Below are positions 1 to 54,302 of a stretch of 54,302 nt of DNA, one piece after another (the first letter of the stretch is position 1; each line of letters opens with the position of its first letter). The stretch is from Bacillota bacterium (GTDB taxonomy: Bacteria; Bacillota; Bacilli; Alicyclobacillales; SLC66): assembly GCA_021846285.1 (NCBI GenBank), contig JAJZCB010000012.1, forward strand, positions 1-54,302, read 5' to 3'. The notes beneath the pieces are model-generated. The model searched no databases and was not told where the DNA came from. It worked only from the letters and a program-made list of their open reading frames with translations. The translations under genes were made by a program, and so were the position numbers.

Positions 1-111
1 ACTGGACAACACCCCAACGTTTCAGATCTCTGTTCTGTGTTGACATACTTCGACGCATATCGCCAATTTCCTTCAGAAAACCGCGTGGAACATGTGGATA
101 AAATCGAAACA

Positions 112-1017
112 TCAGCCCAACAACTCTCCTCGAGCGATCCATTCGACCCGTCCGCCCACTCGGATGTCATAGTGGTCGTGGTTGCGATTACCTGTTATCA
201 ACAAGAGGGAAGGACGCATGATCTGATACCCCTGTTCCACTTTCAGCGAAAATGTGGACCGAGGAGCGGTCTCGTCCGGCATTCCGTACCGCAGCAAAAA
301 GGCGCACAGACAGCCGGCGGCGCTTCCTGTCGCCGGATCTTCAGAAACCCCCAGCTCAGGCGCGAAGACACGGGCGTGCACATCATGCTGGGGCATCACC
401 GTTTCTGTCGTAAATACGAGGATGTTTAGGTCTGGAAACTGGTTCATCAATCGTCGCAACACTTCAGGACGCACAGTACACTTCTGCACATCGCGCAGTG
501 AACGCATCGCAACGAGTGCAAAGGGCAAACCGGTAGACACGATTTGCACCGGGAATCCTGAATCAAGAGCAGTTACGGGCACGCCCAGGCAATCCGCCAT
601 AGCGCCGTGATCCATTGTCTCCCCGAATATCGGCTGATTCTGGGTCATGGTCAACCAGTCAGGTTTACCTTGATCATAGGTGATGTCCACTGGGATTATC
701 CCCGCTCCCATGGCCAGTTCAATACGAGACGCGGGTGTTTCGAGAAGCGTCTGCGCGATCACAAATGCCGTGCCGAGGGTAGGGTGGCCAGCGAACGGTA
801 TTTCGGCTGCCGGTGTAAAGATGCGCACAGAGTAACGCGCTGGATCGCTGTACGATGCCTGTGCATCCATGATGAAGGTGGTCTCGGAAAAGTGGGTTTC
901 ACGGGCCAAAGTCTGCATTTGATCGGATGAGAACCGCCTTCCGTTCACAAATACTGCGAGCTGATTGCCCGTGTACTTGCCCTGCGTGAACACATCGACA
1001 ATATAGAAGTCTGTCAT
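112..1017 (-). CDS. PhzF-family isomerase/epimerase
   Basis: 301 residues, the usual length of the PhzF family (diaminopimelate-epimerase fold). The N-terminus (DVFTQGKYTGNQLAVF) and the central DPATGSAAGCL segment near residue 230 are typical of the family and form the active-site region shared with phenazine-biosynthesis PhzF and many stand-alone homologues. Most homologues outside phenazine clusters have no known substrate, and no phenazine genes are nearby, so a role in phenazine synthesis is not implied. The gene is transcribed away from the hydrogenase operon, and the 323-base gap between them holds both promoters. Family assignment is firm, the reaction is unknown. Confidence 0.9.
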   Translation of the reverse strand: MTDFYIVDVFTQGKYTGNQLAVFVNGRRFSSDQMQTLARETHFSETTFIMDAQASYSDPARYSVRIFTPAAEIPFAGHPTLGTAFVIAQTLLETPASRIELAMGAGIIPVDITYDQGKPDWLTMTQNQPIFGETMDHGAMADCLGVPVTALDSGFPVQIVSTGLPFALVAMRSLRDVQKCTVRPEVLRRLMNQFPDLNILVFTTETVMPQHDVHARVFAPELGVSEDPATGSAAGCLCAFLLRYGMPDETAPRSTFSLKVEQGYQIMRPSLLLITGNRNHDHYDIRVGGRVEWIARGELLG

Positions 1018-1198
1018 ACTCCGCTCCTCGTTCCTTCATGGGATGGGAGATCTCTCCCGCAAATTAGAGTATAGTCGAAGTAAGGAACAGCGAACAGGGG
1101 GAGTTGCGCGGGAGATGAATGGCTTGCGGCAGATATGGACCGCTTGCATGCTGTGAGGAATAGTACTTATTGACTACTGTCATATAGTCGATTTTCAT

Positions 1199-1227
1199 CT
1201 GACGATCCGCGTTATTGGCAGTATAAT
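1199..1227 (+). promoter_or_regulatory. Probable sigma-A-type promoter of the hydrogenase operon
   Basis: CTGACG (1199-1204), 17 bases, then TATAAT (1222-1227), about 110 bases before the first hydrogenase gene. A short dyad GACTA-N8-TAGTC lies at about 1171-1188, just upstream of the -35, and could be an operator. The rest of the 1018-1340 gap shows no gene. No FNR- or CRP-like dyad was seen. Confidence 0.5.
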
Positions 1228-1340
1228 CTAAATAATGAGTGAAGAGAGTACCTTAGTCTTATCGGGGAGGGAGTGCATTCCATTATGTGAAATTATTCAC
1301 AACTTCGCGTGAAAATATGTGGATCATAAGGGAGGCCATC

Positions 1341-3251
1341 ATGAGTACACGGAAGCTCAACCAGGAAGTGTTCGGCTTATGGGTCAATGAACTCATCGCG
1401 CGGCAGCGCGTTGTCGGAGTGCAGGCCAAGGAGGAGCGGTTCGTCTTCGAACCGTTGTCGAAAGCCGAGGATTTGCGCCTGGATTATGATGTCACCATTC
1501 TTCCGCCCAAAAAATACTTACTTCCTCAACGCGAAAATCTCATGGCATTCACGGCGCAGGGAGAATATGAAAGTCGCCTAGAGCATGAACCGTTTATTCT
1601 TTTTGGGGTCCACCCGTATGACGTTGTCGCCATCTCGCAATTGGACGCCATCTTTCGCGCGGGCCATTATGACGTCCACTATATGACGCGCCGCCGCAAT
1701 GCCACCATCGTCGCTTGCGATGTTCAGAAGGCGTCTGCGCATGTGTTTGCTTCCTCCATGAACACCGCAACGGTTCAGGACGGTTTTGATCTTCTCCTGA
1801 CTAAAATCGGCGACGATTACCTGGCGGATGCCGGAACCGAGAAGGGAGAAGCACTTCTCGCTCTCGTTCCAGGGGGGGTTGAACCTGCGAAAGAGGACTT
1901 TGCGAAACGGGAACAAGTGTGGAGGACGAATCAGGAATCGCTTGGCAAACACGACCTCAAATGCCGACCGGATGAACTGCCTGCGCTTCTGGCAAAATCT
2001 TATGATGATCCAATATGGGAAGAGAAGGCGCGGCTCTGTTTTTCGTGTGGTTCCTGTAACCTTGTGTGCCCAACCTGCTACTGTTTCGATGTTCACGATG
2101 ACATGAATTGGGATATGCAGACAGGTACACGCACACGGTCCTGCGACGCCTGTTTATTGAACGAATTTGCCGCAGTCGCCGGAGGGCACAATTTTCGGAG
2201 ACATCCCGCGGAGCGGTATCGTCATCGCTTTTATCGCAAAGGCAGCTATATACCCAATAAATTTGGTTTCGTAGCCTGTGTTGGTTGCGGTCGGTGCATT
2301 TCTGCCTGCCTGACCGGCATCGCCAACCCGGTGGAGATCTATAACCAGTTATACGCGAAAAGTCCGGATATCGAGACTTCCGAGCAGGCCGCGTTGCCGG
2401 AGGTAAGTCCAGTGACGGAACGGACCCTCTCTGAGGACATCTATGCACCGCAAGCGGCCACTCTGGTGCAGACGAGACCCTTGACAGAATTGGAGACGTT
2501 CTATGAAATCAGACTGGATTCCGGTCTCGAACTTGGTCACGAACCGGGGCAATTTGTGGAGATTTCTCTTCCTGGATTCGGTGAGGCGCCTATTTCCGTC
2601 AGTTCCTCGCCAACTCAAAGAGGAACTTTTCAAATGGTGGTGCGAAACGTAGGCAATCTGACAAACGCGCTCGGCAAGCTGGTCACAGGCGACAGGATTG
2701 GCGTACGCGGCCCTTTTGGATCTGAGTTTCCCGTGCATGACGTCATGAAAGGGAGAGACATCCTGCTCATCTGCGGCGGAATCGGCCTGGTTCCAGTGCG
2801 TTCCGCGATCAACTACATCCTGGACAATCGCGAAGACTATGGGCATATGACGATTTTGTACGGGGCGAAGACGCCGGCCGACCGAATTTTCGCGGACGAG
2901 CAAAGAGACTGGGGCCAACGCACCCATGTAACTATGCTGGAAACCGTCGATGATCCGGATGAGAACTGGCATGGCCATGTCGGCAGGATTACCGCGCTTT
3001 TGCCTTTGGTCCACATATCTCCGGAGAACACCATCGCCGTTGTTTGCGGGCCGCCGGTCATGTACCGTTTCGTGCTGGAGGAATTGCAAAAGATGGGGAT
3101 GTCGGACGATTCCATTTATCTGTCGTTAGAACGCCGCATGAAGTGCGGCGTCGGCAAGTGCGGCCACTGTCAGATGAACGGTGTGTACGTCTGCCAGGAG
3201 GGGCCGGTCTTTCAGTACTCCACCATCAGGGAAGTCATGGAGGCGATATGA
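1341..3251 (+). CDS. Fused beta-gamma subunit of group 3b [NiFe]-hydrogenase (Fe-S plus FAD/NAD(P)-binding)
   Basis: About 636 residues. The start chosen is ATG 1341, preceded by GGGAGG (1329-1334); an upstream in-frame ATG at 1287 lacks a ribosome binding site. The first ~350 residues match the beta subunit of archaeal-type sulfhydrogenase: CFSCGSCNLVCPTCYC and CVGCGRCISAC bind 4Fe-4S clusters. From about residue 390 comes a gamma-subunit-like flavoprotein: an FNR-type FAD domain, a CGGIGLVPV nucleotide-binding turn, a CGPP motif, and a C-terminal cysteine cluster (CGVGKCGHCQ...C) typical of 2Fe-2S in dihydroorotate-dehydrogenase electron-transfer subunits. In Pyrococcus these are two separate genes. 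Here one unbroken frame links them through an acidic, proline-containing linker. It should carry electrons between the hydrogenase core and NAD(P)(H) in the cytoplasm. Stop TGA abuts the next start. Confidence 0.92.
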   Translation: MSTRKLNQEVFGLWVNELIARQRVVGVQAKEERFVFEPLSKAEDLRLDYDVTILPPKKYLLPQRENLMAFTAQGEYESRLEHEPFILFGVHPYDVVAISQLDAIFRAGHYDVHYMTRRRNATIVACDVQKASAHVFASSMNTATVQDGFDLLLTKIGDDYLADAGTEKGEALLALVPGGVEPAKEDFAKREQVWRTNQESLGKHDLKCRPDELPALLAKSYDDPIWEEKARLCFSCGSCNLVCPTCYCFDVHDDMNWDMQTGTRTRSCDACLLNEFAAVAGGHNFRRHPAERYRHRFYRKGSYIPNKFGFVACVGCGRCISACLTGIANPVEIYNQLYAKSPDIETSEQAALPEVSPVTERTLSEDIYAPQAATLVQTRPLTELETFYEIRLDSGLELGHEPGQFVEISLPGFGEAPISVSSSPTQRGTFQMVVRNVGNLTNALGKLVTGDRIGVRGPFGSEFPVHDVMKGRDILLICGGIGLVPVRSAINYILDNREDYGHMTILYGAKTPADRIFADEQRDWGQRTHVTMLETVDDPDENWHGHVGRITALLPLVHISPENTIAVVCGPPVMYRFVLEELQKMGMSDDSIYLSLERRMKCGVGKCGHCQMNGVYVCQEGPVFQYSTIREVMEAI

Positions 3252-3998
3252 ATGAACAAGCCGAAGGTCGCGATTTTTGATTTCGCCGGTTGCGAAGGAT
3301 GTCAGCTCCAGATCGTCAACATGGAAGAAGAAATTTTAGATCTCATTTCCATTGTGCGCTTGGTCGAATGGCGGGAAGGCATGTCGGAACAGAGTGAAGA
3401 GTACGACGTGGCGATCATCGAAGGTTCCATCACGCGTCCGCAAGATGAAGAGAAAGTGCGTCAGATCCGCGAACGCGCCAAAACCCTGGTGGCTTTGGGC
3501 GCATGCGCCACGGACGGCGGCGTTAACAAAATAAAGAATCGTTTTGATTTGCAGGAGGTCAAGCAACTCGTCTATGGGGCAGACTCTGCGCTGCCTCATC
3601 TGGACAGCGCGCCCACAAAAGCGGTGGACGAGGTTGTTCAAGTCGATTACAAAATCTACGGTTGTCCGATCGACCGCCGAGAGTTTGCTCATGTCGTGCG
3701 TTCCCTGGTCATGGGGAAGCGGCCGGAAATCCCGAATTATCCAGTCTGCGTGGAGTGTAAGCGCAAGGAGAACGTCTGTCGCTATGAATATCATGAAATC
3801 TGCCTGGGACCGATCACGCGGGCGGGATGCGACGCCCGCTGTCCCTCCTTTGGAACGTGGTGTTTTGGCTGTCGTGGATCCGTTGATGAACCAAATGTGC
3901 AAGCGGCCAGGGAAGTCATGGAGAGATACGGGAAGAAGGTCGAGGACCTGGAAGACCGCATGCTGTTATTTAGCAACAAACAGGAGGCGCGGGGATGA
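3252..3998 (+). CDS. [NiFe]-hydrogenase small (delta) subunit, group 3b
   Basis: 248 residues. The proximal-cluster motifs are present: FAGCEGCQLQ at the N-terminus, GACATDGG near residue 80, and YGCPIDR near 140. The C-terminal third (CVECKRKENVC, CLGPITRAGCDARCPSFGTW, CFGC) supplies cysteines for the medial and distal clusters. There is no twin-arginine signal, as expected for a cytoplasmic enzyme. The start ATG directly follows the stop of the fused beta-gamma gene and uses a GGAGGCGAT ribosome binding site inside its end. The last codons overlap the large-subunit start (ATGA), which implies translational coupling in one operon. Confidence 0.93.
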   Translation: MNKPKVAIFDFAGCEGCQLQIVNMEEEILDLISIVRLVEWREGMSEQSEEYDVAIIEGSITRPQDEEKVRQIRERAKTLVALGACATDGGVNKIKNRFDLQEVKQLVYGADSALPHLDSAPTKAVDEVVQVDYKIYGCPIDRREFAHVVRSLVMGKRPEIPNYPVCVECKRKENVCRYEYHEICLGPITRAGCDARCPSFGTWCFGCRGSVDEPNVQAAREVMERYGKKVEDLEDRMLLFSNKQEARG

Positions 3999-5287
3999 AT
4001 AAGAAGGTGGATGTCCATCACGTCACCCGGATTGAGGGCCACGGCAACATCCTGGTCAATGTCCAGAGTGGCGTCATCGAACAGGTCGAATGGCAGGTTC
4101 CCGAGGCGCCGCGTTTTTTTGAAGCGATGGTGCGCGGACGGAGTTGGGCGGATCTTCAGACGATCGTGAGCCGCATCTGCGGAATCTGTTCGATCAGCCA
4201 TTCGCTCGCGTGCATCAAAGGAATCGAGTCCGCCATGCGGATTCCTGTCTCTGAACAGACCGATAAGTTGCGCCTTCTGGCGCACTATTCGGAACAGGTC
4301 CAAAGCCACGTCCTGCATGTCGGCTATCTGGTTGCTCCCGACATGTTGGGGGCCAAATCTGTCATTCCGCTTGTGCAGACTCATTTTGACGTCGTCAAAA
4401 CCGTGATCCAATTGCATCGCATGGCCAATAGTTGGTCGGATCTCCTGACGGGACGAACCACTCATCCGATCACTTTCAAACCCGGCGGGTTTAGCAAGAT
4501 TCCCAGTGAGACAGAATTGCGGGGACTTCGCGCCATGCTGTCGGAGGCCGTACCCGATCTCACCTCGTTGGTCGACGTACTGGTCAGTCTTGCGGGCCTG
4601 CTTCCTGATTTTGAGCGTGAGACGGAATACGTCGCCCTTGTGCAGCCCGATCGGTACACCTTTTATGAGGGCAGCATTGGCAGTACGGATATGGCGGAGG
4701 CTACTCCTCTTACCGAGTTTGAGTCGGTTGTCAATGAATACGTCTCACCGCAATCGACGGCGAAATGGGCGCGCTGGCATCGCGATTCCTACGCGGTTGG
4801 AGCCTTGGCGCGCTATAACCTGAATTCCGCTTATCTCAAGCCGCTCGCCAAGGACATCGCCCGGATGTTCGATCTGGAGACCAGGCGTCACAACCCGTAT
4901 TTCAACACCCTTGCCCAGGTCGTGGAATGCGCGCATATTGTCGAATCCGCGTTGGAATTGATCGATGAACTCCTGACGGCAGGGCTTCGACAGGAGATCC
5001 CTCAAGTTGAACCGCAGGCTGGCGAAGGGGTAGGCTGCGTCGAGGCTCCCAGAGGGATTCTCTTTCATCGCTACGTCTTCGACGACCAGGGACGCTGTAC
5101 ATCCGCCAATATGAGCATTCCGACCAACCAAAATCACGGGAATATTCAAAGAGACATGGAGGCGCTGCTGCCGCAAATCGTCGACCGGAGCGAGGAGGAA
5201 ATCCGGCTATGGCTGGAGATGCTTGTTCGCGCGTACGATCCTTGCATATCCTGTTCGACTCATTATCTCCACGTCAAGTTTGTATAG
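3995..5287 (+). CDS. [NiFe]-hydrogenase large (alpha) subunit, group 3b
   Basis: 430 residues. The two active-site motifs are intact: RICGICSISH near residue 62 (L1) and DPCISCSTH near the C-terminus (L2). These supply the four cysteines that hold the Ni-Fe(CN)2CO centre. Seven residues (YLHVKFV) follow the last His; this is the short tail removed by a maturation endopeptidase after nickel insertion, and a candidate protease lies at 13718-14221. The N-terminal HHVTRIEGHGN is typical of the family. Together with the two preceding genes it forms a soluble bidirectional or uptake NAD(P)-linked hydrogenase. It is preceded by GGAGGCG and overlaps the small-subunit gene by four bases. Confidence 0.94.
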   Translation: MNKKVDVHHVTRIEGHGNILVNVQSGVIEQVEWQVPEAPRFFEAMVRGRSWADLQTIVSRICGICSISHSLACIKGIESAMRIPVSEQTDKLRLLAHYSEQVQSHVLHVGYLVAPDMLGAKSVIPLVQTHFDVVKTVIQLHRMANSWSDLLTGRTTHPITFKPGGFSKIPSETELRGLRAMLSEAVPDLTSLVDVLVSLAGLLPDFERETEYVALVQPDRYTFYEGSIGSTDMAEATPLTEFESVVNEYVSPQSTAKWARWHRDSYAVGALARYNLNSAYLKPLAKDIARMFDLETRRHNPYFNTLAQVVECAHIVESALELIDELLTAGLRQEIPQVEPQAGEGVGCVEAPRGILFHRYVFDDQGRCTSANMSIPTNQNHGNIQRDMEALLPQIVDRSEEEIRLWLEMLVRAYDPCISCSTHYLHVKFV

Positions 5288-5297
5288 ACTTCCATGC

Positions 5298-5323
5298 CTG
5301 AGTTTTGCGAAGCAAAATCTCAC
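5298..5323 (+). repeat. 26-nt hairpin repeat, copy A
   Basis: A near-perfect hairpin, CTGAG-TTTTGC-GAA-GCAAAA-TCTCAC, lying 10 bases after the large-subunit stop. It is identical over 26 bases to copies at 5714-5739 and 13223-13248 (inverted). The GC-GNA-GC triloop is of the kind known to make unusually stable single-stranded DNA hairpins. It lacks a T-run, so it is not a normal terminator. Confidence 0.85.
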
Positions 5324-5340
5324 TTGCGCAGCACCAGCAA

Positions 5341-5376
5341 CCGGGAAGAAAAATACGCCTGCGGCGATTTTCCGGG
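5341..5376 (+). repeat. Short hairpin related to the interspersed repeat family
   Basis: CCGGGAAGAAAAA, TACGCC-TGC-GGCG, then ATTTTCCGGG folds into an imperfect hairpin. Its left part (AACCGGGAAGAAAAA) is shared with the sequence at about 53412-53428 just before the long hairpin there. It looks like a truncated or diverged member of the composite repeat. Confidence 0.5.
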
Positions 5377-5422
5377 ATAGAGCGATAACACGCGTCAATG
5401 GATCCTCTGGAGGTGGTTGATG

Positions 5423-5677
5423 ATGTGCCTGGCCGTTCCTGGAGAGGTGCTGGACATCGACGGAAGTATGGCCATGGTCGATATGGCCGGCGTGAAGCGT
5501 TGGGTCTGTATCGACCTGCTCGGTGAGGTTCACCCTGGCGATTATGTGCTGGTGCACGTCGGGTTTGCGCTGCAGATCATCGACGAACAGGAAGCGCAAG
5601 AAACACTGGAACTCCTGCGCGCCTGTTTTCAGGAAGACCTGCACGCCGCCGTGGGCCGCCAGCAGGAGGGCGACTAG
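5423..5677 (+). CDS. hypC: HypC hydrogenase maturation chaperone
   Basis: Small protein of about 84 residues starting MCLAVPGEV. The cysteine directly after the initiator Met is essential in HypC for carrying the Fe(CN)2CO unit with HypD and for contacting the immature large subunit. Three in-frame starts occur in a row (TTG 5417, ATG 5420, ATG 5423). ATG 5423 is preferred because it puts Cys at position 2 and lies nine bases from GGAGG (5409-5413). The C-terminal helix (EAQETLELLRACF) is typical. It lies between repeat copies, 135 bases after the large-subunit gene and about 215 bases before hypD. Confidence 0.92.
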   Translation: MCLAVPGEVLDIDGSMAMVDMAGVKRWVCIDLLGEVHPGDYVLVHVGFALQIIDEQEAQETLELLRACFQEDLHAAVGRQQEGD

Positions 5678-5713
5678 CTCGCATGACCGCATTTGCGGGG
5701 TAGGCTGTCATGC

Positions 5714-5739
5714 CTGAGTTTTGCGAAGCAAAATCTCAC
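5714..5739 (+). repeat. 26-nt hairpin repeat, copy B
   Basis: Identical to copy A over all 26 bases, and sharing CATGC on its left and ACTxGCGC on its right. It lies 36 bases after the hypC stop and is followed 33 bases later by the long palindrome at 5773-5849, so here both modules of the composite repeat are present. Confidence 0.85.
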
Positions 5740-5772
5740 TAGCGCGCCACCAGTGGAATGAAAAACCCGCTT

Positions 5773-5849
5773 GGCCGGGATCGTATGCTGTGCCGAGGCG
5801 AGTTCGGCGCAGCCGTGTTTGAGAAGCGGCGCAGCATACGATTCCGGCG
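5773..5849 (+). repeat. Long covarying hairpin repeat, copy 1
   Basis: Two 22-base arms (5773-5794 and 5828-5849) pair around a 33-base loop. The arms contain wobble pairs and one end mismatch. The loop (GAGGCGAGTTCGGCGCAGCC...) is identical to that of the copy at 53436-53512 and similar to that at 24111-24180, while the arm sequence differs. The repeat sits in the 5' region of hypD, 45 bases before its start. It may be a structured RNA or a mobile palindrome. Confidence 0.8.
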
Positions 5850-5894
5850 GGCACGGACGATCAATTTGCCGGAATAAGCAAGGGAGGACCATGC

Positions 5895-7013
5895 ATGAAA
5901 CTTGTCGATGAGTACCGGGATCCCGCAGTCGCCCGCTATTTGCTGGAGCAAATCCACGAGTTGTGCGATGGGCAGCAAAGCATCATGGAGATTTGCGGCG
6001 GACACACACACGCGATCGTGCGTTCCGGCATGGAGCAAGTATTGCCTCCGACCGTCAAATTTGTGCACGGCCCCGGTTGCCCAGTCTGCGTGACGCCCAT
6101 CGCGAAAATCGATCAGGCGATCGCGCTGGCGCGCCGTCCTCGCACCATCGTCGCCACCTACGGCGACATGATGCGGGTGCCCGGTTCATCGTCCAGTTTA
6201 TTGCAGGAAAAGGCGAAAGGCGCCCATGTCAAAATCGTGTATTCGAGTCTTGACGCCGTGCAACTGGCGGCCGAGAATCCCGACAGCGAAGTCGTGTTTT
6301 TCGCCGTCGGCTTTGAAACGACGATTCCCGCGAACGGGTTTAGCGTGATTCGCGCGAAACAGCTTGGACTTACCAACTACTCGATGCTCAGCAATCACGT
6401 TTTGGTGCCGCCGGTCATTAGGGCCGTGCTCGATGATCCCGATGTTCGCATCGACGCCTTCCTGGGGCCTGGACATGTGAGCACCATTGTGGGCAGCCAG
6501 GATTATGAATTTATCCCCCGAGAGTATCATCGACCCGTTGTGATTTCTGGCTTTGAACCGAACGACATTCTGGAATCGCTCGTCATGATTCTGAAACAGC
6601 GCAGGGAAGGGCGCTGCGAAGTGGAAGTGCAGTACTCGCGCGCGGTCACAAGATACGGGAATCCCCGTGCGCTGGACGTGGTGAAGGACGTGTTTTCCCC
6701 GGTGGAACAGGACTGGCGGGGCATCGGCGCGATCGCGGAGAGCGGACTGTCATTGCGCGAGGAATTGCGCGCTTTTGACGCGTACCATAAGTTTCGCGAT
6801 TGGATGCCGGAGCCGCGTTCCGAGGAAACGGGAGAGTGCATCTGTGGAGACATCACGAGAGGCGTCAAGGAACCGCGGGAATGCGCGTCTTTTGGAACGG
6901 GATGCACGCCAGAGCGGCCGCTTGGCGCCTGCATGGTGTCGTCGGAAGGAACGTGCGCAGCGTATTATCGCTACCAACACGTGACTATCCAGACTGGAGG
7001 TGCTCGCGATTGA
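5895..7013 (+). CDS. hypD: HypD, Fe-S scaffold for Fe(CN)2CO assembly
   Basis: 372 residues, normal HypD length. MEICGGHTH near residue 33, HGPGCPVCVTP near 57-67 and the C-terminal cysteines (CICGDITRG, CASFGTGCTPERPLGACMVSSEGTC) are the conserved HypD motifs: the 4Fe-4S ligands and the redox-active and iron-binding cysteines. HypD works with HypC and HypE to build and load the iron-cyanide-carbonyl unit of the hydrogenase. The start is supported by GGGAGG seven bases upstream. The final codons overlap the TTG start of hypE. Confidence 0.95.
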   Translation: MKLVDEYRDPAVARYLLEQIHELCDGQQSIMEICGGHTHAIVRSGMEQVLPPTVKFVHGPGCPVCVTPIAKIDQAIALARRPRTIVATYGDMMRVPGSSSSLLQEKAKGAHVKIVYSSLDAVQLAAENPDSEVVFFAVGFETTIPANGFSVIRAKQLGLTNYSMLSNHVLVPPVIRAVLDDPDVRIDAFLGPGHVSTIVGSQDYEFIPREYHRPVVISGFEPNDILESLVMILKQRREGRCEVEVQYSRAVTRYGNPRALDVVKDVFSPVEQDWRGIGAIAESGLSLREELRAFDAYHKFRDWMPEPRSEETGECICGDITRGVKEPRECASFGTGCTPERPLGACMVSSEGTCAAYYRYQHVTIQTGGARD

Positions 7014-8062
7014 GCAGACAGAGACTCGCTCGGAGCCGATCGCTTACGATGGAAGATCTGCCCGACGTGGTTCAAATTGCGCACGGGTCAGGCGGAAAGT
7101 TGACGCACCAATTGATTGAGACGCTGTTTGTTCCCGTGTTTGATAATCCCTATCTGAGAGCGCTCGGCGATCAGGCAATTTTGAATCCTTCGACAGAACG
7201 CATGGCGCTCTCCACCGACGCCTTCGTCGTAAAACCGTATGTTTTCCCGGGGGGCAATATAGGCGACCTGGCGGTTAACGGAACGGTCAACGATTTGCTG
7301 ATGGGCGGCGCGACCCCGGCCTATCTGACGGCCTCCTTCATTCTTGAAGAAGGGCTGCCAACCAAGGAACTGGTGGTCATTGTCGAAGCGATGGCAACCG
7401 CTGCGAAAAGAGCCGGCGTGCAGATCATCGCCGGCGACACGAAGGTGGTGGAGCGGGGAGCGGCAGACGGACTGTACATCACAACAACCGGCGTGGGGTT
7501 TGTACCGCAAGGGATTCAATGGAGTCCGGCGCACATTCGCGCGGGTGACGCCGTGATTGTATCGGGTACGGTTGGCGATCATGGCGCGAGTATTTTGGCG
7601 CACCGGTTTGGGATCGATTTTGAGAATCAAATCAAGAGCGATACGGCCTGTTTGCGTGACGTGGTGATGGCGGTGCGCGATCTGCCAGGCATCCGCTGCA
7701 TGCGCGACCCGACCCGCGGCGGACTGGCCACGACGGTGCAGGAACTGTCGCAGACCAGCGGTTTGAACCTGCGCGTCCGCGAAACGGCGATAGCCCTTCA
7801 GGAAGACGTGCGCGGCATCTGTGAGGTGCTGGGTCTTGACGCGCTGTACCTAGCGAGCGAAGGGAAACTGGTTGCGGTCGTGGCGCCGGAGGAGGCTGAC
7901 GAATGCCTGCGGATTATGCGCACGGTGAAGGAGAGCAAAGACGCGGCCGTGATTGGCGAGGTGACGGACGACATTCCCGGGTTCGCCAGTTTAGAGACGT
8001 ACATCGGCGCGGTGCGCGTGTTGGATCTCCTGTCTTTGGAACAATTGCCGAGGATCTGCTGA
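7010..8062 (+). CDS. hypE: HypE, carbamoyl dehydratase for cyanide ligand synthesis
   Basis: About 350 residues. QIAHGSGGKLTHQLI near the N-terminus and the ATP-binding AIR-synthase-like fold are typical. HypE turns the carbamoyl group received from HypF on its C-terminal cysteine into a thiocyanate; the protein ends ...EQLPRIC with the required terminal Cys. The likely start is TTG 7010, overlapping the hypD stop, with GGAGG (6996-7000) nine bases upstream. ATG 7049 would give a protein 13 residues shorter but has no good ribosome binding site. Sequence further upstream in the same frame lies inside hypD and should not be counted. Confidence 0.93.
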   Translation: MSRQRLARSRSLTMEDLPDVVQIAHGSGGKLTHQLIETLFVPVFDNPYLRALGDQAILNPSTERMALSTDAFVVKPYVFPGGNIGDLAVNGTVNDLLMGGATPAYLTASFILEEGLPTKELVVIVEAMATAAKRAGVQIIAGDTKVVERGAADGLYITTTGVGFVPQGIQWSPAHIRAGDAVIVSGTVGDHGASILAHRFGIDFENQIKSDTACLRDVVMAVRDLPGIRCMRDPTRGGLATTVQELSQTSGLNLRVRETAIALQEDVRGICEVLGLDALYLASEGKLVAVVAPEEADECLRIMRTVKESKDAAVIGEVTDDIPGFASLETYIGAVRVLDLLSLEQLPRIC

Positions 8063-8063
8063 C

Positions 8064-8420
8064 ATGCACGAACTGAGCATCGCGGAGCAGATTGTGAGCA
8101 TCGTCGCAAAAGAGGGCGCCAGTGTCCACGCGGTTCGGGTGATCGGCGCGTCCGTGTCGGTGGGACGGCTGATGGCCATCGAAACAGACAATTTGCTGTT
8201 TTGCCTGGACGTACTGAAGAAAAGCGATCCGCTGACTGAACAGACAATCTTCACGGTGGAAGAAGAACGATTGCAATTGCGATGTAAGGCGTGCGGTCAC
8301 GTCACGGTGACGGACGAGTTCCTGTTCGCCTGCGGGGCTTGCCACTCGCAGGCTGTCGACGTGATCGGCGGGGAACAGTTGGAGGTCTCCTATCTGGAGG
8401 TGGAGTCGGATGAAGATTGA
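8064..8420 (+). CDS. hypA: HypA nickel-insertion metallochaperone
   Basis: 118 residues. MHELSIAEQ is the canonical N-terminus (the amide and His2 bind nickel), and CKACGH...CGACHS near residues 74-93 is the zinc site. HypA passes nickel, with GTPase HypB, to the hydrogenase large subunit. It starts two bases after hypE, and its last ten bases overlap hypB, so the three genes are translated as a coupled set. Confidence 0.94.
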   Translation: MHELSIAEQIVSIVAKEGASVHAVRVIGASVSVGRLMAIETDNLLFCLDVLKKSDPLTEQTIFTVEEERLQLRCKACGHVTVTDEFLFACGACHSQAVDVIGGEQLEVSYLEVESDED

Positions 8421-9189
8421 CGTGAAACAGAGTGTGATGGCGAAGATTGACGTGAGACAGAGTGTGATGGCGAAGATTGACGTGAAACAGAGTGTGATGG
8501 CCAAGATTGACGTGAAACAGAGTGTGATGGAAGCGAACAATGAATTGGCGGCGGAGCTTCGCGCGCGTTTTGCAGAGCGGCGCGTATTGACTCTCAACAT
8601 GATCAGTTCTCCGGGTTCTGGGAAAACGGCGCTGTTGGAGAACACCCTGCTGAGGTTGCGCAACCAATTGAACGTCGGGATTCTCGTCGGGGACGTGCAA
8701 ACGGAGAACGATGCCAGACGTTTGGCTGTCTATGGTTTTCCCGTCAAGCAGATCATCACCTCCGGCACGTGCCATCTGGAAGCTCATATGATCCAAAAGC
8801 ATTTGCCGTTTGTGGATCAGGGCGATCTGGATCTGCTGATCATTGAGAACGTCGGCAATTTGGTCTGTCCGTCGTCGTATGATCTGGGGGAAGATTTTAA
8901 AGTCGTCTTGCTCAGCGTCACAGAAGGGGAGGACAAGCCGTTAAAATACCCGGGCATATTTCGCCGTGCGAAAGTCGCCATGATCACGAAAACCGACTTG
9001 TTGCCACATACGGATTTTGATCTGGATCTGGCCGAACGCAATATCCGGTCTATTCACAACGAAATTGACATCCTTACCCTTTCCTCGCGCACAGGCGAAG
9101 GGTTCGACCGCTGGATCGACTGGCTGCAAAAGCGGGTGCAGGAGAAACAGTCGCTTGGCGCAGCGGAAAGAGAGCCGGAGTTCCCATGA
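8410..9189 (+). CDS. hypB: HypB GTPase, nickel insertion, with expanded N-terminal repeat
   Basis: 259 residues. P-loop SSPGSGKTALLE near residue 77, DVQTENDA, the metal-binding SGTCHLEAHM and TKTDLLPH are the HypB G-protein motifs. It hydrolyses GTP to drive nickel transfer with HypA. The N-terminus is unusual: the normal short leader (one unit KIDVKQSVM) is repeated four times in tandem before EANNELAAELRARF. Each 30-base unit ends in an in-frame ATG, so internal starts could give shorter HypB. The chosen start ATG 8410 follows GGAGGTGGAG. Its stop overlaps the first hypF start (ATGA). No His-rich nickel-storage stretch is present. Confidence 0.93.
   Translation: MKIDVKQSVMAKIDVRQSVMAKIDVKQSVMAKIDVKQSVMEANNELAAELRARFAERRVLTLNMISSPGSGKTALLENTLLRLRNQLNVGILVGDVQTENDARRLAVYGFPVKQIITSGTCHLEAHMIQKHLPFVDQGDLDLLIIENVGNLVCPSSYDLGEDFKVVLLSVTEGEDKPLKYPGIFRRAKVAMITKTDLLPHTDFDLDLAERNIRSIHNEIDILTLSSRTGEGFDRWIDWLQKRVQEKQSLGAAEREPEFP
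8413..8532 (+). repeat. Four tandem 30-nt repeats at the hypB 5' end
   Basis: Units start at 8413, 8443, 8473 and 8503; each reads AAG ATT GAC GTG A(A/G)A CAG AGT GTG ATG plus one codon. Only three substitutions separate the units, so the expansion is recent. The unit length is a multiple of three, which keeps the frame open. Confidence 0.97.
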
Positions 9190-9332
9190 GCGACGGCAAA
9201 AGGTTCGCGAACGGAGATCCGATGACCGGCGGTCCGGCTACCGCAAAGGGAGTTCCTGTGACCACCGAAGCGGCGACCGTAAACGGAGCCCCTGTGACCA
9301 CGGACGCGGCGATCGCACATGGAGTTCCCATG
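9177..9332 (+). repeat. Five tandem translation-start modules at 36-nt pitch in hypF
   Basis: GGAG, five bases, then ATG or GTG occurs at exactly 36-base spacing: starts at 9186, 9222, 9258, 9294 and 9330, with GGAG at 9177, 9213, 9249, 9285 and 9321. All are in the hypF frame. The last one (ATG 9330, MTGGRLILFVTG) is where a normal HypF would begin. The units are diverged between start sites but keep the spacing exactly. Confidence 0.92.
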
Positions 9333-11621
9333 ACCGGCGGACGTCTGATCCTGTTTGTCACGGGCGTGGTTCAGGGCGTCGGATTTCGCCCTTTTGTACA
9401 CCGGTTGGCTGAAAGCATGGGCATTGCCGGCAGGGTCCGCAATGAAGGAGCCCGCGTCAGGATCGATGTGGAAGGGGAGCCCGAAGTTCTGGCCGTGTTT
9501 GTCGAGCGTCTGCGCGCGGATCGCCCGGCCGCGGCGAATATTGAACAGATCGATGTCGAGTCCGCGCCTCCCGAGGGATATGGAGATTTTCAAATTGTTG
9601 GCTCGGCGATCGGCGCAAAGGGTTTGTCCTTTGGCATTCCGGCCGATCTGGCGATTTGTCCAGATTGCGTGCGCGATATGCAAACTCCGGGCAGTCGGTA
9701 TTACCGCTATCCCTTTACGTCCTGTACGCAGTGTGGTCCGCGCTATACGGCCGCAAAGAGTTTGCCGTTTGACCGTCAAACCACGGTGATGGAGAGTTTT
9801 CCGCTGTGCGCCGAATGCCTTCAGGAATACACCGATGCGCAGTCTCGCCGTTTTCATGCGCAGGCCACCGCCTGCGCGGCGTGCGGCCCCGAATTGCAGT
9901 GGCTGGCGCCGGACGGCCGCGTGATGGGCCGGGGTGAAGACGCGCTGAAGCGGGCCCAGGAGACACTTCGCGCCGGAGGAATTGCAGCGGTGCTGGGCAT
10001 TGGTGGGTTTCATCTCGCCGTCAATGCCAAGGATGAAGGGGCGGTGACGTTGTTGCGCCAGCGCAAGCGCCGGCCGTCAAAGCCGCTCGCGGTGATGATG
10101 ACCGAAGGGGCTCTGGCGGAATTCTGCGTCATCGACGAGATAGAGCACGCTTGGCTGACCTCCAAGGAGCATCCGATTCTCTTGGTGCGAAAGCGCATGA
10201 ACGCTGACCTGGCGCCCGGAGTCGCGCCGTACGTGAACCGATACGGCGTGTTTCTGCCGTACACCGGGGTGCATGTATTGCTGACATCCGAGGAAGCGCT
10301 TTCTGCGCTGGTCATGACGAGCGGCAATGTGAGTGGGGAACCGCTTGCGTTCACCACTCACGATGGACTGCGGCGACTGGGAAGCATCGCGGACGGTTTT
10401 CTCGTTCATAACCGCCCGATTATGCGGTCGGTTGACGATTCGATTCTGCGGATTGACGGGGGTGCGCCGCACATCATCCGGCGTTCGCGCGGGTTCGCGC
10501 CACAGGCGGACAGTGTGGCGCATATTGGGAAACATTGGCCGCCTCTGCTGGCGTTGGGGGGAGATCTCAAAAATGCGTTTGCCATTTCCGATCAGGGCAA
10601 GATGTGGCTGGGTCCTTATGGCGGCGATCTGGCGGAACCTCTGACGTTTGCAGTCTTTCAGGAACAAGTCGAGTGGTATCTGGGCATGTTGCGCGTCCGT
10701 CCTGAGTTTGTCGTCCATGATCCGCATCCGGGCTATGTCAGCCAAGCTTACGCTAAACAGTGTATCGAAGCGACGGTCTGCGTACAGCATCACCACGCGC
10801 ACATGGCGGCCACCATGCTTGAACATCGCCTGTCTTCCAGGACGCTTGGGATCATTCTCGATGGAACGGGGTACGGCGACGACGGAGCCGTGTGGGGTGG
10901 GGAGTTTCTCCTTGGCGATTTGAAGCGTGTGGAACGGGTGGGTCATCTGCGCCCTCTGCGTATGATCTCTGGCGATAACGCTGTGCGCGAACCCTGGCGG
11001 CTGGTTCTGAACTACCTCTATGAATGGGGGTTATGGGAGGAATTCGCGCCGTTTGTGGCCGCCGCTCTGGAACTGGATGAGAAGCAGGTGGCGCTCACGG
11101 AAAAGGCCTTGTGCAGCCGCTTGCCCGGCTATCGTTCCTCCAGCGCGGGGCGTCTCTTTGACGTGGCGGGGGTACTGATTACGGGACACAAGATCGCTAC
11201 ATTTGAAAGCGAGTTGCCATTGCGATTGGAAGCGTATGTGACGCCGTCAGTGACGGATGCATACGAGTTTCCTGTCGTACTGGAGCGGGGAAGATGGCTG
11301 GTGGAGTTGCAGCCGGGTATCAGACAATTGCTCGAAGACTTGCGCCGCAACGCGCCGCGACCGCAGATGGCTACAAAATTTCACCGTGGATTATGCAGCG
11401 GTCTGGTGGAAGCGGCGCAACGGATCGCCGCGGAAAACGGCATTCGCGAGGTTGTGTTGGGCGGAGGCGTGTGGCAGAATCCGTGGTTGTTACACTGGTT
11501 TATACAGGCGGCGGAGCGCGCGGGTTTCGCGGTGTATCACCCTGTCAAATGGCCTGCGAACGACGGCGGTCTGGCCGCCGGACAAACCGCCGTCGCTCTG
11601 GCTCGGCTGCAGGGGGATTGA
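9186..11621 (+). CDS. hypF: HypF carbamoyltransferase
   Basis: 811 residues from the first start, 763 from ATG 9330. The domains run in the usual order: acylphosphatase-like (GVVQGVGFRPF), paired zinc fingers (CPDCVRDM...CTQCGPRYT and CAECLQEYT...CAACGP), YrdC-like (KRRPSKPLAVM, LVMTSGNVSGEP), and a C-terminal Kae1-like domain (HHHAHMA, LDGTGYGDDG, LGGGVWQN). HypF uses carbamoyl phosphate and ATP to carbamoylate the C-terminal Cys of HypE. The first 48 residues come from the tandem start modules and match no HypF domain. The gene ends 25 bases before the left hairpin of the IS element. Confidence 0.95.
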   Translation: MSDGKRFANGDPMTGGPATAKGVPVTTEAATVNGAPVTTDAAIAHGVPMTGGRLILFVTGVVQGVGFRPFVHRLAESMGIAGRVRNEGARVRIDVEGEPEVLAVFVERLRADRPAAANIEQIDVESAPPEGYGDFQIVGSAIGAKGLSFGIPADLAICPDCVRDMQTPGSRYYRYPFTSCTQCGPRYTAAKSLPFDRQTTVMESFPLCAECLQEYTDAQSRRFHAQATACAACGPELQWLAPDGRVMGRGEDALKRAQETLRAGGIAAVLGIGGFHLAVNAKDEGAVTLLRQRKRRPSKPLAVMMTEGALAEFCVIDEIEHAWLTSKEHPILLVRKRMNADLAPGVAPYVNRYGVFLPYTGVHVLLTSEEALSALVMTSGNVSGEPLAFTTHDGLRRLGSIADGFLVHNRPIMRSVDDSILRIDGGAPHIIRRSRGFAPQADSVAHIGKHWPPLLALGGDLKNAFAISDQGKMWLGPYGGDLAEPLTFAVFQEQVEWYLGMLRVRPEFVVHDPHPGYVSQAYAKQCIEATVCVQHHHAHMAATMLEHRLSSRTLGIILDGTGYGDDGAVWGGEFLLGDLKRVERVGHLRPLRMISGDNAVREPWRLVLNYLYEWGLWEEFAPFVAAALELDEKQVALTEKALCSRLPGYRSSSAGRLFDVAGVLITGHKIATFESELPLRLEAYVTPSVTDAYEFPVVLERGRWLVELQPGIRQLLEDLRRNAPRPQMATKFHRGLCSGLVEAAQRIAAENGIREVVLGGGVWQNPWLLHWFIQAAERAGFAVYHPVKWPANDGGLAAGQTAVALARLQGD

Positions 11622-11742
11622 GAGTCACCTGAAAGCGCCGTAAAGCCCCTGGATTCATCCATGGGGATATAAGGCGTGCCTTTGATCCCTGTTCTTTCTC
11701 GCCGTCCGTACAGTATGCAAAACGGCATGGTATACTGTACCC

Positions 11743-12136
11743 ATGAACTACAAATCGAATCTAAACGTCGTCTACTCATGCAAATACCACGTCGTCTGGC
11801 GCCCGAAATATCGACGTAAAGTCCTGGTGAACGGCGCCGACGTTCGGCTCCAGGAATTGATCCACGAAGCGGCGGCGGAGCATCGGGCGGACATCCTTGA
11901 ACTTGAGGTCATGTCCGACCATTTGCATCTTCTGGTGGAAGTCGATCCGCAGTTCGGTAATCATCGGTTGGTCAGGCTGCTCAAAGGGGCGTTCTTCACG
12001 GATTCTGCGCCAGGAGTTCCCCTGGCTCAAGAGCCGTTTGCCCACGCTTTGGACGAATTCCTCCTTTGTCTCCACGGTGGGAGGTGCACCCCTTGCGGGT
12101 ATCAAGCAGTATATCGAGAATCAGAAAAACGTCTAG
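11743..12136 (+). pseudogene. tnpA: IS200-type Y1 transposase TnpA, frameshifted
   Basis: The N-terminal part (YHVVWRPKYRRKVL) and the HUH metal-binding motif (SDHLHLLVEV) read in one frame to about 11990. The rest (SSRILRQEFPWLKS ... GIKQYIENQ), with the catalytic Tyr, continues in the +1 frame to 12136. One extra G in the GGGG run at about 11986-11989 explains the shift. The HUH site and the nucleophilic Tyr are thus on different products. Programmed slippage at the G-run is possible but decay is simpler, given the broken tnpB. Confidence 0.85.
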
Positions 12137-12143
12137 CCCCCGC

Positions 12144-13678
12144 GTGAAGACGCCTTCGTTCACGTGCGAGATTCCGCTTCGGGTGACGAGGCGGCAAGAG
12201 AAGAAATTGAACGCTCGTTTTGAAGCGGCCCGGCAACTGTACAACGCTCTCCTTGGCGGGGCCAAGCGCCGTCTGGCCTTGTTCCGGCAATCGATCTGGT
12301 ACAAAAAGGTCAAGCAGACGAAGGACGAGGATGAACGCCGCGCCCACTTTGCCGCCGTAAGAACCGCCCACGGGTTCTCCGCAGGCGCGCTGGAGGCCAC
12401 AGCCGACGGGATGCGGCGCGACACCTGGCTGGGCGATCACGTGGACTCGCACGTGGAACAAAAGCTGGCCGCCCGCGCTTTCGCCGCTGTCGACAAAGTG
12501 GCCAAAGGGAAAGCCAAGGACGTGCGCTTCAAGGGTCGGCGCGGGCTGCGCAGCCTGGAAGGGAAAACGAATGCCGCCTGCATCCGCTGGCGGGATGACC
12601 GGGTACTGTGGAACGGGCTTGAACTGCCCATGGTCAAGGCGGCGCGCAAAGACCCGGTGATCCGGCATGGTCTCTCTTCGCGAGTCAAGTATGTTCGGAT
12701 CGTGCGCCGGGAGGTTCATAGCCGGACCCGCTACTATGCGCAACTGGTCTGCGAAGGGCTCCCCTACAAGAAATCGGAGCATGCGATCGGAACCGAGACG
12801 GTCGGATTGGACATGGGACCCTCGACGATCGCGGTGGTTGGCGAGACAGAGGCGTCGCTGGAACAGTTTTGCGAGCCGGTGGCGCGGGATCACAGGCGGA
12901 TTCGGCGTCTGCAGCGCAAACTCGACCGGCAGAGGCGAGCGAACAATCCGGATTGCTATGACGAACAAGGCCGTGCGATCAAAGGGAAGCGTTCCACCAA
13001 GAAGAGCCGCCGACAACAGGGTACACAAGCGGAACTGGCCGAACTGTTCCGGCGCGAGGCGGCGCATCGCAAGACCCTTCACGGTCAGATGGCGAATCGA
13101 ATTCTCGCGATCGGAACCGATATTCATACTGAGAAGTTGAGCTATCGTGGGTTTCAGAAGCTGTACGGCAGGTCCATTTCCATCCGTGCGCCGCGCACGT
13201 TTTTATCGATCCTCACCCGCAAGTGAGATTTTGCTTCGCAAAACTCAGGGCTGAAAGCGCCGGCGGGTCCGTCGATGAATTTGCCACGCGCACGACGGCA
13301 TTATCGCAAGCGTGCCTGTGCGGGCAGAGGCACAAGAAACGGCTCTCGGAGCGTGTGCACGCCTGCGATTGCGGTGTGGAAGCCCAAAGGGATTTGTTCA
13401 GCGCGTATCTGGCTCGGCACGTGAAAGACAACCTGCTCCAAGTCACCGAGGCGAACGCGTCTTGGTCAGGTGCGGAACCGCTCCTGCGGGCGGCTTGGAA
13501 ACAGGCGACTGAAAACCAACCTGCGAGTGGGAGGCGAAAGCCCACCTCCTTCGGTGTCTTCAGACGCCGGAGTCAGAGCGGGTCGTCCGAAGAAGAAAGT
13601 CTGCCCATGCATGAGGCGTTGGATGCTGTAGCGGGGTCAAAAGCCTGCGCGAGAGCCGACGAGAGTGCGGCGGTATAG
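12144..13678 (+). pseudogene. tnpB: TnpB (OrfB, RuvC-like RNA-guided nuclease) interrupted by a 26-nt hairpin
   Basis: The likely start is GTG 12144 (VKTPSFTCEIPLRV). RuvC-I (GLDMGPSTIAV) and RuvC-II (IHTEKLSYRGFQK) lie in the first part, which stops at 13226. The zinc finger (CLCGQ...CDCG) and the last RuvC segment (QRDLFSAYLA) are in another frame and run to 13678. At the break, LTRK and AESAGGSV would join perfectly if 26 bases (13223-13248) were removed. Those 26 bases are exactly the inverted complement of the hairpin repeats at 5298 and 5714. The damage is therefore an insertion and not random decay. TnpB normally cuts DNA guided by an RNA made from the element's right end. Confidence 0.88.
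13223..13248 (-). repeat. 26-nt hairpin repeat, copy C, inserted in tnpB
   Basis: On the minus strand it is identical to copies A and B. Flanks on the plus strand are CGCAA before and GGCTG after. Removing it restores the tnpB frame without leaving a duplicated target. On the same strand, copies A and B are preceded by CGCAA and CGCTA, which suggests a preferred insertion sequence. Confidence 0.88.
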
Positions 13679-13685
13679 GCTTTTA

Positions 13686-13719
13686 GAACCCCCTGGATTC
13701 ATCCATAGGGAGAGGGTTC
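13686..13719 (+). ncRNA. Right-end nested hairpin of the IS element (possible omega-RNA 3' scaffold)
   Basis: GAACCC pairs with GGGTTC around the inner CCCTGGAT/ATCCATAGGG hairpin, directly at the element's right boundary. In related elements the guide RNA for TnpB ends with this structure, and its guide is the flanking DNA. Here that flank would be the 3' end of the hydrogenase maturation protease gene. RNA function is inferred by family only and is probably moot because tnpB is broken. Confidence 0.35.
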
Positions 13720-14221
13720 AGAGTTCCGCCTGAATCATGGCCACATAATCTTTTATCCTCGTCTGGAGAGCGGAAGAGAGCGTTTCTCCAGGGGCAATCT
13801 CCTGGGGTTCAATCCCGAAGATGACGACTTCCTCAGGACATTCTCCAAGCTTGCGCGAGAGTTCGAGGATTCCGAGCAGATCCGCTTCGTGAAAGGAAAA
13901 ACGGCTGAGAATCTTAAGGGAATGCACGTCGTCCGTGGTGAATCTGCGAATCGCTCCAGGTTGCTCTCCCATGAAGACGCAATCCAGAAAGATGGCTTTG
14001 CGTTTTTGGGCGATGGCGTGGAGAACTTTGGCTCCGGCTGTGCCCAGATCCAGAAACAGGACGCCCGCAAACTCCCCGCAGCGTGAGCGTCTGGCGAATT
14101 CGGCGATGAGGCGGCTTCCGATTCCCTCGTCACTCATGAGTGGATTGCCGAGTCCAATGACGGCGGTGCGAGTGGACGGGTGCTGTACGGCCTCCTGGGG
14201 GTTGTCTGCTGGCTCAATCAA
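13718..14221 (-). CDS. Hydrogenase maturation endopeptidase (HycI/HoxW/HyaD-like)
   Basis: TAVIGLGNPLMSDEGIGSRL is the signature of the M52 protease family; the aspartates/glutamate following GNP and the later FLDLGTAG and IFLDCVFMG segments complete the nickel-binding fold. It should clip the short C-terminal tail of the large subunit (after DPCISCSTH) once nickel is in. TTG 14221 is favoured as start: a TATAAT-like box lies at 14237-14242 on this strand, and the region beyond it carries a promoter for the opposite strand. A longer frame from ATG 14305 exists. The stop codon coincides with the IS end, so the gene may have lost or gained a few terminal codons. Confidence 0.85.
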   Translation of the reverse strand: MIEPADNPQEAVQHPSTRTAVIGLGNPLMSDEGIGSRLIAEFARRSRCGEFAGVLFLDLGTAGAKVLHAIAQKRKAIFLDCVFMGEQPGAIRRFTTDDVHSLKILSRFSFHEADLLGILELSRKLGECPEEVVIFGIEPQEIAPGETLSSALQTRIKDYVAMIQAEL

Positions 14222-14326
14222 TTTGCATACACTCCAATTATACGGTGACAAGGGCGCTGACGGATAACTGTTTCTTTTGGCGAGGATTGAATTGAAACGG
14301 TTCAAGTTGTATAGTATAGATCAAGC

Positions 14327-14412
14327 GGGGCCATGCGGCTTCGTTTATGCGATGAACAACGAAATAGCCTTTACAGAGCGACCGTCGTGGAAACGGTCGC
14401 TCTTACTTTTTT
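14327..14412 (+). ncRNA. Candidate small RNA (~86 nt) with its own promoter and terminator
   Basis: The promoter TTGAAA (14292-14297), 17 bases, TATAGA (14315-14320) predicts a transcript starting near 14327. It would contain a hairpin built on TTCGTT/AACGAA and end in a perfect 10-bp hairpin (GAGCGACCGT 14376-14385, ACGGTCGCTC 14393-14402) followed by TTACTTTTTT, a Rho-independent terminator. No plus-strand reading frame of interest lies between. The same hairpin directly follows the stop of the small minus-strand gene at 14403-14507 and may serve both strands. Confidence 0.5.
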
Positions 14413-14507
14413 CGCCGCCCGTAAAGAACTCGAACAATCGTCACTGCCGCTGCAATCGCCAAACCCGCGACCGTGTTGGTCATGCTCAGATGTAGGTTCA
14501 CTCGCAT
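14403..14507 (-). CDS. Possible 34-residue single-span membrane peptide
   Basis: The frame from ATG 14507 has AAGGGGGTGG just upstream and encodes a short polar start, a hydrophobic span (NTVAGLAIAAAVTIV) and a basic tail (RVLYGRRKK), the layout of a small inner-membrane peptide with its basic end inside. It stops right at a strong hairpin. No homologue is recognised. Its size makes chance possible. Confidence 0.4.
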   Translation of the reverse strand: MRVNLHLSMTNTVAGLAIAAAVTIVRVLYGRRKK

Positions 14508-14772
14508 TCGCCACCCCCTTCGTCCAAGGATCGCTCCGAGGAGCGTCTTGCACGAAACCGCATGGCCCCACGACGGGGATGGCGATACAACGAAATCGGA
14601 ACAATGCCTGAACACTTGACTTGTCCGCTTGACCAGTCTATTTTACCAAAAAAACGTAGAAATCTCGATGTTTCGTTCGCATATTCTTGGCATAAAAAGT
14701 TCCGTATGGGAGTCGCCGCTCACCAATATTTGATGGAAATCCAGAAATGCCCCAAAAATACGGCCCGCTATA

Positions 14773-14801
14773 TTGCATCACATAGTAGTTGGTGATATAC
14801 T
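14773..14801 (+). promoter_or_regulatory. Promoter of the PadR-type regulator operon
   Basis: TTGCAT (14773-14778), exactly 17 bases, TATACT (14796-14801). Transcription would begin near 14808, which rules out the upstream in-frame ATG at 14789 as start of the regulator. A PadR protein usually represses its own promoter, so this is also the likely operator region. Nothing else is seen in 14570-14772. Confidence 0.6.
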
Positions 14802-14824
14802 CTAGTCGAAAGGCAGGTGTGACT

Positions 14825-15166
14825 TTGGAAAAAACCACTGCGTCTTTGAGCGAAGTTCGCCGCGGCGTGTTGGAACTGGCCCTCCTTGGTCTCCTCGCCA
14901 AGGAGCCCGGTCACGGGTACGCGCTGCTCGAACGGCTGAGCGCTTTCGCCACGCTTGACATCGCCGCCGGAACGCTTTATCCGCTGCTGCGGAGATTGGA
15001 ACGCGACCGCCTGGTGCGGGCGGATTGGACGGAACCATACGGCGGTCCGCCGCGCAAGGTCTATACGCTGAGCGAGCCCGGTTCGAAACGGCTGCGTGAA
15101 CTCACGGCAGTTTGGCGGCAGTTGATTTCCGATATGAGCAATATTGTGGAGGTCGATCTCTCATGA
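14825..15166 (+). CDS. PadR-family transcriptional regulator
   Basis: About 113 residues. RRGVLELALLGLLAKEPGHGYALLERLS followed by IAAGTLYPLLRRLERDRLV and a GGPPRKVYTLSEPG wing is the PadR winged-helix signature. The start is TTG 14825 (or GTG 14819) after AGGCAGG; the promoter box overlaps anything further upstream. Its last bases overlap the next gene (ATGA), a membrane protein with a conserved cytoplasmic helical domain. PadR regulators are often paired with such proteins, which suggests an envelope-stress or self-regulated two-gene unit. The effector is unknown. Confidence 0.85.
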   Translation: MEKTTASLSEVRRGVLELALLGLLAKEPGHGYALLERLSAFATLDIAAGTLYPLLRRLERDRLVRADWTEPYGGPPRKVYTLSEPGSKRLRELTAVWRQLISDMSNIVEVDLS

Positions 15167-15831
15167 ACCATGGCCAAAGAGGCGAGTCAGACCAGGCAGC
15201 GCGCACCATCGCAGCCTTTCTGCGCAGGGTGCGCCACGCCGGAAGGAAGGATTCGCAGATTGACGAAATCGTTCGGGAGTTGCGTAGTCATTTGGACACC
15301 ATCTGGGATCAATCACACTCGATGGCGGACTTGCAGGCGGCCATTGTCGACTTGGGGGAACCGTGGAAGCTGGCTGGAGACGCCACGGCTTTTGCCGCTG
15401 CCTGGCGAACCGTGTGGATTCTCCTGGTGTTCTGGCCTTTGGCGGTGTGGCGACTGTTTCGCAGTCCGGTCATCCCCAGACCGCTCGCGAGCATCATAGC
15501 GGGGCTCGTCATCCTTTCGGCGCTGTTGTGTTTTGTTGTCACACTCGGCGTCGCGGTTTGGTCAAGCGCCGGTCCAGTGCAGACAACGACGACGCAGGTG
15601 CAAGTCGGTGCGGCTGGTGCGACTTCCACATCCGTGCGTACATCTCAATCCTCGACTGTTATCACCAATCATCCCGGTCCGTCTTCGGCGCCGGCGCCGA
15701 ACTGGCCTGTCGCAATTGGGCTGTTCGCGGTTTGCTTGACGATTGGACCCGATCTATTTGGTCTGCCGATTCTTGGGTCTGCTATTCTTGCTTTGTATCT
15801 CTGGAGGAAATCTCCCCAAAAGCCTGCGTAG
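15163..15831 (+). CDS. PadR-associated membrane protein (HAAS/DUF1700-like)
   Basis: 222 residues from ATG 15163, which overlaps the PadR stop and follows GGAGGT. An N-terminal cytoplasmic helical part (TIAAFLRRVRHAGRKDSQIDE, EIVRELRSHLDTI, then VDLGEPWKLA) resembles the helical domain coupled to PadR genes. Three hydrophobic segments follow (about residues 80-95, 108-132 and 180-210), with an external Ser/Thr-rich stretch between the last two. The function is unknown; context suggests that it acts together with the regulator. Confidence 0.7.
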   Translation: MNHGQRGESDQAARTIAAFLRRVRHAGRKDSQIDEIVRELRSHLDTIWDQSHSMADLQAAIVDLGEPWKLAGDATAFAAAWRTVWILLVFWPLAVWRLFRSPVIPRPLASIIAGLVILSALLCFVVTLGVAVWSSAGPVQTTTTQVQVGAAGATSTSVRTSQSSTVITNHPGPSSAPAPNWPVAIGLFAVCLTIGPDLFGLPILGSAILALYLWRKSPQKPA

Positions 15832-15942
15832 CTGTGCGGGAGAAGAATGAGAAAGGCCGCCGTCGTCCAGTTCCCGACCACGGCCCACCCGACTGGCGAA
15901 GACGCGAAATGTAGGCTGGGAATCTTTGCGATGCTCACTGCG

Positions 15943-16138
15943 TCAAAACAAGACTGTTTCCAGCCACTTTTGCGTCGTCACAAACTCCGGATTCGTCAGC
16001 CCGTGACCGGTATTTTGCCAGTTGGGCGCAACTTAGGCGCCCGCCTGTTTAAGCAATTCAGCCAACCGTTGGCTATTACTTGCCGAGATAACCGGATCGT
16101 GTCTTCCCGACTGCATCAAAACGTGCTTTCCATTAATC
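15943..16138 (-). pseudogene. Remnant of an MhqD-like esterase (C-terminal part)
   Basis: INGKHVLMQSGRHDPVIS, LAELLKQAGA, a TAA stop at 16033, then in the same frame WQNTGHGLTNPEF and QKWLETVLF match the last third of the MhqD/phospholipase-carboxylesterase family, including the catalytic Asp and His regions. The N-terminal half with the nucleophile is missing. It abuts the MhqO-like remnant, the gene order of quinone-detoxification operons. Confidence 0.65.
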
Positions 16139-16139
16139 G

Positions 16140-16805
16140 ATGGGCTTGAGGTTGGCAACAATTTTGGAGCGCTGCGCTTCCAAAAATGGCGGCAGGACGA
16201 ACTTTTCGCCAAGTGTTTCCACATCCTCGTCAACAGCGAATCCAGGACCGTCTGTGGCGATTTCAAGAGACATGGACAATACCGTCCTCCGGATGCGCAT
16301 ATTGACGCGCCTGACGCATGTTTAGGGTTTTGGTCAACAGCAAATCCGTGGGGCGCAGATCCGGCACGCTCAGCACGATCGGACCCATACCGCGAATCTG
16401 ATTTGCCGCCGGCACTGCACTGCGTGCCCATGCTTCATGCGGATCTCCATGTCCTCCGTCGTCAACGAGAGCGAGTCTTTGCCCCTCCGGGTCCACAAAA
16501 AGAGTCGAGGCGCAGCCGTCCAATTCGCTGATTCCGTCGTGATTGATCCCGTGCTCACGAAGCCAATCAGCCCACCAAGACAAGGCGTTTTGCCCGTTCA
16601 CACGCAAATAGGTGCGGATAATGCTATTGCCGCCCCGCTGTTTCTTTGGGATATCCCAGTCAAAGAAGGTCAAGTCGTTGCCCGGAACCCCTCTTCTGTC
16701 GCCGCTGTAAAAGAGGTGACACGAATAGAGTTGAAGATGCTTGTCGAAAAGTACAGACAGCATGAAGTCTCGATTGAGTCGATGAAAAAGTGAAGAGACC
16801 TCCAA
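16140..16805 (-). pseudogene. Remnant of an MhqO-like ring-cleaving dioxygenase (VOC family)
   Basis: HLFYSGDRRGVPGNDLTFFDW, GISELDGCASTLFVDPEGQ and GIVHVS, then after a one-base shift near 16262 GPGFAVDEDVETLGEKF and LPPFLEAQRSKI follow the order of MhqO-type hydroquinone dioxygenases. The N-terminal about 30 residues with the first metal His are gone and the C-terminus is out of frame. Non-functional. Confidence 0.7.
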
Positions 16806-16939
16806 TCCCAGTGTAACGCATTGAGAAAGCGACCTCCATCAACGGGGCTCGCCTTTTTATTTTTGGCTGTTTTCGTAAACATTGTTGCTAAAATGCCATA
16901 TTCAGATTTGGGTAGGAGTTAAAGAACTCTCAGAAGAAT

Positions 16940-17776
16940 TTAGTTACAGGCAAATGACCCAATAGCTTTCCGAAACTCTGTTGATTCTTCGATGAATGGA
17001 AAGTGATTGCTCTCTTCAAAAATCACTAAATCGGAATTTGGCATCAAGCTATTTATTTCAATGGAATTTTCAACAGGACACTGAACATCGTGCCTTCCAC
17101 ATAACACTAAAGTAGGGAGGTTAATTCGTTTTAACTGTTCCCTTACATCATAAGTTTTCAAATCTTGAATATATGCCCTCATGCGTTTTCCTACGACTTC
17201 ACTCCCAATTTCATCGTTAAAATATTCGTTGTATTTTTCAGGATGAAACAAAGATAATTCTAAAAGCCTATGGCGAGCCTTTATCTTTTGGAGTTTGAAA
17301 GGCATCATCATAAAAAACCACAATTTACCCATTTCCTTTCGGTATTGACCGTTTTTTAAATTATAGAGACATTTTTCGGAGTTCTGGAACTCACGGGAAG
17401 CGGCAGTTCCTGACAAAATAAGTGCTTCTAAATGTGAACCAACGAGTGTTGCGTATTTTAAGCCAAGAAAACCACCTGTTGAATGACCAGCATAAGACCA
17501 TTTTCTGTAATTCATACTCGCTCTTATACTCTCAAGATCCTTTACGGTTTCCTCCATTGAAAGATCCGATTTCCTGAGAGGTTTTGAAGACTTTCCGGCA
17601 CCTTTAAGATTTACAGCGATTACTTCGTAATAATCCGAGAGAACATCTGCAAACGGATTACCCTTATCAGTAAATTCCTGATATAGATGTGCAGTACATA
17701 TCGGTTTTCCTTTTCCAGCCACAAAACACTCAAACGTACCACGCTCAGTTGTTATATAAACAGGTTTCCAATCCAA
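16940..17776 (-). CDS. Alpha/beta hydrolase
   Basis: 278 residues. The oxyanion/nucleophile elbow GHSTGG (near residue 97), LVLCGRHDVQCP with the acid near 230, and EESNHFPFIEE with the catalytic His near 258 complete a Ser-Asp-His triad in a full-length proline-iminopeptidase/haloperoxidase-like fold. The substrate cannot be told. The gene is clearly more AT-rich than its neighbours and lies next to an IS remnant, so recent transfer is likely. No partner gene adjoins it. Confidence 0.85.
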   Translation of the reverse strand: MDWKPVYITTERGTFECFVAGKGKPICTAHLYQEFTDKGNPFADVLSDYYEVIAVNLKGAGKSSKPLRKSDLSMEETVKDLESIRASMNYRKWSYAGHSTGGFLGLKYATLVGSHLEALILSGTAASREFQNSEKCLYNLKNGQYRKEMGKLWFFMMMPFKLQKIKARHRLLELSLFHPEKYNEYFNDEIGSEVVGKRMRAYIQDLKTYDVREQLKRINLPTLVLCGRHDVQCPVENSIEINSLMPNSDLVIFEESNHFPFIEESTEFRKAIGSFACN

Positions 17777-17874
17777 ACCTTCACCCCCGTTGTTTGGATC
17801 ATGTTAACTGTTAACAATAAAATAGTCTTAGACGGCTCGAAGATATTTTACCGTTACATCATTTTCTTGCCTTG

Positions 17875-18836
17875 TCATATATCGCAAAATGGACCTTTTG
17901 GCTTCATACCGAGACAGATCCTTGTACCGTCCAAGAAGCGGAACCAAAACAGGTAGTTGTCCAGATACTTCGTGGCGACACCTTGAAATCGTTCCATCCA
18001 CTTCTTGAGTCGTTTGTGGTAGGCGTTGACGTGTTGTACGTGGTAAATACCTTTGCGGATATAAACGCCTTTTCGTATGTTAATAACTTCGTGATGAAAC
18101 CCTTTCATCCTTGCGAATGCCATGTAGTTCCTGGCGGAATCGGTGCAGAGTAGAGAGTCTGGAGCAAGGTATGAACCCAAGACAGCATCAATTTCTGTTG
18201 CTGTAATCCGACCACGACGAGCGTTTTGGGAAACAATATCTCCGTTTCGGTCAATGGCGACTACAACGCATACTTGTTCTTTGCTGATACCTCGTTTTTC
18301 CGCTACACCACGTTTTCTTGGTTTGCGAAAGGTCACAGGCTTTCGACCTTTAGGGATTCCAAGAAGAAGGTTTCATCTGATTCCACAATTCCGTTGAGAT
18401 CGTCATGACCAAGTGAACGAAGAGCCAAGAGTACCTTGTGTCGCCAATAAAACGCAGTAGAAACGTGAATATCAAGCAGCTTAGCAATTTTGGGCAGAGT
18501 GAGACCGTCCAACATACACTCGATGAATTTGAGCCATTTGTCAGGGTAGTGTGTGCCTGATAGAGGGCTGGCGGTTGTGTCGTTAAACGACTTCCCGCAA
18601 TCCCTACACAGATACCTTTGGCGGCTGCGGTACTTCCCATTTCTTTTGATCTTTTCACTGCCACAATGGACACACGCCAAACCTGCGCTGAAACGACTAT
18701 CACGAACTTCTTCAGCCACTTTGTCTAACTTCAACCGTGGTTCGGGAAAAGGGGTGTCCTTTATCTCCTCAAAAAGAGCAAGTTTCTCGCTCTGGCTCAA
18801 TTCATCAAAGTCTTCATAAAGGTCTTTCCACCCCAA
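17875..18836 (-). pseudogene. IS1595-type transposase, frameshifted
   Basis: Part one (18836 to 18333) has the N-terminal zinc-ribbon domain (CVHCGSEKIKRNGK ... CRDCGKSF) and the first catalytic Asp (IVESDETFF). Part two (18336 to 17875) continues with GVAEKRGISKEQV, the second Asp (LCTDSARNY) and the C-terminal HVNAYHKRLKKWMERFQG. Loss of one A near 18337-18343 (ESLK-GRKPVTF) accounts for the break. Clear terminal inverted repeats were not found in the flanks. Like the hydrolase beside it, this stretch is AT-rich. Confidence 0.85.
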
Positions 18837-18960
18837 TGAAATCGCTCCTTGGACAAGGTTTGTCGAACATTATACAGGATTGTCCATAGAACGACAATAT
18901 TTACGAAAAGAACCTTAGTTTTCATTATCCCAAGGAACGCCCAAAACAAAAATTTGCAGC

Positions 18961-18989
18961 TTGACGGAAGGCGAATGCGCGGGTAATAT
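18961..18989 (+). promoter_or_regulatory. Promoter of the trpS T-box operon
   Basis: TTGACG (18961-18966), 17 bases, TAATAT (18984-18989), about 45 bases ahead of the T-box stem I. Transcription should start near 18996. Confidence 0.65.
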
Positions 18990-19121
18990 GTAACGCAAAT
19001 GAACACGCGAATCGGCGATGAAGAAGAAGAGTAGGCGTTTGCGGGTGCAGGCAGAGAGCTGGTGGCCGGTGTGAACCAGTGCGCAGCGAACGCGGAAATG
19101 GGCTTCGGAGTCACTCTTTTG

Positions 19122-19310
19122 ATGGACGCAGAAACTGAGCTGGATCTCGTCTGGTGGAATCTCGCTTGGTGGAATCTCGCTTGGTGGAATCTCGCTTGGT
19201 GGAATCTCGCTTGGTGGAATGTCGTCTGTAGGAAGAGTCGGAACTGTCTCCCCGTTACAGGAGATGCGCGAAAAACAGTCGACTGTGATTCACTTTCGCG
19301 CGCAAAGTGA
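19122..19310 (+). CDS. Putative Trp-rich leader ORF inside the T-box (five Trp-Trp pairs)
   Basis: From ATG 19122 (GGAG at 19107-19110, a somewhat distant ribosome binding site) the frame runs 62 codons to TGA 19308. Near codon 10 begin four WWNLA units and a final WWNVV, ten UGG codons in all. The stop lies in the 3' arm of a hairpin (CACTTT 19291-19296, AAAGTG 19304-19309), probably a T-box leader stem, just before the T-box sequence. If translated, ribosomes would stall here when Trp-tRNA is short. Whether it is translated is unknown. Confidence 0.4.
   Translation: MDAETELDLVWWNLAWWNLAWWNLAWWNLAWWNVVCRKSRNCLPVTGDARKTVDCDSLSRAK
19153..19227 (+). repeat. Five tandem 15-nt repeats in the T-box leader
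   Basis: Units start at 19153, 19168, 19183, 19198 and 19213. The first four are identical (GGTGGAATCTCGCTT) and the fifth differs at three bases. Perfect identity points to recent expansion or active slippage. Confidence 0.97.
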
Positions 19311-19348
19311 GCCAGAGGCAGTTGTTTGGCTAATTAGGGTGGCACCGC

Positions 19349-19382
19349 GGTCCACGTCCCTAAAGGGACGGGGGCCTATTTG
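19349..19382 (+). terminator. T-box terminator hairpin with weak U-tract
   Basis: GGTCCACGTCCC and GGGACGGGGGCC pair over 12 positions with one A/G mismatch and a TAAA loop. The tail is only TATTTGCG, so termination may be leaky or assisted. It is mutually exclusive with the antiterminator formed by the T-box sequence just before it. Confidence 0.75.
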
Positions 19383-19401
19383 CGTTAAGGGGGTGATGGC
19401 C

Positions 19402-19440
19402 ATGGAGGATGGTTGGTGGCTGGCAAGCGGGGAAACGTAG
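19402..19440 (+). CDS. Putative 12-codon leader peptide with Trp-Trp, between terminator and trpS
   Basis: ATG 19402, eight bases after AAGGGGG (19387-19393), encodes MEDGWWLASGET and stops at TAG 19438, 27 bases before trpS. It has an excellent ribosome binding site for so small a frame and two adjacent Trp codons. It is transcribed only when the T-box terminator is bypassed, so it could couple trpS translation to Trp-tRNA charging as in translational attenuation. The function is inferred. Confidence 0.4.
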   Translation: MEDGWWLASGET

Positions 19441-19467
19441 CGCAAAGCAGAAGGGGTTGACATCGGC

Positions 19468-20490
19468 ATGGACGGCAAAGAACGTGCGCCGGGTGGGGAA
19501 CGTGTGCTGACAGGCGATCGCACGACGGGTCGATTGCATGTGGGACATCTCGTCGGCAGTCTGCAAAACAGAGTTGTGCTTCAGGATCGTCATGACCTGT
19601 TCTTGCTGTTGGCCGACGTCCAGGCATTGACGACGAACTTCAGCCATCCGGAAGGTTTGAGGGAATCTGTGCGCGGGATTGTTCTTGATTATCTCGCAGT
19701 GGGTATCGATCCTCAGCGAGCGACGATCGTCGTGCAGTCGCTGGTCCCGGAGATCGCAGAACTGACGGTGTACTATTCCATGTTTGTCACCGTCAATTCG
19801 CTGCGTCACAATCCGACGATCAAGGCGGAAGCCGCAGAACGCGGGTACAACGATCTGTATTATGGATTTTTGGGGTATCCGATCAGTCAGGCGGCAGACA
19901 TCACATTTTGCAAGGCGACGCTCGTTCCGGTTGGCGAGGATCAGTTGCCGCACATTGAGCAGACAAGAAAAATCGTCCGGCGTTTCAACGAACTCTATGG
20001 AGTGGTTTTTCCGGAACCGAGGCCGCTAGTGGGCAGGGTGCCGAGACTCGCGGGCCTCGACGGGTACGGAAAAATGAGCAAGAGTCGCAACAACGCCATC
20101 TATCTGGACAGCACCCAGGAAGAGGTGACGGAAAAGTTGCGCGCGGCTGTGACGGATCCCGCCCGCGTTCGTGCGACCGACCCCGGTCATCCGGAGATTT
20201 GTCCTGTATTCGCCTATCAGCAGGCGTTTAACGAGGACGGCGCGGCGGACGTGCATGCAGCCTGTTCCACGGGTCGGATTGGCTGCAAGGCTTGCAAGCA
20301 GATGGTCGCCGGGCTTCTCGAAGAGGTGTTGCAACCGATTCGTGAGCGCCGACAGCAGTTTGCGGCCCGGCCGGATGACATCTCGCAGATTCTCCTGACT
20401 GGCACGGAGCGTGCTCGCGGGATTGCCAAAGAGACGATGCGGGAAGTTCGGGAAGCGATGAAGATGAACTATCTTGCAGAAAGTGGATAG
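19468..20490 (+). CDS. trpS: Tryptophanyl-tRNA synthetase, probable Fe-S-binding type
   Basis: 340 residues, class I synthetase. The HIGH-like motif is GRLHVGHLVG near residue 21-30, KMSKS is intact (GKMSKSRNN near 200). It attaches Trp to tRNA-Trp. Four cysteines near residues 245, 266, 273 and 276 have the spacing C-x20-C-x6-C-x2-C (the last three in CSTGRIGCKACK). This closely resembles the 4Fe-4S motif described in Thermotoga TrpRS (C-x22-C-x6-C-x2-C), in the anticodon-binding region, so a cluster is likely. The start ATG 19468 follows AAGGGG at 11 bases. The gene is controlled by the T-box upstream and followed by two methyltransferase genes. Confidence 0.93.
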   Translation: MDGKERAPGGERVLTGDRTTGRLHVGHLVGSLQNRVVLQDRHDLFLLLADVQALTTNFSHPEGLRESVRGIVLDYLAVGIDPQRATIVVQSLVPEIAELTVYYSMFVTVNSLRHNPTIKAEAAERGYNDLYYGFLGYPISQAADITFCKATLVPVGEDQLPHIEQTRKIVRRFNELYGVVFPEPRPLVGRVPRLAGLDGYGKMSKSRNNAIYLDSTQEEVTEKLRAAVTDPARVRATDPGHPEICPVFAYQQAFNEDGAADVHAACSTGRIGCKACKQMVAGLLEEVLQPIRERRQQFAARPDDISQILLTGTERARGIAKETMREVREAMKMNYLAESG

Positions 20491-20510
20491 TGAGCATAGA
20501 AAGGTGAGAC

Positions 20511-20540
20511 GAGAAGAGATGAGCAGAGAAGAGATGAGTG
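20511..20540 (+). repeat. Duplicated 15-nt translation-start region
   Basis: GAGAAGAGATGAG(C/T)(A/G) occurs twice back to back (20511-20525, 20526-20540). Each copy has a purine-rich GAGAAGAG run followed directly by an in-frame ATG (20519, 20534), so the downstream gene has two equivalent starts. Confidence 0.85.
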
Positions 20541-21268
20541 AGGCAAAAAGCAACTCGCATGTTGCGGGCCTTCAACTGGACCGCATCGTATTTATCGGTC
20601 GTACGTACGATGAATATCGCCGGATGTTCCGTCTGGGTGAACGGGATCTGGCAGGGAAAACGATCCTTGACTGTCCGGCGGGTCCGTGCTCATTTGCAGC
20701 GGAGATGGATGCGCGGGGCGTTGCGGTGGTCGCATGCGACATGGCGTACGCTCATAGTTACGATGAACTTGCGGCGAAGGGTGAGGCGGACGTATTGTAC
20801 GCCATGCAGGACGTGGAGCGCAATCGCGACTCTTACACCTGGAACTATTTTGGCAGTGTGGGAGAATTGCAGTATACCCGTATGAAGGCTCTCAATGGGT
20901 TTCTGGCTGATTTCAGGAAAACGCTAACCGTTTCAGGAAGCAGTCGTTATATCGCTGCGCAACTGCCTTCGCTGCCGTTTGCAGATGGCGCCTTTGATCT
21001 GATACTGTCCGCGCACTTTCTTTTTCTGTACGCGGATCGAATGGACTTTGCTTTCCATGCGGCGACGTTGCGCGAATTGATGAGAGTGGCGCGGGAAGAA
21101 ATTCGCATCTTTCCTTTGGTCGATTTTTCCGGGAAACGGTATGCTCATCTGGATCAGATCATGCGTCTGGCGAACAGCGCCGGATTTGCGGCCCAGGTGA
21201 CGCCGGTGCCTTATGAATTTGCACCAGGCGCAAATGCGATGCTGCGCTTGAGACGGATGCCGGGATAG
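20519..21268 (+). CDS. SAM-dependent methyltransferase-like protein (downstream of trpS)
   Basis: About 249 residues from ATG 20519 (244 from ATG 20534). IGRTYDEYRRMF, then TILDCPAGPCSFA in place of the usual glycine-rich SAM loop, ACDMAYAHS after the second strand, and FDLILSAHFLFLYAD form a Rossmann methyltransferase core. The substrate is unknown. It begins 28 bases after trpS and probably shares the tryptophan T-box control, which suggests some link to tryptophan or tRNA. The doubled start region is described separately. Confidence 0.75.
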   Translation: MSREEMSEAKSNSHVAGLQLDRIVFIGRTYDEYRRMFRLGERDLAGKTILDCPAGPCSFAAEMDARGVAVVACDMAYAHSYDELAAKGEADVLYAMQDVERNRDSYTWNYFGSVGELQYTRMKALNGFLADFRKTLTVSGSSRYIAAQLPSLPFADGAFDLILSAHFLFLYADRMDFAFHAATLRELMRVAREEIRIFPLVDFSGKRYAHLDQIMRLANSAGFAAQVTPVPYEFAPGANAMLRLRRMPG

Positions 21269-21338
21269 ACTTTCAGGTCTGAGTTTTGCGATTCCGGCAA
21301 AGCAGGCACGTTTATCAGGATAAAGGAGGAGATTTGTC

Positions 21339-21971
21339 ATGCAGTCCAGGGAAGAGTATGTGCAGGATCTCTATGCGCGGGAAGATGAACTGCTTTTCGC
21401 TGTCCGGGAATCGATCACAGCGAACGGGATGCCGTCGATCTCGGTGCCGGCAGAATTGGGAAAATTGTTGACACTGCTCGTGGCGATGTCAGGCGCGCGA
21501 AACATTCTGGAAATCGGAGCGCTCGGTGGCTACAGCGGTATTTGCCTGGCGCGCGGGCTGGCTCCTGAGGGGCGCCTGACATCGCTGGAGTTGCATGACA
21601 AGCACGCCGACCTCGCTCGCGCGAATCTGGCGCGCGCGGGCTTTTCACACGCCGTCCAGTACCGGATTGGGGACGCCCGCGCCAGCCTGTCCGCACTGAT
21701 CGAGGAGGGAGCCAGGTTTGACTTTTTCTTTATTGACGCTGATAAGGAAAACTATCCACACTACCTGGACTACGCGTTGCGTCTTGCCAGTTCCGGAGCC
21801 ATTATTGCAGCAGACAATGTCCTCCTCGGCGACAGAGTGCTCGATCCAGACATTCGGGACGCGTCGGTGGAAGCGATGCGCGAGTTCAATCGGCGGTTGG
21901 CGCAAGATGACCGCCTTGACGCTATGGTGCTTCCGATACGCGACGGATTTGCCGTAGCGCGCGTCAAGTGA
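21339..21971 (+). CDS. O-methyltransferase, CCoAMT-like (family 3)
   Basis: 210 residues. ILEIGALGGYSGICLARGL is the SAM-binding loop, SLELHDKHADLARANL follows, and FFFIDADKENYPHYLDYAL with the metal-ligand Asp and Lys/Asn is the signature of divalent-metal-dependent catechol-type O-methyltransferases. AAGGAGGAG sits nine bases before the ATG. In many Bacilli such proteins are annotated as TrmR-like tRNA 5-hydroxyuridine methyltransferases. That would fit a position after trpS, but the sequence alone cannot decide. It lies 70 bases after the previous gene. A partial copy of the hairpin repeat (TGAGTTTTGCG at 21280) is in the gap. Confidence 0.85.
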   Translation: MQSREEYVQDLYAREDELLFAVRESITANGMPSISVPAELGKLLTLLVAMSGARNILEIGALGGYSGICLARGLAPEGRLTSLELHDKHADLARANLARAGFSHAVQYRIGDARASLSALIEEGARFDFFFIDADKENYPHYLDYALRLASSGAIIAADNVLLGDRVLDPDIRDASVEAMREFNRRLAQDDRLDAMVLPIRDGFAVARVK

Positions 21972-22035
21972 CAGCGGACGTCGCCAGTCTGACACGCAGA
22001 GGATGCGCTGAACTCTTGTGAGGCGGACCACATTT

Positions 22036-22899
22036 TCAATACATGCGAACCACCCAGTCAAGGAAGCGGTGAAAATTTTCATCCGCTTCCTTGTGCTTTG
22101 GATAGACGATGAGCGAAGGACGGGTGAGGGCGCCGTTCTCTATGCCGACGGCGCAAAGGTGTCCATGCTGGACATCATCGACGACGGTGCGTTTTGGCAA
22201 CATGCCGACGCCGAGTCCCTGCGCCACCATGCGTTTGACGGCGCTGATGCTGTCGAGTTCCATGATCACATCCGGGAAAACGTCGCGCTTTGCAAGAAAG
22301 TCGTCAACGCGCCTGCGAAAGGGGGCGATCCTCGTGCCGAACGCGATCATCGGCACTTCATGGAGCGTGAACAGGCCGGGAAATGATCGCGCAAAAGGGT
22401 GTGTCGGGGGCACGATAAGAACCACTTCGTCTGCGGGTAGTGTGCGTTGCCGGAGTTCCGGGTGGTACGCCTCGCTGCCTAAAAATGCGACGTCTGCTGT
22501 GCCTGAGAGCAAGGACTGAATGGACTCGTCATAGAGTGTTGAGCGCAGATAACAGGTGAAACCGGGATGTTCTCTGCGGTATTGGCCGAGCAGCCGCGGC
22601 AACTCATAGCCGGCAAATGCCCTGCCAGCCACGATGGTAAGCGGCGCGGGGGTTGCGGACTGCAGAAACAGTCTCATCTGTTCGACGATAGAGGCGGCCA
22701 CCGGCAATAGACGCTGGCCTTCCCGGGTAAGGGTGACGCCGCTGGCAGCGCGCACGAACAGTTGAAGACCCACTTCATTTTCGAGTTGCCGCAGTCTGTG
22801 TGTGACTGTGGATTGAGCTAAAAAAAGCCCATCTGCCGCCCGGTTGACCGACTGGCAACGGGCAATGGCCAGAAATGTCTCCAGTTGTTCCAGATTCAT
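22036..22899 (-). CDS. LysR-family transcriptional regulator
   Basis: 287 residues. The N-terminal winged helix (MNLEQLETFLAIARCQSVNRAA, LAQSTVTHRLRQLENEVG) is standard LysR, followed by a two-lobed effector-binding domain. It is divergent from the methyltransferase gene at 23010; the 110-base gap is the likely shared operator region. The co-inducer is unknown. Confidence 0.9.
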   Translation of the reverse strand: MNLEQLETFLAIARCQSVNRAADGLFLAQSTVTHRLRQLENEVGLQLFVRAASGVTLTREGQRLLPVAASIVEQMRLFLQSATPAPLTIVAGRAFAGYELPRLLGQYRREHPGFTCYLRSTLYDESIQSLLSGTADVAFLGSEAYHPELRQRTLPADEVVLIVPPTHPFARSFPGLFTLHEVPMIAFGTRIAPFRRRVDDFLAKRDVFPDVIMELDSISAVKRMVAQGLGVGMLPKRTVVDDVQHGHLCAVGIENGALTRPSLIVYPKHKEADENFHRFLDWVVRMY

Positions 22900-23009
22900 C
22901 AGGGATACCCTTCCAGTCTATCGATTGTTTCGATCGGTTATCATGTACATTCTATAACATGGACCACGCGATCCGCGCTAGTGTTGTAGTCAGGAGGTGT
23001 TCAGCGACC

Positions 23010-23813
23010 ATGGAAAGAGACGCCAAGGAACTTGTGCAACAGCAGTTTGGTAGGACCGCGCAGGAGTACGTGAACAGTGAATCGCATGCCAGAGGCGACG
23101 ATCTGGAGCTGATCGTGGAGTGGACGCAACCCCAGTCAGACTGGACCGCGCTGGACATCGCCACAGGCGGCGGCCATGTTGCCAAGGCGCTGGCTCCGCA
23201 TGTACGCACGGTGGTGGCCACCGATTTGACGCAACCCATGCTGGCCGCCGCAAGAGATCACCTGCTTGGCGCGGGCGTTGCAAATTGCGTGTACGTGCGG
23301 GCAGACGCGGAAAAATTGCCGTTCCTGAACGAGTCGTTTGAGGTTGTCATCTGTCGAATCGCCGCTCATCACTTTCCGGCGCCGCAAGCATTTGTGATGG
23401 AAGCGGCCCGCGTGCTGAAACCTGGCGGGCGGTTTGTGCTCATCGACAATGTGACGCCAGAAGACATTCAACTGGCGACCTTTATGAATACGGTCGAATA
23501 CGTGCGGGATCGCAGCCATGTGCGGTGTCTGGCTGTTCCAGAGTGGAAACTGCTCGCCGCACAGGCGGGTCTTCACATAAACACCGAGAGCACGCGCCGG
23601 AAAACGCATGCCGTGCCCGGTTGGGCGCGGCGGGCCGTGTCTGATGAACGGCAGTTTGCGGAGGTGGTTCACTGTCTGCAAACTGCGGATGAACGGGTGC
23701 AACGGTATTTCTCGTTTACCTTCGAGGAGTCTGGACAGGTGGCGACGTTTCAGGTTGACGAATGGGCGGCGCTCTGCGTCAAACCGGAAACGGGCCAGCG
23801 CGGCGGGCTATAG
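23010..23813 (+). CDS. Class I SAM-dependent methyltransferase (UbiE/Coq5-like fold)
   Basis: About 267 residues from ATG 23010, twelve bases after AGGAGG; upstream ATG 22959 has no ribosome binding site. ALDIATGGGHVAKALAP is motif I, VVATDLTQPMLAAA motif post-I, ADAEKLPFLNESFEVVICR motif II and VLKPGGRFVLID motif III. This is a typical small-molecule methyltransferase; the substrate is unknown. It is transcribed away from the LysR gene, which probably controls it. Confidence 0.85.
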   Translation: MERDAKELVQQQFGRTAQEYVNSESHARGDDLELIVEWTQPQSDWTALDIATGGGHVAKALAPHVRTVVATDLTQPMLAAARDHLLGAGVANCVYVRADAEKLPFLNESFEVVICRIAAHHFPAPQAFVMEAARVLKPGGRFVLIDNVTPEDIQLATFMNTVEYVRDRSHVRCLAVPEWKLLAAQAGLHINTESTRRKTHAVPGWARRAVSDERQFAEVVHCLQTADERVQRYFSFTFEESGQVATFQVDEWAALCVKPETGQRGGL

Positions 23814-24009
23814 CGCCGCGTCGTGGCCTGCGATTGCAATACGGGTGCGCCGGGAATAACGCCGGTTAATGGCTGCGGCGCCCACTGCACTTGCGCTTGC
23901 GAACTGTCATAGAGGGAACCTGACTGCTGCGAACGTCCTGCACCATCCCTATGATGAACATGCGAACAGGCGAATTTCGTGTTAGAATGTGCCAATGGAG
24001 CGTCATTGG

Positions 24010-24030
24010 TGAGTTTTGCGCAGCAAAATC
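24010..24030 (+). repeat. 26-nt hairpin repeat, copy D (diverged)
   Basis: TGAG-TTTTGC-GCA-GCAAAA-TC: the same stem as copies A-C but with a GCA triloop, and the last bases are lost. The stem is fully kept although the loop has changed, so pairing rather than sequence seems to be conserved. Confidence 0.7.
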
Positions 24031-24110
24031 CAAAGCGCCGACCGGCGCGCCAAAGACAGCGTGAAAAAGCGCCTGCGACGTTTTTGAGTGATGCCTGGTC
24101 GGCTCTGGGA

Positions 24111-24180
24111 GGATTCATATACTGTGCCCGTCGCGAGTTTGGCGCAGACATGTCCGAGCAGGGGCACAGTATATGAATCC
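24111..24180 (+). repeat. Long covarying hairpin repeat, copy 2
   Basis: Perfect 19-base arms (24111-24129 and 24162-24180). Measured from the GTGCC/GGCAC stem end shared by all copies, the loop is 34 bases (CGTCGCGAGTTTGGCGCAGAC...). The arms carry CATATACTGTGCC where the other copies have GTATGCTGTGCC, and the partner arm is changed to match. It lies about 60 bases before a gene start, as copy 1 does. Confidence 0.85.
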
Positions 24181-24241
24181 GACCGGCAGGAACGATCATT
24201 TTTCGCAACAGACCCATCACACGAAACCGGAGGGATCTCCC

Positions 24242-24655
24242 ATGCAGGCGCATATCATCGGTCGCTTCTCCAGTCATGAGCGTGCGGAACAAAGCGTTGT
24301 GGAATTGACGCACGATTTCCCAGGGCAAGTTTCTTTAAGCACCTCTACGCCCCATGAACATTGGTGGCAGCAGGGTCATTGGCTGGAATCCTCGCTCGCG
24401 GCTATCGGCGGCATTGCGGCGACGGTCTCCCAGATCGTTCCGGGATTCGGCGTGTTATTTATGGGCGGACCGCTCGATGGAATCCAGCAAGGTCGCATTT
24501 TGGGGGATTGGTTGGAGGCGTATCCGGACAGTCACCAGGAAGTTGATTCCCACTTTGTCATTGTTACGGCTCCACAGGACGCAGCCGCCTCAGTGAAACA
24601 TAAACTTTCCGAACTCGGCGCCGAAAATGTGCACATCGTCAAATATGGACAGTGA
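24242..24655 (+). CDS. Small protein similar to general stress protein 17M/YflT
   Basis: About 137 residues from ATG 24242, seven bases after GGAGGG. The N-terminal MQAHIIGRFSSHERAEQSVVELT and the C-terminal HFVIVTAPQDAAASVKHKLSELGAENV form two ferredoxin-like halves. Between them is a glycine-rich hydrophobic stretch (AAIGGIAATVSQIVPGFGVLF). This resembles the YflT/general-stress-protein-17M group of Bacilli, whose molecular role is unknown. It is preceded by a copy of the long hairpin repeat. Confidence 0.6.
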   Translation: MQAHIIGRFSSHERAEQSVVELTHDFPGQVSLSTSTPHEHWWQQGHWLESSLAAIGGIAATVSQIVPGFGVLFMGGPLDGIQQGRILGDWLEAYPDSHQEVDSHFVIVTAPQDAAASVKHKLSELGAENVHIVKYGQ

Positions 24656-24730
24656 ATGATTCGTGTATAATGTGACATGGACGGGCATTAGATTAAAGAA
24701 GGGTGTATCAGAGTACGGGAGGGCTATGCA

Positions 24731-26005
24731 GTGGGAAGAGTAAAACGCTCCATCTTTATCGGAGCGGCGGTTATCATCGTTCTTGCGGGGAGTGTGGTTG
24801 CGCTCGCAGAGACTGGCAAGAAGCAGGTCCTGTCGCCACAGTCTGCCGTGCCGATCACGGCCAACCTCAACACGGGCGCCGTTTCCTTGGCGGCTCCGGC
24901 CGCCGAACTGATTGACGCCAAGACCGGGCAGGTTTTATACGCAAACAATGTCCTGAAGAAGCATTATCCTGCTTCACTGGCCAAACTGATGACGTCTCTG
25001 ATTGCGCTGGAGATGGTGAAGCGTCACCAACTGTCGTTGCATTCCATTATTCCCGTAAGTCAGTCAGCCTACCAGGTGGCGCTGACGCCGGGACTCTCCG
25101 TGGCATACCTGAATCCATCCGAACATATTCCGCTCAGTAAAATGCTGGAGTACATGTACGTGGTGTCGGCTGATGATGCGGCCGTGGCATTGGCCGACGC
25201 GATGGCGGGCACGCAGGCCGAATTTGCGAAACTGATGAATGAGAAGGCTCGGCAGTTAGGAATGACAGGAACTCGATACGCAAACGCCTCAGGTCTCCAG
25301 AATCCTCATATGTACACAAACGCTCGCGATGTAGGGATTTTAACGAGGTATCTCATTAATCGCTTTCCGATCGTACTCAAATATGCGTCTGAACGCGGCA
25401 TGTACATCCACCCGGGTCAATACGGCACAAATTACGACCAGCTTCTCGGGCAGTTCAATGGCCTTGACGGGCTCAAGACAGGTTCGACCACCGAGGCGGG
25501 ATATTGCTTTGTCGGCACCGCGAAGCGAGGGAATGTGCGGCTCATCAGCGTGATTCTCGATACGCAATCCTTTCCAGCGGTGTTTCAGGATACGACAGCG
25601 CTTCTGGGCTTTGGCTATTCGCAGTTTACACCTCGCAAGATTCAGAATGCGGGACAGCCGTTGACTCCAATTCCTGTCCGGGATGCGGCGAATCAGAATC
25701 TGGCCGTCGCTCCACACAGCGATGTGGTGGTCGATGTACTGCGCGCAGCGCGTCAGACTGTCACGTACAATGTCGTTCCGAGTGAACTGCAGGCGCCAAT
25801 TGTGAAGGGGCAAAGGGTGGGCGTTGAGAATGTGGCAGTCAACGGTCATGTTGTCCTGCAGGCGCCCGTGTACGCGCTTGCGAATGATCCCAAGGCAAAT
25901 CTTGTTGAGAAAGTTTGGCGCAGCGTGATGACGTCTGCCCACCACGGGGCGCGGAGTCTGATACACTGGATTGGTCAGAAGCTGCACAAGTATGTGTACC
26001 GTTAA
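24731..26005 (+). CDS. D-alanyl-D-alanine carboxypeptidase (peptidase S11, DacF/PBP5-like)
   Basis: 424 residues from GTG 24731 (GGAGGG nine bases upstream). A signal peptide (KRSIFIGAAVIIVLAGSVVALA) leads it outside. S82-L-A-K85 is the active-site SxxK and K249-T-G the third motif. The second motif reads S146-A-D148 where SxN is normal, a change at a conserved residue. The C-terminal part has the PBP5-C-like beta domain and ends with a stretch that could bind the membrane (SLIHWIGQKLHKYVYR). It trims the terminal D-Ala of peptidoglycan peptides. The Asn to Asp change could lower or alter activity. Confidence 0.9.
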   Translation: MGRVKRSIFIGAAVIIVLAGSVVALAETGKKQVLSPQSAVPITANLNTGAVSLAAPAAELIDAKTGQVLYANNVLKKHYPASLAKLMTSLIALEMVKRHQLSLHSIIPVSQSAYQVALTPGLSVAYLNPSEHIPLSKMLEYMYVVSADDAAVALADAMAGTQAEFAKLMNEKARQLGMTGTRYANASGLQNPHMYTNARDVGILTRYLINRFPIVLKYASERGMYIHPGQYGTNYDQLLGQFNGLDGLKTGSTTEAGYCFVGTAKRGNVRLISVILDTQSFPAVFQDTTALLGFGYSQFTPRKIQNAGQPLTPIPVRDAANQNLAVAPHSDVVVDVLRAARQTVTYNVVPSELQAPIVKGQRVGVENVAVNGHVVLQAPVYALANDPKANLVEKVWRSVMTSAHHGARSLIHWIGQKLHKYVYR

Positions 26006-26070
26006 GTACATGAATCAGTCAGTGTTGTCGCATGATCAGCCTCTGCCAAGGACCAGGAGGGAGAATATCC

Positions 26071-27405
26071 ATGAAACAGTTTCCGAAAGAATTTGTGTTT
26101 GGGGCGGCGACAGCCGCGTACCAGGTCGAAGGCGCGGTTCAGGAGGATGGTCGGGGTCCGTCCATCTGGGATGTGTTCGCTCATACACCGGGAAAAACCT
26201 ACATGGGGCAAACAGGAGACATTGCCTGCGACCAGTACCACCGTTACCAAGAGGACGTTCGACTCATGCGCGACCTGGGACTTGCCAGCTATCGATTTTC
26301 CATTGCCTGGCCCCGCATCTTTCCTTCCGGCTCGGGTCAGGTCAATCAGGCGGGCGTCGACTATTATCTGCGCCTGACAGAGGCGCTGTTGGAACAGGGA
26401 ATCACTCCCATGGCCACCCTCTATCACTGGGATCTCCCACAGGCGCTTGGAGAGCGGGGGGGATGGACAAACCGCGACACCGTTTCCTACTTCGCGGAGT
26501 ACGCGGCCACTGTTGTGGATCGTTTGGGAGATCGAATCCAACGCTGGATCACGCTCAATGAACCGTCTGTCGTCGCCTATGTAGGGCACCTCCTCGGGCA
26601 ACACGCGCCTGGGCGTCAGGATACCGCAGAAGCGCTGCGCGTGGCTCACCACCTGATGGTTGGCCATGCGGAGGCGGTTGAGGCCATACGAGCCCGGAGT
26701 TCCCTGGCGGAAATTGGGGTGGCGCTGAGTCTGTCCCCCGTGTATCCGGCCGACGAGGAACCTGCCAATGTGGCGGCTGCGTCTATTTATGACGGCCAGC
26801 TCAATCGCTATTTTCTCGATGCCGTATGTCGCGGCGAGTATCCACAAGACGTGCTGGCAGCTTACGGCCAATTTGTCGATCTGTCTTACATTGCGCAGGC
26901 GGATATGAATCTGATGAAACGACAGACCATTGATTTTTTGGGTATCAATTATTATTTCCCGAGCGTCGTGCGGGCGGGGGGCCATCCTCTGCTGGTAGAA
27001 ACGCTGCCTCCGGATGGTTCCGTTACGGAGATGGGTTGGCCGATCAGGCCCGAGGAACTGCACGGCCTGTTACGGCGCGTGGCCCGCGATTATCCGGGCA
27101 TACCCCTGTATATCACTGAAAGCGGCGCAGCGTTTGCCGATACGGTGGAGGCTGGCCGTGTGCACGACCAAGCGCGCGCGGACTTCCTGAGAAGTCACCT
27201 GGAAGCCTGTCTTGCTGCGATTGACGACGGCGTTGATTTGCGCGGTTACTATGTGTGGTCGCTGTTGGATAATTTTGAGTGGGCGTATGGGTACAGCAAA
27301 CGGTTTGGCATCGTATATGTAGACTATGAAACGCAACAACGGATTCCTAAAGATAGTGCTCTGTGGCTAAAGCAGTTCATTGCTGCACAAGCTGACAATG
27401 GGTGA
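26071..27405 (+). CDS. Beta-glucosidase, glycoside hydrolase family 1
   Basis: About 444 residues from ATG 26071, after AGGAGGGAG. FPKEFVFGAATAAYQVEGA at the N-terminus, TLNEPSV near residue 165 (acid/base Glu) and YITESGAA near 350 (nucleophile Glu, with Ser in place of the usual Asn) show a complete GH1 enzyme. GYYVWSLLDNFEWAYGYSKR closes the barrel. There is no signal peptide, so it should act inside the cell on imported beta-glucosides or related disaccharides. No sugar-uptake gene is adjacent. A perfect 13-bp hairpin follows 18 bases after the stop. Confidence 0.95.
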   Translation: MKQFPKEFVFGAATAAYQVEGAVQEDGRGPSIWDVFAHTPGKTYMGQTGDIACDQYHRYQEDVRLMRDLGLASYRFSIAWPRIFPSGSGQVNQAGVDYYLRLTEALLEQGITPMATLYHWDLPQALGERGGWTNRDTVSYFAEYAATVVDRLGDRIQRWITLNEPSVVAYVGHLLGQHAPGRQDTAEALRVAHHLMVGHAEAVEAIRARSSLAEIGVALSLSPVYPADEEPANVAAASIYDGQLNRYFLDAVCRGEYPQDVLAAYGQFVDLSYIAQADMNLMKRQTIDFLGINYYFPSVVRAGGHPLLVETLPPDGSVTEMGWPIRPEELHGLLRRVARDYPGIPLYITESGAAFADTVEAGRVHDQARADFLRSHLEACLAAIDDGVDLRGYYVWSLLDNFEWAYGYSKRFGIVYVDYETQQRIPKDSALWLKQFIAAQADNG

Positions 27406-27423
27406 TGAAATGAGCCGACGAAC

Positions 27424-27453
27424 GAATCGGACGTGGTTTCCCACGTCCGATTC
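27424..27453. terminator. Perfect 13-bp hairpin between convergent genes
   Basis: GAATCGGACGTGG (27424-27436) and CCACGTCCGATTC (27441-27453) with a TTTC loop. It has no T-tract on either side. Its place between two converging genes suggests a bidirectional terminator or mRNA 3' end. Confidence 0.5.
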
Positions 27454-27501
27454 TCGAATGGCTGCTCGGGCCGCGCGCCCCTGAGGAATCCTGAATCCGC
27501 G

Positions 27502-27693
27502 TTATCTGTCACGCCTCGAAAATATCCGACGCCATCTGTGATTGGCGGCTCTGTGGTAGAGATAATAAATGCCTACAACCAAAAACAGCAAGAGCGCGAT
27601 CTTTATAAGTAGTGACAGGACCGCGCTAAACACGATGAAACCGACATAGATTAGAAATATGGCCGCAACAAACTTGATGATGTCCAGAAACAT
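27502..27693 (-). CDS. Small two-span membrane protein
   Basis: About 63 residues from ATG 27693, which follows AAGGGGAG. Almost the whole chain is hydrophobic (IIKFVAAIFLIYVGFIVF, then a second span around IKIALLLFLVVGIYYL) and ends in a basic tail (RAANHRWRRIFSRRDR). No family is recognised. Its strong ribosome binding site and clean topology support a real gene. Confidence 0.6.
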   Translation of the reverse strand: MFLDIIKFVAAIFLIYVGFIVFSAVLSLLIKIALLLFLVVGIYYLYHRAANHRWRRIFSRRDR

Positions 27694-27945
27694 GACAATC
27701 TCCCCTTGTATATTGCCCACAATCCCATCTTCCTACATAACGGGCGCCGGGTCAATACTCGACTACTGGTTTATACGGACAAGAGAGGGATAAGTTTCAT
27801 TCGATGCTGCAGGTTGCCGGGAATTTGATCTGTGCCCAGTATTTCCGGGCGTCTGTGGCAAATTTGCACAACCATTGTCGCCGACTCATGGTATCGCGCC
27901 CACTTGCGCACCCTACAGGCATGGCTGTGTGAAAGGGGTGACCCA

Positions 27946-28284
27946 ATGGGAGACATAACGGTCCAGGAGATCTTTGCGGGAATGAAGAACAATTTTTTGC
28001 CGGAGGCGGCCGGCGACCTGCAAACCAAAGTTGCCTATGTGCTGGACGGTGAAGGCGGAGGGGCATGGACGGTCAAAGTGGCAGACGCAAAAGTGGAGGT
28101 GACAGAGGGCCTTGAAGGGAAGGTGGACGCGACAGTGGTTGCGAGCGCCGATGACTTTGTCAAGGTGGCTCTGGGGCAATCGCACCCGGTGTCAGTTCTG
28201 ATGACAGGAAGGATAAGGATTGAGGGCGATTCATTTGTGGTACAGAAGTTATTTGGGCTCTTTCGGCCACCCAAAACCTCATAG
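27946..28284 (+). CDS. SCP2 sterol-binding-domain protein
   Basis: 112 residues from ATG 27946, preceded by AAAGGGGTG. ITVQEIFAGMKNNFLPEAA, VAYVLDGEGGGAWTVKV and ATVVASADDFVKVALGQ...MTGRIRIEGD follow the SCP2 fold, a small lipid-binding cavity domain. In bacteria such stand-alone proteins are thought to carry lipids or acyl-CoA. No direct partner is seen next to it. Confidence 0.85.
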   Translation: MGDITVQEIFAGMKNNFLPEAAGDLQTKVAYVLDGEGGGAWTVKVADAKVEVTEGLEGKVDATVVASADDFVKVALGQSHPVSVLMTGRIRIEGDSFVVQKLFGLFRPPKTS

Positions 28285-28341
28285 GGCAAGAAACTGGGGG
28301 TGCGGTGCAGAACAAACAGGGGCGCTCACGCACCCCTTGCT

Positions 28342-28527
28342 TCAATTGCTGACACTCGGTCGAACGAGGTCGTTGCGTAAGATGGGGGCTCCGGCAGGAA
28401 AGTTTTGATCAACCACTCCACCGCCCTCGTCGGCCATGCGATGGACGCCTTCTTCAACATCCTCGTGCGCCGATTGCGTGAGTTGCCCCGACAGCACTTC
28501 CTGTGGTCCGTCTTCATCGGGTGTCAT
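28342..28527 (-). CDS. Hypothetical 61-residue acidic protein
   Basis: From ATG 28527, with AAAGGGGG about ten bases upstream, the frame encodes a small acidic soluble protein (MTPDEDGPQEVLSGQLTQSA...) with no recognised domain. It lies divergent from the aconitase promoter region. The ribosome binding site supports it, but there is no homology evidence. Confidence 0.4.
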   Translation of the reverse strand: MTPDEDGPQEVLSGQLTQSAHEDVEEGVHRMADEGGGVVDQNFPAGAPILRNDLVRPSVSN

Positions 28528-28703
28528 CCTTGACAGCCCCCTTTCGCGGTTGTGGTATAATTTGATACTAGGGAAGGCTTTGGGCACCTCTGCACCATAG
28601 CATGCGAACCTGGCAGTCTTTTTATGTGGAGGAGCGGTCGCGCATTTGCTTCCTTGTATAGTGGGGTGCGACTTGTCTTATGAGCTAAAGCGAGGGTAAA
28701 AGG

Positions 28704-31421
28704 ATGAACATTCATAACGATCCGTTTGCGGCAAGAAGTGAATTGACTGTAAACGGAAAGCATTATCAGTACTACCGTCTTGCGCGCCTCGACGAACTGG
28801 GCGTCGGCGCTGTGTCGCAATTGCCTTTTTCGATCAAGATTCTCCTGGAGAGTGTTTTACGAAAGCTTGACGGATATGTCATAACTGAAGATCATGTGCG
28901 GCAGATTGCTGACTGGAACGCCGCGGAACCCGATCAGTCACAGGAAGTTCCATTTATGCCTGCCCGTATCCTGCTTCAGGATTTTACGGGTGTTCCTGTA
29001 GTTGTCGATCTGGCTGCCTTGCGACAGGCAGTGCATCGACTGGGTGGAGATCCCAAAAAAATCAATCCGCTTGTTCCCGTCGATCTGGTTATTGACCACT
29101 CGGTGCAGGTGGACAGTTTTGGTCAGGCGAATTCCTTGAATATCAATACCGATTACGAATTTGAGCGCAATGATGAACGTTATAAATTTCTGCACTGGGC
29201 GACAAAAGCTTTCGAGAATTTTCGGGTAGTGCCGCCTTCCACTGGTATCGTGCATCAGGTAAACCTGGAATATCTGGCGTCCGTAGTACAGGTGCGACAA
29301 GACGATCACGGGGTGCTGGCGTTTCCGGATTCTCTGGTTGGAACGGATTCTCACACGACGATGATCAATGGCTTGGGCGTGCTTGGTTGGGGTGTGGGCG
29401 GAATTGAAGCGGAGGCCGGGATGCTGGGGCAACCGCTCTATTTTGTGACGCCAAAGGTCGTGGGATTCAGACTGACGGGCCGCCTGTCGGAAGGGTCGAC
29501 AGCCACCGATCTAGCGCTCACAGTGACCAACATGCTTCGCAAAAAAGGTGTAGTTGGGCAATTTGTCGAATTTTTCGGTCCTGGACTCAGTGCGATTACA
29601 CTTGCAGATCGCGCCACGATCGCTAACATGGCGCCGGAGTACGGGGCGACGATGGGCTTTTTCCCCGTCGACGCAGAAACGATCAATTATCTTCGCAACA
29701 CGGGTCGCGACGACGAACTTATCGCTTTGGTGGAGGCGTACGCCAGGGCGCAAGGTTTATTTCGTACGGACGAGACCCCGGATCCAGTGTTCTCCGATGT
29801 GCTGACGCTGGATCTCTCTACCGTAACGCCTTCTTTGGCCGGACCCAAACGACCGCAGGACAGGGTAGAATTGTCCGCGATGAAAAAGCAGGTGCAACAG
29901 GTGCTGAGCACACCCGTCAAGGAGGGCGGATTCGGTCTTGGCGAGGAACAGCTCGCGAAAACCGTGACTGTGACTCAGGGTGACGGTTCCGCCTCTGACA
30001 TGAAGGCCGGAGCGCTCGCCATTGCCGCCATTACGAGTTGCACCAATACCTCCAATCCGTCGGTCATGCTCGCCGCCGGACTGTTGGCGAAAAAGGCAGT
30101 CGAACGGGGTCTGGCGCGGTGTGCGCATGTGAAAACCAGTTTGGGACCGGGTTCGCGCGTTGTGACCCAGTATCTAGAGGATTCAGGAACCTTGCCGTAC
30201 CTGGAGCAACTCGGATTTCAGGTTGTCGGCTACGGATGCACCACATGCATCGGCAACAGCGGACCGCTGATCCCGGAAGTTGAGGAGGCCATTCGCGCAG
30301 AGGAATTGACCGTGGCGGCCGTTCTTAGTGGAAACCGTAACTTTGAAGGCCGCATTCACCCCTTGGTGAAGGCAAACTATCTGGCCTCGCCACCGCTCGT
30401 GGTGGCGTATGCGCTGGCTGGCACCGTCGATATCGACATGATGAATGATCCGCTTGGCCACGACAGAGATGGTCATCCGGTCTATCTCCGGGACATCTGG
30501 CCGACGTCGCACGAGGTTGAACAGGCTATTGCATCGTTTGTGCGCCCGGAGTTGTTTAAAGCCAAATACAGCGATGTGCTGCACGCCAATGAGCGGTGGA
30601 ACGCGCTGCCGACTCCAGAAGGAGAGCTGTACGACTGGGATTCTGAATCGACTTATATTCAGGAACCACCGTTCTTTGTCGGCCTTGGGCCCGAGGTGGA
30701 AGCGATTCAGCCTATTACAGGCGCGCGCGTCCTGGCGCTGCTAGGCGACTCGGTTACGACAGACCACATTTCTCCTGCGGGGGCCATTGGTCCAAAGAGT
30801 CCTGCAGGGCTGTTTCTGCAAGAGCGCGGAGTGAGTATCCATGATTTCAATTCGTATGGATCACGGCGCGGCAACCACGAAGTCATGATGCGCGGCACAT
30901 TTGCCAATGTGCGGATTCGCAATGAAGTTGCTCCGGGAACTGAGGGCGGCGTGACGACTTTCATTCCCACCGGCGACATTATGTCGATTTACGATGCTGC
31001 CATGAACTATGAGACGCGGGAGTTTCCCACTGTCATCATTGCAGGGAAGGAATATGGCACAGGCAGTTCCCGCGATTGGGCGGCGAAAGGCACGTTCCTG
31101 CTCGGTGTAAGAGCGGTCATTGCGGAGAGTTTTGAACGAATCCACCGGAGTAATCTGGTTGGAATGGGCGTACTGCCTATTCAACTCGATGCTGGGGTCA
31201 GTTGGAAGAGTCTCGGAGTCACCGGGTCAGAACTTTTTGCCATCGATGGGGTGGATGATTCTCTGCAGCCGCGTCAACGGGTGACCGTGCGAGGAAGCCG
31301 GCTAGATGGATCGGAACTTGCGTTTTCGGCGACGGTCCGTCTGGATAGCGCCATCGAGGTCGACTATTATCGCAATGGCGGTATTCTGCAAATGGTGCTG
31401 CGGCACTTGATGCGGGAGTAG
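28704..31421 (+). CDS. acnA: Aconitate hydratase (AcnA/CitB type)
   Basis: 905 residues, full length for the AcnA/IRP family. The 4Fe-4S ligands are visible as [14 protein letters not shown] near residue 445 and [12 protein letters not shown] near 510. [14 protein letters not shown] and the swivel-domain [16 protein letters not shown] bind substrate. It interconverts citrate and isocitrate in the TCA cycle and in Bacilli can also bind RNA when the cluster is lost. It stands alone, with a terminator after it. A TATAAT box at 28556-28561 is a plausible promoter, but its best -35 (TTGACA 28530) is 20 bases away. Confidence 0.96.
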
Positions 31422-31471
31422 ACTCGGGATGATGGACCGGGACATGAAACGACTGGAGACCGTGGTGATAC

Positions 31472-31504
31472 AGCGAGTCGGCGTAGCGAGCCGACTCGCT
31501 TTTT
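31472..31504 (+). terminator. Rho-independent terminator of aconitase
   Basis: AGCGAGTCGGC and GCCGACTCGCT form an 11-bp stem with a 7-base loop, followed by TTTTG. It lies 50 bases after the aconitase stop. Confidence 0.85.
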
Positions 31505-31621
31505 GTTGATTTACGTAACCTTTACAATTCCTTATTAGACTCCACACGCTCCCTTGATAAGATGGAAACGAACTTATAGAACCGCATGATTGGCAATCGA
31601 TCATTTCAGGGGGTATCCAGA

Positions 31622-32995
31622 GTGCGACAGCAAGTGGATGTCATCGAGGCGCTTGAGGAAGCGAAGTTGCAGAAGTTCCATTGGAAGACGATGGTTACGG
31701 CAGGTATGGGTTTTTTCACTGACGCGTACGATCTGTTTATCATCGGTGTTGTGACAACAATCCTCGGTCCGTTATGGAATCTGTCAAAAACACAGATTGG
31801 CCTGTTGAATGCCACATCGCTTATTGCTGCAGCGTTAGGCGCGATCGTGTTTGGAAAGCTCGCTGACCGTTTCGGCCGCAAGGCCGTGTATGGCGTGGAA
31901 GTGGCGATCCTCACTTTGGGAGCGCTGTTGTCCGCAACGTCTCAGGATTTCACGCAACTGTTGCTGTGGCGTTTTATCATCGGCCTCGGAATCGGTGGAG
32001 ACTACCCGACCAGCGCCATTATTATGAGTGAATTTGCGAATCGGAAAAATCGCGGGCGTCTGATCACCAGTGTGTTTGCGATGCAAGGATTCGGTCTGCT
32101 TGTCGGACCGCTTGTGGCCTCTGTGTTGCTCATGACGGGCATCTCCCATGATGTTGTATGGAGAATTATGCTTGCGCTTGGCGCCGTACCGGCCGCAGCC
32201 GTCATCTATCTGCGCAGACGCATCAGTGAAACCCCGCGGTTTCTGCTCGAAGTGAAACAGGATGCAAAAGAGGCGGCGCAAGTCGTCGGCAGGCTGGTGA
32301 ACAAGGAGGTTGCAACCCAGGCGGCCCCGGCCGACGGCTGGACTCCGGCTCAGTTTTGGTTGCGGCTCCTCGGCACTGCTGGTTCGTGGTTCTTTCTGGA
32401 TATCGCATTCTATGGAAACAGCGTGTCATCAACGCTTATCATGAAATCTCTGGCTCCGCACGCCTCCTTGTTGCATACGACACTCGTCTCAACGGTCATC
32501 TTTCTTGTTTTCGCTATCCCCGGTTACTGGGTGGCTGCGTTTACGATTGATCGGATCGGACGCAAGACCATTCAGATGCTTGGCTTTGCGATCATGGCGG
32601 TTGCGTTCGGGAGTTTGTATCTGATACCCAACATCACGGCGATGGTTATTCCATTCCTGCTTATTTACGGTCTCAGTTACTTCTTCACCGAGTTCGGGCC
32701 CAACACAACGACGTTTGTAGTGCCCGCCGAGATTTTTCCAACTCGCCTGCGCGCTCTCGGCGATGGGTTATCCGCCGGCGCCGGCAAAATGGGCGCTTTT
32801 CTGGGAGCGTTCTTCGTGCCGGTGTTGCTTAGCAGCATCCAACTGTCAGGAACAGAAGGCATCATGACTTTGGTATGTATCTGCGGCATGGCGACCACGT
32901 TATTGATTCCGGAACTGAAACAGAAGTCGTTGTCTTCCTCGTACGGTTCTTCGCCCAAAGTTAAAGCGGCAAACAATCAGCACGCCGCCAGCTAG
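31622..32995 (+). CDS. MFS transporter, phosphate:H+ symporter (PHS)-like
   Basis: About 457 residues from GTG 31622, which has AGGGGGT eight bases upstream; ATG 31586 lacks one. Twelve hydrophobic segments, GMGFFTDAYDLFIIGVV in the first helix, GKLADRFGRKAVYG in the first inner loop and GLGIGGDYPTSAIIMSEFA in helix 4 are the hallmarks of the PHS subfamily (Pho84-like). Bacterial members may carry phosphate or organic acids such as aromatic compounds, so the substrate is open. The gene has its own terminator. Confidence 0.85.
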   Translation: MRQQVDVIEALEEAKLQKFHWKTMVTAGMGFFTDAYDLFIIGVVTTILGPLWNLSKTQIGLLNATSLIAAALGAIVFGKLADRFGRKAVYGVEVAILTLGALLSATSQDFTQLLLWRFIIGLGIGGDYPTSAIIMSEFANRKNRGRLITSVFAMQGFGLLVGPLVASVLLMTGISHDVVWRIMLALGAVPAAAVIYLRRRISETPRFLLEVKQDAKEAAQVVGRLVNKEVATQAAPADGWTPAQFWLRLLGTAGSWFFLDIAFYGNSVSSTLIMKSLAPHASLLHTTLVSTVIFLVFAIPGYWVAAFTIDRIGRKTIQMLGFAIMAVAFGSLYLIPNITAMVIPFLLIYGLSYFFTEFGPNTTTFVVPAEIFPTRLRALGDGLSAGAGKMGAFLGAFFVPVLLSSIQLSGTEGIMTLVCICGMATTLLIPELKQKSLSSSYGSSPKVKAANNQHAAS

Positions 32996-33087
32996 GGGAG
33001 CGATGCCAGTGGAACCGGGCCTGTTGAACGCAGTACGCAGAGGCCAACGCAATCAGTTCCGACCGGCAGACGCCAACGCAATCAGCA

Positions 33088-33129
33088 AACCCCCATTCCC
33101 GCCTTTCATGGCGGTGATGGGGGTTTTTC
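33088..33129 (+). terminator. Rho-independent terminator after the MFS transporter
   Basis: AACCCCCATTCCCGCC pairs with GGCGGTGATGGGGGTT, followed by TTT. Just before it, CGCCAACGCAATCAG-like sequence occurs twice (about 33042 and 33071), a short direct duplication with a 29-base period. Confidence 0.85.
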
Positions 33130-33194
33130 GTGTCGTCAGTGGTAGGGCAGTTGGCGCAAGGCCACGCTTTTATTCGAGTAGAGTGGGCGTCTGT

Positions 33195-35171
33195 TTAGGG
33201 CGCGCTGCGGTGGTGGACGGTCGGTGCATGATGTTTGCTGACCGCTGCGTGGAGGATAGCCGTCGGCGTCTGCAGCAGCGTTCTGTCAGTGATGGATTGC
33301 AGGGTGGCGGGGGAGCCGCTGTCTTTGATGTAGGTGATAGAGAGCAGATCTCCCGGTCGTACAAACGGCACAACACTGGGGTTCAGTGAGAACGTCGCCC
33401 GAAATGCATGGCCGTTGATCAGGTACAGCCAATACTCTTTGACCGTTGCGCCACTGGCGCCGCTCGACTCCAGAGAAGTGGCTACTCGCGTCACGTAGGC
33501 GGTTAGATGCACCAGACCCGGCACGGCAGTTCCCGGCGCCGCGGTGCCTGCCAGATAAGACTGCCACGCTGCGAAGGCGCTGGTCACCGACGAGGCGATG
33601 ATCGGTTGTGTTGTGTTGCGTGGATCGGCGAGGGCCACTTCCTGAACGATGCCCGATTGATTGATCACAGGGGCGATATAGCCGAGAGCGCCCGCCACGT
33701 TATAGAGCAGGGGCCTCCCGGCGCTGAGTGTGCTGTTGAGCGTGGCGCCGTTGATGCGCTGCGTGACGGCCACATCGTTTTGCACGCCGGTAAACGCCGT
33801 GTAGGTCACCTGGTTGGTCTCGGCGTCGACAAGGATGATGCCTGAGAGTGAGTTGTCGACACTGCTGGGCGATGTCATCGGGATCTCCCAACCCAGTCCT
33901 CCGTTGCCCAGAAGCACGTTGTATGGGGTGGCATGGACGGGCTCAGTCGTGAGTTGATGCGTAAATGTCGAAGCAATTAAACCTGCTCGGTCCCACCCAA
34001 AGCGCTGAGCTTCATTCTGTGCGAAATTGGGTCCGACGATTTGACTCACCCAGCCTGGTTGGGAGTGCAGGGGGTAAAAAATGACGTGCCCCGTGGTAGG
34101 ATTGGTGAGCGCGCTGCCGACGAGAACGTGGGTAACGAGTCCGGCCAGGCCGGGGGCGGGAGCGTAGAGAGACGTTACCCAGTAGCCCTGGCCCTGGGGA
34201 CTCAGTTCCCAATCGGAAGTGCCGATGTACAGAGTAGGAAAGTTCTGGTACAATACGCGTCCCAGATTGTATCCGAATCCGGCGTTGGGAGTGATCTGGT
34301 AGGACTGTCCCAGCACGAGCGCCGGCTTTGCGCTTGGATTACTGGCGGATGTCCACACATACCCCGGCGTCGTATGCTTGGTGAGCCAGATCAGGCCGTT
34401 ATTATAGTCAAGCGGGGACGTCCAGACCAACTGGCCCTGATATCGAACGAGTGACAGACCCTGGTTGGAGACATGGTACTGTGGTCCGAGGCCGCCAATG
34501 CTGTTGGACAGGACGAGAGCGGCGTTTGCCCTCTCCACGATGGGCACGTCCGATACATTGACGGCAGGCAGCGCATTTGTTATCCGAGCTTTGACCAGCG
34601 TCACCTGGGGAGCGTAGGTGGTGGCTGCAGCCACTTTGGTCAATGCGCCGGCGATCACCCCAGAGAGGACGAGCGCTGCGGCGGTGCCAATGACGACCAG
34701 CGAGAGCGGGCCAAGGGCGTTCATCGCTTTGCGGGGGTTAGCCCAAAATGCGGATAGGCCGTCCGTCTGACTCACCGGTCTGGGCCCACGCGGGCGCTTC
34801 GTACTCCGGTACACGGACCAGGCGACGAGGGCCAGGATGATGGCCCCGCCGCTGAACACGGCCGTGGCCAGTACAACCACGACGGCAACGAGTGCGATCA
34901 TGAGGATGCGATTGTTCATGATGCGGGGCAGAGAGTGCTCCATGACAATGCGGATGACGCGCAGCATCGCAGCAAGTAAAATAATAAAGAGAATGAACAG
35001 TACGTTGATCGGCGGGAAGAAGCCCGCCAGATATTCGAGCGCCGCGAGGGCCAGGACGGTGGCGGCCATCCAGGCCACCCCTCGCGCAGGAATCCGTTTG
35101 GGCCCGAAACCAACGACGATGGCGAGCATGAGAGCTAGTGGCGCCAGTAGGTAGACGTACACAGGATTCAA
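33195..35171 (-). CDS. Large membrane-anchored protein with extracytoplasmic domain, unknown function
   Basis: 658 residues. Five or so hydrophobic segments lie in the first 190 residues (LLAPLALMLAIVVGF, WMAATVLALAALEYLAGFF, INVLFILFIILLAAML, ILMIALVAVVVVLATAVF, SLVVIGTAAALVLSGVIAG). A long, neutral, Ser/Thr/Asn-rich region then probably lies outside. The outer part has blocks (YHVSNQGLSLV, GYVWTSASNPSAKP, GWEIPMTSPSS) that look like beta-rich repeats. No enzyme motif is seen. The gene stands alone and is divergent from the ABC-ATPase operon. Confidence 0.6.
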   Translation of the reverse strand: MNPVYVYLLAPLALMLAIVVGFGPKRIPARGVAWMAATVLALAALEYLAGFFPPINVLFILFIILLAAMLRVIRIVMEHSLPRIMNNRILMIALVAVVVVLATAVFSGGAIILALVAWSVYRSTKRPRGPRPVSQTDGLSAFWANPRKAMNALGPLSLVVIGTAAALVLSGVIAGALTKVAAATTYAPQVTLVKARITNALPAVNVSDVPIVERANAALVLSNSIGGLGPQYHVSNQGLSLVRYQGQLVWTSPLDYNNGLIWLTKHTTPGYVWTSASNPSAKPALVLGQSYQITPNAGFGYNLGRVLYQNFPTLYIGTSDWELSPQGQGYWVTSLYAPAPGLAGLVTHVLVGSALTNPTTGHVIFYPLHSQPGWVSQIVGPNFAQNEAQRFGWDRAGLIASTFTHQLTTEPVHATPYNVLLGNGGLGWEIPMTSPSSVDNSLSGIILVDAETNQVTYTAFTGVQNDVAVTQRINGATLNSTLSAGRPLLYNVAGALGYIAPVINQSGIVQEVALADPRNTTQPIIASSVTSAFAAWQSYLAGTAAPGTAVPGLVHLTAYVTRVATSLESSGASGATVKEYWLYLINGHAFRATFSLNPSVVPFVRPGDLLSITYIKDSGSPATLQSITDRTLLQTPTAILHAAVSKHHAPTVHHRSAP

Positions 35172-35279
35172 CTCCTCGGGGTGTCTTAGTCTTAGTCAGT
35201 GTATCATCCTTACAGATTGGATATCAAAAACAGGTTGTCTCCGGTACAATGATATACGTTACCGACAACGAGATGGTGG

Positions 35280-36095
35280 TTGATTGCGATCGAACAGATA
35301 CCTGTGGTCATCGATATGGACGGTGTAGGAGTCCGGCGTCAGGGCAACTGGCTATTGGAAGACATTCAGTTTCAGACGCGTCGGGGGGAACATTGGGCGC
35401 TGCTGGGCGCAAACGGCGCCGGGAAAACAACGCTGATGCAACTTTGCATGGGTCACCTGTGGGCCACGCGCGGAAAAATTTCCGTATTGGGTCATGCCCT
35501 TGGCCAGTACGATGTGCGAGAACTGCGCAAGGCCATTGGTTTTGTCAGTGTGCAGATGGACGCACGCCTTGATCTGCATGAACGCGCGGTCAATCTGGTC
35601 GTTAGCGGACTGGCGGCGACGCACACGCTATGGAGTGAGAGCAACGAGCAGGAGCGACAACGCGCGCTGGGGTTCCTGGGTGAATTGGGTGCGCTCTCGG
35701 TCGCGGATCAGTCCTATGGCACACTTTCGCAGGGGGAGCGCGGGAAAGTGTTGTTGGCGCGCGCGCTGATGCCAGACCCGCAACTGCTTATTCTGGACGA
35801 ACCGTGCACGGGTCTTGATTTCCCGTCGCGGGAACATGTCCTTGCTGCACTGTCGGGTATTGCCAGGGAGGCCGTTCCGCAAATTCTCTATGCGACGCAT
35901 TATCCCGATGAAATTCTCCCGGAGATCACTCATGTGGCCGTTCTGAAGAAGGGTCGCCTAATAGCGGCGGGGGCCAAACGGGACACTCTATGCGACGCTG
36001 TCCTGAGCGACGCTTACGACCTGCCGGTGCGGGTCTCGTGGCTAAATGGCGCTCCCGTTGTGCGAGTGGAGCGCCAGAGTTTGGGGGTGAAGTGA
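35280..36095 (+). CDS. ABC-type ATP-binding protein (ModF/YlmA-like)
   Basis: 271 residues from TTG 35280 (GAGATGGTGG upstream). Walker A GANGAGKTT, Q-loop FVSVQMD, signature LSQGERGK, Walker B LLILDEP and H-switch ATHYPDE are all present. The single ABC domain, and the spacing of ALMPDPQLLILDEPCTGLD and EILPEITHV, match the YlmA/ModF-like group that is often found without a permease. None is encoded here. Its stop directly abuts the addB start, so it heads the addB-addA-metH operon. Confidence 0.85.
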   Translation: MIAIEQIPVVIDMDGVGVRRQGNWLLEDIQFQTRRGEHWALLGANGAGKTTLMQLCMGHLWATRGKISVLGHALGQYDVRELRKAIGFVSVQMDARLDLHERAVNLVVSGLAATHTLWSESNEQERQRALGFLGELGALSVADQSYGTLSQGERGKVLLARALMPDPQLLILDEPCTGLDFPSREHVLAALSGIAREAVPQILYATHYPDEILPEITHVAVLKKGRLIAAGAKRDTLCDAVLSDAYDLPVRVSWLNGAPVVRVERQSLGVK

Positions 36096-39000
36096 ATGCG
36101 CCTGTTGTTGGGTCGCGCCGGAAGCGGCAAGACGCACACCATTCTCAGGGAAATTGCGGCGGCGGTTCAGGACGATCCGCTAGGTGCGCCCATCGTCCTG
36201 ATCGTTCCCGACCAAGTGACATTTTACATGGAAAGGGAACTCACCAGACTTGTCAGGCATGAATCGGTGGCGCGCGCCCAGGTCATGAGTTTTCGCCGAT
36301 TGGCCTGGCGGGGCCTGCAGGCCGTCGGCGGTCTGCCGCTCGAACCGGTGCGAAAGGCGGGCAAATATGCGCTGGTGGCCGCCGTTTTGCAGGAAGCGCT
36401 CCCGCATCTTCGCGTGCTTGGACGGGCAACGCTTACAGCTGCATACATCGATCGACTGATGCGGTTGCTGGAGGAATTTCAGGCGTCGGGAACGACTGCC
36501 GACCAGTTGCGCCAGTTGGCGGACGACGCTGGAGTGCCTGTGCTATTACGGCTGAAGATGTCAGATCTCGCGCTGATCACCGACAGTTATCAAGCGCGGA
36601 TCATCGACAAATTCATCGATCCCTATGATCTTTTGCCCCAATTTTGCGCACGTGCGCATGAATGGGCTCTGTTGCGCGACAGTGCCATGTACGTTGACGG
36701 GTTCGTCGGATTTACGCCGCATGAGTATGACGTATTGCAGGTGTTGCTGAGGGTGTCTCAATCGCTCACTGTCACGCTTGGCATGCCGGGCGCACAGGTC
36801 GCGGACGCCGCGGGCGCCGGTGCGGCGAGGGCTGGAGGGCTGGCGCTGCACTCGCCGTTTGCCCAGGCGCAGGACGTCTATCGAAGGCTGGTCGCGGGGG
36901 CGGAGAAGGCGGGGATCGCGCCGCAACTGCAGACGTGCGAACCTTCTGGATTCGCTTCCCGATTTGCGCGGGCTCCGCGAATCGCCCATCTGGAGCAACG
37001 TTTATTTACCCTGGGAGCTCCGCGGTTTGACGCCGAGCCTCATAACCTGCCGCAAGCAGATCTGGTGGTGGCGAGCGCCCCGACCCGGCGCGCGGAAGTA
37101 GACGGCGTCATTGCGGAGATTTTGCGCAGTCGCGCAGCGCAGCGGTTGCGTTGGCGAGACTGTACGATCATCGTGACGGACCTCGCGGTCTATGGACCAT
37201 TGATTGCGGACGCGTGCACAGAAGCGGAAATTCCCTACTTTATGGATGAACGGCGATCGTTAAAACATCATCCGTTGGCGGAGTTTGTTCTGTCTGCACT
37301 GCGGCTTTGCGCGGAAGGGTTTGCCACACGCACACTCCTGAGGCTTCTGAAGACTGATCTGTTTCCGCTGTCGCGCATGGCGGTCGATGAACTCGAGAAC
37401 TATGCGCTCGCCTCTGGCATCGACGGACCGGAGTGGCTGGCGCTCCGGACCCACGATCGGCAGATCAGGGGTCCGGAGCTCCGGGTGGAGAGGGGGCGAC
37501 TGGTGGTCGACGACATCCTTGGACCACTCTATCGCGCATTCCGAACCCCGATCATGAGTGTCAGGGATGTCGTGACACTTGTATGGCAACTGCTTGTTCG
37601 TGTGAAGGCTGCGGAGAGGGTGGCGCAGTGGATCGCGAAGGCGAGTCACGCGGGTAAACTCGACGAGGCGGCCGTGCATGAGCAGGCGCTAAAGGGAACC
37701 ATCGCCATTCTCGATGACATGGTGTCCGCCTTTGGTGAAACCGGCATGGCGGTTGGTCACATTGCGGATCTGTTTGCGCACGCCTACGAAGGGCTGAGCA
37801 TAGGTGTGATTCCGGCTAAAATCGATCAGGTGATTGTGACTGAGGTGTCGCGTGTTCGGGCTGTCGAAGCAGATACGGCGTTTGTGGTGGGGTGTACAGA
37901 TGGTCTGTTTCCGCAGCGGGCCAATGAAGATGAACTGCTCACGGATAGCGAACGCGACGTGCTGGCCGATCATTCAGTGTCCATGGCTCCTGCCTCTTCC
38001 ACCCGGCAAGTGTATGAACGCTATCGGGTGTATATGGCGGTCACCAGAGCGCGGCGCAAGCTGATCCTGAGCTATCCGTTGGGAGATGAGGATGGTCGGG
38101 CTCTGACGCCGTCTTTACTGCTGTCGCATATACGGACGCTGTTCGCTTCAGGACAGTTGCCAGAGACCGCTTGGCCGGAACGGCCGAGTGGCCAAGTGCA
38201 CGAAGATATTGGCCTGTGCGTCACGCCCCGTCGTACGGCGTTTCATCTGGCCGCTGCGCTGCGGGAAAGCAAGCGCAGCGACAGTCTGCCGCCGCTTTGG
38301 CAGGCTGTGTACGATGCCTTCGCCATGGGCCGTCTGGCGCGTGATCTCGCGCGGCCGCTGCTGCGGGGGCTCGCTCCAGACGTGGGAAGCGAAACACTGG
38401 ATTTGCAAGTGACACAGGCGCTATTTGGCGAACAGATCGCTGGCAGTGTTTCGCGGTTTGAGCGGTTTGCGGCCTGTCCATTTGCCCATTTTGCCGAATA
38501 TGGCCTGCGTTTGCGTCCGCGCGCTCTAGTGACGATCGACCAGCGAACCCGTGGCGAACTTGTGCACGAAACGCTTCATCGCTATGTAGAACAACTAAGA
38601 GACGCGGAGATGTCCTGGGGAGCGCTGGACCATCCTGCGGCGCTCGCCCTCCTGGACGAAGTGTACGGGCGCGTAACAGAACAGTTTCGCGCCCGTTTGC
38701 CTGTGGCGAGCGCTCGTACAGAGAGGGAGCTTGGTCACATGCGGCGAACGCTCGCGCGCGCCGTCGACATTTTGACGGAACACGCGCACCGCAGTGAATT
38801 TTCGCCGCGGTTGACAGAGCAGGCGTTTGAGTTCAATTGGCCGGGTCCGTACCAGGTTGTGATGCGCGGTCGCATAGACAGGATCGATGTGGGGGAGCAC
38901 GATGGCAAACGCTGGTTTCGCATTATTGACTATAAAAGCGGCGAGAGGAGCGTCGAAGTGGATCGCGTCTACTACGGCCTCTCGCTGCAACTCTTTCTGT

Positions 39001-39551
39001 ATGCGCAGATCGTTGAACAGAGAAGCTCGGAACTGCTGGGCGCTCCGCATTCTTTCGCAGGGTTGTTCTACTTTCCCGTGACGGATCCCATTAAACCCGT
39101 TGCGACGCCAACATCGCCTGAGCAGGCAGAGACGATGAACCGCACCCGTGTCAGAATGAAGGGCCTGCTTACGCAAGAACCTGCTTTGGTGCCCCTGCTG
39201 GACAACCTGAACGAGAGTGGCAGAACGGATCTGTTCCCGCGTTTTCTAAAGAAAGACGGGAACTTCGACGGTCGTCGCCTGACAGTAACACATGCGGACT
39301 GGCAGCGTCTGGTCACCCATACGCACCAGACTGTCACAGATCTGACACGGCGCATTCACGCTGGGGAAACAACCATTGCGCCGTATCGTCACGGCAATGA
39401 CAGGGCGTGCGACACCTGCGTCCTGCAGGCGCTCTGCCAATTTGAACCGGCAGGCGGCTTGGGAGTCTACAGAAATCTTCCGAAGTTGCCGCCTGCGGCC
39501 GTATGGGAGCGCCTGGGGAGTCTGCGTGGGGAGGAGTTTGCCAATGGGTGA
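36096..39551 (+). CDS. addB: AddB, ATP-dependent helicase/nuclease subunit B
   Basis: 1151 residues, normal AddB size. The N-terminal LLLGRAGSGKTHTI is the Walker A. RFERFAACPFAHFAEYG near residue 795 and the C-terminal CDTCVLQALC supply the four cysteines of the 4Fe-4S cluster that frames the nuclease. FRIIDYKSG near 948 is the RecB-type nuclease motif. With AddA it processes double-strand DNA ends to a recombination hotspot (Chi). The ATG follows the stop of the ABC gene directly, and its end overlaps addA by eight bases. Confidence 0.96.
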   Translation: MRLLLGRAGSGKTHTILREIAAAVQDDPLGAPIVLIVPDQVTFYMERELTRLVRHESVARAQVMSFRRLAWRGLQAVGGLPLEPVRKAGKYALVAAVLQEALPHLRVLGRATLTAAYIDRLMRLLEEFQASGTTADQLRQLADDAGVPVLLRLKMSDLALITDSYQARIIDKFIDPYDLLPQFCARAHEWALLRDSAMYVDGFVGFTPHEYDVLQVLLRVSQSLTVTLGMPGAQVADAAGAGAARAGGLALHSPFAQAQDVYRRLVAGAEKAGIAPQLQTCEPSGFASRFARAPRIAHLEQRLFTLGAPRFDAEPHNLPQADLVVASAPTRRAEVDGVIAEILRSRAAQRLRWRDCTIIVTDLAVYGPLIADACTEAEIPYFMDERRSLKHHPLAEFVLSALRLCAEGFATRTLLRLLKTDLFPLSRMAVDELENYALASGIDGPEWLALRTHDRQIRGPELRVERGRLVVDDILGPLYRAFRTPIMSVRDVVTLVWQLLVRVKAAERVAQWIAKASHAGKLDEAAVHEQALKGTIAILDDMVSAFGETGMAVGHIADLFAHAYEGLSIGVIPAKIDQVIVTEVSRVRAVEADTAFVVGCTDGLFPQRANEDELLTDSERDVLADHSVSMAPASSTRQVYERYRVYMAVTRARRKLILSYPLGDEDGRALTPSLLLSHIRTLFASGQLPETAWPERPSGQVHEDIGLCVTPRRTAFHLAAALRESKRSDSLPPLWQAVYDAFAMGRLARDLARPLLRGLAPDVGSETLDLQVTQALFGEQIAGSVSRFERFAACPFAHFAEYGLRLRPRALVTIDQRTRGELVHETLHRYVEQLRDAEMSWGALDHPAALALLDEVYGRVTEQFRARLPVASARTERELGHMRRTLARAVDILTEHAHRSEFSPRLTEQAFEFNWPGPYQVVMRGRIDRIDVGEHDGKRWFRIIDYKSGERSVEVDRVYYGLSLQLFLYAQIVEQRSSELLGAPHSFAGLFYFPVTDPIKPVATPTSPEQAETMNRTRVRMKGLLTQEPALVPLLDNLNESGRTDLFPRFLKKDGNFDGRRLTVTHADWQRLVTHTHQTVTDLTRRIHAGETTIAPYRHGNDRACDTCVLQALCQFEPAGGLGVYRNLPKLPPAAVWERLGSLRGEEFANG

Positions 39552-42500
39552 GCGGGCTTGGTCACGGGAGCAGGAGCAGGCGATCACGGCGCACGGCGAA
39601 GCAGTGCTCGTGGCGGCGGGCGCAGGTTCCGGAAAGACTTCTGTTCTCGTGGAGCGTGTCAAACGCCTTGTGCTTGAGAGCTCTGTCGATATTGATCGCA
39701 TCTTGATCGTGACGTTTACAGAAGCGGCGGCAGGCGAGATGCGGGCGCGGATCGCGGGCGCCCTGAGAGAGGCTCTCACGGAACGCCCATTTGACGCGCA
39801 TTTGGCGAGGCAACTGCATTTGCTGGACCGCGCTGCGATTTCGACACTGCACAGTTTTTGTCTTCAGGTTATCCGATCAGCCGCTCTCGAACTCCCTGTT
39901 GATCCGGGCTTTCGGATTGCCGACGACGAAGAAGCGGGCATGTTACGTTTTGGTGTGCTGGACCGAGTCCTTGAAGAGAGACTGCAGTCGGGAGACGCAT
40001 CGTTTTTGGCGTTGGCAGATCGCTACGGCGGGTCGTTCAGCGATGCGCGGCTCGGGCATCTGATTGAGGGGCTGTATGACTTTATGCGCAGCCAGCCGCA
40101 ACCCGAGGACTGGCTGAAGGCCGCTGTGGCGCGCTGCGAAGAGGATGCTCGCCTGACTCTGGCAACCGCCAGTTTTGCGATGGAACTGTTTGAATCCTTT
40201 GAGCACGCACTGCGTTTCGCGATGGATTTAACCGACGAAGCCATGGTCGTCTGTGAACGGGAAGAAGGACTGGCGGCGTATGGAAGGACTCTACAAAGTG
40301 ACGCGGATTTGATCGAAGCCGCGTTGCAGCGTGTATTGCAGCGCGATTATGAAGGATTTCGCCGGGCCGTCAGCAAACCGTTCGCCCGCCTCGCGCAGGC
40401 GCCCGACGCCGCTGAGTGGTGTAAAGACAGGGTTAAGGAACTGCGCGGCCAGGTCAAACAGGCAGTCGCTGACATTGCGGAGCGCCTGGCCTCAAGGAGT
40501 GAAACGGACCTTCTGGCGGACTTGTCAGAGACAGCGGGTGCTTTGGGAATCCTGGCGGAACTGGTGACAGGATTTGCAGAAGCATACCAGGAAGCAAAGC
40601 GGCGTCGCGGCTGTGTGGATTTTGCCGACCTGGAGCACTTGGCGTACCGTGTCCTTGCAGATGAACAGGGCGGTCAAAGCCCGTTGGCAGTGCAACTCGC
40701 ACAACGTTTTGAGGCCCTATTGATCGATGAGTATCAGGATACGAGTCCCATTCAGGACGCCATTTTGAGTCTTGTTGCGCGCGTGAACCCTTCCAATGAG
40801 TTTCAGGTCGGAGATGTCAAGCAAAGCATCTACCGCTTCCGGATGGCTGAACCCAATCTCTTTTTGCGCAAATACGATCTCTATGCCCGGGGCCAGGGAG
40901 GCAGGCGCATCGACCTTCAGGACAATTATCGCAGCCGGGAGGGCATAGTGGACGCAGTGAATTTTCTGTTTGGCCAGCTATTTGCTCCGGTGCTGGGCGG
41001 GATTGTCTATGACGAGAGTACGCGCATGCGCGCGGGGGCGTCATACCCGCCGGTGGATGGCGGATTGTCGCTGGCCGGCGCGGTGGAACTGCATCTGATT
41101 GACAAGACTGCCAGTGGCGCGCCGGATACTGCAACAGGGGCAAGCGACGGGGAGAGCGGCTTGGACGAGGTGACACCGCCTTCAGACGATGAGGCTCTGG
41201 AGAGTCTGTCCGCCATCGAGATGGAGGCGCGCGTGATTGGTCAACGTCTGCTTGATTTGCACAAGAGCCAAGTGTTGGTCTGGCAACCGGACGCTGGCGC
41301 TTACCAGTCGATTCGGTGGCGTGATATGGTTGTCTTGTTGCGCTCGAAAGCAGGCCGTGTAGAGCCCATGTTGCGTGTGTTCAGGCAACTGGGAATCCCC
41401 GTCTACGGTGAGTCGGACAGCGGCTACTACACGGGCCTGGAGATGCGGCTGGCTCTGGCCTTGCTCGATATTGTAGACAATCCGCTGCAGGATGTCGCTC
41501 TGGCCAGTGTCCTGCGTTCGCCGATTTGTGGCTTTCGCACTGGCGAACTGGCTGTGCTAAGAGGATATTCGAGAGACAGCATGTACCAGGCAGTCAGGCG
41601 CTGCGCGGGTCAGGACCATGCCGGCCTCAGCGATGACGCTGCCGCACTGGCAGAACGAGCGAACTCCTTTTGTGATCGACTGCAGGGCTGGCGGACCTTC
41701 GCCCGATCGCATTCCGTCAAGGACAGTGTTACACATCTGCTCATGGACAGCGGTTTGCACGATTTTGTCACGGCCCTGTCCGGCGGCGGCGTCCGGTTGG
41801 CAAACCTGAGGGCGCTGCAGCGTCAGGCGGCGGCGTATGATGAATTGTATGAAGGGGGATTTAGCGGGTTTGTCGCCTTCCTGAGAGATCACCAGATGCG
41901 TGAGGGTGACGCAGGTTCTGCGCGGGCGCTGGGGGAAAACGAAGATGTCGTGCGGGTGATGACCATTCACAAGAGCAAGGGGCTGGAGTTTCCCGTTGTG
42001 TGCATCGCCGATCTCGGCAAACAATTCCGGCTGCGTGACGGAGAACTGCCAGTCCGGTTTCATCGCACGCTCGGTTTGGGCGCCGATAGGGTGGATCTCC
42101 AGCGTAAGGAGCGTTGGTCAACCGCTGCCGTCATGGCGATCGACGCGGCCGAACAGAGGGAGCGCCTCGCGGAGGAGGCGCGAATCCTTTATGTGGCGTT
42201 CACGCGAGCAAGAGAAAAACTGATTCTCGTGGGCAGCATGCGCAAATTGCAAGCGGCGTGGTCCGGATGGATTGATCATGCGGACGCACAGGCAGAGCAC
42301 CGTAGCCTGCAGGCGTCTGTGCTTCTGCGCGCGAAGCGTTATATTGACTGGATCGGACCGACGGTGTATCGGTTTTCCGCGGAGGGTTCCCCGCTCTTCT
42401 CCGTATTGCTGTGGGGCGAGGCGTTTGACAGACGAACGCCCGAGTTGGCGACTGCGGAAAGGGGCGCCGTTGATTGGCGCGCGGTGAGCGAGTTGCGCGC

Positions 42501-43320
42501 AGCAGCCATTGGCAGTCTGTATACCGTTGACAAAGCCGAACGCCAGGCTCTTGCGGACGCGGTGACGGAACGCGTCTGGCTCGGCGAAAGCGGGGAAGTG
42601 GACGTGCCCGCGAAGATGAGCGTCACGGAGTGGAAGAACAACTGGCTGGACGCGCACCTTGAGGACGATCGCCGTGACACGGGAACCAATATCCTGACTG
42701 TTTCGCGCGTGAGTGTGGAACGACCGCAGTTTATCCAACGTGATCGCGCGCTGACAGGGACGGAGCGCGGCACTCTGTTTCACGTCGCGATGCAGTACGT
42801 GTCGCTTGCGCAGAATTTGGCGGAAGAATCTGTGGTGACAAGGGAACTGGCTGTCATTGCGGAACGCGGGTACCTGCCGAAGCAACATATCGGAGCGGTC
42901 AGTCCAGGAGAAATCGCCGCATTCTTTCAGTCGCCCCTGGGGCAACTCATGCTTCAGTCGCCAGAACGCGTGCGCAGGGAAGTCTCCTTTACGATGGCAA
43001 TGCCGGTATCCCGGCTCACTGGCGGGCGTTCTGACCGCTCTGACCGTTCTGATGACGCTGACTGCGATCGCGTGCTGGTTCAGGGCACGGCTGACTGTTT
43101 AATCGTCAATGAAGACGGCATCCTACTTCTCGACTATAAAACGGACCATGTGTATGGTGATTGCATGGAGTCTGCCAAGCGATATGAGTTGCAGGTTGAG
43201 CTGTACAAGGAAGCGATTGAGCGCGCGTACGGCAGACAGGTCCTGGCTGTGTACCTCTACTTTTCGAGTGTCCGCCAGATCCTTCCGGTCTTCGGACAGC
43301 CTCTTACAGGGAGACGATGA
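39544..43320 (+). CDS. addA: AddA, ATP-dependent helicase/nuclease subunit A
   Basis: About 1258 residues from ATG 39544, which overlaps the addB stop; sequence upstream in this frame belongs to addB. UvrD-type helicase motifs: WSREQEQAI (Q motif), VAAGAGSGKTSVLVER (Walker A), LLIDEYQDTSPIQ (II), DNYRSREGIV (IV), VMTIHKSKGLEFPVV (V) and EEARILYVAFTRAREKL (VI). The C-terminal nuclease carries LLDYKTDHV. A short Arg-Ser-Asp repeat (SDRSDRSDD) near residue 1165 looks like a small local 9-base expansion. The stop overlaps the metH start (ATGA). Confidence 0.96.
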   Translation: MGERAWSREQEQAITAHGEAVLVAAGAGSGKTSVLVERVKRLVLESSVDIDRILIVTFTEAAAGEMRARIAGALREALTERPFDAHLARQLHLLDRAAISTLHSFCLQVIRSAALELPVDPGFRIADDEEAGMLRFGVLDRVLEERLQSGDASFLALADRYGGSFSDARLGHLIEGLYDFMRSQPQPEDWLKAAVARCEEDARLTLATASFAMELFESFEHALRFAMDLTDEAMVVCEREEGLAAYGRTLQSDADLIEAALQRVLQRDYEGFRRAVSKPFARLAQAPDAAEWCKDRVKELRGQVKQAVADIAERLASRSETDLLADLSETAGALGILAELVTGFAEAYQEAKRRRGCVDFADLEHLAYRVLADEQGGQSPLAVQLAQRFEALLIDEYQDTSPIQDAILSLVARVNPSNEFQVGDVKQSIYRFRMAEPNLFLRKYDLYARGQGGRRIDLQDNYRSREGIVDAVNFLFGQLFAPVLGGIVYDESTRMRAGASYPPVDGGLSLAGAVELHLIDKTASGAPDTATGASDGESGLDEVTPPSDDEALESLSAIEMEARVIGQRLLDLHKSQVLVWQPDAGAYQSIRWRDMVVLLRSKAGRVEPMLRVFRQLGIPVYGESDSGYYTGLEMRLALALLDIVDNPLQDVALASVLRSPICGFRTGELAVLRGYSRDSMYQAVRRCAGQDHAGLSDDAAALAERANSFCDRLQGWRTFARSHSVKDSVTHLLMDSGLHDFVTALSGGGVRLANLRALQRQAAAYDELYEGGFSGFVAFLRDHQMREGDAGSARALGENEDVVRVMTIHKSKGLEFPVVCIADLGKQFRLRDGELPVRFHRTLGLGADRVDLQRKERWSTAAVMAIDAAEQRERLAEEARILYVAFTRAREKLILVGSMRKLQAAWSGWIDHADAQAEHRSLQASVLLRAKRYIDWIGPTVYRFSAEGSPLFSVLLWGEAFDRRTPELATAERGAVDWRAVSELRAAAIGSLYTVDKAERQALADAVTERVWLGESGEVDVPAKMSVTEWKNNWLDAHLEDDRRDTGTNILTVSRVSVERPQFIQRDRALTGTERGTLFHVAMQYVSLAQNLAEESVVTRELAVIAERGYLPKQHIGAVSPGEIAAFFQSPLGQLMLQSPERVRREVSFTMAMPVSRLTGGRSDRSDRSDDADCDRVLVQGTADCLIVNEDGILLLDYKTDHVYGDCMESAKRYELQVELYKEAIERAYGRQVLAVYLYFSSVRQILPVFGQPLTGRR

Positions 43321-46300
43321 GCGTGATTTCAGAAGACCAGAGAACACTCGCGACAGCTGCCGAACTACCGGGGCTCGCTGAGCGATTGAGAGAGAAAATC
43401 ATGATTTTGGATGGCGCCATGGGCACCATGATTCAACGCCTGAATCTGACCGCAGATGATTTTGGCGGAGACGAATACGAGGGGTGCAACGAGTATTTGA
43501 CGCTGACCCGCCCCGACGCGATTGCTGGCATCCACGCTGCTTATCTGGAAGCTGGATCCGACATCATAGAGACCAACACGTTTGGGGCTATGAGTATCGT
43601 CCTGGCGGAGTATGGACTGGCGCATCTCACGGCGGACATCAATGTTGCGGCGGCTCGACTCGCCAAGGAGGCGGCCCTGAAGTATTCGACGCTGGACTTT
43701 CCTCGTTACGTCGCCGGTTCCATGGGCCCGACGACCAAGACGCTGTCTGTTACGGGTGGAGTCACCTTTGACGATGTGGTCGAATCGTATTTTGAGCAGG
43801 CGTGCGGCCTGCTGCGGGGCGGCGTTGACGCTCTTCTGCTGGAAACCGCACAGGACACGCTCAATGTCAAGGCCGGCGGAATCGGTATCGAACGCGCCTT
43901 CGAAGCAGTGGGTCGGAGAGTGCCGATCATGATCTCAGGCACCATAGAGCCAATGGGAACCACGCTCGCCGGACAAAACATTGAGGCGTTCTATATCTCT
44001 GTCGCTCATCTCAAGCCGGTGTCCGTCGGTCTAAACTGTGCGACCGGCCCTGAGTTCATGCGCGATCATGTACGGACATTGGCGGGATTGTCTCACGCGG
44101 CAGTCAGTTGCTATCCGAACGCCGGTTTGCCTGATGAAGACGGTCACTACCACGAATCGCCGACCGGTCTCGCCAGGAAGATGGCGGCGTTTGCCGAGCA
44201 GGGGTGGATCAACATCGCTGGAGGATGCTGCGGAACAACACCGGAACATATTCGCGCATTAGCCGACGCGCTCCGCCCGTACAAGCCCAGAACTGCCGCG
44301 CGGGCGCCTCTGCGGGCCGTGTCGGGTGTTGACCCCGTTTACGTCGAACCGGATAACAGGCCTCTTCTTGTTGGAGAGCGCACCAATGTCATTGGCTCCC
44401 GAAAGTTCAAGCGACTCATTGAGAGCGGTCGGTTCGAAGAAGCCGCTGAGGTCGCCCGTCAGCAAGTCAAGGGCGGCGCACAGGTGGTCGATGTCTGCGT
44501 CGCTGACCCCGACCGCGATGAAATGGCTGATATGGAGCGCTTTCTGGCGATTGCGAGCAAGATGGTCAAAGCGCCTCTGATGCTCGATTCAACAGACTCA
44601 GCCGTTTTGGAAGCCGGTCTGCGGCACAGCCAGGGGAAAGCGATCATCAATTCCGTCAATCTGGAGGACGGAGAGAAGCGTATCCGTGAAGTGGCTCCTC
44701 TTGTTCACAAGTACGGCGCGGCTCTGGTGGTGGGCACGATTGACGAAGAAGGGATGGCGGTTACGAGCGACCGCAAACTGGCCGTTGCCAGGCGCAGCTA
44801 CGATCTCCTGGTGAATCGGTTCGGCCTTTTGCCAGAAGACCTGATTTTTGATCCATTGGTGTTTCCAGTCGGTACGGGCGATGTGAACTATGTAGGCGCT
44901 GCCGCGGAAACCATCGAAGGGATTCGGCTGATCAAGGAGGCATTGCCCGAGTGTCACACGATTCTTGGTGTCAGCAACGTTTCGTTTGGACTGCCCGCAG
45001 CGGGCAGGGAGGCGTTAAACGCCGTCTTTCTCTATCACTGCACCCGCGCCGGACTGGATTTTGCGATCGTAAACACGGAGAAATTGGAGCGGTACGCGTC
45101 GTTGTCGGAAGCGGAGCGCAAACTGGCGGAAGACCTGCTGTTTTCGACCAGTGATCAGACGGTGGCCGAATTTACAGCGTTTTATCGGGAGAAAAAACCG
45201 GAGAAAAAAGTTGTCAGTGAATCGCTCTCGTTGGAGGAACGGTTGGCCAGATATGTCGTCGATGGGTCGAAGGGCGGGTTGGTTCCTGATCTGGAGACGG
45301 CGTTAAAGACATACGTTCCTCTTGACATCATCAATGGCCCCTTGATGGCAGGCATGGAGCAGGTGGGTCGCCTTTTTAACGCCAATGAACTGATTGTGGC
45401 GGAAGTGCTGCAAAGCGCCGAGGTCATGAAGGCGGCTGTGGCTTTCCTCGAATCATTTATGGAACGCGAAGAGAGCGCCGTCAAAGGCAAGATCATTCTG
45501 GCTACTGTCAAGGGTGATGTCCACGACATTGGCAAGAACCTTGTTGAGATCATTTTGGCCAACAATGGGTATCGCGTCATCAATCTGGGTATCAAGGTGC
45601 CGCCTGAGCAACTCATTGAGGCGTACTTCAGGGAACGGCCGGACGCGATCGGTTTGTCCGGTCTGTTGGTGAAATCGGCGCAGCAGATGGTGACAACCGC
45701 GCAGGATTTGAGACATGCGGGCGTCGAGGTGCCGCTTCTGGTAGGCGGCGCCGCGCTCACCAAAAAATTTGCCGATACCCGCATCGCCCCGGAGTATGGC
45801 GGCGTTGTCCTATACGCCAAAGATGCGATGGAAGGTCTTGATCTGGCCAATCGCCTTGCGCGACCGGAAGAACGAGTCGCTTTGATTGAGCAACTTCGCT
45901 CCCACCTGCAATCGGACGTCATGCCTTCGGTAGCAAGACCCGAGCCAAAGGCAGGATTGGCGCCGACTATGCGGTCAAGGATCGCCCAGGACGCAGCTGT
46001 CTTTACTCCGCCTGATCTGAATCGGCATGTACTGAGACAGTATCCGCTCGCGCTTCTGGAACCGTACATCAACTGGCAGATGTTGCTTGGCAAGCATCTT
46101 GGCCTTCGCGGCAATGTAGAAAAACTGCTGGCGGCAGGCGACGCCAAAGCGACAGAGTTAAAAAACCACGTGGATGATCTGCTCCGCGACGCCCGGCGGT
46201 ATGACCGCATCACCGCCCATGCCGTATACCGTTTTTTTCCGGCCAACAGCGACGGCAATCACGTGGTTATTTACGAGCCTGATAATCGCGGCCAGGTTCG

Positions 46301-46796
46301 CGAAACGTTTGAGTTTCCTCGGCAACAGAAAGATGAGCGTCTGTGTCTTGCGGATTTTTTACGTCCAGTCGACAGTGGCGTGACGGATTATGTGGCGTTC
46401 TTTGTTGTAACGACGGGAACAGGCATAAGGGAACTGGCGGAACACTGGAAAGCGCAGGGAGACTACCTGCGTTCACATGCCCTGCAAGCACTGGCGCTCG
46501 AACTCGCCGAATCGTTTGCCGAGCGTCTCCACCACATTTTGCGTGACAGTTGGGGCTTTCCAGACCCGCCGGACATGACAATGCGGGAACGGTTCATCGC
46601 CAGGTACCAAGGAATTCGCGTGTCGTTTGGCTATCCTGCATGTCCATCGCTCGAGGATCAGGAACGGCTGTTTCGACTCTTGGCCCCACAGGACATCGGT
46701 GTGGAATTGACGGACGGTTTCATGATGGATCCGGAGGCGTCCGTGTCGGCTATGGTCTTTTCTCACCCGGAAGGACGCTACTTTAGCGTGGAATGA
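43317..46796 (+). CDS. metH: Cobalamin-dependent methionine synthase
   Basis: 1159 residues with all four modules. Homocysteine domain (ILDGAMGTMIQ near 30; zinc ligands GLNCATGPEF and GGCCGTTPEH near 240-305). Pterin domain (PLLVGERTNVIGS, residues ~345-625). Cobalamin domain (DVHDIGKN near 735, with the lower-ligand His, then GLSGLLVKS and LVGGAAL). Activation domain (from ~900, with RVSFGYPACP near the end binding SAM). It transfers the methyl of 5-methyl-tetrahydrofolate to homocysteine via B12. It has no room for its own riboswitch, since it overlaps addA by four bases. Its placement behind recombination genes is unusual. Confidence 0.96.
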   Translation: MSVISEDQRTLATAAELPGLAERLREKIMILDGAMGTMIQRLNLTADDFGGDEYEGCNEYLTLTRPDAIAGIHAAYLEAGSDIIETNTFGAMSIVLAEYGLAHLTADINVAAARLAKEAALKYSTLDFPRYVAGSMGPTTKTLSVTGGVTFDDVVESYFEQACGLLRGGVDALLLETAQDTLNVKAGGIGIERAFEAVGRRVPIMISGTIEPMGTTLAGQNIEAFYISVAHLKPVSVGLNCATGPEFMRDHVRTLAGLSHAAVSCYPNAGLPDEDGHYHESPTGLARKMAAFAEQGWINIAGGCCGTTPEHIRALADALRPYKPRTAARAPLRAVSGVDPVYVEPDNRPLLVGERTNVIGSRKFKRLIESGRFEEAAEVARQQVKGGAQVVDVCVADPDRDEMADMERFLAIASKMVKAPLMLDSTDSAVLEAGLRHSQGKAIINSVNLEDGEKRIREVAPLVHKYGAALVVGTIDEEGMAVTSDRKLAVARRSYDLLVNRFGLLPEDLIFDPLVFPVGTGDVNYVGAAAETIEGIRLIKEALPECHTILGVSNVSFGLPAAGREALNAVFLYHCTRAGLDFAIVNTEKLERYASLSEAERKLAEDLLFSTSDQTVAEFTAFYREKKPEKKVVSESLSLEERLARYVVDGSKGGLVPDLETALKTYVPLDIINGPLMAGMEQVGRLFNANELIVAEVLQSAEVMKAAVAFLESFMEREESAVKGKIILATVKGDVHDIGKNLVEIILANNGYRVINLGIKVPPEQLIEAYFRERPDAIGLSGLLVKSAQQMVTTAQDLRHAGVEVPLLVGGAALTKKFADTRIAPEYGGVVLYAKDAMEGLDLANRLARPEERVALIEQLRSHLQSDVMPSVARPEPKAGLAPTMRSRIAQDAAVFTPPDLNRHVLRQYPLALLEPYINWQMLLGKHLGLRGNVEKLLAAGDAKATELKNHVDDLLRDARRYDRITAHAVYRFFPANSDGNHVVIYEPDNRGQVRETFEFPRQQKDERLCLADFLRPVDSGVTDYVAFFVVTTGTGIRELAEHWKAQGDYLRSHALQALALELAESFAERLHHILRDSWGFPDPPDMTMRERFIARYQGIRVSFGYPACPSLEDQERLFRLLAPQDIGVELTDGFMMDPEASVSAMVFSHPEGRYFSVE

Positions 46797-46814
46797 TATT
46801 GGGAGGTGGCATCG

Positions 46815-47750
46815 ATGAAAATCGGAGTGATTGGCGCAGGGGCGGTCGGCGGCTATTTTGGCGCGCTGCTGGCGGAGGCTGGAGAGGATGTTACTTTTCT
46901 GGTGCGCGAAGGCAGGTATCAGGCGCTGCAACACGGGCTGACTGTGAAAAGCGTGCATGGGGACCTGTTTCTGGCGAAACCAAAGCTGGCACGGAGTGGT
47001 GAGGAACTCATCGGTTGCGAGGTCGTTCTGATTGCTGTCAAGCAGTATCACCTGGAGGGCGTCTGGAATGATCTCCGCATACTTGCGGAAGGAGGCGCTG
47101 TGTTGTTGCCGCTGTTGAACGGTGTGCGGCATATGGAACGCCTGGAACGCGACTTCGGAGCGACTCGCGTATTGGGAGGTTCCTGCCATATCGAGACGAC
47201 ACTCGATGAGACAGGGGCGGTCGTGCAAACAAGCGATATCAGGGACATTGTCTACGGGGCTTTGGGAGACGAAGGTTCTGTAGACCCGCTGACCGAGAGT
47301 GTGCTGGACCGTCTTCAGGAAGCCTTTTTGCGAGCGCACATTCCGGCTGTCAGGCGAGTGCATATCTTGCGCGAACTGTGGAAGAAATACGTGTTCCTGT
47401 GCGCCTTTAGCGGCATGACGGCGGCAACGCGATCAACGATCGGAATCATCTGGCGCGAGCACAGCACACGTCTGGCGCTTGCGCAGATGTTTGGCGAGTT
47501 GATCGCCGTGGCGCAGGCGAACGGGATCGATCTCCAGGAGACGTTTCATGCAGCGATGATGGAGCGGGTGGCGGGATTAAATCCTCTGATGACTTCGTCT
47601 ATGCACCGTGATCTGGAAAAAGGTCGGCCGCTGGAATTGGACAGTCTGCAAGGCGATCTGATCGCAATGGCGGAAGAGAGAGAGGTGGACGCGCCTATTC
47701 ACAGGACCATTTACGCTGTGTTGGCGCCACATCGGCATGGTCGGCGCTGA
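46815..47750 (+). CDS. 2-dehydropantoate 2-reductase family protein (PanE/ApbA)
   Basis: About 311 residues from ATG 46815, preceded by GGGAGGTGG. KIGVIGAGAVGGYFGALLAEAG is the NADPH-binding Rossmann start, VLLPLLNGVRH and HILRELWKKYVFLCAFSGMTA with the catalytic Lys are standard. Family members reduce ketopantoate to pantoate for coenzyme A, but many paralogues act on other 2-keto acids, so a gene symbol is withheld. It begins 18 bases after metH and is probably in the same transcript. Palindromes follow its stop. Confidence 0.88.
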   Translation: MKIGVIGAGAVGGYFGALLAEAGEDVTFLVREGRYQALQHGLTVKSVHGDLFLAKPKLARSGEELIGCEVVLIAVKQYHLEGVWNDLRILAEGGAVLLPLLNGVRHMERLERDFGATRVLGGSCHIETTLDETGAVVQTSDIRDIVYGALGDEGSVDPLTESVLDRLQEAFLRAHIPAVRRVHILRELWKKYVFLCAFSGMTAATRSTIGIIWREHSTRLALAQMFGELIAVAQANGIDLQETFHAAMMERVAGLNPLMTSSMHRDLEKGRPLELDSLQGDLIAMAEEREVDAPIHRTIYAVLAPHRHGRR

Positions 47751-47810
47751 TGGAAGGGCGACCATGCCGGACCCGTGGTCACTGATCCGGCATGGTCTGG
47801 GTCCGGCATG
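47737..47810. terminator. Nested palindromes after the ketopantoate-reductase-like gene
   Basis: GCATGGTCG pairs with CGACCATGC (about 47735-47767, spanning the stop codon), and ATGCCGGACC with GGTCCGGCAT further on. There is no T-run. It probably ends transcription from both sides, since genes converge here. The GGCATG core recurs four times. Confidence 0.45.
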
Positions 47811-47835
47811 TCTGTCGCTCGCCTGTCGCCTGTCG

Positions 47836-47925
47836 CTAGGCGCGATCAGGAACAAACAGGAAGAACAGAACGAAGATGATGAGAAACACAACGGCCCATT
47901 GCGTGTAGTGACCAAACACGTGCAT
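47836..47925 (-). CDS. 29-residue single-span membrane peptide
   Basis: ATG 47925 has an excellent AGGAGG ribosome binding site eight bases upstream. The peptide is MHVFGHYTQ, a hydrophobic span (WAVVFLIIFVLFFLFV) and PDRA. The size and layout recall tiny accessory subunits of membrane complexes, and the next gene upstream on this strand is a sulfocyanin-like remnant of a respiratory chain. The link is only positional. Confidence 0.55.
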   Translation of the reverse strand: MHVFGHYTQWAVVFLIIFVLFFLFVPDRA

Positions 47926-48056
47926 CGCGACAACCTCCTGCAAGACGGTATGGGAGCCGCCACTTGCGGCTACAGTCCAGTAGATGCAGGGGGCTGTTGT
48001 CCCGTCATGGACATCCGCACAGCCGACGAGCCTATTTCGAATCGGCGGCACAGCGG

Positions 48057-48480
48057 CTAAAATGAAATGCCCGGGTTGTCCGCGGACGGCGAAACGTTGA
48101 AGTGGTTCCACATCCCGAGCGCAGCGTGACCGGGCACATCACAGCCGATAGCGTAGTCGCCAGTTTGCAAAGCGGTAAACGAAAAGTGGGATGATCCAGC
48201 GGGGGAAATCCCCTGAATGGGATGCGGAGTTGACGCGCCGGAAAATGCAGGAGAGAACGCCGTCGGAGACTGGATGGCGGTTAGAGGAACGATCATGGCG
48301 CTATGAGCGTAGATAGCGGAGGCCTTAAAAACTTTTCGTTGATCTTCCATCCAACGGTCACGGTAACAGTCATCACTCGATTCTGGTAGCCGTTAAAATC
48401 ATACTTGTCGTTCACGTCGGCATGCAGCAGCAGGGCGACGACCTTGACGCTCGGTGAATAGGATAGCCGGCGGTCGATCA
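48057..48480 (-). pseudogene. Sulfocyanin-like blue copper protein, frameshifted
   Basis: From the upstream side, LLHADVNDKYDFNGYQNRVMTVTVTVGWKI reads in one frame to about 48325. After loss of a base in a T-run (near 48322-48328), YAHSAMIVPLTAI, then GSSHFSFTALQTGDYAIGCDVPGHAALGMWNHFNV continue in another. His (AHSA), Cys and His (CDVPGH) and Met (GM) are the type 1 copper ligands with sulfocyanin spacing. The N-terminal signal/anchor and early strands are not recognisable. Sulfocyanins pass electrons in acidophile respiratory chains. Confidence 0.75.
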
Positions 48481-48539
48481 CCACGGCGCAGCGCAGAATG
48501 AAATTTGTCGCCGCAGCAGTAGAAAAGCGACATGATCGC

Positions 48540-48599
48540 GGAAAATAAAGTTGTGTACCGAAAAATAAAATCCTATACTGGAAAATAAAGCTGTATACT
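48540..48599. repeat. Three tandem ~20-nt repeats
   Basis: Units at 48540, 48560 and 48580 read (G)GAAAAATAAA-like followed by a TATAC(T/C)-like end. The 20-base period equals about two helical turns, so proteins bound to each unit would sit on the same DNA face. Arrays like this occur as multiple transposase sites at ends of IS21- or Tn7-like elements, or as operators. No matching second end is seen. The rest of 48600-48774 holds no gene. Confidence 0.75.
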
Positions 48600-48774
48600 G
48601 GCGGAAACCGAGCCGTGAGAATTTGGTTAGGGCGTGGCAGTGAGGGCAAGATCGATTTATACATCCGAAGCGAACAAGTATGCAGAAAGCTTCTGGTCGC
48701 TTGTATCGTTAACGGGCAGATAAGCGACGTAAGACAAACGGGTAATTTATGGGGAATCCTTCAGGAATGACTGG

Positions 48775-49185
48775 CTAGCCCTGTTTGGAGCGCATGGCTT
48801 TAAGATGCCTAATGTCCTGGCGTGAAACTAACTGTTTGTACTCCTCTGATTGAACAGAATAAATGGCAAGTTTACCTTCACTGTTGCTATGGATACCCCA
48901 ACCGTAGCGTTTTGCCAGAGGCGAGGAGCGAAAACATGGCTGTCCCTTTGAAAAGAACTTGCTACGCTCCTCCGGTAGGGTATCGGTCTGGATATTGGTT
49001 CGTTGAACGAACACCTGAAAGAGCACATCGTCAGATGTGTACATATATGGATGATTAATAATCAACTCATATTGCAGATAGGCTACCGTCTTACCATCCC
49101 TTTTTTGAGACGGAATTTCTGCCGAATGGACGGGGCAGTCATCTGCAACTTCTATGAAGGTGTCAAAATAGTTTGTTGTTTTCAT
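48775..49185 (-). CDS. DUF6157 family protein
   Basis: 136 residues from ATG 49185 (MKTTNYFDTFIEVADDCPV). The conserved blocks SAEIPSQK, HPYMYTSDDVLFQV, FFSKGQPCFRSSPLAKRYGWG and HLKAMRSK follow the DUF6157 pattern; its function is unknown. No ribosome binding site precedes the ATG. A TATAAT box sits at 49192-49197 with a TTGCGT 18 bases before it, which would place the transcript start at or next to the ATG, a leaderless arrangement. A longer frame from 49248 is less likely. Confidence 0.8.
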   Translation of the reverse strand: MKTTNYFDTFIEVADDCPVHSAEIPSQKRDGKTVAYLQYELIINHPYMYTSDDVLFQVFVQRTNIQTDTLPEERSKFFSKGQPCFRSSPLAKRYGWGIHSNSEGKLAIYSVQSEEYKQLVSRQDIRHLKAMRSKQG

Positions 49186-49408
49186 ATTTACATTATATGT
49201 GGAGTCACAAAGAAAACGCAACGTTCCGCGTCCGAACGTCCAACTCATTTTGTCCCTATTCGGCTTACGGGTGCAAGTACTGAAGAATATCGTTGAGCTA
49301 CGGGTGCATGATTATTCCGTTCAGATCGTGGACGGTTATTGCGCATCAGGGGTGGAGTGTGATACAAGCGCACATGAGATGTAATTAATAGACCGTGGAG
49401 GTAGCCTA

Positions 49409-49909
49409 ATGATCACAGTACAGCGACTCACACCAGATGATTGGTGGGCATGGCGTCATCTGAGGCTGGAGGCACTTCGTGAAGCTCCCGAAGCCTTTGG
49501 CGCGACGCTCGCCGACTGGCAGGGCGCCGGGGATACGGAACAACGATGGCGACATCGCTTGACGACTGTGCCGCTCAACCTGATCGCTGATGTAAACGGC
49601 CGACCGGCGGGGATGGCAGCTGGAACTTGGAACCAGGCTGATGCCGAGTTGATCTCCATGTGGGTCGCGCCCTTCGCGAGAGGCCAAGGAGTCGGAGACC
49701 GGCTGGTGGACGCGGTCGTTGAATGGGCCCAATCGCAGGGCGCCTCGCGCATCATCCTGCACGTCAAGACCGATAATGCGCCGGCCATTCGCCTCTATCG
49801 CCGGCATGACTTCACGGACGCAGGGCCGAGTCCGGAATCGGGAACGGGGTCGCCGGAGCGACTGTTTGTTCGATTCCTACGGCATCCCGTGACTGGCGGA
49901 GCCCAATAA
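49409..49909 (+). CDS. GNAT-family N-acetyltransferase
   Basis: 166 residues with GGAGGT ahead of the ATG. LISMWVAPFARGQGVGDRLVDAVVEWA holds the acetyl-CoA pyrophosphate loop (RGQGVG), and ILHVKTDNAPAIRLYRRHDF is the typical C-terminal strand and helix. The acceptor substrate is unknown. It is a single gene in an accessory stretch. Confidence 0.9.
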   Translation: MITVQRLTPDDWWAWRHLRLEALREAPEAFGATLADWQGAGDTEQRWRHRLTTVPLNLIADVNGRPAGMAAGTWNQADAELISMWVAPFARGQGVGDRLVDAVVEWAQSQGASRIILHVKTDNAPAIRLYRRHDFTDAGPSPESGTGSPERLFVRFLRHPVTGGAQ

Positions 49910-50114
49910 CCGATCCTGTTGTCTATGGACCTTAGAGCATTACCGGACCAATAATCAATAAGCTTCTTGCCAGAGCGGGCGCATGAATATGCAGCGTATT
50001 TGTCATCAGGTCTCTCCAAAGTGGGAACGAAATCAAGGTAATAACTTCGGAGTAAGAATGTCCATTCTAGTAACGACCGGATTTCGCCGGTTGAAACTAG
50101 AGGAGGGATCCACG

Positions 50115-50703
50115 ATGCGTCTCAGCGAAGCGTCCGAAGCATTTCTAGCGGTCCGCCGCCAAGAGGGATTCTCGAGTCACACCATCGAAGCCTATCGATT
50201 GCAGCTTCCTGCCGGAGTACGCTGGAACACGCGCTGGTCGAATTTTCATTCGCGACTGGTTGCCGAGTGGCGGAAATTCAGCGGATCAACCGGAACGACA
50301 TTGACTGGCAACGTAGAGCCGTCACAGTTCTCGGAAAGGGGGCAAAGAAGGAGAGGTCTATTTTGGGACAAAGTTCCGGATATGGATGCAACATTACTTG
50401 AACGCAAGAACCGATGATGGTCGGGCCCTGTTTGTCACCGAAAGACGTCCACACAGGATGTCAATCCACGAGATACAGTACATGTTCAAGAGAATAGCCA
50501 GTCGGTGCAATCTGGAAGAGAAGGTTAGTCCACACAAAATGAGGCACACCTTGGCCACTGTCCTCATTAACCAGGGGGCTCCGTTGGTTATGGAACAGTC
50601 CATTCGCGGTCATGAGAAGCCGGAAATGACGCAGTTATACGCCACCCTGAGTGGCGCATCGGGACAACAGGCGTATGGGCGCTGCTTCGTTCAGTGGGTA
50701 TAG
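50115..50703 (+). pseudogene. Tyrosine recombinase/integrase remnant
   Basis: MRLSEASEAFLAVRRQEGFSSHTIEAYR is the N-terminal SAM-like DNA-binding domain of a phage-type integrase, starting at 50115 after GGAGGG. The middle is scrambled or deleted. From 50386 the C-terminal catalytic part appears in another frame (SPHKMRHTLATVLINQGAP, GHEKPEMTQLYATLSG) with the HxxR, second His and Tyr. The first catalytic Arg region is missing, so the enzyme is dead. It marks a former integrated element. Confidence 0.75.
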
Positions 50704-50928
50704 CGTTTTCCACTGAGGGGCTTGGAGCTGAGACTAACAACTTCAAGCCCGAAACAGTGGTACTATGTGCATAATCATGCGCCGACAGAGAACCGCGAAG
50801 GTTGAACAAACGGGCCGTAGAGTGACATAAGCCCCCGGTCTGATTGGCGGGAAAATAGTAGAATATGGTTTGGCAATAGCCCGGGTCCTTGATCGTGCCT
50901 TTGCAAACTCATCGTGGGAGTGGTTCAA

Positions 50929-51534
50929 ATGGGCTCTCGATTCATGCATTTGCTGATCGCTGATTATGTGCGATCTGAATTACATATTGACCAACGTGGT
51001 CGAATGTTGCTCGGGGCTCTGGCGCCTGACGCCACGAATGCCAAGCTCGATACGCATTTTAAGGGGCCCCCCTTTAAGAACTGCCCCGGCACACCATGGG
51101 AGTACGGTAGATTTATCCTGAAATACAGGGAACAGATATCCGATCCTTTTATGTTGGGGTACCTGACCCACTTGGTTGCCGATGAAGTTTGGGCGACGAA
51201 GTCGTACTTTAGTGGGTTTAGAGAAATCTTACGAAAAGATCCTTCATTGTACGAGCGGTATCATGAGGATTTCAGGTTATGCAACGCGAAACTCAATGAG
51301 TTGTACCAGTGCAGGGGAATATACGAGTGCCTCGAGACGGCTGAGGAAATGCCCAGGATCGAAGAAGTCACGGAGGCGGACATCTTTGAGCTCAAGAAAG
51401 ATGCGTTGGCCGACTTTGACTACCCAATTGATCACGTGCACCAAGAACTGAAGGTATTCTCACTTGAAGAAATTCTGGCATACGTAGAACGGGCGAGTCA
51501 TCGTGCACTCGATGCTTGCCGTGTCTTCGCATAA
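50929..51534 (+). CDS. Zinc-dependent phospholipase C-like hydrolase family protein
   Basis: About 201 residues from ATG 50929 (GGGAG upstream). MHLLIADYV at the start, GALAPDA near 30, and LGYLTHLVADEVW near 80 are spaced His and Asp residues in an all-helical protein. This fits the small bacterial group related to zinc-dependent phospholipase C. There is no signal peptide, so a cytoplasmic role is likely. The substrate is unknown. Assignment rests on the motif pattern only. Confidence 0.6.
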   Translation: MGSRFMHLLIADYVRSELHIDQRGRMLLGALAPDATNAKLDTHFKGPPFKNCPGTPWEYGRFILKYREQISDPFMLGYLTHLVADEVWATKSYFSGFREILRKDPSLYERYHEDFRLCNAKLNELYQCRGIYECLETAEEMPRIEEVTEADIFELKKDALADFDYPIDHVHQELKVFSLEEILAYVERASHRALDACRVFA

Positions 51535-51660
51535 TTATGCAGGGCAACGCCGGAAGGGATAACGTCGTTATAGGGGCAGCATAGTTCGATAGTAAGTCTA
51601 GCAAAAACTCGGATGGATCCCTTCGGTAGGATGGAGAAAAAATGGAAAGGGAGAGAACGG

Positions 51661-53181
51661 TTGAGTTCATTTACGAGCAGTTCCCCGGAAAACCATGGTC
51701 TCTCCTCAGGGGCACTATCGCGTTTTTTCGATCAAATCGAGCAAAATAGATTGCAGGTGAATAGCTTTATACTGCTCCAAGATGGCCAGATAACTACGCA
51801 AATGTGGCGTGCGCCGTATCGACCGGATTGCCCTCAATTGTTGTATTCGCTTAGCAAAAGTTTCACCTCGATCGCTGTTGGTATAGCGTTGGATAACGGA
51901 TATTTCCATCTGGACGATCCGGTCATTCGTTTTTTCCCTGAACGGTGTCCAGAGAAGATATCGGACAATCTGGCGAGAATGACAATTCACCATCTTTTGT
52001 CGATGAATACGGGTCATCGCTCTAACATTTACGACGCGGTTGTGAGCGAAAAGGATTGGGTTAAGGCCTTTTTGTCATTGGAGGTGGAATGCGAGCCAGG
52101 GACGTATTACTCGTATAATACACCTGCCAGTTATCTGTTGTCGGCGATCATTTGGAAAGCGACAGGTCAACACTTGGTTGATTTTCTAACGCCACGGTTG
52201 TTTGAGCCTTTGGAAATCGAGCGCCCTGAATGGGAAACTTGTCCGATGGGCATCGCCGCCGGAGGCATGGGTTTGAGTTTAACAACTCAGGACGTAGCCA
52301 AATTTGGTCAACTGCTATTGAACAGGGGTACGTATCAGGGCAAAACCATTGTTTCCGAAGCGTACGTGTCCTTGGCTACCCGAGAACAAAGCGATAATCG
52401 TCAAGAGGCAAAAGGAATTGATACGGCACAAGGCTACGGTTACCAAATTCATTTGTGCCGAAGAGGGTGCTTCAGGGGTGACGGCGCATTTGGCCAACTC
52501 TGTTTTGTCGCTCCCGAACAACGAATCGTCATTGCAGCAACATCGGCCTTTAAAAATACCAATCAGGAAACTCAGACGTTACTAGATTTAATATATGAGC
52601 ATATAGTCGACGAGTGGCAAGGAAACAGAAACGATCCGCAGTCAGCGGAAGATAGTGTTGTCCTTCGGCAACGCCTAGCAGATATGACCTATTCAGTTCC
52701 AGCAGCCCATCCAATCCCCGACAACATCCCAGATCTCGATGGTCGCTGGTACCAGATAAAGGATAACCCTGAGAAGCTTCAAAGGGTCGGGTTTGCCCGT
52801 GTAGGGGCAAGGTTACAGGTTCGGCTTTGTCATGTGGAGCGCGAGGAGCGTATACTCCTATTTGATCTTCAGTCCCCGGTGCATATTCATGATGAATTTA
52901 TCAAGGACTTGTCATTACATCGGCAAGAGGCCGTCACGTTTGCAGCCTGGCCAGTTTGTCACACGTTAAAGTTGACACTGCTTTACATTGAAACCCCATA
53001 TTGCGGGGCTTATACCATGCATTTTAACGAGAGAGGTCTCGAACTTCATTTCCATATCAATGTCTCGTTGACCTTAAGGGGCTATGAGACTTCGGGGGTT
53101 CAAATTGAAACGGCCCGAAGGAACTCACCGACATCTTGGGCCGGAGTGCGACAAAAGAAGGAAGAGAATATTACCCCCTAA
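51661..53181 (+). CDS. Serine beta-lactamase-like protein (class C/DD-peptidase fold)
   Basis: About 506 residues from TTG 51661, which has GGGAGAG five bases upstream; in-frame ATGs at 51613 and 51631 have none. LLYSLSKSFTSIAVG carries the SxxK nucleophile pair and YYSYNTPASYLLSAII the YxN motif; the third (HxG-like) motif is probably GDGAFGQ. This is the AmpC/EstB family of esterases and peptidases. A C-terminal extension of about 170 residues forms a separate beta-rich domain (DLDGRWYQIKDNPEKL on). No signal peptide is seen. The substrate is unknown. Confidence 0.8.
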   Translation: MSSFTSSSPENHGLSSGALSRFFDQIEQNRLQVNSFILLQDGQITTQMWRAPYRPDCPQLLYSLSKSFTSIAVGIALDNGYFHLDDPVIRFFPERCPEKISDNLARMTIHHLLSMNTGHRSNIYDAVVSEKDWVKAFLSLEVECEPGTYYSYNTPASYLLSAIIWKATGQHLVDFLTPRLFEPLEIERPEWETCPMGIAAGGMGLSLTTQDVAKFGQLLLNRGTYQGKTIVSEAYVSLATREQSDNRQEAKGIDTAQGYGYQIHLCRRGCFRGDGAFGQLCFVAPEQRIVIAATSAFKNTNQETQTLLDLIYEHIVDEWQGNRNDPQSAEDSVVLRQRLADMTYSVPAAHPIPDNIPDLDGRWYQIKDNPEKLQRVGFARVGARLQVRLCHVEREERILLFDLQSPVHIHDEFIKDLSLHRQEAVTFAAWPVCHTLKLTLLYIETPYCGAYTMHFNERGLELHFHINVSLTLRGYETSGVQIETARRNSPTSWAGVRQKKEENITP

Positions 53182-53189
53182 CCGAAGAT

Positions 53190-53363
53190 TCATGGTAGAG
53201 CTGCGTTAGACTGAATGGCGATGGGTTTGAAGGGGCTATGTACTGTTCCAAAGACATACCCAGTCAACTGAATGAACACCGCCAGATACAGCAGCGCGAT
53301 TGGAAAGTGTGCGACCATCGGATGGATGATTCGCTCTTGCGCACTGATCGTTAATGAGGCAAA
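53190..53363 (-). pseudogene. Fragment of a DUF2231-like membrane protein
   Basis: The minus strand encodes IIHPMVAHFPIALLYLAVFIQ LTGYVF, a membrane segment with the HP-x4-HFPIALL pattern of DUF2231 proteins, then a stop at 53190. The frame is closed by a stop upstream and covers only the first helix and a half. Probably a truncated relic. Confidence 0.4.
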
Positions 53364-53435
53364 CTAGAAGCTAGACGTAGCGGGATAGATTCATGCTGCT
53401 GCTCCGCCCCAACAACCGGGAAGAAAAACCCGCTT

Positions 53436-53512
53436 GGCCGGAATTGTATGCTGTGCCGAGGCGAGTTCGGCGCAGCCGTGTTTGAGAAGCGGCACAGCAT
53501 ACAATTCCGGCC
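53436..53512 (+). repeat. Long covarying hairpin repeat, copy 3
   Basis: Perfect 22-base arms (53436-53457, 53491-53512) around a 33-base loop identical to that of copy 1. It is preceded by AACCGGGAAGAAAAACCCGC, shared with the upstream parts of copies at 5341 and 5760. It lies 220 bases ahead of the glucanase gene. The remaining 53364-53435 and 53513-53732 show no gene. Confidence 0.88.
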
Positions 53513-53732
53513 GGCAGAGACGGCCGATTTTCTTGGGTGGTCTTTTCGTTGTAGATGAAATCGTTTGCGCAAAAGCATGCGCTGTTGCAAAGGCATCTGC
53601 ATGAGCGAGGGTAAGGCATGACGGCGTGCACGGCGCTATGCACACGATCGCGCACATGGAGTGCTTGGCCGTTTCGCAGCGTTGGTCGCGGACATAATCG
53701 AGGAACTCACAGATGGAGGGTGGAACAGTCTC

Positions 53733-54302
53733 ATGAAGAGAAGCGGATGGGCAGCGCTGGCTTTATCGGTAGGCGCAATGGCTTGGTTACTCGGTTCGCA
53801 GGCGCCCTCAGGGTTTCACGCACTTGCAGTTCAGCGTGTGAACAACGCTGCGCATGGTCATAAAGCGGGTAAGGCGCCCTGGTATGAAGGCATTTATCAT
53901 GATTCTTTTTCGACGTTGTATCGGTCTCCGTTTGGAGCCGATCGCACTCTGGCGCCTGTTACGCTCCGGTTGCGCACACCGCTTTCGGCTACATCAGCCG
54001 CGATCGTCCTCGAACGCTTTAACGGTAACCAGAACGATGCTGTGACCATTCCCATGCACAGACTCAGCGGATCGTTTGTCATGAACGCTTTGGGTGCGGC
54101 TGCGGCCAAGTCTCAGACCTTGTGGGAAGGCGTTATTCCAGGATCCGACATGCGTGTACCGGGCATCGTCAGCTATCATTTTGTGATCCGCGACCGGGGC
54201 GCCCACGTCTATTACGGCAACAACGGCGCTGGATACGGCGGAGTTGGCGGCGTCGTGACGGCGGCCTATGAGATTTCGGGGTATCATATCACGGTCTATG
54301 AC
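53733..54302 (+). CDS. Secreted GH13-type alpha-glucanase, N-terminal part (cut by window end)
   Basis: The frame from ATG 53733 (GGAGGG upstream) stays open to the end, 190 residues. A signal peptide (MKRSGWAALALSVGAMAWLL) is followed by WYEGIYHDSFSTLYRSPFG, VTLRLRTPLSATSA, FHFVIRD-like GIVSYHFVIRDRGAHVYYG, and YEISGYHITVYD. This is the N-terminal Ig-like substrate-binding domain of amylopullulanase/neopullulanase-type alpha-glucanases, and the catalytic barrel should follow beyond the window. It would be exported to degrade starch or pullulan. Confidence 0.75.
   Translation, partial: MKRSGWAALALSVGAMAWLLGSQAPSGFHALAVQRVNNAAHGHKAGKAPWYEGIYHDSFSTLYRSPFGADRTLAPVTLRLRTPLSATSAAIVLERFNGNQNDAVTIPMHRLSGSFVMNALGAAAAKSQTLWEGVIPGSDMRVPGIVSYHFVIRDRGAHVYYGNNGAGYGGVGGVVTAAYEISGYHITVYD

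Follow-up and report, generated by a model that had tools for sequence, protein, structure and literature searches.

A T-box and a conserved Trp-codon leader frame ahead of an auxiliary tryptophanyl-tRNA synthetase gene as a probable rtpLP-type tandem sensor

Introduction

The leader of the Bacillus subtilis at operon (rtpA, yczA; anti-TRAP) and its leader peptide, rtpLP, were reportedly described by Chen and Yanofsky in 2003 and 2004. According to the accessible portion of one account, rtpA of B. subtilis is under a Trp T-box, and RtpLP contains three Trp codons, its complete translation preventing translation of RtpA (PMC2311275). Within the literature consulted, as far as the sources were accessible, a tandem of T-box and leader-peptide sensor is described only for this operon. 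In Streptomyces, a Trp-codon leader peptide precedes a second trpS gene, trpS2, with a terminator after the leader through which transcription is controlled; in the available part of the same source, classical attenuation is said not to be known for any aminoacyl-tRNA synthetase gene of Firmicutes (PMC1262725). A second, indolmycin-resistant TrpRS of Streptomyces griseus is termed auxiliary in the portion available of PMC6804068. No report of a tandem leader of this type ahead of a Firmicutes trpS was found in the literature searched, whose coverage excludes most subscription papers, and the accessible parts of PMC2494555, PMC11255114, PMC7430163, PMC8346122, PMC2311275, PMC1262725 and PMC6804068 describe no such trpS leader.

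Here, we analyzed a stretch of 54,302 nucleotides from a Bacillota bacterium (hereafter the window; assembly GCA_021846285.1, contig JAJZCB010000012.1, positions 1 to 54,302, forward strand), in which a T-box and a short Trp-codon frame precede an auxiliary trpS.

Results and discussion

T-box leader and its trpS gene

The T-box leader RNA occupies positions 19,009 to 19,364 of the plus strand (RF00230, 98.7 bits against a gathering score of 93, E 1.4e-20). Reading of the sequence located both the Trp specifier TGG (19,099-19,101, plus strand) and the T-box sequence AGGGTGGCACCGCG (19,336-19,349, plus strand), so that the leader belongs to RF00230 by score and by both elements, and its overall fold is also like that of the family. 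A candidate promoter, TTGACG-17-TAATAT (18,961-18,989, plus strand), was called by consensus match alone (9 of 12 positions); the scan returned two promoter-like sites on both strands of 18,850-19,520, compared with a mean of 0.5 in shuffled sequences. Directly upstream of the leader, the minus strand carries an IS1595/ISXO2-like transposase whose sequence is divided between two frames (17,875-18,836).

At the 3′ end of the T-box, a presumed terminator hairpin, assigned by eye (19,349-19,376, plus strand), is followed by TATTTG, a weak T-run with four T among the next eight bases. The terminator scan gave no terminator-like site in 18,850-19,520, which makes the strength of the presumed hairpin doubtful. 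Transcriptional control by the T-box is accordingly less certain for the window than for the many relatives that have long T-runs behind the hairpin.

The downstream gene (19,468-20,490, plus strand) encodes an auxiliary tryptophanyl-tRNA synthetase of the TrpRS II type (TIGR00233, 256.1 bits against a cut-off of 176.75); among solved structures, its product is best matched by 1yi8 and by 2a4m, a protein named TrpRS II. A second trpS in the genome (G000:C156) is 33% identical, and the 1.9-kb stretch around it (L135) contained no T-box at E values up to 0.001. Among the 17 T-boxes of the genome, with downstream proteins judged by eye, that of trpS alone was seen ahead of a tryptophan gene. By eye, two near-identical T-box thrS starts were noticed on two contigs (L013 and L014; G000:C42 and G000:C77), along with a third T-box thrS-like gene (L016). 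TRAP is encoded in the genome (L128 and L136; G000:C14), and anti-TRAP gave no match there. The auxiliary TrpRS is patchy, being found in 26 of 398 genomes of the class; in plasmids and phages (83 and 17 records), the TrpRS relatives were all below 60% identity, and anti-TRAP had no match in plasmids.

A 12-codon frame between the T-box and trpS

Between the T-box and trpS lies a 12-codon frame, MEDGWWLASGET, of a conserved MxDGWW type, running from ATG at 19,402 to TAG at 19,440 on the plus strand, with its Trp codons at 19,414-19,419. Its Shine-Dalgarno sequence, AAGGGGGTGAT (19,387-19,397, plus strand), is conserved in the leader alignment and pairs at -14.5 kcal/mol, a strength matched by 0.07% of the 2968 plus-strand start codons in the window; that of trpS, GAAGGGG (19,450-19,456, plus strand), pairs at -8.9 kcal/mol. 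The leader frame of the window's genus stops short of trpS, leaving 27 nt to the ATG of the gene and 9 nt to its Shine-Dalgarno. The preliminary description of this DNA, made from the letters alone, had proposed a T-box leader of trpS with a Trp specifier and, downstream, a 12-codon frame carrying WW behind a strong ribosome binding site; both proposals are borne out.

Two elements therefore follow one another in the window: a Trp T-box, and a short frame that has a strong Shine-Dalgarno and adjacent Trp codons. This arrangement is like that of rtpLP, which shares the M-x-D-G-W-W start, and the short gap between the end of the window's leader and the next Shine-Dalgarno is also seen at several rtpA leaders. 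Unlike in the at operon, the regulated gene is trpS rather than rtpA; since the genome also gave no anti-TRAP match, the action may be rtpLP-like but the locus is not an at operon. A Trp-codon leader peptide ahead of a second trpS likewise recalls the Streptomyces trpS2 attenuator as described in the accessible part of PMC1262725, whereas here a T-box stands upstream and the terminator scan of 18,850-19,520 found no terminator-like site between leader frame and trpS, as a classical leader-peptide attenuator of transcription would have.

Conservation and register among trpS2-type loci

We compared 41 trpS2-type loci collected in three TrpRS searches (11, eight others above 60% identity and 22 new), with L029 merged into the window, L030 into L018 and a partial match in G002 left out. 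The T-box together with the leader was present in 40 of the 41, and the MxDGWW-type leader was thus retained in the comparison with related genomes that the preliminary description had suggested. The remaining locus, L025 (Lachnospiraceae, 47% identity), yielded neither T-box nor leader. A generic scan for a start codon with WW within ten codons, the starts being set by a narrower pattern written afterwards, recovered the frame in all loci except L025 and L028, the latter having WR. The T-box exceeded the gathering score in 35 of the 40 leader-bearing loci, L081 and L082 among them, and fell below it in L020, L023, L062, L071 and L072, the weakest being L062 at 36.1 bits. The spacer from T-box to leader is highly variable in length. 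A strict DNA pattern matched twice in 398 genomes of the phylum, a count to be read as that of too strict a pattern in a sample with few genomes of the window's class.

After exclusion of the window, L028 and L075, 35 rows, all outside the window's genus, were available for placing the leader frame relative to trpS. Every one of them has trpS at 1 mod 3 from the leader start. The distances take ten values between 58 and 115 and depend on which in-frame trpS start is chosen, unlike the register. The leader frame is free of stops up to position +60 of trpS in 35/35 rows, although the need to encode a conserved protein accounts for part of this openness inside trpS. From codon 8 to trpS, one of the remaining frames meets a stop in 29/35 rows and the other in 20/35. 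These rows have the leader stop 68-200 nt inside trpS, an overlap in place of the gap seen in the window. Because the rows are related, the counts do not stand for independent events. We infer from the sequences that 1 mod 3 is the only register in which a leader can cross an ATG-A start out of frame while avoiding the TGA of ATGA. L075 (G082) has its WW leader and trpS2 joined in a single frame of 353 residues.

Related leaders at trpS1-type and anti-TRAP loci

R1, a model that uses sequence alone, was trained on 30 of the 36 distinct trpS2-leader 43-mers. Run over the 398 genomes of the class with filters that lose weak matches, it matched 37, once each; all 26 trpS2 genomes were among these, partly by construction, most of their leaders being in R1. 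The other 11 matches are independent of the model. Two are trpS2 remnants (L123 and L124), three stand ahead of anti-TRAP or its remnant (L126, L127 and L134), and five were taken as trpS1-type, four of them by N-terminal motif (L129-L132) and G543 by inference from its kin G513 and G573. The last, L133 (G482), is a leader-like block with neither Trp codons nor T-box, located behind an M-box riboswitch (R1 E 5.8e-4).

At the matched trpS1-type loci, the register was 1 mod 3 in 4/4 inspected, of which L131 and L132 are close kin, and at two the leader stop lies 8 nt inside the gene. A separate set of 20 trpS1-type loci contained a T-box above the gathering score in five, and none of the five had a WW leader; unlike the leader in the window, these T-box trpS leaders are without a leader frame. 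No WW frame was found upstream of trpS1-type genes in 21 loci scanned.

In the genus of G658, R1 matched 23 of 44 genomes, although rtpA leaders were absent from its training set. Twenty of these loci and L134 were inspected, with G836 and G827 left out, and anti-TRAP was downstream in 19 of the 20, L144 being the remaining one. The 20 leaders carry WW in 11 cases, at least two Trp codons in 16 and a single Trp codon in four. One of them, the ten-codon MYDGWWWHSR of L150 with its three Trp, precedes an anti-TRAP whose first 30 residues equal the B. subtilis sequence; the L150 leader is taken as rtpLP of B. subtilis or a near relative. Unlike the trpS leaders, which mostly overlap the gene start at a fixed +1 (35/35 rows and 4/4 trpS1-type loci), the rtpA leaders are of mixed register among 19 loci measured, with leaders that terminate ahead of the gene, within it or at its end. 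In L140, L141 and L148, leader and anti-TRAP form one continuous frame. In a further comparison of 15 anti-TRAP loci, the T-box surpassed the gathering score in three (L083, L085 and L091) and a WW leader occurred in L083 only, so control by T-box plus leader is often missing at anti-TRAP. L091 has an anti-TRAP with a T-box and no WW leader, in the window's order.

Proposed mechanism and alternatives

On its anatomy, its conservation, its frame register and its observed relation to the rtpA leader, the trpS leader is probably a tandem tryptophan sensor of the rtpLP type, with the T-box acting on transcription and Trp-codon stalling on translation; the stalling, the occlusion and the direction of regulation are taken by analogy from rtpA. 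In the first step, a T-box bound by uncharged tRNA-Trp would let RNA polymerase past the terminator. In the second, the strong leader site would recruit ribosomes. When Trp-tRNA is abundant, the leader would be translated and the trpS start region covered or swept, keeping trpS low; when it is scarce, ribosomes would halt on the two adjacent Trp codons, some 40-100 nt 5′ of the trpS start, leaving the start free. In most relatives, ribosomes on the leader frame would cross the trpS start out of frame, and in the window's genus they would stop 9 nt before the trpS Shine-Dalgarno, in a layout resembling the rtpA leader. A stalling role for the 12-codon frame is well supported by comparison, through the presence of the leader in 40/41 trpS2 loci and its kinship to rtpLP. 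Weighing against the tandem sensor are the layout of the window's genus, which is unlike that of most relatives, and the in-frame L075, as well as the single-Trp rtpA leaders (4/20) and the mixed register of rtpA with its three in-frame fusions.

Alignment and folding of 29 sequences in four groups gave no shared helix that hides the trpS site, one group having a weak short helix nearby; direct occlusion by the ribosome is therefore favored over a structural switch, which the predicted folding would allow in a few loci. The mean unpaired probability predicted for the trpS Shine-Dalgarno ranged from 0.30 to 0.81 over 36 loci, with 25/36 at 0.5 or above. This accessibility is middling and also weighs against a tandem sensor. 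Omission of the first 30 nt of the leader was predicted to raise it in some loci and lower it in others.

The leader frame could instead be translated for positive coupling, opening or delivering the trpS start while its Trp codons merely tune the process. The strong leader Shine-Dalgarno and the nearness to trpS fit such coupling too, re-initiation would be possible at the two trpS1-type genes in which the leader stops 8 nt inside, and freeing the leader's first 30 nt is predicted to raise the accessibility of the trpS site from 0.30 to 0.69 in L062 and from 0.34 to 0.73 in L065 (both Brevibacillus-like). However, we consider this unlikely: a leader stop 68-200 nt inside trpS, as in the 35 rows, is far for re-initiation and is reached out of frame, no group-wide helix hides the trpS site, and the effect of rtpLP is reported as negative in the accessible part of PMC2311275.

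Very improbable is a second alternative, in which the conserved block would be an RNA signal made up of the long Shine-Dalgarno and GAUGGNUGGUGG, the peptide being irrelevant. The block is highly conserved in nucleotides from AAGG to TGGTGG, and TGG, found at codons 5 and 6 in 38 and 37 of 38 rows, has no synonym (duplicates L018, L030 and L032 were removed before counting, and two row pairs still share a 43-mer). In the same rows, however, the start codon switches among ATG (25), GTG (12) and TTG (1), and codons 3 (GAT 27, GAC 9, other 2) and 4 (GGT 19, GGC 17, other 2) vary mostly at third positions. Furthermore, the spacing to trpS moves in steps of three with the frame open, and the groups share no fold. 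In favor of the tandem sensor, codon 6 is no longer TGG in two of three loci with a broken trpS2, against none of 37 intact rows (Fisher p 0.0038, in a post hoc test that ignores kinship and includes L028, a metagenome assembly); besides L028, the broken loci are L123, where codons 5 and 7 still encode W, and L124, with WW intact. At positions 1976-2306 of L028, trpS2 is internally deleted, with a repeat expansion near the N-terminus.

The repeat array in stem II

The preliminary description had further reported a perfect 15-nt tandem repeat between stem I and the T-box, reading in frame as ten Trp codons. The array exists (19,144-19,224, plus strand; period 15, 5.4 copies), although with 95% matches it is short of perfect, and it forms part of the T-box stem II arm (19,113-19,238, plus strand; fold of 19,108-19,240 at -49.2 kcal/mol, z -3.33) rather than of a free spacer; the usual T-box of RF00230, unlike that of the window, has no such array in stem II. 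The frame with ten Trp codons is likewise present, from ATG 19,122 to 19,310 on the plus strand, or longer from GTG 19,062, and remains open from 19,062 to 19,310; its translation contains ...LVWWNLAWWNLAWWNLAWWNLAWWNVV... The ten codons are one TGGTGG in five copies and do not represent ten independent events.

A reading in which this frame is also translated, its ten Trp codons providing a second stalling site that acts on transcription within the T-box, is slightly less credible still than an RNA signal. The period of 15 preserves the frame, which is open throughout with its ten Trp codons; Shine-Dalgarno pairing at both of its starts is, however, an ordinary -6.1 kcal/mol, reached by 15% of the 2968 plus-strand start codons of the window. 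Two relatives of the same genus, L018 and L028, share the leader with an array 45 nt shorter, and the frame is closed in both: TAG stands at the position of the first Trp codon in L018, and L028 reads MGAETELDLVWWNLAW and then TGA. In L028, WW and a third Trp codon precede the stop; a minor role for the frame is possible because WW is retained there. The outer stem II helix is the same in both relatives, whose arms are shorter (fold z -1.87 and -1.91), and the array strengthens the fold of the arm in which it lies. The frame at 19,122-19,310 is thus probably not translated and was dropped as a leading candidate for a sensor, on its closure in 2/2 same-genus relatives, its ordinary Shine-Dalgarno and the folding of the array as stem II, and the array is likeliest to be a slippage expansion of a tolerant RNA arm. 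Comparison with related genomes thereby spoke against a frame that the preliminary description had counted as one of two Trp-rich sensors adding stalling to tRNA sensing, one on transcription and one on translation; the part that is supported is a single added sensor, the 12-codon frame acting on translation.

That the 12-codon frame is itself a chance frame, as occurs in any spacer, is scarcely credible given its presence in 40/41 trpS2-type loci with coding and register signals.

Implications for control of a second TrpRS

The balance tips slightly towards a T-box plus DGWW leader that is a portable two-lock cassette, used for trpS2, some trpS1 and anti-TRAP in several families and laid out at trpS in overlap, nearly always at +1, where only a stall at two Trp codons would license translation. 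Its occurrences at trpS1 and anti-TRAP suggest, on sequence grounds, that more than one kind of tryptophan gene can be placed behind the cassette. If this is true, the backup synthetase would be inducible only upon failure of tRNA-Trp charging, as under a TrpRS inhibitor such as indolmycin, and rtpLP of B. subtilis would be one specialized member of the cassette. With a tandem sensor found at trpS in several families, such a guard on the second TrpRS may be more general, and the patchy auxiliary enzyme may be kept doubly off until charging of tRNA-Trp fails. The conserved overlap register also provides dozens of natural variants for testing occlusion of a start site by the ribosome.

Other short tandem arrays occur in the window at 8,412-8,530, 9,206-9,343, 20,491-20,538 and 48,540-48,601; the one at 20,491-20,538, directly behind trpS, also has a period of 15.
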